Shown: piece by piece, positions 1 through 32,160 of the stretch
Layout: the number at the start of each line of letters is the position of its first letter
Position numbering within the stretch: position 1 is the first letter of the stretch
IMG/VR virus record: IMGVR_UViG_3300047491_001570
Span: 1-32,160 of that record
Reading direction: 5' to 3' (one strand)
Length of the DNA: 32,160 nucleotides
Source: a virus
Position numbers and translations under genes: made by a program
The notes under the pieces: generated by a model
Seen by the model: the letters and a program-made list of their open reading frames with translations, nothing else
Databases searched by the model: none
Told to the model about the DNA's origin: nothing

Positions 1-1668
1 TCAGCCACCCTTTTCTTGTCGCCACTGCGAAACCGAGCCTGTTGGGGCCACGGTTCCGCAGTTGGCGGGGCTAAAACCCTCATCTTGGTCATTGACCGGG
101 GTGGGGGTTTTCTCATTCTCGGCCAGTACGGCCAAGCCTTCCGGTTGGATGTAGACGTTCATAACGATCTTGGTGTCATGGATCTCGATGTTCTGGATCA
201 GGGCACGGAGGAGGTTTTTCTGTATTTCTGGTGGCACCTGATCGATGTTTTCCATCAGGGTTTGGATGTTCTGGTAGATATGTTCACCGGAGTGAGCGCT
301 TAATTGGGCGGCCTTGCGGTCGTCCTCAAGCTTCTTGGTTTGTTCTTCAAGGGTCGTGATCTCGTGTTCTATGGCGTTAAATTTGTTTTTAAAGGTCGTA
401 CCTTGGGCAATATCGTTCTTCATGGCGATGTTGAGGAGGTTATCGGCTTCGTGGCGCAGGGTGTTTAAGCGGATCCGCTTTTCGTTTAAGATCACGTCAA
501 TTTCTTCGCATTTGATCTGGGATTCGCGGATGGCCGCACCGATCGCCCGGATGATGACTTCCTGATCTTTGGATGCGCGCCGGAAATAGTCGAGGATCGC
601 TTGATCGAATACGGTCGCGGACACGCGCTTGCGTGAGCATCCCAAGCCTTGGCGTGACCGGCCGCATTCGTAATAATAGAATTTCTTATCGCCTCTCCCG
701 TTGGAGTGGACGCCTACCATACTACTGCCGCAATCGCCGCATCTTATGAGGCCAGCCAAGAGATGTTCGTATTCGGGTTTTGTTTTCCAGACCCGGCGTC
801 CGGGTGTCTTGGAACTCATTATCTTGTTAGCCTTATTCCACATTTTTTCCTCCACGAGCGCTTCATGTTGTCCGCGGTGAGTTTCCCCACAGTAATTTAT
901 GTATCCTTTATAAAACGGGTTTTTGATGATGTGCGCGATCGCTTGTTTGCGCCAGACGATTTTGTTGGCAGTGAATATTTCTCGCCTGATGAGTTCGTTG
1001 GCGATCTCGGCTTGAGATTTATTATTAGCGGCCATTTCCCAGATGATTTTAATGTGCGGAGCTGTTGTTTCATCGATGACAAGTTTGGTTGGCTGTTTGC
1101 CGTTGGGCAGAACCGGGCCATTCTTTAGGAGCTTGTAGCCGATCGGCACCTTACCACCGGTTCGCATGCCCTGTCTGGCACGGGCAAGGAATGATGCCTT
1201 GACGCGTTCACCGGTCAACTCGCGTTCAAAGGCGGAGAGGAGACCGAGGATGCCTATTACAACGCGGCCGATCGCGGTCGCGCTGTCTAGTTTTTCCCTC
1301 ACCGAAATAAAATCAATATCGTATTCCTTGAAAAGATCGATCATCGCATAGAGGTCGCGTGGATTGCGGGTCAGGCGATCTAGTCTAAAGAAGATGACGC
1401 CGTCAAATTCACCGCGTCTTTGATGGATGCTTTCAAGGATCGCTTTGATGCCCGGCCGGTTCAGGTCTTTGGCCGAGTAGCCGTCATCTTTTATCACGCC
1501 TTCCTTCCCGAATTCCGAAAGTACGTAACCGAACGCATCCAGCATGTTTTTGCAGTGATGCGCTTGGGAATCAAGCGTTGTGAAGTCGCCCATGGCCTGT
1601 TCATCAGTGGAACAGCGGGTGTAGATCACGTAGCGTTTAATTTTTTCTGTCTTTTTCTCTAGGATCAT
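1..1668 (-). CDS. large serine recombinase (phage integrase)
   Basis: A complete 555-residue large serine recombinase, expected to catalyse site-specific integration and excision of the phage. The N-terminal resolvase domain (about residues 10-160) begins YTRCSTDEQ, whose Ser20 is the predicted nucleophile, and contains the FRLDRLTR arginine motif near residues 93-101. A recombinase domain follows (about 170-290), then a zinc ribbon with CGDCG and ECGRSRQGLGC near 310-345, then a coiled-coil stretch (about 360-450), all in the usual order for this family. The stop codon is the first three bases of the window. The ATG at 1668 has no clear ribosome binding site. It is the only leftward gene and diverges from the early operon. 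attP usually lies beside such an integrase, but I could not identify a core. Family assignment is firm; the direction of the reaction is inferred. Confidence 0.95.
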   Translation of the reverse strand: MILEKKTEKIKRYVIYTRCSTDEQAMGDFTTLDSQAHHCKNMLDAFGYVLSEFGKEGVIKDDGYSAKDLNRPGIKAILESIHQRRGEFDGVIFFRLDRLTRNPRDLYAMIDLFKEYDIDFISVREKLDSATAIGRVVIGILGLLSAFERELTGERVKASFLARARQGMRTGGKVPIGYKLLKNGPVLPNGKQPTKLVIDETTAPHIKIIWEMAANNKSQAEIANELIRREIFTANKIVWRKQAIAHIIKNPFYKGYINYCGETHRGQHEALVEEKMWNKANKIMSSKTPGRRVWKTKPEYEHLLAGLIRCGDCGSSMVGVHSNGRGDKKFYYYECGRSRQGLGCSRKRVSATVFDQAILDYFRRASKDQEVIIRAIGAAIRESQIKCEEIDVILNEKRIRLNTLRHEADNLLNIAMKNDIAQGTTFKNKFNAIEHEITTLEEQTKKLEDDRKAAQLSAHSGEHIYQNIQTLMENIDQVPPEIQKNLLRALIQNIEIHDTKIVMNVYIQPEGLAVLAENEKTPTPVNDQDEGFSPANCGTVAPTGSVSQWRQEKGG

Positions 1669-1737
1669 ATATTCGGTCAGTTTTAAGCGACCTCAACCTA
1701 TCGTCAATCTCGCACAAGTCAAGTAGTATCAATGGTT

Positions 1738-1766
1738 TTGACTTCTTTTTGAATCCCACCTATTTT
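1738..1766 (+). promoter_or_regulatory. sigma70-type promoter for the early operon
   Basis: TTGACT (1738-1743) and TATTTT (1761-1766) are separated by exactly 17 bases, close to the sigma70 consensus. Transcription would start near 1773, just before the long hairpin and about 120 bases before the first early gene. Function is inferred from sequence only. Confidence 0.6.
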
Positions 1767-1776
1767 GATGATTTCC

Positions 1777-1879
1777 CCTTAGGCTCTATACGGAACTTTC
1801 AGCGAAAGTGCCGGATTTTTTTATATTTTTGAAACTTTTTTCCGGCACTTTGGCAAAAACCTCCGTATAGAGCCTAAGG
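1777..1879 (+). repeat. long inverted repeat in the early leader, overlapping the ribosome binding site
   Basis: The arms CCTTAGGCTCTATACGGA (1777-1794) and TCCGTATAGAGCCTAAGG (1862-1879) are perfect reverse complements. A second perfect inner stem pairs AAAGTGCCGGA (1805-1815) with TCCGGCACTTT (1841-1851). A symmetrical 10-by-10-base internal loop lies between the stems and an AT-rich loop closes the structure. The right outer arm runs into AAGGAGGGA (1876-1884), the Shine-Dalgarno sequence of the gene starting at 1893, so folding of the RNA would partly hide it. It could be a translational switch, a protein binding site, a recombination site or the remnant of a small mobile element. Confidence 0.75.
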
Positions 1880-1892
1880 AGGGACAAAGTTC

Positions 1893-2117
1893 ATGTCTTA
1901 CAGCGCGGAGGAGCTCTTTCAGCAGAGGTTTACGGAGGGGATCGAAGTCGTTTATCGCCCTCAACCGCTGGATGGGGAAGAAAGACAGTTAAATCAAAAA
2001 AGGCTCAGTGATGCAGTTAAGGCCGCTCTGGCCGCTGTTCTTAAACGCGAGCCAACGCAGGAAGAATTCTTAGGAATTGTTCCGATCGTTGTCAGCGGAA
2101 AGAAGGGCGTGCTATGA
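1893..2117 (+). CDS. small hypothetical early protein
   Basis: A 74-residue protein of unknown function with no family I recognise. It is mixed charged and alpha-helical in appearance, with no membrane segment, signal peptide or metal site. The ATG at 1893 follows a strong AAGGAGGGA ribosome binding site. It is the first gene after the early promoter and the leader hairpin, so it is likely among the first phage products made. Its TGA stop overlaps an ATG in the classic ATGA arrangement (2114-2117), implying translational coupling to what follows. Confidence 0.7.
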   Translation: MSYSAEELFQQRFTEGIEVVYRPQPLDGEERQLNQKRLSDAVKAALAAVLKREPTQEEFLGIVPIVVSGKKGVL

Positions 2118-2149
2118 AGCGGCTTTTCATTGAGAGGCACTTTGAATAA
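2114..2149 (+). CDS. eleven-codon leader-like ORF in frame with the sigma-like gene
   Basis: The ATG at 2114 overlaps the preceding stop as ATGA and opens an 11-residue reading frame that ends at TAA 2147-2149. It is in the same frame as the sigma-like gene downstream and only four codons separate this stop from that gene's possible ATT start. It may be a coupling leader peptide, or the true 5' end of the sigma-like gene interrupted by a nonsense codon. Its translation is not demonstrated. Confidence 0.35.
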   Translation: MKRLFIERHFE

Positions 2150-2161
2150 AGGGGTGCCTCT
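2133..2161 (+). promoter_or_regulatory. hairpin around the stop/ribosome-binding site before the sigma-like gene
   Basis: AGAGGCAC (2133-2140) pairs perfectly with GTGCCTCT (2154-2161). The loop holds the TAA stop of the short leader frame and most of the AAAGGGG sequence that could serve as ribosome binding site for the next gene. No U tract follows, so it is unlikely to be an intrinsic terminator; a translational role is more likely. Confidence 0.5.
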
Positions 2162-2734
2162 ATTAACTGCGAATATCACAACTTATTTGAGGACTGGGAA
2201 GTTCCCTATGCTCGGAAACTAGTCAGGTATTTTCAAAAAAGAATCAAGATTCTTCAGCGTGAAGGATTCGACGATCTTTTGCAGGAATGCTTGACGCATT
2301 GGTACTACGTACGGTGCCGCTATGACGATGCGAAACCGGCGGCCAAAAAGACGTTCATGAGGCACGTCTTCGAGAACAAGATTTTTGATCTTCTGGAACA
2401 GCGCGTAAGTGTGAAACGCAAAGCTATGTATCAAAACATTTCATTAGATGGGTTGATTGCCGGTTTGGATGAGGACGAATATCCTGACGAGCTGTCTTTT
2501 GAAGACCAGAACTTCGAGGAGGTCTTGAGATCGGATATCGGCAGGATTCTCAAGCAGGCTATGAGCAAATTGTCCGGCCGTCAGCGTGAGATGTGCCGGT
2601 TGATCAAGGTGGAAGGCATGAACATGAATCAAGTCAGTCAAAAGATGAATATTCCTCGCGGCACTTTGTTCGACGAGGTTTTACGTATCCGAGAGGTCTT
2701 TCGCAACGAGGGCTTAACGGATTATTTGAGATAG
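2162..2734 (+). CDS. sigma-70-like helix-turn-helix regulator, unusual start
   Basis: This reads as a sigma-factor-like protein of up to 190 residues. An N-terminal region resembles sigma region 2 (FDDLLQECLTHW). The C-terminal region resembles sigma region 4, with a helix-turn-helix around LSGRQREMCRLI and MNMNQVSQKMNIPRGTLFDEV. It probably directs RNA polymerase or regulates phage transcription. The start is a problem. No ATG or GTG precedes the conserved part, and the TTG at 2279 would remove half of region 2. I chose ATT at 2162, six bases after AAAGGGGT (2148-2155), because the codons from there read as continuous plausible protein (LFEDWEVPYARK). Alternatives are readthrough of TAA 2147 or a mutated gene. 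Confidence 0.7.
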   Translation: MNCEYHNLFEDWEVPYARKLVRYFQKRIKILQREGFDDLLQECLTHWYYVRCRYDDAKPAAKKTFMRHVFENKIFDLLEQRVSVKRKAMYQNISLDGLIAGLDEDEYPDELSFEDQNFEEVLRSDIGRILKQAMSKLSGRQREMCRLIKVEGMNMNQVSQKMNIPRGTLFDEVLRIREVFRNEGLTDYLR

Positions 2735-2743
2735 GAGAGGCAT

Positions 2744-3001
2744 ATGAGGTTGCACTACAAGTTTCATTTTAAAGACAGCGTGGACATGTCCCGGGTGGAG
2801 ACGCAATTGATTGAATCGTTTATGACGTCCGTCGATATTTTTGGCGAACCTGAGATGAAGCTGAGCGCGACGTACCTTGTCGCCGGACGCGAGGCGGTGC
2901 TTGAAGTGTCGAGGATCGCCGGTTTGCATACCCTGCTGGTTTTCGTGGGCCGGTTAAGCCGATTGATCGGCGTCAATCAATATTCAATCGAACCTGAATG
3001 A
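2744..3001 (+). CDS. hypothetical early protein
   Basis: An 85-residue protein I do not recognise. It has no cysteines, signal peptide or clear membrane segment; residues about 55-75 are moderately hydrophobic (LHTLLVFVGRL). The ATG at 2744 follows ATAGGAGAGG at good spacing, nine bases after the stop of the sigma-like gene, so it is co-transcribed with the early genes. No function can be assigned. Confidence 0.7.
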   Translation: MRLHYKFHFKDSVDMSRVETQLIESFMTSVDIFGEPEMKLSATYLVAGREAVLEVSRIAGLHTLLVFVGRLSRLIGVNQYSIEPE

Positions 3002-3011
3002 AAGGAGAACC

Positions 3012-3164
3012 ATGAAGAGGCCAAAGAAACCCCAACGGAAAGAGTCTGGTTATCTGGTGCAGTGTTTGCGCTGTAACCGGACATCGCGCGTCCAGCTGGT
3101 CGCCAAGTGTGGCCATTGTGGGTCGTATGCGGTGAGAATGATTACGAAAGGGTCGCAGTCATGA
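3012..3164 (+). CDS. small zinc-ribbon protein
   Basis: A 50-residue basic protein starting at ATG 3012 after AAAGGAG. Two CxxC knuckles (CLRC and CGHC) spaced about 18 residues apart form a predicted zinc ribbon, and the N-terminus is lysine/arginine rich, so nucleic-acid binding is plausible. Its TGA overlaps the next ATG as ATGA (3161-3164), so the two are probably translationally coupled. Specific function is unknown. Confidence 0.7.
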   Translation: MKRPKKPQRKESGYLVQCLRCNRTSRVQLVAKCGHCGSYAVRMITKGSQS

Positions 3165-3463
3165 CGTCGTATACCGAGGAGGCATTGAACCTCGCCGAAT
3201 TGCTTGTCAAAAAGCAGATCGCTTACGGTGATTCCTTCGGCCAGTCACAGAAGATCATCCGCGTTTTGTATCCTAAGGGCATTTTGCCGGATCAATATCA
3301 GGATGCATTGGCAATCATCCGGGTGATCGACAAGTTGTTTCGCATTGCCAATCAAAAGAACGCTTTTGGTGAGGATCCGTGGCGCGATATCGCTGGGTAT
3401 GGATTATTGAGCGTGGTTCATGCCAAGAGACAGAGGGAAAAGACAGATGGGTTTAAAGATTGA
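3161..3463 (+). CDS. hypothetical phage protein (DUF6378-like?)
   Basis: A 100-residue helical protein. It resembles a small family often seen in phage early regions, with a helical core followed by a conserved-looking DPWRDIAGYGLL near the C-terminus. I think of DUF6378-like proteins but cannot confirm this. The ATG at 3161 is chosen over the upstream in-frame start at 3107 because it makes the ATGA overlap with the zinc-ribbon gene. Its 3' end overlaps the start of the replication gene by 17 bases. A role in DNA or nucleotide metabolism is possible but not shown. Confidence 0.65.
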   Translation: MTSYTEEALNLAELLVKKQIAYGDSFGQSQKIIRVLYPKGILPDQYQDALAIIRVIDKLFRIANQKNAFGEDPWRDIAGYGLLSVVHAKRQREKTDGFKD

Positions 3464-4214
3464 TATCCGCGATCTCAGGGATGGAAAGTTCTTGTGGATC
3501 GATAAAGCGGCTTTGAAGTTAATCACGGCCAAGGCTGGCCATCGCGGGGTGACGGTTTACGCGTGGCTTTGTTATTTTGCCCATGCCCGAGATCAGGAGT
3601 GTTTTCCATCGATCAATACACTCGCGGAAGAGTGCCGGGTAAGCGGTCGGACGATCGCTCGAACAATTAAAAATTTGGAGAAAGTAAGGGTGATTGCGAT
3701 TCAGCATACCTGTGGAAAAGTCAACGTTTATCAGTTGCTTGATGTGCCGACCACGGTCACGGCTGTCAGTAGACCCCTGTCAGCGTTGTCAGGGGTACCC
3801 CTGACAGCGGTGTCACCCGAACAAGAATTAACTGAACAAGATTTATTTAATAAAGCAGTCCGTAAGGTCTATAGCAAGTCCTCGCCTTTTTCTTGCCCTT
3901 CAGATGAACAGCTAAAAGCTGTTGTTTTTTTATGCATTGAATTAAAAGACTCGATTGATCTTATTGCTTTCTTAAAGAAATACAGAGTTAAGCATTGCCT
4001 GCCGCCTGTCGAGGTTTTAGTCAAAGTTTGTAAACAGTTCAAGGCAGAGAAGGCATCCATTAAGAATGCTTGGGGATGGTTTCAGAAGGTTGTCAGGGCA
4101 GAGACGGGATCGTTTAATGCCTCGATGCAGGTCAGGGAGCATGAGCAGATCAAGAAGGAACCGACCCGTATTGGGGACATCTTGGCAGGCATTGCGGTTT
4201 GTAACAGAGAGTGA
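3447..4214 (+). CDS. winged-helix replication initiator-like protein
   Basis: A 255-residue protein with an N-terminal winged helix-turn-helix of the type common in phage and plasmid replication initiators. The recognition region is PSINTLAEECRVSGRTIARTIKNLEK at about residues 52-77. A low-complexity linker follows (about 100-135, rich in T, V, S and P), then a lysine-rich helical C-terminal half. The ATG at 3447 follows GAGGGAAAA and is preferred to the in-frame ATG at 3420. The linker-coding DNA contains iteron-like repeats and a perfect 20-base palindrome followed by AT-rich DNA, the same gene-internal origin arrangement as lambda O. I infer that it binds these repeats to start replication. 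No DnaB-type helicase or loader is visible nearby. Confidence 0.7.
   Translation: MGLKIDIRDLRDGKFLWIDKAALKLITAKAGHRGVTVYAWLCYFAHARDQECFPSINTLAEECRVSGRTIARTIKNLEKVRVIAIQHTCGKVNVYQLLDVPTTVTAVSRPLSALSGVPLTAVSPEQELTEQDLFNKAVRKVYSKSSPFSCPSDEQLKAVVFLCIELKDSIDLIAFLKKYRVKHCLPPVEVLVKVCKQFKAEKASIKNAWGWFQKVVRAETGSFNASMQVREHEQIKKEPTRIGDILAGIAVCNRE
3750..3860. other. candidate replication origin inside the initiator gene
   Basis: Two 19-base direct repeats with three mismatches, ACCCCTGTCAGCGTTGTCA (3773-3791) and ACCCCTGACAGCGGTGTCA (3797-3815), are 24 bases apart. A more degenerate copy at 3750-3768 matches at 14 of 19 positions. The junction creates a perfect palindrome, TGTCAGGGGTACCCCTGACA (3787-3806). 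AT-rich DNA follows at about 3823-3855. Iterons followed by an AT-rich segment within an initiator gene is the lambda-type origin layout. Confidence 0.5.
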
Positions 4215-4220
4215 ATTTGT

Positions 4221-4835
4221 ATGTACGAGTTGAAGGCATGGAATAAACGATTATCGCGGCTTGCTGAAAAATGGCGACGGACGTCTGCCCTGTGTAGAAA
4301 TAGATGGGAGAAAAAGTTGATGACGTTGGAGTCTTGTTGGGATATCTGGCGGTTTCAGATCATTGGTCAAAGTCCGACGCTATTTACTCCACCGAAGAAG
4401 TATTACGACTGGGCAAGTCGATTGGAGGTTGTGAATCGGCATTGGAATTATCCGGTGATGATGATCGGGTGGAGGCGAAGACTGGATTGTCTTCGACGAG
4501 TGTGGACAGATGCGGGGAAGCAAATCAAAGGGGGGATTGTTTTTATGATTGAGAATGAAATCAAGAATGAGCGGCTTCGTATGCAGGATCTAAGAGACAT
4601 GCTGGAGAGGCAAGGGTATCAGTGTGCGTTAACGGGACGCCAGTTGACAACTGATAACTGTTCGATAGATCACGTTGTTCCTTTGTGCAAGGGCGGGAGC
4701 CATACGAAAGAGAACGCGCAGTTGGTTGTGGCTGAAGCTAACCATGCCAAGGGCAACCTGACTGATGCAGAGTTCCTGCAGTTGTGCAGGGACGTGGTTG
4801 CTTATGCAGATAAGAAGCATGCGTGTGTCCTATAG
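4221..4835 (+). CDS. HNH endonuclease
   Basis: A 204-residue protein whose C-terminal half (about 109-204) is an HNH nuclease domain. It has CALTGRQL, then CSIDHVVPL with the Asp150-His151 pair, ENAQLVV and EANHAKGN. HNH proteins next to terminase genes are known partners for cohesive-end cutting in several phages, though free-standing homing nucleases also look like this. The N-terminal 108 residues are tryptophan- and arginine-rich and unlike any domain I know. An internal in-frame ATG at 4545, nine bases after AAAGGGGG, could produce the nuclease domain alone as a 96-residue protein, whereas ATG 4221 has only a weak ribosome binding site. The true start is therefore uncertain. Confidence 0.75.
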   Translation: MYELKAWNKRLSRLAEKWRRTSALCRNRWEKKLMTLESCWDIWRFQIIGQSPTLFTPPKKYYDWASRLEVVNRHWNYPVMMIGWRRRLDCLRRVWTDAGKQIKGGIVFMIENEIKNERLRMQDLRDMLERQGYQCALTGRQLTTDNCSIDHVVPLCKGGSHTKENAQLVVAEANHAKGNLTDAEFLQLCRDVVAYADKKHACVL

Positions 4836-5027
4836 GGTTTCAAGGTACTTGGAAGGGGGTGTCGGGTGCGGGTCGGGCGAGGCGCGAGCCTTCAGTGATG
4901 TTAGGTTTTTAAATTGCGTGTCGTGGTCGTATTGCAGGGGATCAGAGGAAAAGGGCAAGATTTGCTCGGAAAGCCGTTTATCGTCGGGTAAATGGCTCAA
5001 GAATGGCTTAAAAATGGAGGTTTTTTG
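4836..5027. other. gap between HNH and methyltransferase genes
   Basis: A 192-base stretch without a convincing gene. A 69-codon frame (4819-5028) overlaps both neighbours and ends in a TGATG overlap with the methyltransferase start, but it has a poor ribosome binding site and a random-looking Cys/Ser/Gly/Arg composition. The GC-rich segment around 4858-4895 precedes the packaging genes and follows an HNH gene, a place where a cos site could lie. I see no specific motif that proves this. Confidence 0.35.
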
Positions 5028-6329
5028 ATGGCAAATATCAATGTAAAACCGGACATTGTCGATGTCCGGTTGTCCGATTTGAAGCCTGCGCCGTATAACC
5101 CGCGGGAGATATCCCCGGAATCATTGGCCGGGCTTCGGGAGTCGCTGGAGCGTTTTGGCATGGTGGACTTTATGGTGGTCAATAAACGCAATATGCACAT
5201 TATTTCCGGTCACCAGCGGTTCAAGATATTACAGGAAACGGGGATTGGGAGTGTAGAGGTGATCATGGTCGATGTGGATGAGGTCACGGAGATGGCCATG
5301 AACGTCACCTTGAATTCGCAGGAGATTACCGGCCGGTGGACAGCGGCTTTGATTCCGCTTCTGGAGAAGCTGAGGACTGAGAATGCGGATGTCTATATCA
5401 ATTTGCGGATGAGGGAGCTTCGGGCGCAGGTTGCAGAGTTTGAAATGGAGAATCAGGGGTGCGGCAAGACACTCCCAGATGATATTCCCAAGCCTCCCAA
5501 AGATGTGATTACCAAAAAGGGCGATTTATGGATCCTCGGTGAGCATCGTCTGCTGTGCGGAGATAGCACAAGTGATGTGGATGTGGCGCGTCTTATGGAT
5601 GGCAAGAAGGCGGATCTTTGGGCAACCGACCCGCCGTATTGCGTTGATTATACCGGCAAGGGAAGACCCAATGGCGGGCATGATTGGTCGAATGTTTATC
5701 ATGAGATCGACATTCCTGATGCCAGGGACTTTATGAGGCAGTTTCTTTCGGCAGGGTTAAAGCATATAAAGGAGAGCGTTGCGATCTACATGTGGCATGC
5801 CTCCAAGCGTGTCGGCATGATTGACGATGTTTGCCGGGAATTGGGAATCCTTATTCACCAGCAAATTATCTGGGTCAAGCCGTGTCCGTTAATGACATTT
5901 GCCTATTATTCGTGGAGGCATGAACCGTGTTTTCTGATGTGGGTTAAGGGGGAGCGGCCGCCCTATGACCCGAAAGATAAGACGATTAGTACGGTCTGGA
6001 TGGCCGATTACACCAAACGCGGGGATCCAACAAAGCCTGAGTATTATTCGGATGTCTGGGAGTTGGACTGGGAGGGCAAGAAAAGAAATCCCGGGATTGA
6101 GCATCCAACTGTCAAACCAACAGAGGTCTTTGGGATCCCCATGCGGGTGCATACCAAGCCGGGAGATATCTGTTATGAGCCGTTCAGCGGGTCAGGCTCG
6201 CAGATCGTTGCCGGGGAGCGACTTAATCGAAGAGTTTTCGGAATGGAGATCGAGCCGTTCTTTTGTGATGTGGCCGTAAAACGATGGGAGGAGTACACCG
6301 GGAAGAAGGCGGTCTTGGAACATGCCTGA
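5028..6329 (+). CDS. ParB-like nuclease domain / DNA adenine-cytosine methyltransferase fusion
   Basis: A 433-residue fusion. Residues about 1-120 form a ParB/sulfiredoxin-like domain (LSDLKPAPYNPR, then IISGHQRFKIL). Residues about 160-425 form an N4/N6 amino-methyltransferase. The catalytic ATDPPYCVDYTG motif (DPPY at about 201-204) comes before the S-adenosylmethionine site FSGSGSQIVAGE (about 386-395), which is the beta-class order. It would methylate exocyclic amino groups in phage DNA, protecting against restriction or marking packaging/replication sites. The start at ATG 5028 follows AATGGAGG; a further upstream in-frame ATG at 4992 lacks that signal. The gene overlaps the small terminase start by eight bases. 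This domain pair is common in temperate phages; target sequence is unknown. Confidence 0.9.
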   Translation: MANINVKPDIVDVRLSDLKPAPYNPREISPESLAGLRESLERFGMVDFMVVNKRNMHIISGHQRFKILQETGIGSVEVIMVDVDEVTEMAMNVTLNSQEITGRWTAALIPLLEKLRTENADVYINLRMRELRAQVAEFEMENQGCGKTLPDDIPKPPKDVITKKGDLWILGEHRLLCGDSTSDVDVARLMDGKKADLWATDPPYCVDYTGKGRPNGGHDWSNVYHEIDIPDARDFMRQFLSAGLKHIKESVAIYMWHASKRVGMIDDVCRELGILIHQQIIWVKPCPLMTFAYYSWRHEPCFLMWVKGERPPYDPKDKTISTVWMADYTKRGDPTKPEYYSDVWELDWEGKKRNPGIEHPTVKPTEVFGIPMRVHTKPGDICYEPFSGSGSQIVAGERLNRRVFGMEIEPFFCDVAVKRWEEYTGKKAVLEHA

Positions 6330-7038
6330 TGAGAAGCAGAATCTCGCCGAGGTTGCCAGAAAGAAACGGCATTTATATCTGGTGGAGAAGCTTTACGGTG
6401 GAAAACCGCTCTCAACATCCGAGATTGTCGAGCTGGAGAGGCTTGAGGCAGGGCCGCTAGGGCCGTCCGTTGTTGCCACCATGGAGGATGTCGCGAGGCT
6501 GATGGACGTGTCGTATCGGACTGTTCAGCGTTGGAAACAGGACGGGATGCCCGTCAACAGGGAGGGGTATTACGACTTAAAGGAAATAAAGAAATGGTAC
6601 ATTTCCCGCGCTGAAAAAGACAAGACCGAGTTTGAAGAAAGCAGGGCTTATTGGAAAGACCAGATTGTCAGGTTGCAGGCGGCCTTGCTTGATTTGGATG
6701 TGAAGACGAGGACTGGGCAATTGATGCCGCGAGAAGAAGTGGATCGAGGAAGACTGGCACGGATTATTGCGATCAAGCGGGCATTTCTGGCATTACCAAC
6801 GGTATTGGCCGGTCGGCTGGCGATGAAAGAAGCCCGGGAGATTGAAACTATTTTATACAAGGCGATCAGCGAAATCATTGATGAATTCTCTGGAGTAAGG
6901 GATGGCGTTCAAAACATTGAAGAGGGATCGGGAGATATGGAGCGAGAAGGAACGCCGTGCATGGATGAGGCCGCGCAGGATAACGGTCAGCGACTGGGCG
7001 GATCAGTACAGATATCTCACACCGACAACGTCAGCTGA
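6322..7038 (+). CDS. terminase small subunit (Nu1-like)
   Basis: A 238-residue protein with a helix-turn-helix at about 51-76 (VATMEDVARLMDVSYRTVQRW) followed by a helical dimerisation-type region (about 95-195), as in lambda Nu1-type subunits that bind the packaging site and recruit the large subunit. It starts at ATG 6322 inside the end of the methyltransferase gene. The last 45 residues or so overlap the large-terminase reading frame by 137 bases and are low in recognisable structure; the family core appears to finish around EIIDEFS. Either the tail is a real dual-coding extension, or an ancestral stop was lost. Confidence 0.8.
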   Translation: MPDEKQNLAEVARKKRHLYLVEKLYGGKPLSTSEIVELERLEAGPLGPSVVATMEDVARLMDVSYRTVQRWKQDGMPVNREGYYDLKEIKKWYISRAEKDKTEFEESRAYWKDQIVRLQAALLDLDVKTRTGQLMPREEVDRGRLARIIAIKRAFLALPTVLAGRLAMKEAREIETILYKAISEIIDEFSGVRDGVQNIEEGSGDMEREGTPCMDEAAQDNGQRLGGSVQISHTDNVS

Positions 7039-8752
7039 ACCCGGAAGATGGAAAACAAACCGTGCTCCGTATTTACGGGGCATTATGGATGCTTTTACGG
7101 ATCCGGATGTGGATGAGATCACGGTTATGGCCGCTTCTCAAGTTGGAAAGACCGAGAGCATGTACAACATGCTTGGTTATGTTATTGATCAGGATCCGGG
7201 CCCGACGCTTATGGTTCTTCCGCGGGAAACGGACGCCAAGAGTGTTTCCTATAATCGCGTTCTTCCCATGCTCCGCAGTTCACCGGCATTGAGATCAAGA
7301 ATGCCCAAGGCAACGGATGATATCACCAAGCTTGAATATCATTTGGAAGGGATGATTTTGTATTTTGCGGGGTCGCAAAGTCCGGCCGATCTTGCATCTC
7401 GACCTATTCGCTACTTGTTTCTGGATGAGGTCGACAAATATCCCAAGTTCTCGGGGCGGGAGGCGGATCCAATCAAGCTTGCGTCTGAGCGGCAGAAAAC
7501 GTTCTGGAACAGGAAGACCGTGAAGGTATCAACGCCGACAACTCGAGAGGGATATATCTTTCGCGAGTACGAAAAGTCGGATCAGTGCAGATTCTTTGTG
7601 CCTTGCCCATATTGCGGCAAGATGCAGGTTCTGGTGTTTGGCCAGATCAAGTGGCCCAAGGAGGAGTCTTCTGCCGAGAAGATCAAGAACGAGAGGCTGG
7701 CATGGTACGAATGCATCCAATGCGGCGGGCATATCAAGGATATTCACAAGCATAAGATGATGACCGCTGGTCAGTGGATTCCAGAAAAGAAAGAGCGCGT
7801 GCGAAGCCGTGGTTTCTGGATCAGTTCGCTTTATTCGCCGTGGCTTACATGGAGTGATATTGCGGCCGAGTTTCTGAAGTCCAAGGATTACATTGAGCTT
7901 CTGATGAATTTTGTCAATTCATGGCTTGCCGAGGTCTGGGAAGAGAAGATCGAGGAGACCACGGTTGATAAGGTGCGCAATCTGGCGCGAGATTATGATC
8001 AGGGCATTGTCCCGGATGAGGTCTTGGTGTTGACGGCAGGCGTCGACGTGCAGAAGGATCACTTTTATTACGTCATCCGGGGGTGGGGGTATTCCGAAGA
8101 GTCATGGCTTATTCGGGCGGATCGGGTTGAATATTGGGACGATATTATTGAGGCGCTATTCAACACAGAATATCAGCGTATGAATTCCGAGGAAAGATTG
8201 GCAGTTTATTTAACATGCATTGATTCCGGGTTCAGGACAGATGAGGTTTATCGTTTTTGTCGTAAATGGCCGGACAGAACCAAGGCTGTAAAGGGGCTGG
8301 AGGAGATTACAGGAGGGCGATTTTATAGGCCCAATAAGATAGACATAAATTCTTTGACCGGTTCCCCTATTCCGGGCGGGCTTATGCTGTGGAATCTGAA
8401 TGTTAATCAATACAAGGACAAGCTGAATCGTTTGGTTTCCTCACGAGATCCGGCGAAATGGCATTTGTACAGAAATCCCGAGGAAGATTATCTTCTGCAA
8501 TTTACATCAGAACACAAGGTGCTGGTGCGCAACAGAACAACCGGCAAGGCAAAAGAGATCTGGCAGAAGAAGAAAGAGTCCGCGGCGAATCATTATTTGG
8601 ATTCGGAGGTTTATGCGCTGGCCGCCGCAGATATCATTCGGGCATTGAACATGCGTCGTGAGAAGGGCGTGCATATACATAAGCCGGGGGCCTTAGAAGG
8701 GCATGGCAGGCGTGATTGGTTAAAGTTATCGGAAGGGTCTTGGTTGAAATGA
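6902..8752 (+). CDS. terminase large subunit (GpA family)
   Basis: A 616-residue packaging ATPase-nuclease of the lambda GpA type. The Walker A-like site is AASQVGKTE (77-85), Walker B is YLFLDEVDK (Asp175-Glu176). Paired cysteines CPYCGK and CIQCGG (about 233-278) form a zinc-binding insertion seen in this family. The nuclease domain carries the acidic motif TAGVDVQKDHF (about 380-390) and CIDSGFRTDEV (about 439-449). It pumps DNA into proheads and cuts the ends, probably cohesive ends given the family. The ATG at 6902 lies well inside the small-subunit gene; the conserved SDWADQYRYL and SAEPGRW segments at about 30-50 require at least this much upstream sequence. Confidence 0.95.
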   Translation: MAFKTLKRDREIWSEKERRAWMRPRRITVSDWADQYRYLTPTTSAEPGRWKTNRAPYLRGIMDAFTDPDVDEITVMAASQVGKTESMYNMLGYVIDQDPGPTLMVLPRETDAKSVSYNRVLPMLRSSPALRSRMPKATDDITKLEYHLEGMILYFAGSQSPADLASRPIRYLFLDEVDKYPKFSGREADPIKLASERQKTFWNRKTVKVSTPTTREGYIFREYEKSDQCRFFVPCPYCGKMQVLVFGQIKWPKEESSAEKIKNERLAWYECIQCGGHIKDIHKHKMMTAGQWIPEKKERVRSRGFWISSLYSPWLTWSDIAAEFLKSKDYIELLMNFVNSWLAEVWEEKIEETTVDKVRNLARDYDQGIVPDEVLVLTAGVDVQKDHFYYVIRGWGYSEESWLIRADRVEYWDDIIEALFNTEYQRMNSEERLAVYLTCIDSGFRTDEVYRFCRKWPDRTKAVKGLEEITGGRFYRPNKIDINSLTGSPIPGGLMLWNLNVNQYKDKLNRLVSSRDPAKWHLYRNPEEDYLLQFTSEHKVLVRNRTTGKAKEIWQKKKESAANHYLDSEVYALAAADIIRALNMRREKGVHIHKPGALEGHGRRDWLKLSEGSWLK

Positions 8753-9006
8753 GCAAATGGATCCATAGCAAACCGAATTGGCTTGGAAACTTGAGTGAAG
8801 CGCAAAGACAATCAAGTTTGGTGAAGCCGTTTGGTCGGCCTGTGAATGACGCCAATGATTACGGCGTTCGATTTATTCCCCTCAAGTGTCCTAAATGCAG
8901 GAGCAAGAATGTTCGGTGTTATTCAAGTCACCCACCGGTCAGGTATCACGTTTGCAATAAGTGCGGGCATAATTTCAAATCTTTAGAGGAAAATAGCGAT
9001 TCCTGA
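8749..9006 (+). CDS. zinc-ribbon protein downstream of terminase
   Basis: An 85-residue protein starting at ATG 8749, which overlaps the large-terminase stop as ATGA. The C-terminal half has a four-cysteine zinc ribbon: CPKC, then 18 residues later CNKC followed by GHNFKS. It is likely a nucleic-acid-binding or assembly protein, but I know no specific function. It is the last gene before the promoter/terminator interval at 9036-9162, so it ends the first transcription block. Confidence 0.7.
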   Translation: MSKWIHSKPNWLGNLSEAQRQSSLVKPFGRPVNDANDYGVRFIPLKCPKCRSKNVRCYSSHPPVRYHVCNKCGHNFKSLEENSDS

Positions 9007-9035
9007 CTTTTTACTATTTTGTAGTAACGACCATC

Positions 9036-9063
9036 TTGTCAGGAAATAAAAGTTCTGTAATAT
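9036..9063 (+). promoter_or_regulatory. candidate promoter before the head operon
   Basis: TTGTCA (9036-9041) and TAATAT (9058-9063) are spaced 16 bases apart and closely fit sigma70 boxes. Transcription would start near 9070 and meet a strong terminator at 9162, giving either a small RNA or, with antitermination, the head-gene transcript. Confidence 0.5.
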
Positions 9064-9069
9064 CAGATT

Positions 9070-9162
9070 AGACAATTTCATGCGGGACAGCTGATCACTG
9101 TTGCCGCGCCCAATAGCAGTAAAAAGCCATCTCCAGTCGACTGGCGGGAGATGGCTTTTTTT
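9070..9162 (+). ncRNA. candidate small RNA
   Basis: The interval from the predicted start to the U tract is about 93 bases and contains no reading frame. It has a first hairpin near 9084-9110 (GCGG/ACAG pairing with CTGT/CCGC around CTGATCA) and then the terminator stem. Promoter, hairpin and Rho-independent terminator in one gap is the usual layout of a small RNA gene, but expression and targets are not shown. Confidence 0.4.
9121..9162 (+). terminator. strong intrinsic terminator
   Basis: AAAAAGCCATCTCC (9121-9134) and GGAGATGGCTTTTT (9147-9160) form a perfect 14-base stem with a 12-base loop, followed by a run of seven T (9156-9162). The A-rich left flank means it could also terminate leftward transcription. 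It separates the terminase block from the head genes. Confidence 0.9.
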
Positions 9163-9186
9163 ATTGGGTTTTTGATGGAGAGGGTA

Positions 9187-9396
9187 ATGGCTACAAAACA
9201 GGAAATGCTCGATAACGTCGAGAACGCAATCAATGCTCGGGTCAATGGAGGCGCGGTGCAGGCCTATTCAATCGGAGGGCGCAACATTCAGTACATTCCG
9301 CTTCCCGATCTTATGAAACTGCGCGATCAGTTGCGCCGTGAGATCGCGGGAGCTGGGGGAGCAACGACCTACGCTGGTTTCGGGAGTCCTTCATGA
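9187..9396 (+). CDS. head-tail joining protein (gpW-like)
   Basis: A 69-residue protein between terminase and portal, the position, size and helical pattern of lambda W. In lambda W completes the filled head so that the connector and tail can attach. The motif IQYIPLPDLMKLRDQLRREI at about 37-56 is typical of gpW-like proteins. The ATG at 9187 lies six bases after GGAG; an alternative in-frame ATG at 9175 is less well placed. The end overlaps the portal start by four bases. Confidence 0.8.
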   Translation: MATKQEMLDNVENAINARVNGGAVQAYSIGGRNIQYIPLPDLMKLRDQLRREIAGAGGATTYAGFGSPS

Positions 9397-10985
9397 AAAA
9401 GAATTTCACGGACAGATTGTCGGATAGTTTGGACAGCGTGATTTCGTTCTTTTCGCCGCGTACCGGATTCAAACGCCGGATGTTCCGGCAGGCGATCAAG
9501 GTTTCTGATTCATTTGCATCGTATAAGGGCGCGTCCCGGGATCGTCTGCGTTCATCGTGGATTCCCGGTGGAGGGTCTGCGGATGAGGACTTATTGCCTG
9601 AACTCAAAGATATCAGGGAGCGGAGCCGTGATTTAAATCGCAATGACGCGCATGCGACCGGCATCACCTCCACGATGACCACCAATGTGGTCGGGTCAGG
9701 CATTCGTCCTCAATCCCGCATTGATAAGGAGTTTCTGGGCATCTCGGATGCTCAGTCCAGCCAGTTTCAGAAAGATGCCGAACGCGTGTGGAGGAAATGG
9801 GTGCCGCACGCGGATGCTGGAAGCCGCATGGATTTTTACGAGATCCAGCAGTTGATTGACCGGCAGATTCTGGAAAACGGCGAGGCGATCATTATGCCTT
9901 TGATGCTTGATGATCACGAGCGTCCGTATTCTTTGGCTTTACAGGTGATCGAGTCAGACCGGCTTGATACGCCAACGGGAATGTCAGGAGATCGTTCTGT
10001 CCGCTCTGGTGTTCGGATAGGCGAGAAAGGCGAGCCGGTTTCATATTTCATTCAGAAAACACATCCCGGGGATTTGCGGTATTCAAAACAGGCCGAGCGT
10101 ATCTTTACCGAGATTCCCGCCAAGAATGAGTTTGGCCGGAAAAACATTTTTCACCTCTACTACGTCCAGCGTTCAGGTCAGACGCGCGGCGTTCCTTTCT
10201 TTGCGCCGGTTCTCAATTATTTCAAGGATCTGGGTGAGTACGCGGAGGCCGAGCTTGTGGCCGCCCGGATCGCCGCGTGTTTCTCTCTGTTTATCACTTC
10301 TGAGGCGTCCATGGACGTTTCGGCTGGGGGAGGGTATGAGCGTAACTCTGCAGGTCAACTGATCGAGTCGCTTGAGCCGGGCATGATCAAGCACCTTATG
10401 CCGGGAGAAAGCATCACTTCGTTCAATCCCCAGCGTCCGGGCGCGTCATTTGAGCCGTTTGTTGATCGGATTCTTAAGGCGATTTCAGCGGCGTTGGGTT
10501 TGCCGTATGAACTGGTGGCCAAGGATTTCAGCAAAACAAATTATTCGAGCGCACGCGCGGCCCTTCTTGAGGCAAGACGTTATTTCAAGATGCGTCAGGA
10601 GTGGCTGGCTCGGAAACTCTGCCAGCCGGTGTGGGAAATGGTTCTTGAGGAGGCATATCTTCGCCGGGAGATCAGTGCCGCTACTTTCTACGAGAATAAG
10701 CGGTATTGGTCAAATGCGTCTTGGATAGCTCCGGGTTGGGAGTGGGTGGATCCGCTTAAAGAAGCGCAAGCCGCTGAGGTTGGTCTTAAGAACGGCATTG
10801 TGACCTACTCGGACATTTTTGCGCAGGAAGGCAAGGATTGGGAAGAGGGATTTGAACAGCGCAAACGCGAGCAGGACAAGATCAAGGAACTGGGGTTGGA
10901 GATCAGCAATGGAAACAATCCAGCAGGGCAAGCCGCCCCGGCCGGTCAACGAGAGCCTGAGGCTGGCCGTGAGCAACAGGACTGA
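9393..10985 (+). CDS. portal protein (lambda B family)
   Basis: A 530-residue lambda-type portal protein, the dodecameric ring through which DNA enters and leaves the capsid. Matching features include the early DLNRNDAHATGI and TTNVVGSGIRPQ segments, a central DRQILENGEAI, the conserved AALGLPYELVAKDFSKTNYSSARAALLEARR (about 366-395), and WSNASWIAPGWEWVDPLKEAQA near 448. The C-terminal 40 residues are Pro, Gly and Glu rich and probably disordered. The ATG at 9393 makes a four-base overlap with the W-like gene. Confidence 0.93.
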   Translation: MKKNFTDRLSDSLDSVISFFSPRTGFKRRMFRQAIKVSDSFASYKGASRDRLRSSWIPGGGSADEDLLPELKDIRERSRDLNRNDAHATGITSTMTTNVVGSGIRPQSRIDKEFLGISDAQSSQFQKDAERVWRKWVPHADAGSRMDFYEIQQLIDRQILENGEAIIMPLMLDDHERPYSLALQVIESDRLDTPTGMSGDRSVRSGVRIGEKGEPVSYFIQKTHPGDLRYSKQAERIFTEIPAKNEFGRKNIFHLYYVQRSGQTRGVPFFAPVLNYFKDLGEYAEAELVAARIAACFSLFITSEASMDVSAGGGYERNSAGQLIESLEPGMIKHLMPGESITSFNPQRPGASFEPFVDRILKAISAALGLPYELVAKDFSKTNYSSARAALLEARRYFKMRQEWLARKLCQPVWEMVLEEAYLRREISAATFYENKRYWSNASWIAPGWEWVDPLKEAQAAEVGLKNGIVTYSDIFAQEGKDWEEGFEQRKREQDKIKELGLEISNGNNPAGQAAPAGQREPEAGREQQD

Positions 10986-11041
10986 AATGTCTATGCCGTG
11001 TGAGGTCATGGTGTCAATCGAACGGCAGAGAGGGGAATGTA

Positions 11042-12118
11042 ATGGCGAATAAAGATATCTACTTTCGCGCGGATGTCGTTCGTAGCGGCGATGTGCGCGT
11101 TAACCGTGAACAGGAAGTGATCACGGGTTTCGCTGTGGTGACCAAAGGTGTCACACATGACGAAAGGGGGGAGTTTGATGACGTAGCGTTGGATAGCGTG
11201 GTTGAGTTTGGAAACAAGTCGAAGGTCGGGGTCAAATCCCGATTTGGTCATCCCAACATGTCGAGTACGGCTTTGGGGACGTTCTTGGGCAGGGCAAAGA
11301 ACTTCCGCAGGGATGGCGATGTTGTGAGAGCAGATCTTCATATTGACCCAACAGCTCATGAGACGCCAGACGGTGACTTAGCCGGATATGTCATGAGCCT
11401 TGCCGAGAGCGACCCGGAGGCGTTCGGGTCTTCCATGGTCATTCATTGGGAGGCGCTGGAAAGAAAAGAACCGGGAGCAGACGGCAAGAAGTTATCGCCC
11501 TTGATTCGCGTTAAGAAGCTTTTGTCGGTGGATGTGGTTGATGATCCGGCGGCGAATGACGGGCTCTTTGGATCGCGGTTCTTCTCGGATGGCGTGAAGC
11601 CTTCCGCAGAAATGACCGCGTTTTTAGATAGATTTCTAAATCAGCCGGAATCCGTCGAGAGAGTGATCGGATTTCTGGAGAGGTATCGTGCAAACAAAAC
11701 AGCATTACAGGAGGACAAGAAAATGAACGATCTGACCATCGAAAGATTAAAGGCCGAACGCGCTGATCTTTACAACAGCATCTTTGGCGCGGGGGAAGCA
11801 GAGGGGAAGAAGTCCGGCGAGAGGTTTGAGCGCGAGCGCGTTCTTTCGATTCTCAAGAAGGCAAAGACCTTCAAGGATATGGGCGATCTTGCGCTTGAAG
11901 CGATTGAGAACGGCGCGTCGCTTGAAGTGGCGACGATCAAGTTTCAGGACAAGCAGTTGGCCGGTCTTCAGGCCGCATCACCCAAGGGTGTCGGGCCTGA
12001 TCCTGAACCGGAACTGCCCAAAAAGTCCATGACGCATCTGGAAAAAGCCAGGGCGTACAAGGATGAGCATAAGTGTTCAATGACCGATGCTTTAAGGGCA
12101 ACGGCGGAAAAGCGTTAA
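11042..12118 (+). CDS. prohead protease with scaffold domain
   Basis: A 358-residue protein in the lambda C/Nu3 position. The N-terminal part (about 1-195) resembles HK97-type prohead proteases more than the ClpP-like lambda C. It has RFGHP with His70, LGRAKNFRRDGD near 82-93, and AFGSSMV with Ser130/131 as candidate catalytic residues. The C-terminal part (from about 228) is charged and helical like a scaffold. It would template and then clear the inside of the prohead. The ATG at 11042 follows GAGGGGAA. A second translation start lies inside the gene at 11723. The catalytic assignment is inference from spacing of conserved-looking residues. Confidence 0.8.
   Translation: MANKDIYFRADVVRSGDVRVNREQEVITGFAVVTKGVTHDERGEFDDVALDSVVEFGNKSKVGVKSRFGHPNMSSTALGTFLGRAKNFRRDGDVVRADLHIDPTAHETPDGDLAGYVMSLAESDPEAFGSSMVIHWEALERKEPGADGKKLSPLIRVKKLLSVDVVDDPAANDGLFGSRFFSDGVKPSAEMTAFLDRFLNQPESVERVIGFLERYRANKTALQEDKKMNDLTIERLKAERADLYNSIFGAGEAEGKKSGERFERERVLSILKKAKTFKDMGDLALEAIENGASLEVATIKFQDKQLAGLQAASPKGVGPDPEPELPKKSMTHLEKARAYKDEHKCSMTDALRATAEKR
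11723..12118 (+). CDS. internal-start scaffolding protein (Nu3-like)
   Basis: Inside the protease gene, AGGAGG (11709-11714) precedes an in-frame ATG at 11723 by eight bases, better than the site of the full-length gene. It would yield the C-terminal 131 residues alone: a charged, helical, Cys-poor segment typical of capsid scaffolds. Lambda makes Nu3 from the end of gene C in exactly this way. Separate production is inferred from the start signal. Confidence 0.65.
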   Translation: MNDLTIERLKAERADLYNSIFGAGEAEGKKSGERFERERVLSILKKAKTFKDMGDLALEAIENGASLEVATIKFQDKQLAGLQAASPKGVGPDPEPELPKKSMTHLEKARAYKDEHKCSMTDALRATAEKR

Positions 12119-12146
12119 TCGATAAGCAATCACAAGGAGGCGTGAA

Positions 12147-12500
12147 ATGTCACAGTTTAATTTGGGGTCAAAGGCATTCATTGCGGGCGAGGCGTTAGAG
12201 GCCAACCGCAGGGTGAAGTTGAGTACAGCAAGTGGTACGCAAGTGGAATACGCGGATGCTGGGGAAGCGTTTATCGGTATTACGGCGGCCAAGGCGGCAT
12301 TGGGAGAAATGGTGAGCGTTGATCTCAAGCATACAGGCCGGACGTTCAAGATGGAAGCCAACGGAGCTATTGCGGTTGGCGGGAATTTCTACGGAGCGTT
12401 GGACGGGAAAATCAGCGCGACCGTGAGCGGTTCTATTCAGGGTCGTGTTCTGGAAGCGACCGCCGCTGACGGCGAGATCATCGAGTGCATTCTTTTGTAA
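12147..12500 (+). CDS. capsid decoration protein (DUF2190-like)
   Basis: A 117-residue beta-rich protein in the position of lambda D, directly before the major capsid gene. It resembles the DUF2190 family of capsid cement proteins: an N-terminal AFIAGEALEANRRVKLS, a central AFIGITAAKAALGE and a C-terminal GRVLEATAADGEIIECILL. It should bind the outside of expanded capsids and stabilise them. ATG 12147 follows CAAGGAGG at good spacing. Confidence 0.8.
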   Translation: MSQFNLGSKAFIAGEALEANRRVKLSTASGTQVEYADAGEAFIGITAAKAALGEMVSVDLKHTGRTFKMEANGAIAVGGNFYGALDGKISATVSGSIQGRVLEATAADGEIIECILL

Positions 12501-12529
12501 TAAACATTTTTTAAACGAGGAGGTTTCAC

Positions 12530-13486
12530 ATGGGAGTTGATTATTCGGGTTCAAGAGCAGTGCCGAGGCTGGAGCTGGGAGAGGCGGCCTTGGAGTTCAT
12601 TCAACAGCAGAATGAGTTCATCGGGACTCAGGTTCTGCCGATCTTTCCCACGAAGAAGAAGGCGAGTGTTTATCCCGCGATCACGCGTGAGAGTATCACT
12701 CGCGAGGCGGATACCAAGCGTGCCCCGCGCGGCAATTATAACCGCGATGGTTTCTCGGCCAAGGACAAGCAGTATAACTGCGAGGAATTCGGTCTGGAAG
12801 GCGCGTTGGATGATGGTGAGCGTACGCTTTATTCGTCTGATTTTGACGCGGAGCTGACGACCGTTCAGATCATCACGCGTCGGGTTCTGCAGGCGCAGGA
12901 GAGGCGCATCTCAGGGTTGGTGTTTAATACGACGACCTTTACCGGTGCGCCGCTTTACACCGACAATTCAGCCGCGCCTTGGACGAGCGCGTCTGCGGAT
13001 GTGGTCGCGCAGGTGCGCGCCGCGCGCGAGAAGGTTCGGGCCAATAGCGGCATGGATCCGAACACCGTCATTTTCAGTAAAGCGAACCTTGATCGTTTGC
13101 TGAATAACAACGTCATCAAGGGGGCGATCCAGTATGTGGCCCGCTTGACCGAGGCAGAATTGCTCAATGCCCTTGCGGATATCTTGGGCGTGAAGCAGGT
13201 CTTGGTTGGTCGCGGGATCTACAACACCGCCAAGGAAGGCAAGACATTCGTCAGCGGGGACATCTGGAATCCTTCTTACGCGATGGTGGCTGTGATCGGC
13301 GATTCGAATCGTCTTTCTGATCCGAGCGTAGGCCGGACGTTCCTTTGGACATCCGACAGCCCGGAGAACGCGACTGTCGAGCAGTACCGTGACGATGCCT
13401 CTCGTAGCGATATTTTCCGTGTGCGTCAGCATGTGGATGAGATCGTGGTCGATCCGTACTTCGCGCATCTGATGAAGATCGCTTGA
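12530..13486 (+). CDS. major capsid protein (lambda E-type)
   Basis: A 318-residue major capsid protein with the HK97 fold inferred from family. It fits the lambda E-like type by size, by position after the decoration gene and by the N-terminal IGTQVLPIFPTKKKASVYP. The region ANSGMDPNTVIFSKANLDRLLNN (about 179-201) and C-terminal IFRVRQHVDEIVVDPYFAHLM also fit. ATG 12530 follows ACGAGGAGG, one of the strongest ribosome binding sites in the window, as expected for the most abundant virion protein. A hairpin follows its stop. Confidence 0.88.
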   Translation: MGVDYSGSRAVPRLELGEAALEFIQQQNEFIGTQVLPIFPTKKKASVYPAITRESITREADTKRAPRGNYNRDGFSAKDKQYNCEEFGLEGALDDGERTLYSSDFDAELTTVQIITRRVLQAQERRISGLVFNTTTFTGAPLYTDNSAAPWTSASADVVAQVRAAREKVRANSGMDPNTVIFSKANLDRLLNNNVIKGAIQYVARLTEAELLNALADILGVKQVLVGRGIYNTAKEGKTFVSGDIWNPSYAMVAVIGDSNRLSDPSVGRTFLWTSDSPENATVEQYRDDASRSDIFRVRQHVDEIVVDPYFAHLMKIA

Positions 13487-13499
13487 GGAACAAGGGATG

Positions 13500-13530
13500 G
13501 GGATCCTCCTTTCGGGGAGGATCCCTTTCT
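13500..13530 (+). terminator. hairpin after the major capsid gene
   Basis: GGGATCCTCC (13500-13509) and GGAGGATCCC (13516-13525) form a perfect 10-base stem with a six-base loop, followed by TTTCT. The short T tract suggests a partial terminator or an mRNA 3'-end stabiliser that boosts capsid message over downstream tail genes. Confidence 0.7.
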
Positions 13531-13546
13531 CGCCTCTGGAGGCTGG

Positions 13547-13894
13547 ATGAGTTTTAAGGATCAATTGAAACAAGACATGGCGAATAGTTTTCTCAACTCA
13601 TACGAGTTTGCGGAAGACATCACCTATACGCCCAAGAACGGGACACCGAAATCAATCAAGGCGGTTATAAATCGCAAAAGATTGAATCCGGCGGCAGAGG
13701 ATATCGGGCGGGTGTTAACGAATCAGGGGGAGATCTTCCTCGCTAATCATAGCACAGGCGGAGTTGTGGCAGTCAACAAAGGCGGTGATGTTGTTTCGTT
13801 CCCGGACAGTGTTGGCGGGTCGCCGGTTGATTGGGCCGTGATTGATGTCTTGGGACAGGATGAGGGGATGTGGCATCTCTTGGTGCAGAAATGA
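13547..13894 (+). CDS. head-tail connector (FII-like)
   Basis: A 115-residue beta-rich protein in the place of lambda FII, the attachment protein completing the head's tail-binding face. The N-terminus (DMANSFLNSYEFAEDITYTP) and the later AVIDVLGQDEGMWHLLV resemble that family. It follows the capsid hairpin and overlaps the next gene by four bases. Assignment rests on size, order and weak sequence likeness. Confidence 0.7.
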   Translation: MSFKDQLKQDMANSFLNSYEFAEDITYTPKNGTPKSIKAVINRKRLNPAAEDIGRVLTNQGEIFLANHSTGGVVAVNKGGDVVSFPDSVGGSPVDWAVIDVLGQDEGMWHLLVQK

Positions 13895-14496
13895 GTGATT
13901 TAACTGTTGAGATAAATACAGCGAATCTGGATCGGGCGATGCGGTTGATACCGCGAGGCCTTAAGTATGAACTGGCCGACGGCATGGATCATGCCAGCCG
14001 AAAGTTCCTGAAAGCCTTCCGTGAGAGGAGGCTTCAGGGGCCGCCCGGGATTCGTGGCCGCCCGCGCGGTGTATTCTCGCATTTCTTTCGCGCCAGTCTG
14101 GTATCGAAAGACATCGATGGCATGGGCATGGTGATTTATTCGGACTCCAAGATCGCCAAGATGCATGAAGAGGGCGCGAGGGTCACAAACCCCGGTGGAG
14201 GCAAACTTGCCGTGCCGTTGTCGGCGCGGCAGGAACTATTCACGAGCGACGGGCGATTAAAGAAGCAGTACAAAAAGCCGCGTGCGATCAAGAACGTGTT
14301 CCCTTTGCTGTTGCAGGGCAAGACGTTCTTGGTGCGGGTGAAGAAACGTGTGCGAAGCATTGTGCCGCTTTTTGTTCTTAAAAACAGCATCCGGATTAAA
14401 CCGAGACTGATGTTCTACAAGACTTGGGATGAAATGCAAAACGAGCGGATCAAAATCCTTAACAAATCCGTCGAGAAGGCATTGAGCAAGATATGA
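13891..14496 (+). CDS. minor tail protein Z-like
   Basis: A 201-residue basic protein starting at ATG 13891 in an ATGA overlap with the connector gene. It corresponds to lambda Z / HK97 gp10-type tail completion proteins that act at the head-tail joint. The motif YSDSKIAKMHEEGARVTNPGGGK near 88-110 is typical of this group. The C-terminal helix is charged. Confidence comes from both motif and gene order. Confidence 0.72.
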   Translation: MSDLTVEINTANLDRAMRLIPRGLKYELADGMDHASRKFLKAFRERRLQGPPGIRGRPRGVFSHFFRASLVSKDIDGMGMVIYSDSKIAKMHEEGARVTNPGGGKLAVPLSARQELFTSDGRLKKQYKKPRAIKNVFPLLLQGKTFLVRVKKRVRSIVPLFVLKNSIRIKPRLMFYKTWDEMQNERIKILNKSVEKALSKI

Positions 14497-14951
14497 CAGT
14501 CAGAGAAAGCATTCTGGAAGATTTGAGGACAACGCTTGGCGGGATCACAACCGCTAACGGGTTTAATAATGACATCCAGAGCGTTCAACGCTGGCGTCAG
14601 CAGGGCAATTCGCTGGTTGTGGTTCCCTGCATTGTCGTAAACGCTGGGCCGGAGGAAAAGGATCCGGTTCCTAATCCGTTCATGACGTGCAGGCTCACGA
14701 TCTATGTCGATATCTGGACCCGGCAAGATGAAGCCGATTCCCGGTCGACGGATACGATTCTGAACAGCCTTTTGGGTGATGTTGAGAAAGCATTAACGCA
14801 GGACATCACCCGAGGCGGATTTGCCAAGGATACGAATATCAAGTCCAACTCTCTTTTTGAAACGCTTGAGGGCCAGCCTTATTCGGGAATTGTTATCGAG
14901 CTTGAGATTATTTATCAGCATAAACAGGGCGATCCAGATATCGCCGGGTAG
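14493..14951 (+). CDS. tail terminator protein (gpU-like)
   Basis: A 152-residue protein between the Z-like and major tail genes, where lambda U lies; U caps the tail tube and stops its growth. The pattern fits: an N-terminal helix (VRESILEDLRTTL), beta strands with CRLTIYVDIWTRQDEADSR, then EKALTQDITRGGFAKDT and a final strand (IVIELEIIYQHKQGDP). ATG 14493 overlaps the preceding stop as ATGA. Confidence 0.72.
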   Translation: MTVRESILEDLRTTLGGITTANGFNNDIQSVQRWRQQGNSLVVVPCIVVNAGPEEKDPVPNPFMTCRLTIYVDIWTRQDEADSRSTDTILNSLLGDVEKALTQDITRGGFAKDTNIKSNSLFETLEGQPYSGIVIELEIIYQHKQGDPDIAG

Positions 14952-14963
14952 AGGAGGTACAAG

Positions 14964-16106
14964 ATGTTAACGCGAAAAAGGCAACTGGCCGCGAAGATCG
15001 AGGCTGTTGAGGGGGCGGCGGAAACCCTCGCGGCAACAGATGCGCGGCTTTTGGTATATGACCCCAAGGTCAGTTTTGATGTGGCGATGTTTGATCGTAA
15101 TCCCGCGAGGACGTCGTTTTCCAATATTGCCAAGACCACAGGGCAAAGGACAGCCACGATCGGATACAAGCTGGAGCTAAAGGGATCCGGTGTGGCCGCG
15201 ACTGTGCCGGAATGGGGCAAGCTTCTTCAGGCATGCGGGTTTGGTGTTAATGCGCTTAAGTCGATGAATATTGGCGCGGTTACAAACGGACCCTTTCAGC
15301 ATGGTGAGACTATCACCGGTGGCACATCCGCGGCCAAGGGGCGTGTCGTGATAACGACCGCCAACGGTGCCACGGCGATCATGTTTGTGTCGGTTTCCGG
15401 GACGTTTGTTAGCGGGGAGGTTATTACTGGAGGCACATCGACTGCAACGGCTACGACATCGTCGGTTCCGGCGACAATCGGCAATGAGTTTAAGCCTGTC
15501 TCGGACTCGATCCTTTGCTTGACGCAGGGCAGTTATGAGGACGGGATCCGAAAACTCATCAGGGGATCGCGCGGGAATGTAAAGTTTTCATTTAAGGCGG
15601 GCGAGCCGGTCATGATGGATTTTGACTTTCAGGGGGTCGAGGCCGGAGTTTCAGATACGGCGTTTCTTGCAAATGTCACCTATGAGAACACAAAACCGCC
15701 GGTCTTTTTGAGTGCCCTTTTCTCGATTGACGCTTATTCGGCCAAGATCGGTGAAATGTCCGTCGATATGGGCAACAACTTGGCCCAGAGGGATGACGTT
15801 AATGATACGCGCGGAGTGGCTTCCTTTGCGCTTACCGGACGCAATGTCACGGGATCGATCAATCCTGAAATGATCCCGGTTGCGGCTCACGACATGTTCG
15901 GCAAATGGTTTTCTGGTGGAGAAATGTCAGTTGATTGTTCCATTGGGTCAGTTGCCGGGAACAAGTTCAGGGTTTACATCCCCAGGGCGCAGTATACCAA
16001 GATCGAAGATGAGGATCGTGACGGTTTGCAGATTGCGAAGGCGTCGTTTTCTCTTAACGGATCCGTGACGCCCGGGGACGATGAGATCACTATTTTGGCA
16101 CTTTAA
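14964..16106 (+). CDS. major tail tube protein
   Basis: A 380-residue protein in the position of lambda V. The core reads as a tail-tube beta-sandwich protein (GYKLELKGSGVAATVPEWGKLLQACGF at about 75-101 and RGSRGNVKFSFKAGEPVMMDFDFQG at about 199-223). An extra segment at about 108-170 contains two imperfect copies of a beta-repeat (HGETITGGTSAAKG and SGEVITGGTSTATA), which probably forms a surface module on the tube. ATG 14964 follows AGAGGAGG. Confidence 0.82.
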   Translation: MLTRKRQLAAKIEAVEGAAETLAATDARLLVYDPKVSFDVAMFDRNPARTSFSNIAKTTGQRTATIGYKLELKGSGVAATVPEWGKLLQACGFGVNALKSMNIGAVTNGPFQHGETITGGTSAAKGRVVITTANGATAIMFVSVSGTFVSGEVITGGTSTATATTSSVPATIGNEFKPVSDSILCLTQGSYEDGIRKLIRGSRGNVKFSFKAGEPVMMDFDFQGVEAGVSDTAFLANVTYENTKPPVFLSALFSIDAYSAKIGEMSVDMGNNLAQRDDVNDTRGVASFALTGRNVTGSINPEMIPVAAHDMFGKWFSGGEMSVDCSIGSVAGNKFRVYIPRAQYTKIEDEDRDGLQIAKASFSLNGSVTPGDDEITILAL

Positions 16107-16121
16107 TGCGAGGAGGCAGAC

Positions 16122-16547
16122 ATGCTGACAGGGATCAACATTTTTGAGAGCAAGCCGTATGTTTCAAAGCTGGATAAGGATTCCGGGGATCCAACGGTGT
16201 TTCAGATCGGGCTTTTGGATTCAAACCTTCGGGCGTTTATTGAGGATCAGACCACATCTTTCGAGTTCAGTTCCAAGAATCCAAAAGATGCGGCCAAGGC
16301 GAATATCAATGCATCCAAGCGCAATTTGATGGTGGTGCGGTTTGGGGTCAGGGGATTGGAGAACTTCATTGATCCACGGGACAAGAAGCCGGTCAAGTTT
16401 GATACGGTTTCAATGCCGGTTAATGGCAGGAACTACAAGGCATTGACCGATGAGATCACGTCTATGTTTCCCAAAGCGCTCATTGATGAGCTGGCCGAAG
16501 TGATCTTGGCAGAGAACACCTTGAGTGAGGAAGAAGCAAAAAACTGA
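16122..16547 (+). CDS. tail assembly chaperone, G-like
   Basis: A 141-residue protein between the tail tube and tape measure genes, the place of lambda G. G-type chaperones coat the tape measure during tail assembly. ATG 16122 follows CGAGGAGG. It ends GAA GAA GCA AAA AAC TGA, which holds a canonical -1 frameshift heptamer directly before the stop, so a fraction of ribosomes would continue into the T-like frame. Confidence 0.8.
   Translation: MLTGINIFESKPYVSKLDKDSGDPTVFQIGLLDSNLRAFIEDQTTSFEFSSKNPKDAAKANINASKRNLMVVRFGVRGLENFIDPRDKKPVKFDTVSMPVNGRNYKALTDEITSMFPKALIDELAEVILAENTLSEEEAKN
16538..16544 (+). promoter_or_regulatory. -1 programmed frameshift site A AAA AAC
   Basis: In zero frame the codons are GCA AAA AAC TGA. 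The heptamer A-AAA-AAC allows both tRNAs to re-pair on AAA AAA after slipping back one base, and reading resumes at CTG 16544 in a frame that stays open to 16876. Position and logic match the lambda G/GT frameshift, although lambda uses G GGA AAG. Confidence 0.85.
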
Positions 16548-16876
16548 CACTGGCGGTCTGGTTGCATAAGTTTGAGCTGGACTGCCGGATATGTTCAGAG
16601 ACGCAGAAAGTAGAGCGTGGATGTGAGGAAGATTCGCCCATTCCCGGTATTTGGAAACTTGATAATTGGGAGTTTAGACGATGTCCAAGAAGTCTTGTCG
16701 AAAAAAGAAGCGTTGAGTTCTTAAGCGCTTATTTCTTTTTCGGTAAGGGGTATCTTCCCAACGCTGGCGGATGGCTGGATCAGCCCGTGAAATTTGTTCA
16801 GGCGCTCGTTCTGATTGAACGGGAGGTCGTCCGGGTAAGAGAGGAAAAGGAAAATGCCCACGAACCGGGAACTTGA
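16544..16876 (+). CDS. T-like frame, made as G-T fusion by -1 frameshift
   Basis: A 110-residue reading frame reached by frameshifting from the G-like gene, giving a fusion of about 251 residues. It begins LTLAVWLHKFELDC and has no good start of its own; the first in-frame start is a TTG at 16562 without a clear ribosome binding site. It contains several cysteines (CRICS, ERGCEED, RRCPRS) in its first half, which might bind a metal. In lambda the GT fusion recruits tape measure to tail subunits. Its end overlaps the tape measure start. Confidence 0.8.
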   Translation: MTLAVWLHKFELDCRICSETQKVERGCEEDSPIPGIWKLDNWEFRRCPRSLVEKRSVEFLSAYFFFGKGYLPNAGGWLDQPVKFVQALVLIEREVVRVREEKENAHEPGT

Positions 16877-18404
16877 AATCATCATGAAATTGCGCGACGA
16901 GGTCACGAAGCGTCTTGTCGGCATTCAGGGGAACTTCTATAAATTTGCCAATACCTGCCGCCAGCTGGGCCAGAACATGCGTCATGTCGGCCAAGAGATT
17001 TCGCAGGTGGGCAATAACTTCATGATCATGGGCGCGGCGATCACCGGGCCCTTGGCTCTTGCCTTCAAATCCGCAGAGAAGTATTCCATCTCCGTTCATA
17101 ACGAATTGAAGCGTCTTGAAGATGCATCTTTGGGGCTTCAGGTCAGTTTCGCGCAGGCGTTGGTGCCGGTTGTTCATCAGCTGGCCAATATCTTTGGCAA
17201 TCTTCTTAATCTTTGGAATCGGCTGTCACCAGCAACGCAGAGCATGGTTGTTCAGGGCGCGGCTATGGCAGGGATTTTCATGACTTTAGGCGGTGCCGCA
17301 CTGGCTTTGGTGGGGAGGCTTACACGGTTGGCGGGAACCATTATTGATTTGGTGGGCAAGTTTGCTTTGTTTGCACTGGCTAATCCTTGGCTGGTCGGGA
17401 TCTCGGTTGTTGTGGCGGGACTTATCGTGGTGTTTCTCAAATTCAGGGATGTAGCCGTGCCGGTCTTGAATGCCGTTGAGATCGGGGCGCAGATGGTTTA
17501 CATAGGGTTTGTAAAACTGATCAAATACCTTCTTATCGGTTTTGACAAGGTGACGCTGGGGCTTCAGAAGTTTTACGAGCTTTTGGGCAAATTGCCCGGG
17601 CAGTGGGGTGAGCCGTACCGGCAGGCGGCCGCCGGATTAACAAAGTTTCGCGGGGAGCTTCAGCAGTTGATTCAGGCCTCCGATGTGGAAATGACCCGGA
17701 TGGGCGACAAGATTTCATCAACGCTGGCAACAGGTGAGGGAAGTCTCGCGCAAGGGTACGACAAGGCAAGGGATTCGATCAGGGGGTTTATTGATTCTCT
17801 AAAAGGGTTAGGCAATGAGGTTGATGTCCAACAAGTTGCTCAGCAGTTTGATGCTCTTCAGTCAGTGGCGCAGAACGCGGCGCAGGCCATGGGGCAGTCG
17901 CTTAAGCATTTCTTTAGTGATGTTTTTCATGGAGAGGTAGACAGCGCAAAGGATTACTTCCGTGAGTTCGGAGACATGATGCTGGAGATTTTGGCAGAGG
18001 TGTTCGCCAAGATGATCTTGATTAAAACTGTTGGCGCCATGTTCCCCGGAATGATTCCGTTCTTTCATCAAGGCGGGATGGTCTATCACTCGGGAGGTGT
18101 TGTTCGTCCGGTATACGCGCACGGCGGGCTTGCCCCGGATGAAATTCCCATTATTGCCCAGTCAGGCGAAGGCGTCGTGTCGCGCAAGGGCATGGCGTCG
18201 CTCGGAATAAACAATCTCAAGAAACTTAATCGCGGGGAAGGGATCGGCGAATCATCGCAGATGTTCAATGTCTATATCAATGCCAACGATGCGAAATCGT
18301 TTCGGGACATGCTGGTTCAGCACCCGGATGTTTTTGAGAACGCGATCATTGATGCGATCAACAAGAACAAGCCGATTCGTAACGCCATAAGGAGCCGGTT
18401 ATGA
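16854..18404 (+). CDS. tail tape measure protein
   Basis: A 516-residue tape measure protein. Such proteins set tail length and are thought to form part of the DNA channel across the host membrane. It has an N-terminal helical region (LEIIMKLRDEVTKRLVGIQGNF), hydrophobic segments at about 55-72, 140-165 and 172-200, a helical central region, and a Gly/His-rich C-terminus (FHQGGMVYHSGGVV) typical of these proteins. It is short for the family; at about 1.5 angstrom per residue it would imply a tail near 80 nm. The start at 16854 lies inside the T-like frame. Confidence 0.88.
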   Translation: MPTNRELEIIMKLRDEVTKRLVGIQGNFYKFANTCRQLGQNMRHVGQEISQVGNNFMIMGAAITGPLALAFKSAEKYSISVHNELKRLEDASLGLQVSFAQALVPVVHQLANIFGNLLNLWNRLSPATQSMVVQGAAMAGIFMTLGGAALALVGRLTRLAGTIIDLVGKFALFALANPWLVGISVVVAGLIVVFLKFRDVAVPVLNAVEIGAQMVYIGFVKLIKYLLIGFDKVTLGLQKFYELLGKLPGQWGEPYRQAAAGLTKFRGELQQLIQASDVEMTRMGDKISSTLATGEGSLAQGYDKARDSIRGFIDSLKGLGNEVDVQQVAQQFDALQSVAQNAAQAMGQSLKHFFSDVFHGEVDSAKDYFREFGDMMLEILAEVFAKMILIKTVGAMFPGMIPFFHQGGMVYHSGGVVRPVYAHGGLAPDEIPIIAQSGEGVVSRKGMASLGINNLKKLNRGEGIGESSQMFNVYINANDAKSFRDMLVQHPDVFENAIIDAINKNKPIRNAIRSRL

Positions 18405-18982
18405 GTACGGCAGTCTTGACGTTCACGCCGGAGTTCGGGTTGCAGGAGGACATCGAGTTCTCGACGCTGGTCTTTCAGGCAGATAGCGGCAGGGAAAAGC
18501 GCAGGGCCAAGTGGTCGAGGCCTGTTCGTATGGTCAGCTGTTCGCTGAACAATCAGAGCGAAGCGGGTGTGGCGCTTGTTTGGGACTTCTTTAAAGCCAG
18601 ACAGGGGAAATATGATCCGTTCTGGGTGAAGTTTCCAACCAGTTACAAGGTGACAGGTGAGGCGGTTGGCATCGGCAACGGTGTTCAGACAGTATTCCCG
18701 CTGGATTATTTCCCGATCGATATTGCGAGCTTCAAGGGCTATGTGAACGGTGTTTTGGTCGTGGGCGGTTACACGCTTCAGAACGACTTAACGAATGAGA
18801 CAGCAAAAATCGTTTGTTCTGTACCGCCAGTGGCCGGGGCCGTCGTTACGGCTGATTATGAATATTACATTCAGGTGCGGTTTGACGACGACAAGCTGTC
18901 CAAGGAGTTGGTGCAGTTCAAGCTTTACAACACAGGGCTCAAGCTCAAAGAGGTCTTGTGGAATATCTACACCGCGCCGTAA
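18401..18982 (+). CDS. distal tail protein (DUF2460-like)
   Basis: A 193-residue protein matching the DUF2460/TIGR02217 type known as the distal tail protein of Rhodobacter-like gene transfer agents. The N-terminal FGLQEDIEFSTLVFQADSGREKRRAKWSRP and central WDFFKARQGKYDPFWVKFP fit, and the segment from about 85 (GNGVQTVFPLDYFP) adds a beta module. It replaces lambda M. ATG 18401 overlaps the tape measure stop as ATGA. Confidence 0.75.
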   Translation: MSTAVLTFTPEFGLQEDIEFSTLVFQADSGREKRRAKWSRPVRMVSCSLNNQSEAGVALVWDFFKARQGKYDPFWVKFPTSYKVTGEAVGIGNGVQTVFPLDYFPIDIASFKGYVNGVLVVGGYTLQNDLTNETAKIVCSVPPVAGAVVTADYEYYIQVRFDDDKLSKELVQFKLYNTGLKLKEVLWNIYTAP

Positions 18983-18991
18983 GAGGAATTG

Positions 18992-19870
18992 ATGCAGGAT
19001 TTAAATACTCAATACAAAGATGAAGCAGTCAAGGACGCCAACCGGCCGGTTGAGCTTTATGACATTTATCTTGGGTCGCAGAATTCGTGCGATTCCCAGA
19101 CGTTTTATTTCTGTACGGATAACAAGCGGATCTATTTTTGGAATCTGGATGGCGTCTTGCAGTATTACCAGCCGATCAAGGTCAGGCGGTCGGCGATCCC
19201 GGCCAGCAATCAGCTTGAAATTGAGGCGGTGTCCGGTGAATTTGATAACGTCGACAGACTTTGGAGCAATTGGGTCAATACCACTGATCTTCGGGGCAAG
19301 AGAGTTGTGGTCAGGAAGGTATTCCTTGATCTTTTAAACGACCAGACGCATGCCAAGGTCATGTTTGACGGGATCATCAATGCGGTGTCTGAGCTGACAG
19401 AGTTGAGCGTGAAGCTGGAATGTAAATCGAAACTGAAATCGCTCTCGCTGGAAACAGGACGACTTCAGCAACTTTATTGCAATTACATTTTCGGTGATGA
19501 GTTTTGCCAGCTTGATGTGTCAACAACGCGATTGAATGGCCAGACGGTTGATGCCGGGTCAACGACCGGAGAGGTTATCGATGTCGCACGAAGCGAGGCG
19601 GATGATTGGTGGAATGACGGGATTATTCAGTTTATGTCTGGTGTCAATCAGGGCTTAAAGCGCAAGGTGGTGGATTTTATCAGCGCACAGCACAAGTTGA
19701 TGTTGGATTACGCGCTTCCGCAGGCTCCCGCGGTGGGCGATCTGTACACGATCGAGCGCGGGTGTGACAAGTCCTTTTATGTGTGCAAGAACAGGTTCGG
19801 CAATCAGGCCAACTTCGGTGGGTTCAAGAATATCCCGCAGTTGATCAATCCGATGAAGGTTGAGGCATGA
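18992..19870 (+). CDS. tail hub protein (DUF2163-like), predicted Fe-S protein
   Basis: A 292-residue DUF2163/TIGR02218-type hub protein, equivalent to lambda L and the first hub protein of gene transfer agents. Four cysteines in the C-terminal half (about 163, 172, 258 and 265, in LYCNYIFGDEFCQLD and ERGCDKSFYVCKNRFGNQANFGGF) match the arrangement that binds an iron-sulfur cluster in those relatives. The final GNQANFGGFKNIP is a family signature. I start at ATG 18992, after AAGAGGA, instead of the TTG three bases upstream. Confidence 0.82.
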   Translation: MQDLNTQYKDEAVKDANRPVELYDIYLGSQNSCDSQTFYFCTDNKRIYFWNLDGVLQYYQPIKVRRSAIPASNQLEIEAVSGEFDNVDRLWSNWVNTTDLRGKRVVVRKVFLDLLNDQTHAKVMFDGIINAVSELTELSVKLECKSKLKSLSLETGRLQQLYCNYIFGDEFCQLDVSTTRLNGQTVDAGSTTGEVIDVARSEADDWWNDGIIQFMSGVNQGLKRKVVDFISAQHKLMLDYALPQAPAVGDLYTIERGCDKSFYVCKNRFGNQANFGGFKNIPQLINPMKVEA

Positions 19871-22800
19871 AGAAACTCGACACGGAACTTCTCAACAAGC
19901 TGGTCGGCATCAAATGGGTTCAGGATGGCAGAACGCATGAAGGGGCTGACTGTGTTGGTCTTATGGAGCTGTATTTTAAGGCCAAGGGGGTTGAGGTGTC
20001 GGCGCCCCGGATCAATGATCTGACGCCCGAGGGGCAGGAAGCGTTCATTCGCGGGATCACAGAAGCGAATATGATCGTTGGTCTGTCTGACCTTGAGCCG
20101 GAGGATGTTCTTGTCTTTAAGATCGAGGAGGAGCTTCATGTCGGGCTTTATTTGGGTTATGGGCGAATGCTTCATGCCAAGAAAGACGGCAAGTCGCGCA
20201 TCTCCCGTCTGACCGTCTCATGGGAGAAATACTTCCTGTTTGCCATCAGAGAGAAGGACGGGAAGATGCAGATCCCGCCAGCCGGGCCACCGGCTGTGGT
20301 CGCGGTGGCATTGGTCATTGCAGACTACGCGGCCGCGTCGTTCATTGCGGGCGGACTTATCGCGCTATCGCTTACGACCATCGGATGTTTGATTGGTACA
20401 GCCATGATCGGGTATTCGATCGGGCTTGCTATTCAGGCGCGGCAGTCTTCAAAAAGCGGAGGTGGGTCATCATCGCCCCGGTATCAGTTTGGCGAGCTTC
20501 AGACCACATCAAGCAATCAGTACCCGGTGCCGGTCTTATATGGGCAGGCGAGGCTGGCCGGGAATATCGTCTTTCAGAATCCGGTCATGGGCGGTGAGCA
20601 GATCGACATGCTCATTGTTCTTTGCGAAGGGGAGATCGATAGCATCACCGATGTGCGGCTTAATGGTGAGGCGATCGGGAATTTCCCCGGGTGTTCGTAT
20701 CACGCGTTTACCGGCACATCGACGCAGAACGTGGAGGCGGTGACCGGTCTTGATCTGGATGGTGTTCAGTATCGCAATACCGCGGTGCTTCATGTGCATC
20801 TGGAGACATCGGATAAGCTGAAAGGCGGCAGGCCGAATATTACTTGTGTTTGCAGAGGGAAGAAAGTTCAGACATGGAACGGAACGTCATGGTCACCGGT
20901 ACGTTCCTTCTCGGATAATCCGGCGGCATGTATCAGGGATTATTTGCTTTTGAAACCGCAGGTAGGCGGGTGCGGATATCTACCGGCAGACATTGACGAT
21001 ATGTCGTTCGGCGAGGTTTACGATTATTGCGGGCAGTTTATTTCGGACGGTCAGGCAGGGACAGAGGCAAGGTATGCGGTTTCCTATGTGATCGATCAGA
21101 AACGCGCGGCATCGGATAACCTCACGGAGATATTGGTTGGGTTCGCCGGGGCATTGATCCGGAGCGGATCCAAGCTGAAGCTCTTGGCGGCCAAGACGCA
21201 GGGGGTTGTCGCATCGTTTGATGAGGATGATATCACGGAGTTGCGGGTTGTTCAGAAAGGGCTGGATCAAAAGATCAATCGGTTTGGCATTGAGTATTTT
21301 GACCCCACGCAGGATGACGCACGGATTCTGGCGTGGGGATCGGAAGACAAGGTGGATCAGGATGAGCGCGGGCTTGTTGAGCAGACGCTGACGATTCCTT
21401 CGATCAATCGAAAGACGCAGGCATCGCGCTTAAGCAATCAGTATTTCTACGAGCTGAAGCTTTGTCCGTTGTCGATCGAGTTTACGACCTCATTGAACGC
21501 GATCGGGCAGGAGATCGGGGACGTTATTGCGATCACGCATTCTTTGATGGGGTGGACAAACAAGCAGTTTGTTATCCAGCGCATTGAGGAGGATGAGCGT
21601 GACGTCTACAAGATCACGGCACAGGAATATAACCCGACAATCTACAATGACCGCTTTGGCGCAACGATCCAGTCGTTCGATTACGGCACCCCGCCAAACC
21701 CGCTGGCGCCGGTTTCTGACGTTTCAAATATTGAAGTGTCGGAAAGTCTTTATTATCTGCACCGCGACGGGACAGTCGGGTCAGATATTCTTGTTAGCTT
21801 TGACCCGCCCACGGATGATTCCAGAATATTTTTAAGCCATTATCAGATTGAACTTAAGAAGGGCGCAGAGGATTACAAGGTCGTTGGCACGACCACCGAC
21901 ACGTTCTTCACGATCTTTGGCGTTGAGGATGAGGAAACCTACAAGGTCAAGGTGCGCACGGTTTCCATTAACGGGATTATTTCCGATGGTGCTATTTCAT
22001 CGGATTTGACGGTTCTTGGCAAGCTCATGCCGCCATCCAGTGTTACAGGTTTTGATGTGGTGCAGGAGGGGAATTTCTTGCGCTTCAGCTGGGATGCGAT
22101 TACGGACGCGGATCTTGCCCGGTATGTTATCAGGAAGGGTTCGGAGTGGAATATGGGGCAGGTGATCGCGGAGAGGACAGACACGACCGAGTTCATGTAT
22201 CCGGTGGGAGAGGTCGGCAATGTCACGTTCATGATCAAGGCGGTGGATACGTCCGGTAATGAAAGCCCGTCGCCTGCCATGGAGCAGATTGTTATCACTC
22301 CACCGCCAGAGATGAACTTCATCAATGATTTTGACCTTTGGAGTCAGGATCTTCGTTATCGGTTGAGCAATATGGATCTGGTGTATACGAACGATCATGA
22401 CATGGGTTATGTTCGGCCCGCGTTGTGTTTAAAGACGAATGTGTCGTGGGAGGACAGGGAGGCCGAGGGCTTAACGTGGGAGGCGCAGGAGGCCGCAGGC
22501 GGGCTTGCCCTGAACGGTGCGACCAAAGTATCCGGCTTTTTCGAGATGATCGATGCGATTGATCTTCTGACTGTTTTTGAATTTAAGATCGTTATTGATG
22601 CTGATTTCAGGAATGTCGCGGGCGGATCTTTGGAAGTGCAGGTCAGTTATTCATCAGACGGAGTTTCTTTCACGCCATTTACAACGATCGACGCGTTTTC
22701 AACATACACCGGGCGGTATATCAAGTTCAAGTTTGTCTTAACAACAACGGATACGGCGCATCATGTGTATTTTTACAGTTGTCGTCTTTATATCAATGCT

Positions 22801-23037
22801 CCGGTGACGAGATTGTCGTGGTTCCGCGATGTAGCCATTCCGGTTCTGGGCAAGACAATTCTTTTCGGGACAGGGTTTAATTACCCGCCGCGCGTTACGG
22901 TCACGATCGTCAACGGCATCGTCGGGATGCCGATCGTTTCCAATAAAACAACGACACAGTGCGATATCAAGGTTTATGACCGCAACGGCGCGGCCATCGG
23001 CACTGCTGAGGTGGATGTCGACGTGAAAGGATATTGA
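19867..23037 (+). CDS. fused NlpC/P60 peptidase and tail tip attachment protein (K-I-J-like)
   Basis: A 1056-residue tail tip protein combining functions usually spread over several genes. Residues about 1-130 are an NlpC/P60 cysteine peptidase (EGADCVGL with Cys29, ELHVGLYLG with His91), likely cutting cell-wall peptides during infection. Residues about 135-190 are strongly hydrophobic and Gly/Ala rich, recalling lambda I. Residues about 200-610 resemble the tip/hub (Phage-tail_3, lambda J and GTA hub type), with SSNQYPVPVLYGQARLAGNI and QYFYELKLCPLSIEF. Fibronectin III-like modules follow (about 610-820), then a C-terminal beta region (about 860-1056) that may contact the host receptor. No internal stop or obvious start separates the parts. 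Confidence 0.85.
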   Translation: MKKLDTELLNKLVGIKWVQDGRTHEGADCVGLMELYFKAKGVEVSAPRINDLTPEGQEAFIRGITEANMIVGLSDLEPEDVLVFKIEEELHVGLYLGYGRMLHAKKDGKSRISRLTVSWEKYFLFAIREKDGKMQIPPAGPPAVVAVALVIADYAAASFIAGGLIALSLTTIGCLIGTAMIGYSIGLAIQARQSSKSGGGSSSPRYQFGELQTTSSNQYPVPVLYGQARLAGNIVFQNPVMGGEQIDMLIVLCEGEIDSITDVRLNGEAIGNFPGCSYHAFTGTSTQNVEAVTGLDLDGVQYRNTAVLHVHLETSDKLKGGRPNITCVCRGKKVQTWNGTSWSPVRSFSDNPAACIRDYLLLKPQVGGCGYLPADIDDMSFGEVYDYCGQFISDGQAGTEARYAVSYVIDQKRAASDNLTEILVGFAGALIRSGSKLKLLAAKTQGVVASFDEDDITELRVVQKGLDQKINRFGIEYFDPTQDDARILAWGSEDKVDQDERGLVEQTLTIPSINRKTQASRLSNQYFYELKLCPLSIEFTTSLNAIGQEIGDVIAITHSLMGWTNKQFVIQRIEEDERDVYKITAQEYNPTIYNDRFGATIQSFDYGTPPNPLAPVSDVSNIEVSESLYYLHRDGTVGSDILVSFDPPTDDSRIFLSHYQIELKKGAEDYKVVGTTTDTFFTIFGVEDEETYKVKVRTVSINGIISDGAISSDLTVLGKLMPPSSVTGFDVVQEGNFLRFSWDAITDADLARYVIRKGSEWNMGQVIAERTDTTEFMYPVGEVGNVTFMIKAVDTSGNESPSPAMEQIVITPPPEMNFINDFDLWSQDLRYRLSNMDLVYTNDHDMGYVRPALCLKTNVSWEDREAEGLTWEAQEAAGGLALNGATKVSGFFEMIDAIDLLTVFEFKIVIDADFRNVAGGSLEVQVSYSSDGVSFTPFTTIDAFSTYTGRYIKFKFVLTTTDTAHHVYFYSCRLYINAPVTRLSWFRDVAIPVLGKTILFGTGFNYPPRVTVTIVNGIVGMPIVSNKTTTQCDIKVYDRNGAAIGTAEVDVDVKGY

Positions 23038-23038
23038 T

Positions 23039-23176
23039 ATGAAGGGATATTGCTCAACTTGCAAAGTGATCGTGGAGATATCGGAACTTAAGGAAATACG
23101 GCTTAAGAACGGGACACAGGCGTATACCGGTAAGTGCCCGGATTGCGGCACCGAGATCATAAAAAAGAAAGGCTGA
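23039..23176 (+). CDS. DUF5679-like zinc-ribbon protein
   Basis: A 45-residue protein starting MKGYCSTCKV and containing NGTQAYTGKCPDCGTEI. Two CxxC pairs form a zinc ribbon; the pattern matches small DUF5679-type proteins of unknown function seen in many bacteria. It starts two bases after the tip-protein stop, and its own stop is two bases before the next ATG, so it is in the late operon. A virion structural or nucleic-acid-binding role is possible; nothing here decides. Confidence 0.75.
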   Translation: MKGYCSTCKVIVEISELKEIRLKNGTQAYTGKCPDCGTEIIKKKG

Positions 23177-23178
23177 TC

Positions 23179-24219
23179 ATGGAGAGGCATGTTTTTGACC
23201 CGAACCAGCCGACAGGATCCATGTCGCTGGAGAATATGAGGAATGTGCTGAGGGCGCTATTTCAGGGTGATTTTCTTCCTCTGCGTCCGCGTGCGACGTT
23301 TATATTCGAGGATTTTGAATATTCAACGGACGCGCTGGCACAGTCGGCTTGGAGCGGCACGGGGGTCACGGTTACACGCTCAACAGTGAAGCAGGAGGGG
23401 AACTTTGCGCTTCAGGCCGTTGTAGACGGAACCGGTAACCGGCAGGTTGCCCGGGCGCAGGTCTTGAACTTGGGAGGATTTAAGCAGGCGAAGCTTTGGC
23501 AGAGGTGTTCAGTTGCGGCTTCAGCGTTCAAGTTCTTTATCAAGGACGGATCCAACAATGAAAGTTTCTGGAATCTGACGGCGCATGCTACGGCCAGTAC
23601 ATGGAAGCAGGACACGATTACGCTTGGCACGCCGGATGGCAATAGCGGCACTCCTGCAAACCTCACTAATGTGGCGTCTTTTGGGTTTAAGGGGTTAGCG
23701 GCATCGGCCACATTTGTTTTTGACACGATTACCGCTATTTGCGGCGCGTCTGTTGCTGTCTCCCCGGCACTGGTGAGCAGTTTCTATCAGAACATCTATA
23801 TCGGATCTGCCAGGCTGAGTTTTACTGGTGGGGCTTCACCCGCGATCATGACGCCGCTTTCCAATCCAAGGATTGATCTGTTGACGATCAATTCATCCGG
23901 TGCTTTGGAGTGGACTTCCGGGGTAGAGGCTTCCAGTCCAGCAGAGCCGACATTTCCGTCAGGGAAGTTTCCGATTTGCCTCGTCTATTGCAAACCGACC
24001 ATGATCAAGGTGGTTGACTATGAGTTAAAGGATGCAAACCCGAATGAGGGATACATCTACAAGGATGTCAGGCCGTTGTTTCTTTTGGGGATGTCATCTT
24101 TTTTGTCGCTGACGGATTGTCCGACAAGTTTTACCGGTCAGGCAGGGAAGTCTGTCCGGGTGAAGTCTGATGAAACAGGGCTTGAGTTCGCGTTCCCGAA
24201 TGCGACGTACGCGGAGTGA
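23179..24219 (+). CDS. virion/tail fibre-like protein
   Basis: A 346-residue protein with an N-terminal helix (SLENMRNVLRALFQGDFLPL), then a beta-rich domain about 45-190 that looks like a carbohydrate-binding jelly roll (FEDFEYSTDALAQSAWSGTG, SFWNLTAHATASTW). A repetitive Ser/Thr/Ala-rich beta region follows, and the C-terminus reads SVRVKSDETGLEF, as in many phage fibre or surface proteins. The position after the tip gene supports a host-contact structure. ATG 23179 is three codons after the zinc-ribbon stop, with a weak ribosome binding site (AAAGG). Confidence 0.6.
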   Translation: MERHVFDPNQPTGSMSLENMRNVLRALFQGDFLPLRPRATFIFEDFEYSTDALAQSAWSGTGVTVTRSTVKQEGNFALQAVVDGTGNRQVARAQVLNLGGFKQAKLWQRCSVAASAFKFFIKDGSNNESFWNLTAHATASTWKQDTITLGTPDGNSGTPANLTNVASFGFKGLAASATFVFDTITAICGASVAVSPALVSSFYQNIYIGSARLSFTGGASPAIMTPLSNPRIDLLTINSSGALEWTSGVEASSPAEPTFPSGKFPICLVYCKPTMIKVVDYELKDANPNEGYIYKDVRPLFLLGMSSFLSLTDCPTSFTGQAGKSVRVKSDETGLEFAFPNATYAE

Positions 24220-24222
24220 TAA

Positions 24223-24942
24223 ATGCCACATCTTTTACCGCCCAAACAATGTTCAACGAATACGCCGACATGGACAGATCCGACGCTTACGGCCAATACG
24301 ATTAAGGCTCGCAATGATCATGTTGAGGAATTGCGGATCAAGGTCAATCTGGAGTTCACGCGCCGGAGTTTGGCGACGACTGTCTTTACGGATGTCACGC
24401 TGACAGCGGATGTGACCAAGATCAGAAACGATCATGTCGCGGAATTGCGTACGGCATTGCAGAACATCAAGACCGGCAGAGGGGAGGCCGGATATTGCGT
24501 TCAGGATGTTTCCGGCTGTATGGATTTTACAGACGCGGCATTGACGGCAAACACGATCAAGGCGCGAAATGATCACATTGCGGAGTTGAGGTCGAAACTT
24601 CAGGCATTGATGACGGGATGTATTTGTGAGGCCGAGCAGTGTCAGTATTGCGCGGATTGCGGGTATTACTACCAGACGTGTTCTCATGCGGGTGTCGCCT
24701 GTGATGATCACAAATATAGCGAGTGTCATCACAGCATGGTCGATCATCGGGTGTGCGCCAGTTACAACATGGCGGCTGGTACCGTTCATCCGTATAAAGC
24801 GGCTTCCGGCGATCCGTTATCGACAACGCCGTGGGATGGCTATGTGCCGTGGGCCCCGCAATGTAACTATACGCCACCCGGGAGCAACTGGGGAGCAACG
24901 CATTCGGATTGGAACTGTAAGTGCAATCCGTACACATGGTGA
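24223..24942 (+). CDS. three-repeat protein with Cys- and aromatic-rich tail; candidate radical-SAM substrate
   Basis: A 239-residue protein in two parts. Residues about 17-127 hold three copies of a 26-residue repeat of the form (W/F)TD-x-x-LTA-x-x-x-K-x-RNDH-x-x-ELR (17-42, 55-80, 102-127), a motif also found in bacterial surface proteins. Residues 133-239 contain 12 cysteines plus many Tyr, Trp and His, e.g. CQYCADCGYYYQTCSH, and end NCKCNPYTW. The tail could be a metal-binding or disulfide-rich domain exposed on the virion. Because three radical SAM genes follow in the same operon, it is also the best candidate for a modified substrate. There is no signal peptide. Function is unproven. 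Confidence 0.65.
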   Translation: MPHLLPPKQCSTNTPTWTDPTLTANTIKARNDHVEELRIKVNLEFTRRSLATTVFTDVTLTADVTKIRNDHVAELRTALQNIKTGRGEAGYCVQDVSGCMDFTDAALTANTIKARNDHIAELRSKLQALMTGCICEAEQCQYCADCGYYYQTCSHAGVACDDHKYSECHHSMVDHRVCASYNMAAGTVHPYKAASGDPLSTTPWDGYVPWAPQCNYTPPGSNWGATHSDWNCKCNPYTW

Positions 24943-24948
24943 GGATTT

Positions 24949-25329
24949 ATGTTTGAGGATCAGAGTTTGTCAGATCAGAAGACGCGGATAGTGGCAAAAA
25001 ACACAACAGACAACCCGGTTACCGAGTTGATTTACTGGGTGAGGATGAATCTGGATGACGCCGGTGTCTTGGCATTTACACAGGGGCATTTCACAAGCAT
25101 TGCTTCCCTGAGCGATGCGTTAAAGCAGACGATTCAGGAACTGGGCATCTTGGATGACAAGGGGTTGGTGTCGAATTTCAGTTTCTTTATATCGGGTGAG
25201 AAAAAACATGAGGTGTTCTTGGCGGGAGTAACTGGATTGAGCGTGGATCAGAAGGCGATGGTTTCAGCGCGATTTGGCGTTGATGTCGTTGAGGTTGATC
25301 TGAACCTTTATCGATTGGATTGGCAATGA
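24949..25329 (+). CDS. hypothetical protein coupled to the radical SAM genes
   Basis: A 126-residue protein with no family I recognise and no cysteines. It looks like a small alpha/beta domain: hydrophobic strands (ELIYWVRMN, NFSFFISG, HEVFLAGV, DVVEVDLNLYRLDW) separate helices (SDALKQTIQELG, SVDQKAMVSARFG). ATG 24949 follows GTGAGGA, and its stop overlaps the first radical SAM start as ATGA, so the two are probably made in fixed ratio. It could be a peptide-recognition partner, a substrate, or an unrelated virion protein. Confidence 0.6.
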   Translation: MFEDQSLSDQKTRIVAKNTTDNPVTELIYWVRMNLDDAGVLAFTQGHFTSIASLSDALKQTIQELGILDDKGLVSNFSFFISGEKKHEVFLAGVTGLSVDQKAMVSARFGVDVVEVDLNLYRLDWQ

Positions 25330-26507
25330 GCGTTTTCAGTTTAGAAGAAAGTCAGGCGATCGGTGATTTGCCGTCACAGTGCCGCGAGGTCATCAAAAAG
25401 CACAAGTTTGATGTCAGCGCGGTCATTGGTGAGAAAGCGGATTACACGACGATATATTTCCTGATGACGCAGGACTGTAATCTTCATTGTCCGTATTGCT
25501 ATCAGCCAAGGGAATTTCGTCAAAAGGACAGCGGGATCACCCGGGAGATCATCGATTGTTCCATGGGTTTTCTTGTCAGAACATTTAACGAGGCCAAGAT
25601 CAAGTTCAGCATCTTTGGCGGTGAGCCGTTTGTGAATCTGGACATGATGCGGTATCTGGTCGATACCTACCGGATGTTTCCTTATGTGGTAACAACCAAC
25701 GGTTTGGTGTTGGCAGAGAACGCAGAGGCCCGGGATTGGGTGATGTCGCGCAAAGGGACGATTCGGTTGAGTGTCAGTATCCGGGCGTTGAGGCAGAAAT
25801 TTGGCGCCGGGTATCTGGATGCGGCCCGGCCGGTCTTGGATGTGATCAGGCATAACGGTGGTGATGTTCACTTTGTCATTGATGACCCGGATGAGCCGGG
25901 CATTTTTGAGGAGATCAAATATCTGTTTGAGTATCTGGTGCCGGTGGTCAGGATCTCGACCGCGCGGCATTGGGATCGCATCAAGGATAAGAACGAGGCG
26001 TACAAGGCATTGCTCAAGCGGGTGGCGGATTACGTTTACTTCGACGGTATCCCTAAGTGGGGCCGGTGTCAGTGGGATTCCGTTTTTAAGCACAACATTT
26101 ATCGCAGGCTAAAGGGTGAGGCTGTCAGGAACGTTCCTCCGACCTTTTGCGGGTGCGGGTATTTTTATTTGGCGATCAACAACCGTGGCGAGATTTACCC
26201 ATGTGATTTTTTCGCCAACTTCCCTGAGTTCAAGATCGGGGATGTGTTTAACGGTTTTAACGAGACGTCGATGTTTTTTCGCAAGATGGGCGAGTGGATT
26301 GACGGCCTTTATGAGGATTGCCGGGGTTGCGAGGTATGCGAGGGCGGTGATATCCGGCTTTGCCCGCGGGCAATGTGTCTGGCGGAGAACTATATCAAGA
26401 CAGGCAATCCGCTTAAACCGGCCGTGAATCACTGCTGGGCGAACAGGGTGGAGTATTTCATCTTCGATTACATCGCAAGGCGGGCAATCGAACTGGGGAT
26501 TAAATGA
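25326..26507 (+). CDS. radical SAM protein with SPASM-like C-terminus (first of three)
   Basis: A 393-residue radical S-adenosylmethionine enzyme. The signature CNLHCPYC (Cys51, Cys55, Cys58) binds the catalytic 4Fe-4S cluster, and FGGEP at 97-101 contacts SAM. The C-terminal third is rich in cysteines (CGCGYFY, IYPCDFF, DCRGCEVCEG, LCPRAMC, NHCWAN), the pattern of SPASM auxiliary clusters in enzymes that modify peptides and proteins, such as sulfatase-maturing enzymes and sactisynthases. I start at ATG 25326 in an ATGA overlap. The reaction is unknown. Its place in the phage late operon is unusual. Confidence 0.88.
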   Translation: MSVFSLEESQAIGDLPSQCREVIKKHKFDVSAVIGEKADYTTIYFLMTQDCNLHCPYCYQPREFRQKDSGITREIIDCSMGFLVRTFNEAKIKFSIFGGEPFVNLDMMRYLVDTYRMFPYVVTTNGLVLAENAEARDWVMSRKGTIRLSVSIRALRQKFGAGYLDAARPVLDVIRHNGGDVHFVIDDPDEPGIFEEIKYLFEYLVPVVRISTARHWDRIKDKNEAYKALLKRVADYVYFDGIPKWGRCQWDSVFKHNIYRRLKGEAVRNVPPTFCGCGYFYLAINNRGEIYPCDFFANFPEFKIGDVFNGFNETSMFFRKMGEWIDGLYEDCRGCEVCEGGDIRLCPRAMCLAENYIKTGNPLKPAVNHCWANRVEYFIFDYIARRAIELGIK

Positions 26508-27601
26508 AAACACCGGTCTATAAGTCTGTTTATTTATACCTGACACACGCATGCAACGCGGGGTGCAGTTTCTGTTACCGCAGAGGGTTGTTCCAGCGCA
26601 ACCGGCGAGAGGATCTGGGCCCGGCTTTCATGACAGAGGAGATGGCTTCCAAGGTTCTTGATTTTGTTTTTTCTCGGTTGGAGTTGGATCCGAAGTTCTC
26701 CATCTATTTCTGGGGAGGCGAACCGCTTCTAAACATGAAAGTTATCAGGGCGGTTGTGGAGAGGTATCCGCAGTTTTTCTTTCATACCAATACCAGCGGC
26801 AAGCCGGTGACCGAGGAGATGTTCAACTGGTTCATGGCGCACCGGAACATGAGCCTCACTTGGTCATTGGGCAACGCTTATGAGAAATATGGCGGTTTGC
26901 TTCAAAAGGGCAAGGCCGAGTCGTGGGCATTTCGGCTGGTCAAAGATAATCTGGCCAATAACGTAAATTTTATGGTCACGCAGTATGACCGGTTTGTTGA
27001 GGATTTTGATTATCTGGTTGAGAACGTCACGCGCAACATCACGATCGATCTGGCGACCCGGGTTGAGCATAAGGAAGAGGATTTGGAGAGGTTTGCGGAT
27101 GAGTATTTCCGGCTTCTGGAAAAGTATCGGCATGATGAGGTGTTGTTTCGATTGATCAACCCGGCGTTTCACAGCAATCTTTATTTCCGGGAGTTCGGGC
27201 TTAAGGCACAAGTCAGACCGTTTCATTATTGCCGGTCAGGGTTGGAGAGGTTGTTCATTGATACGGCTGGCGGTATCTGGCAGTGCGACAACATGTACAT
27301 TTGCCAGCATAACCGGCTTGGGGATATCGATTCCGGCATTGATTATTCGCGTCTGGAGCTGGCGTGGGCGATTGATGCCGATCGGGAGAGGTATCTGGGG
27401 CAACACTGCCGAGATTGCGAGCTGTACGGTGTCTGCCCGCGCAACAAGTGCCTTGGACTCAATTTGGAGTGGATGGGAGACATGTTTAAGCCCGAGCCGT
27501 CGTTTTGCAAGATGTGCCGGGTGCTTTTCAAAATAACCAAGCGGTACATCGAGATCGAGAAAGGACAAAAGTATGCAGGAATTGGTAGGCGGGAAGAATA
27601 A
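26504..27601 (+). CDS. radical SAM protein with SPASM-like C-terminus (second of three)
   Basis: A 365-residue radical SAM enzyme. The cluster motif is CNAGCSFC (Cys17, Cys21, Cys24) and the SAM-contacting motif is FWGGEPLL (69-76). The C-terminal region again carries SPASM-type cysteines (HYCRSG, IWQCDNMYICQHN, HCRDCELYGVCPRNKC, SFCKMC). It starts in an ATGA overlap with the first enzyme. It is clearly different in sequence from its neighbours, so the three are not a recent tandem duplication and may act on different residues or in sequence. Substrate unknown. Confidence 0.87.
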   Translation: MKTPVYKSVYLYLTHACNAGCSFCYRRGLFQRNRREDLGPAFMTEEMASKVLDFVFSRLELDPKFSIYFWGGEPLLNMKVIRAVVERYPQFFFHTNTSGKPVTEEMFNWFMAHRNMSLTWSLGNAYEKYGGLLQKGKAESWAFRLVKDNLANNVNFMVTQYDRFVEDFDYLVENVTRNITIDLATRVEHKEEDLERFADEYFRLLEKYRHDEVLFRLINPAFHSNLYFREFGLKAQVRPFHYCRSGLERLFIDTAGGIWQCDNMYICQHNRLGDIDSGIDYSRLELAWAIDADRERYLGQHCRDCELYGVCPRNKCLGLNLEWMGDMFKPEPSFCKMCRVLFKITKRYIEIEKGQKYAGIGRREE

Positions 27602-28730
27602 GAACGAAATCAGGAGCATCGATCTGTTCATTACAGAGCGGTGCAACATGGACTGTGAATATTGCTTTCACCCCAAAGGCGACAGCGTGTTGTCGTTTGA
27701 TCAGGGCAAGAAAATCTTGGATCGGATGAAGGCAATTAGCCCGGATGGTCTGCAGATTACCTTCTTTGGCGGTGAGCCATTGATCTTCCCGCAGACGGTT
27801 CTGGATTTGGCGCGGTACGCCCGGGATCTCTGGCCGGATAAGGACGGCAGGCATATGGCGGTCTTTAGCGTGTCAACGAACGGCACATTTTTCGATGAGG
27901 ACGTGTTCCGGCAGTTCAAGGATCTGCATTTCTCAATTCAGGTCAGTTGTGATGGAGATGAGGCAACGACCATGGAGCATCGCAAGGGCAATTGGTCCAA
28001 GGTTGTTGAGAACATGAAGAAGATGCTGGCCATATTCCCGGATCTGGGTGTTCGCATGACCTATACACCCAAGACAGTTGGCAGGCTTGCCATCAACGTG
28101 CAGTTTTTGCATCAGGAGGTTGGGGTTCAAAAGATCATGCATCATGCGGTCATGGAGGCTGATTGGACGGATGAGGCCGTTGAAAAATACTCTTATCAGC
28201 TCAACCAGCTTTATCATTACCGCCGATATTGCATCCGGCAGGGGATTCCTCTGCAGATCGCGTTTATCGACAAGCCCCTTAAGGTCGTCAATGACGAGGT
28301 TCCGCCGGAAATGAACTATTGCGAGGCCGGGAAATCCTATTTGGCCATCTTGCCTGACGGCGACGTTTATCCATGCCACCGTGCGGCCAGTGCCCGGGTG
28401 TTTAAGCTGGGCAATATTTTTGATGAGAGGCCGTTCATCCGGGGCGTGTTTTTGAGCATCAACAAGGAATACACCGGTTGCTGGAAGAATTGCCCCGCGG
28501 CCACGAGCTGTCACAGTTGCGTGATCACGCATCACAAGGTCAACGGCGATTTGACGCAACCGATCAGCAAATACTGCAAGCTGTGCCGTCTTGAGCATGA
28601 CGAGGCGATGAGATTCTTGCCGGTTGAATTGAGCGATCGGCGGGAACGAATGCTTTACAAAATCGGTCAGGTCTTGGTGGACGTGGCCAAGCAGAACGAA
28701 GAGATTTTAACGGCATTAAGAAAGGAGTAG
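27573..28730 (+). CDS. radical SAM protein with SPASM-like C-terminus (third of three)
   Basis: A 385-residue radical SAM enzyme. The motif CNMDCEYC (Cys24, Cys28, Cys31) and FFGGEP (64-69) define the core. C-terminal cysteines (MNYCEAG, VYPCHRA, GCWKNCPAATSCHSC, KYCKLCRLE) form a SPASM-like region. In overall arrangement it is the closest of the three to anaerobic sulfatase-maturing enzymes, as judged by eye. ATG 27573 follows AAAGGA and overlaps the second enzyme by 29 bases. A C-terminal helix (LYKIGQVLVDVAKQNEEILTAL) may mediate partner contact. Confidence 0.88.
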   Translation: MQELVGGKNKNEIRSIDLFITERCNMDCEYCFHPKGDSVLSFDQGKKILDRMKAISPDGLQITFFGGEPLIFPQTVLDLARYARDLWPDKDGRHMAVFSVSTNGTFFDEDVFRQFKDLHFSIQVSCDGDEATTMEHRKGNWSKVVENMKKMLAIFPDLGVRMTYTPKTVGRLAINVQFLHQEVGVQKIMHHAVMEADWTDEAVEKYSYQLNQLYHYRRYCIRQGIPLQIAFIDKPLKVVNDEVPPEMNYCEAGKSYLAILPDGDVYPCHRAASARVFKLGNIFDERPFIRGVFLSINKEYTGCWKNCPAATSCHSCVITHHKVNGDLTQPISKYCKLCRLEHDEAMRFLPVELSDRRERMLYKIGQVLVDVAKQNEEILTALRKE

Positions 28731-28734
28731 TTCC

Positions 28735-29028
28735 ATGACAGGTAATTCTATTGGGTTTGAGGAAATTGTCGTTGATGTCGGTGTGGTGGGCCTGAATCCG
28801 GCGATATTTCAACCGGCAATTGGAGACCCGGCCGCCAAGGCGTTTATTACGGCAGAGGGTGGAGCAATGCGGTATCGGATTGACGGATTGGATCCAACGG
28901 ATACGAGTGGGCATCCTCTATTGGATTCGGACTTCTTGGAGTTAAAGAGTATTTATCTTATTCGAAAGTTCCGGGTCATCAAACAGAGTGCAACCGCTGG
29001 GAAGCTAACGGTCACTTACGAAAGTTAG
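28735..29028 (+). CDS. small phage surface/decoration-like protein
   Basis: A 97-residue beta-rich protein. The segment GGAMRYRIDGLDPTDTSGHPLLDSDFLEL followed by FRVIKQSATAGKLTVTYE resembles small virion accessory proteins that recur near phage tail genes and are predicted to fold as a compact beta-sandwich. It starts five bases after the last radical SAM gene with AAAGGAG upstream and precedes the variable DUF1566 protein. It is probably structural; substrate status for the radical SAM enzymes cannot be excluded, but it has no cysteine. Confidence 0.6.
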   Translation: MTGNSIGFEEIVVDVGVVGLNPAIFQPAIGDPAAKAFITAEGGAMRYRIDGLDPTDTSGHPLLDSDFLELKSIYLIRKFRVIKQSATAGKLTVTYES

Positions 29029-29037
29029 GAGGGGGAT

Positions 29038-29574
29038 ATGCATATTCAGCAAGCGAGGACTTATAAGATCGAGAATATCCAGCCGCCAGCGCAGAATTTC
29101 TACGCGGCGTTGATGCAGACCGGCCAGAACTGGTCGCGGTATTGGGGAGATGATGGAGCATATCAAAAGGGTGCCAATATTTGGGGCGCACGATTCACTG
29201 ACAATGGGGACGGAACAGTCACCGACACCCTCACGGGTCTTATGTGGGTTCGTGATCCGTGGTCGTTGTTTTCGTGGCAGATGAGCTGGTATGACGCGGT
29301 TAATAATTGTGAGAATCTTGATTACGCGGGGTATCAGGATTGGCGGCTTCCGAATGTAATCGAGCTGGAATCACTCATTAACTATGCGTATTGCTATCTG
29401 TGCATTGACCAGATGTGGTTTTGGAATATCCAACAGAACTGGTATTGGTCTTCGACGGTTTACGCGCCGTACGATTATTACATTTGGATGGTCTATTTCG
29501 GTGACGGGCAAAGGTCTTACGCGGATCGGGACATGACCTACAACTACATCATCCCTGTCAGGGGTGGTCAATAA
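29038..29574 (+). CDS. DUF1566 receptor-binding-type protein, likely DGR target
   Basis: A 178-residue DUF1566 (Lcl C-terminal, C-type-lectin-like) protein. The core GARFTDNGDGTVTDTLTGLMWV (about 51-72) and AGYQDWRLPNVIELESLINY (about 97-116) are clear family signatures. The C-terminal part from Asn134 starts NWYWSST and is extremely rich in Tyr (nine in 45 residues), ending IIPVRGGQ. In diversity-generating retroelement systems this family's C-terminus is the hypervariable ligand-binding face and has this same WSST...PVRGG frame. It probably binds host receptors on the virion tip. ATG 29038 follows TAGGAGGGGG. No reverse transcriptase or template repeat was found in this window. Confidence 0.85.
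   Translation: MHIQQARTYKIENIQPPAQNFYAALMQTGQNWSRYWGDDGAYQKGANIWGARFTDNGDGTVTDTLTGLMWVRDPWSLFSWQMSWYDAVNNCENLDYAGYQDWRLPNVIELESLINYAYCYLCIDQMWFWNIQQNWYWSSTVYAPYDYYIWMVYFGDGQRSYADRDMTYNYIIPVRGGQ
29437..29574 (+). other. candidate DGR variable region
   Basis: The last 46 codons of the DUF1566 gene. Fixed-looking WSST and PVRGG segments flank codons dominated by TAC, TAT, GAT, GAC, ATC and ATT, as expected if AAC/AAT codons of a template had been mutated at adenines. The end contains CCCTG-T-CAGGG (29553-29563), a short inverted repeat near where an initiation-of-mutagenic-homing element would lie. Without a template repeat the boundaries are estimates. Confidence 0.5.
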
Positions 29575-29588
29575 CAAGGAGGTATCAA

Positions 29589-29834
29589 ATGGCAGAGAAT
29601 CAGACGGTAACGGTGGAGTACAGGGATGAGAAAAAGATCGTCACGCATCCGAACGGAGTTGTTTCGGAATACCCGAGAGTAGTCCTTGTGAGTTTTAAGA
29701 CACAGATGCAGAAGCAGAAACAAATGTTTGAAGATCAGATTGCCTCGATTGATCGGGATCTTGCGGCATTGGACGCCGCAAAAGTCTCTCCGGCCCCGGA
29801 GCCGACAACGGAAGGCGCTGGAAATGCCGGATAG
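29589..29834 (+). CDS. small coiled-coil protein
   Basis: An 81-residue protein with an N-terminal beta part (VTVEYRDEKKIVTHPNG) and a coiled coil about 35-65 (KTQMQKQKQMFEDQIASIDRDLAAL), then a Pro/Ala/Glu-rich tail. ATG 29589 follows AAGGAGG directly after the DUF1566 stop, so it could be a chaperone or anchor for that protein. The function is unknown. Confidence 0.65.
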   Translation: MAENQTVTVEYRDEKKIVTHPNGVVSEYPRVVLVSFKTQMQKQKQMFEDQIASIDRDLAALDAAKVSPAPEPTTEGAGNAG

Positions 29835-30096
29835 AGAGAATTGGACAAGATACATCACGCCGGTCTTGGTGACGATTGCCATCTTCATGCTCGGAGAGGT
29901 CATGGCGCAGGTGGGGCGCGTCGAGGAGAAGCTGTTTCATCACTTGTCGAATGATGAAATTCATATGCCCCGCAGTCAGTTCGTTACAAAGGCTGAGTTT
30001 GATCTTCAAAGCAAGTTTGCCGAGAAGGAAGCGGAGAGGATCTTGAAGGCAATTGATGAGTTAAAGGGCGATCTAAAGACGGGAGGTGTCAAATGA
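29824..30096 (+). CDS. single-pass membrane protein with coiled coil
   Basis: A 90-residue protein with one predicted transmembrane helix at about 10-28 (YITPVLVTIAIFMLGEVMA) and a charged helical C-terminal domain (about 55-88). It overlaps the previous gene by 11 bases and the next by four. Size, topology and late position are compatible with a holin or spanin-like lysis component, or a haemolysin-XhlA-like protein, but sequence does not settle it. Confidence 0.6.
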   Translation: MPDRENWTRYITPVLVTIAIFMLGEVMAQVGRVEEKLFHHLSNDEIHMPRSQFVTKAEFDLQSKFAEKEAERILKAIDELKGDLKTGGVK

Positions 30097-30203
30097 ACGT
30101 GTTCATTGCTTTTGTTTTGGGAATCACGATCGGAGGGCTGGGGATGTTCTTTTATCTTTCAATTACGGGGAGGTTGAACAATGGCGGATCAGGAAAAGTT
30201 TAA
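30093..30203 (+). CDS. 36-residue membrane peptide
   Basis: A very small protein beginning at ATG 30093 in an ATGA overlap with the gene before. It is almost all one hydrophobic helix (VFIAFVLGITIGGLGMFFYL). GGGAGG lies upstream. Its 3' end overlaps the next gene by 23 bases in another frame. Compact arrangement and clear start signals favour a real gene, perhaps a small holin-like or spanin partner. Confidence 0.5.
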   Translation: MNVFIAFVLGITIGGLGMFFYLSITGRLNNGGSGKV

Positions 30204-30513
30204 CCTCTTCAAGTTCTTGGGGAGTTTCTTTCAGCTATTACCGTGGATCAAGAATATCCGGTACATGGTGGGTTTCGCATTGGCGGGCTTTGTGGGCCTG
30301 ACGATCTATCGGGCATTCTTTATGCCAACGCAGACCACAAAGCAGGTGACGCAGATCGTGGCACAGCGCGGGGCGCAGGTGACCGTTGATCAGAAGCGCG
30401 AGGAGAAGGCGTCTGGTTTGGCGGTTCATCCTTTTGTGGAGGGGTACGGCTTCGCTGAGTCAGACAAGCGGACAGGAGCGGGCGGCCGCGCGGGCTTGCG
30501 GGTGGAGTTCTGA
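30181..30513 (+). CDS. single-pass membrane protein, unknown
   Basis: A 110-residue protein with a hydrophobic segment at about 28-46 (YMVGFALAGFVGLTIYRAF) after a short cytoplasmic N-terminus and before a long polar region rich in Gln, Arg, Lys and Gly. ATG 30181 follows GGGGAGG. It may belong to the lysis or host-membrane cluster; no enzymatic motif is visible. Confidence 0.6.
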   Translation: MADQEKFNLFKFLGSFFQLLPWIKNIRYMVGFALAGFVGLTIYRAFFMPTQTTKQVTQIVAQRGAQVTVDQKREEKASGLAVHPFVEGYGFAESDKRTGAGGRAGLRVEF

Positions 30514-30516
30514 TCG

Positions 30517-30966
30517 ATGCTCGCGCTCGGGATCCTTCTGGAGGTTGTTCTCGTTATCGCTTCAGCGGTTTTGTATCGCATGGGCGGTGCTGATGGTTAC
30601 AACACGAAGTTTCGGGACTTTGGCTGTCCTGTAGCGGCCATTGCTTCGGCCTTGATCATTGGGCTTGGGCATTGGTCGCTTTTTATTTGTTTCTGGTTGT
30701 TGTTCGGAGCAATGACAACTTATTGGAAGCGAAAAGGGGAGGATGCAGAGTGGCACAACTGGCTTATGACCGGGTTTATGTACGCGATGGCGTTTCTTCC
30801 TGTCGTGTGGTTTCTGGGCCGGTGGGATGCTTTTATTTGGTTCACAGCGTTTTTGTCTATAGGGACGATGGTCTGGTCGGAAATGATGGATGATGTCGTC
30901 TGGGAAGAATGCGGCCGCGGAGCGATCCTCATTCTCGCGCAGGGTGCCTTTTTGATCTTCCGGTAG
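30517..30966 (+). CDS. multi-pass membrane protein (holin-like?)
   Basis: A 149-residue protein with four or five predicted membrane helices (about 3-20, 40-68, 83-101, 104-122 and 135-148), rich in Trp and Gly. It is larger than most holins but occupies a late position among other membrane proteins. No muramidase or amidase gene is seen beside it. Holin, superinfection-exclusion protein and small transporter are all possible. Confidence 0.6.
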   Translation: MLALGILLEVVLVIASAVLYRMGGADGYNTKFRDFGCPVAAIASALIIGLGHWSLFICFWLLFGAMTTYWKRKGEDAEWHNWLMTGFMYAMAFLPVVWFLGRWDAFIWFTAFLSIGTMVWSEMMDDVVWEECGRGAILILAQGAFLIFR

Positions 30967-31032
30967 ACGACAAATGCCTTGCCAACTATGAGACCGTATG
31001 GCCCTATACCCCTCAAAAGGAGGGCAAAGCCC

Positions 31033-31314
31033 ATGAAGAAAATAGTGTTTAGTGTTGAGAAGATGTATCGATTGGCTGATGCAGGGAGTTTGAAGGCGTT
31101 TGTGGATGTCGGCGTTAGTGATGCGTTGGTTATCAGGGGGGTCAGGATCGTGGAGGGCAAGAAGGGTTGTTTTATCTCTATGCCGAGCGAGCAGGGGAAA
31201 GACAACAAATGGTATGACCAAGTGGTTTGTAAGTCGGCCGAGATATTTGATGAGCTATCGAGCGTTGTTCTTGGTGAATACCAGAAGAAGCAGAAAGAGG
31301 ATCGCCATGGTTAA
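31033..31314 (+). CDS. SpoVG-like regulatory protein
   Basis: A 93-residue protein resembling SpoVG. Its VDVGVSDALVIRGVRIVEGKKGCFISMPSE and the final SSVVLGEYQKK match the SpoVG pattern of a strand-rich core with a conserved FxxMPS motif. SpoVG proteins bind DNA or RNA and act as regulators in bacteria, and phages carry relatives. ATG 31033 follows AAAAGGAGGG and is chosen over an upstream in-frame start at 30979 lacking that signal. It begins a small-gene block after the membrane cluster. Confidence 0.75.
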   Translation: MKKIVFSVEKMYRLADAGSLKAFVDVGVSDALVIRGVRIVEGKKGCFISMPSEQGKDNKWYDQVVCKSAEIFDELSSVVLGEYQKKQKEDRHG

Positions 31315-31576
31315 GGAGAATCTGATCGTAAAAAAGAGCCGGTATATCAGCGTCCGGCTGGGCAGTGAGGAAATCTACACCGAGAATATTCCGGTGTCGG
31401 GTTCCATGCGGGATCATCTTCCGGTCGCCAAGTTGCGTCTTCGGGAGATTCAGCGGGTGATGCCGTTAGGGAAATGGGGGATCCGGATCGAACAACAGTG
31501 GCCGGAGAAGGATGCCAGGCATTTTCAGTGGATCGATGTGGTAACGGGCAAGTTGGAAGAACAGGTCGTATTCTAA
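31307..31576 (+). CDS. hypothetical protein downstream of SpoVG-like gene
   Basis: An 89-residue basic protein of unknown family. Predicted strands (SRYISVRLGSEEIYTENI) and a helix (VAKLRLREIQRVM) suggest a small alpha/beta fold. ATG 31307 overlaps the SpoVG-like stop by eight bases, after AGAAAGAGG. The pairing suggests a shared regulatory or nucleic-acid-related role, but no motif supports a specific one. Confidence 0.65.
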   Translation: MVKENLIVKKSRYISVRLGSEEIYTENIPVSGSMRDHLPVAKLRLREIQRVMPLGKWGIRIEQQWPEKDARHFQWIDVVTGKLEEQVVF

Positions 31577-31594
31577 AACCAGAGGAGGTCAAAA

Positions 31595-31852
31595 GTGGCT
31601 ACAAAACAAAAGAAGCAGAAATCGAAGCAGAAACCGGTAGTGCAGGAGCCGGTGGCTATTCCTGAAACCCGGCAGGCCCTCATGATGCTGGCCAAGGATC
31701 GCGGGATTAGAAATTTTCGCGTCCTTAACAAGGTAGAACTGGCCGAGGTTGTCACCGAAGGCGTAACACCGGAGCGGATTCAAGAGGTCGTGGCAGGGGC
31801 GGTCTCGCGCTGGAAGGCTGGCTGGGGAACCAAGAAGAAGGTGGAGGCATGA
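31595..31852 (+). CDS. Rho-N/SAP-like small basic protein
   Basis: An 85-residue protein with a lysine/glutamine-rich N-terminus (ATKQKKQKSKQKP). A helix-extended-helix segment at about 26-52 (RQALMMLAKDRGIRNFRVLNKVELAEVV) resembles the Rho N-terminal or SAP nucleic-acid-binding motif. It starts with GTG at 31595 after AGAGGAGG, a good ribosome binding site. It overlaps the next gene by four bases. DNA or RNA binding is inferred. Confidence 0.65.
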   Translation: MATKQKKQKSKQKPVVQEPVAIPETRQALMMLAKDRGIRNFRVLNKVELAEVVTEGVTPERIQEVVAGAVSRWKAGWGTKKKVEA

Positions 31853-32160
31853 AAGTCAGGGCCACGATCGACATAAATGTCGCCATGGGCGATGTGTCGC
31901 ACGATGGCACTGGCTGTCAGGGCTACTTGCCGGAGGGAACGCGATACGAGGATATCGTCCGGGTCTTCGGCGGGCCCCAGCTTGGCGCTTCACCGGACGG
32001 CAAGATCAAGGCCGAGTGGGTCGGCAGGATCAACGGCCTTGTGTTTACGATCTACGACTACAAATCGAAACTGGATCCGGAACGCAACACCGATTGGCAT
32101 ATTGGTGGCAAGCAGAAGTTCGTCGCGGAGTTGGTGAACATCTACTTCAGCGCTCGCTAA
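31849..32160 (+). CDS. hypothetical phage protein
   Basis: A 103-residue protein without a family I know. It reads as a compact alpha/beta domain: strands at 1-12 and about 55-70 (AEWVGRINGLVFTIYDYKSK) and a C-terminal WHIGGKQKFVAELVNIYF. The last three bases of the window are its stop codon, so it is complete. ATG 31849 overlaps the previous stop as ATGA. It looks like a small phage early-type protein. Confidence 0.65.
   Translation: MKVRATIDINVAMGDVSHDGTGCQGYLPEGTRYEDIVRVFGGPQLGASPDGKIKAEWVGRINGLVFTIYDYKSKLDPERNTDWHIGGKQKFVAELVNIYFSAR

Follow-up and report, generated by a model that had tools for sequence, protein, structure and literature searches.

A three-enzyme cassette in a phage tail operon

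The window analysed here, the whole 32,160-nucleotide stretch of the IMG/VR virus record IMGVR_UViG_3300047491_001570, carries three consecutive CX3CX2C ORFs, R1, R2 and R3, all real and intact. The virus is a temperate siphovirus of deep-branching anaerobic bacteria, and the ORFs lie in its late tail operon. Its close relatives are Omnitrophota prophages, including two in Candidatus Velamenicoccus archaeovorus. The features are listed below; unnamed genes are referred to by their first coordinate, and 'slot' denotes the position beside the tip protein J whose types are described further on.

19867..23037, + strand: central tail fibre or tip attachment protein J, 1056 aa (phrog_31 'central tail fiber J', 1.5e-80), the structural context of the slot
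23134..24219, + strand: 361-aa late tail protein directly upstream of 24223, with weak tail-protein PHROG matches
24223..24942, + strand: candidate substrate, a 239-aa putative tail protein with three helical repeats and a Cys-rich C-terminal domain (evidence: Cys density, linkage, invariant Cys)
24271..24591, + strand: three repeats (W/F)TD..LTA..(T)...R..H..ELR within 24223, predicted helices, a shared anchor domain (evidence: model and hhalign)
24616..24939, + strand: Cys-rich domain within 24223, presumed modified region, CICEAEQCQYCADCGYYY ... WNCKCNPYTW
24949..25329, + strand: 126-aa accessory protein, optional, translationally coupled to R1; no family found
25326..26507, + strand: R1, radical SAM/SPASM enzyme, 393 aa (PapB-like, 1.5e-28; own orthologous group)
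26504..27601, + strand: R2, radical SAM/SPASM-like enzyme, 365 aa (PapB-like, 2.3e-26; own orthologous group)
27573..28730, + strand: R3, radical SAM/SPASM enzyme, 385 aa (PapB-like, 1.4e-50; own orthologous group)
28735..29028, + strand: 97-aa late protein common to slot types A and B, often adjoining the slot; outside the core
29038..29574, + strand: Lcl_C/DUF1566 protein, probable receptor-binding module (PF07603, 1.8e-27); outside the core

The three enzymes carry the motifs CNLHCPYC, CNAGCSFC and CNMDCEYC, respectively, together with GGEP and a Cys-rich C terminus in each, and all meet the criteria of the radical SAM superfamily (CX3CX2C plus GGEP, with PF13353 above cut-off for all three). 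PF04055 scores are 61 bits for R3, 29.4 for R1 (cut-off 29.5) and 24.2 for R2. The SPASM signature is above cut-off in R1 (33 bits in TIGR04085, cut-off 27) and R3 (29.3 in PF13186, cut-off 21.5); R2, at 25 bits in TIGR04085, falls just under the cut-off, and its C-terminal Cys pattern is kept in relatives. With this qualification for R2, the original prediction of three diverged radical SAM/SPASM-like enzymes in a late tail operon held.

R1 overlaps R2 by ATGA, R2 overlaps R3 by 29 bp, and R1 is itself coupled by an ATGA overlap to the upstream 126-aa gene, because of which we place its start at ATG 25326 rather than TTG 25320. The three enzymes form separate orthologous groups (support 90/89, 100/99 and 100/100 for R1, R2 and R3), and the triplet is therefore both old and non-redundant; each of the three groups recurs in other phages.

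The top NCBIfam matches of all three are radical SAM/SPASM maturases of Cys peptides, with PapB first and with SCIFF, nif11-like and CcpM also among them, and the closest solved structure to R3 is CteB (5wgg, 1.5e-26). Against the curated maturase families, every score lies far under its cut-off, including PapB NF047865 (100, 93 and 172 bits for R1, R2 and R3; cut-off 340) and TIGR04115 (60, 35 and 91 bits; cut-off 350), and the chemistry therefore cannot be inferred from the names of the families. We recognised no leader-binding domain. The accessory protein 24949, which could possibly act as a helper for R1–R3, belongs to no family in Pfam, PHROGs or NCBIfam, and the fair-quality model that AlphaFold gives (pLDDT 79.8) has no significant Foldseek match in the PDB (best E 0.17), leaving a leader-binding (RRE) role undecided.

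A role in viperin-like anti-phage defence or auxiliary metabolism seems very unlikely. It is supported by a weak local similarity to pVip models and by the metabolic reading given to a Campylobacter phage radical SAM cluster (PMC2853527). Against it, scores in NF038283 (54.6 bits for R3, 32.6 for R1 and 29.4 for R2) do not meet the cut-off of 180, R3 has a SPASM-type C terminus, and the enzymes are linked to a tail protein.

A putative Cys-rich tail protein is the candidate substrate

The original prediction overlooked what we regard as the key part of the locus: 24223, the sole Cys-dense ORF in the window (at least 9 Cys in 60 residues). Ten Cys of its Cys-rich C terminus are invariant in all alignment rows that cover them, and its best conserved segment, residues 132–168, with 56–100% identity, lies in the Cys-rich domain. 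The repeat region is the only part of the protein that could be modelled (pLDDT mostly 70–85); for the Cys-rich domain no fold is predicted, and model pLDDT is mostly 24–32. No match to 24223 was found among INPHARED phages or in NCBIfam, including TIGR04114. A repeat similar to that of 24223 also occurs in large host proteins.

That 24223 is the substrate of R1–R3 is an inference, and the assignment rests on linkage. Its identity as a virion tail protein is likewise inferred, from gene position in the tail operon only, as there are no virion-proteome data for this phage. It remains possible that the Cys-rich domain binds metal, or that the product of 24223 is absent from the virion.

Protein and enzymes are inherited and exchanged as a set

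Separate scans with 24223, R1 and R3 recover the same viral contigs, the R1 scan being an alignment-based search. That search gave one extra match, L154, an unrelated radical SAM gene with 24% identity and no Cys-rich neighbour. The gut 'phage' records L057, L058, L127 and L128 were left out because they look like bacterial DNA. The order 24223-R1-R2-R3 is kept in L046 and L048 despite unrelated flanks, at R-gene identities to the window of 32–49% and 35–43%, respectively, and baseplate-type genes adjoin 24223 in both.

24223 is present in every cassette detected, whereas 24949 is missing in L046 and L048. Those two contigs, as well as L027 and L028, also lack 28735 and 29038, which rules out this pair as core parts. 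The upstream gene 23134–24219, with no match in L011 and L013–L018, is not conserved with the cassette either. We conclude that the unit starts at 24223, the conserved partner, and that 24949, 28735 and 29038 are optional. Of the four substrates originally proposed (24223, 24949, 28735 and 29038), 24223 alone survives.

These absences bear on the possibility that the enzymes act on another phage protein (24949, 28735, the Lcl protein 29038 or J) or on a host protein. All four phage proteins are encoded in the same operon, and 24949 is translationally coupled to R1; however, the enzymes persist without 24949 and without 28735 and 29038 in the contigs just named, and J-like tip proteins remain in phages that lack all of the enzymes (type C, below). 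We regard this possibility as very unlikely and retain 24223 as the favoured target.

Within the phage family of the window, the slot beside J has three states: type A holds 24223 and the R1-R2-R3 set, type B two different radical SAM enzymes beside a protein with a (TC)n tail, and type C neither Cys-rich protein nor enzymes. In a census anchored on a neutral downstream gene, in which some contigs are near-duplicates, protein and enzymes were both present in 18 slot-covering contigs (14 type A, 4 type B) and both absent in 9 of type C. The repeat domain is common to 24223 and the type B protein (hhalign E 1.2e-7), and two prophages of one chromosome carry different protein and enzyme sets in the same slot, with the repeat domain shared. 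Protein and enzymes, jointly present or jointly absent across the three states, therefore move together. Two outcomes that would have counted against the original prediction, homologues found only as host genes without phage linkage and the three genes found without conserved neighbours, did not materialize: homologues lie in phages and prophages, and neighbours are conserved.

The same evidence speaks to the reading in which R1–R3 mature the Cys-rich product, as a peptide or protein, for secretion (as a toxin, a bacteriocin or a lysogenic-conversion factor), its gene being merely parked in the tail operon. In favour of this reading, secreted peptides are, going by family names, the usual products of radical SAM maturases that act on Cys-rich targets, and the relatives are prophages. 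Against it, a scan of ten genes, 23134–30510, against Pfam, PHROGs and NCBIfam found no exporter or leader peptidase; the gene follows J in the late tail operon in siphoviruses and lies beside baseplate-type genes in L046 and L048; and the slot is part of the tail-tip region, where the tip proteins of type C phages have an additional C-terminal portion that types A and B lack. We consider secretion unlikely; the comparative evidence favours the originally proposed dedicated maturation cassette with a virion protein as its target, the modification being inferred and untested.

Also unlikely, in our view, is that the domain binds metal or iron-sulfur while the enzymes perform other chemistry on it, such as C-methylation, oxidation or cofactor synthesis. 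CxC and CxxC patterns typically ligate metal, and the type B enzyme pair includes a B12-binding-like radical SAM enzyme, which indicates that chemistry beyond thioethers occurs in the slot. Against this, R1, R2 and R3 all look like SPASM peptide maturases, with thioether formers as the top matches, and three enzymes are not needed for metal binding.

A proposed mechanism

Although biochemical and virion-proteome data are lacking, we lean towards a tail protein of the virion that its own maturases cross-link, probably through thioethers. Established here are the genes and their order, their joint inheritance and exchange as a set, their position in the tail operon, and that Cys and catalytic motifs are conserved; the cross-link chemistry is inferred. 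Here 24223-R1-R2-R3 would be a self-contained 'modified tail protein' cassette, in which the helical repeats of 24223 would serve as anchor and/or recognition region and its C-terminal Cys-rich domain as substrate. Each enzyme would bind SAM and a [4Fe-4S] cluster and generate a 5'-deoxyadenosyl radical, and the three would put different, probably successive, cross-links into the domain, a division of labour that is itself inferred. The likeliest links would be thioethers that join Cys to a residue close by, as in ranthipeptides or sactipeptides. Mounted near J, the matured domain would be rigid and reduction-proof and would help the phage adsorb to an anaerobic host or cross its envelope, in surroundings where disulfides would be unreliable; both location and adsorption role are inferences.

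Relation to known systems

PapB and SCIFF (CteB), ranthipeptide thioether maturases, are the best family match of R1, R2 and R3, and the PapB product contains Cys-Asp/Glu thioethers (PMC9413430). These systems pair one enzyme with short peptides, whereas the window pairs three with a 239-aa tail protein. The CXXX-repeat system TIGR04114/TIGR04115 similarly places a Cys-rich, mostly repetitive target beside a radical SAM/SPASM enzyme, and a copy with this signature adjoins tail genes in the gut phage record MT835573; it differs in having one enzyme, and the window Cys domain is not a simple repeat.

In SPN3US-type jumbo phages, radical SAM genes also adjoin virion and tail-fibre (baseplate/fibre) genes, as pairs (SPN3US_0163/0164, ChrisDB gp183/184, Wellington gp178/179 and CR5 153/154), and the SPN3US neighbours gp168–170 are tail proteins by proteomics (PMC10052503). 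Our analysis shows two Cys-dense CXXX-repeat ORFs between the radical SAM pair and the virion and tail-fibre genes; those of SPN3US are at 3142–3531 and 3545–3946 of L126. The repeat proteins are different and simpler than 24223, and the two enzymes are distant (about 25% identity). Campylobacter phages CP220 and CPt10 likewise exchange several radical SAM genes en bloc between related phages, in a module read as metabolic with no Cys-rich partner named (PMC2853527); homology to the window slot is not shown. No Cys-dense neighbour accompanies the radical SAM genes of Thermus phiLo, Achromobacter 2-1 and Phass-1; not every radical SAM gene of a phage is therefore paired in this way.

The original statement that the set matches no nameable phage module thus held in part: the triple-enzyme set is apparently undescribed, with a simpler analogue in a gut phage and a relative of that analogue in SPN3US-type jumbo phages. 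Most known cases of radical SAM maturation concern small peptides, along with a few enzymes, and we found no paper describing it for a phage structural protein in the literature searched.

Whether radical-SAM-matured, covalently cross-linked tail proteins form a general, unrecognized class of phage appendage could, on present evidence, go either way. On this reading, Cys-rich tail proteins would travel with maturases of their own as interchangeable tip modules, among siphoviruses, myoviruses and jumbo phages alike, and the three-enzyme set would be the most elaborate form of the class. If the claim is true, phage tails carry covalent cross-links formed ahead of assembly, the enzymes that modify a tail tip belong to its own module, phages of reducing habitats gain disulfide-free rigid tips, and a testable role emerges for the puzzling radical SAM genes of jumbo and Campylobacter phages. 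With its amber mutants and published virion proteomes (PMC10052503, PMC5694885), SPN3US makes the question accessible now; the CXXX-repeat ORFs are missing or misframed in its annotation.

Three radical SAM enzymes and a Cys-rich partner

At 32,160 bases, the window is a viral contig from IMG/VR. Its PHROGs matches include an integrase, a replication initiator, a terminase, a portal, a major head protein, a tape measure and a J-type central tail fibre, and mark it as a temperate siphovirus. The original prediction of three consecutive radical SAM genes, overlapping one another and coupled by ATGA to an upstream 126-residue gene (24949), held on both counts: 24949/R1 and R1/R2 share ATGA overlaps, and R2/R3 overlap by 29 bases. 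It overlooked the gene at 24223-24942 as the enzymes' partner.

Genes of the cassette
24223-24942: 24223, 239 residues, three repeats followed by a Cys-rich domain
25326-26507: R1, CX3CX2C, GGEP, Cys-rich C terminus
26504-27601: R2, CX3CX2C, GGEP, Cys-rich C terminus
27573-28730: R3, CX3CX2C, GGEP, Cys-rich C terminus

The top NCBIfam matches of R1-R3 are radical SAM/SPASM peptide maturases throughout, with PapB leading, at scores far below the PapB family cut-off and under every curated maturase cut-off. In a maximum-likelihood tree the enzymes form three orthologous groups (support 90/89, 100/99 and 100/100), and the triplet thus predates its spread to such different phages.

Protein 24223 carries three copies of the form (W/F)TD..LTA..(T)...R..H..ELR, helical in the structure model, and a Cys-rich domain that starts CICEAEQCQYCADCGYYY and ends WNCKCNPYTW. 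Among the window's reading frames, it alone has at least nine Cys per 60 residues; about 150 kb of other phage and prophage DNA held three such frames, including one cassette copy of the same protein. Across 15 aligned relatives, conservation peaks at residues 132-168, where identity to the window protein is 56-100%. Ten Cys stay unchanged in every row that reaches their positions. Omnitrophota genomes (L063-L069, L072 and L074) encode large proteins, many above 500 and up to 1455 residues, with similar repeats; these could conceivably be the source of the anchor domain.

Linkage and core of the cassette

In the suggested co-occurrence search of viral contigs, R1, R2, R3 and 24223 each recovered one common set, although these pattern-based scans can miss relatives. 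The order 24223-24949-R1-R2-R3 is maintained where upstream tail genes are gone or only about 25-30% identical. In L046, a 92-kb contig, and L048, where the cassette adjoins a baseplate J-like gene, flanks are unrelated to the window, and 24223-R1-R2-R3 remain in order without 24949, the 97-residue late-protein gene 28735 or the Lcl_C/DUF1566 (Lcl) gene 29038; L027 and L028 also lack the last two. The core is therefore 24223 plus the three enzymes, so that only 24223 survives among the four candidate substrates originally proposed (24223, 24949, 28735 and 29038). Independent deep lineages are few (the window family, L046/L047, L048 and L045), and some contigs are near-duplicates from related samples.

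Two loci, L117 (a contig end) and L121 (a probable prophage remnant), retain a partial R3 followed by 28735- and Lcl-like genes. The Lcl_C protein (29038-29574) shows about 44-61% identity among close relatives, in most of which R3 and 28735 vary far less, as expected for a receptor-binding protein.

A slot that exchanges whole sets

In the second Candidatus Velamenicoccus prophage (L077, G001:C1:1903000-1916000), the same slot holds a 191-residue (TC)n-tailed protein. Its repeat domain is of the kind found in 24223 (hhalign E 1.2e-7), but it ends differently, in CCECECTCTCTCTCTCTCTCTCTCQEQCCSECDCGD; a SPASM and then a PhpK/B12-binding-like radical SAM enzyme follow. To avoid bias, a census of viral contigs and 384 host-phylum genomes was anchored on the downstream gene 30181-30513. 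Contigs spanning the slot comprised 14 with the 24223-R1-R2-R3 cassette (type A), four with the (TC)n protein and two enzymes (type B) and nine with neither Cys-rich protein nor radical SAM gene (type C), the tip protein of which has an extra C-terminal part. Near-duplicates occur among these contigs, so they do not amount to 27 independent events. In intact slots of this phage family, Cys-rich protein and enzymes were never seen one without the other.

In three distant relatives by anchor gene (L100, L101 and L102), a reverse transcriptase (phrog_1423) adjoins that gene and might belong to a diversity-generating retroelement. Such elements often diversify Lcl_C/DUF1566 proteins, the window's kind; no reverse transcriptase gene was noticed in the window.

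Host

Candidatus Velamenicoccus archaeovorus carries the cassette in its complete chromosome, and two Omnitrophota MAGs have it as well. On that chromosome lie two prophages whose terminases share 79% and 77% identity with the one in the window and whose integrases also match, making Omnitrophota the likely host phylum of the window phage. A fourth genome match, MAG UBA1447 (L027), contains the window phage family, with R1 broken into two frames; its Ruminococcaceae label is probably wrong, or the contig mis-binned.

Proposed mechanism

The closest characterised enzymes are CteB and PapB; PapB forms thioether bridges between Cys and another residue (PMC9413430), as does CteB. We propose that R1-R3 would modify the Cys-rich domain of 24223, probably one after another and each at its own sites, and that this domain, once hardened, would sit at the tip of the tail close to J. 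Sequence motifs, gene order, co-inheritance, exchange and conservation are shown. That 24223 is the substrate is a strong inference, and likely, from linkage evidence only. Thioether chemistry is inferred with moderate support and is favoured by a modest margin; a virion location for 24223 is likewise a moderate inference, leaning towards true. No experiment supports any of the three. A role in adsorption or penetration is only weakly inferred. Disulfides are unreliable in reducing habitats, and a cross-linked tip may for that reason be of benefit there, which remains a hypothesis.

Relation to known systems

The claim that no known phage module matches held in part: pairings of radical SAM enzymes with Cys-rich targets are already known, and the open-licence literature searched yielded no description of a phage tail protein linked to three orthologous enzymes in a slot that swaps protein and maturases as sets. 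Exchangeable radical SAM modules in Campylobacter phages have been interpreted as metabolic (PMC2853527).

Similar arrangements exist elsewhere. In gut phage record MT835573 (L059), a protein of the tail region scores above the cut-off for the CXXX-repeat target model TIGR04114; it is followed by two small genes, a TIGR04115-like enzyme (300 versus 350 bits) and BppU-like genes (by eye). SPN3US, ChrisDB, Wellington and CR5, all jumbo phages, each have a pair of Cys-dense CXXX ORFs, flanked by a virion structural gene on one side and a radical SAM pair on the other.

CXXX-repeat ORFs in jumbo phages (locus positions)
L126, Salmonella phage SPN3US (NC_027402): ORFs 3142-3531 and 3545-3946
L129: ORF region 5070-5855
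L130: ORF region 3100-3923
L132: ORF region 3115-3917

The gene annotated there in SPN3US (gp100/SPN3US_0166) uses a different frame, and ChrisDB and CR5 have an antisense gene annotated nearby. Proteomics identifies the adjoining gp168 and its paralogues gp169-170 as tail components (PMC10052503), likely tail fibre or baseplate proteins (PMC10052503; PMC5105663). The jumbo-phage enzymes are related to R1-R3 only distantly, and the likeness is therefore an analogy of arrangement, perhaps of function; a single family is not proven.

A third, shorter SPN3US frame with the motif CNGGCSWSCSGSCS follows the two ORFs (L126, about 3950-4180). A 520-residue protein of Campylobacter phage vB_CjeM_WX1 (L134, 2201-3760) contains 29 Cys and bears the annotation N-acetylneuraminate pyruvate lyase; its gene is situated some 2.2 kb upstream of one for a radical SAM enzyme, with a tail-fibre attachment gene close by. 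Four records filed as bacteriophage (L057, L058, L127 and L128) resemble bacterial DNA with housekeeping genes; L127 has a signal-peptide CXXX protein together with its radical SAM enzyme.
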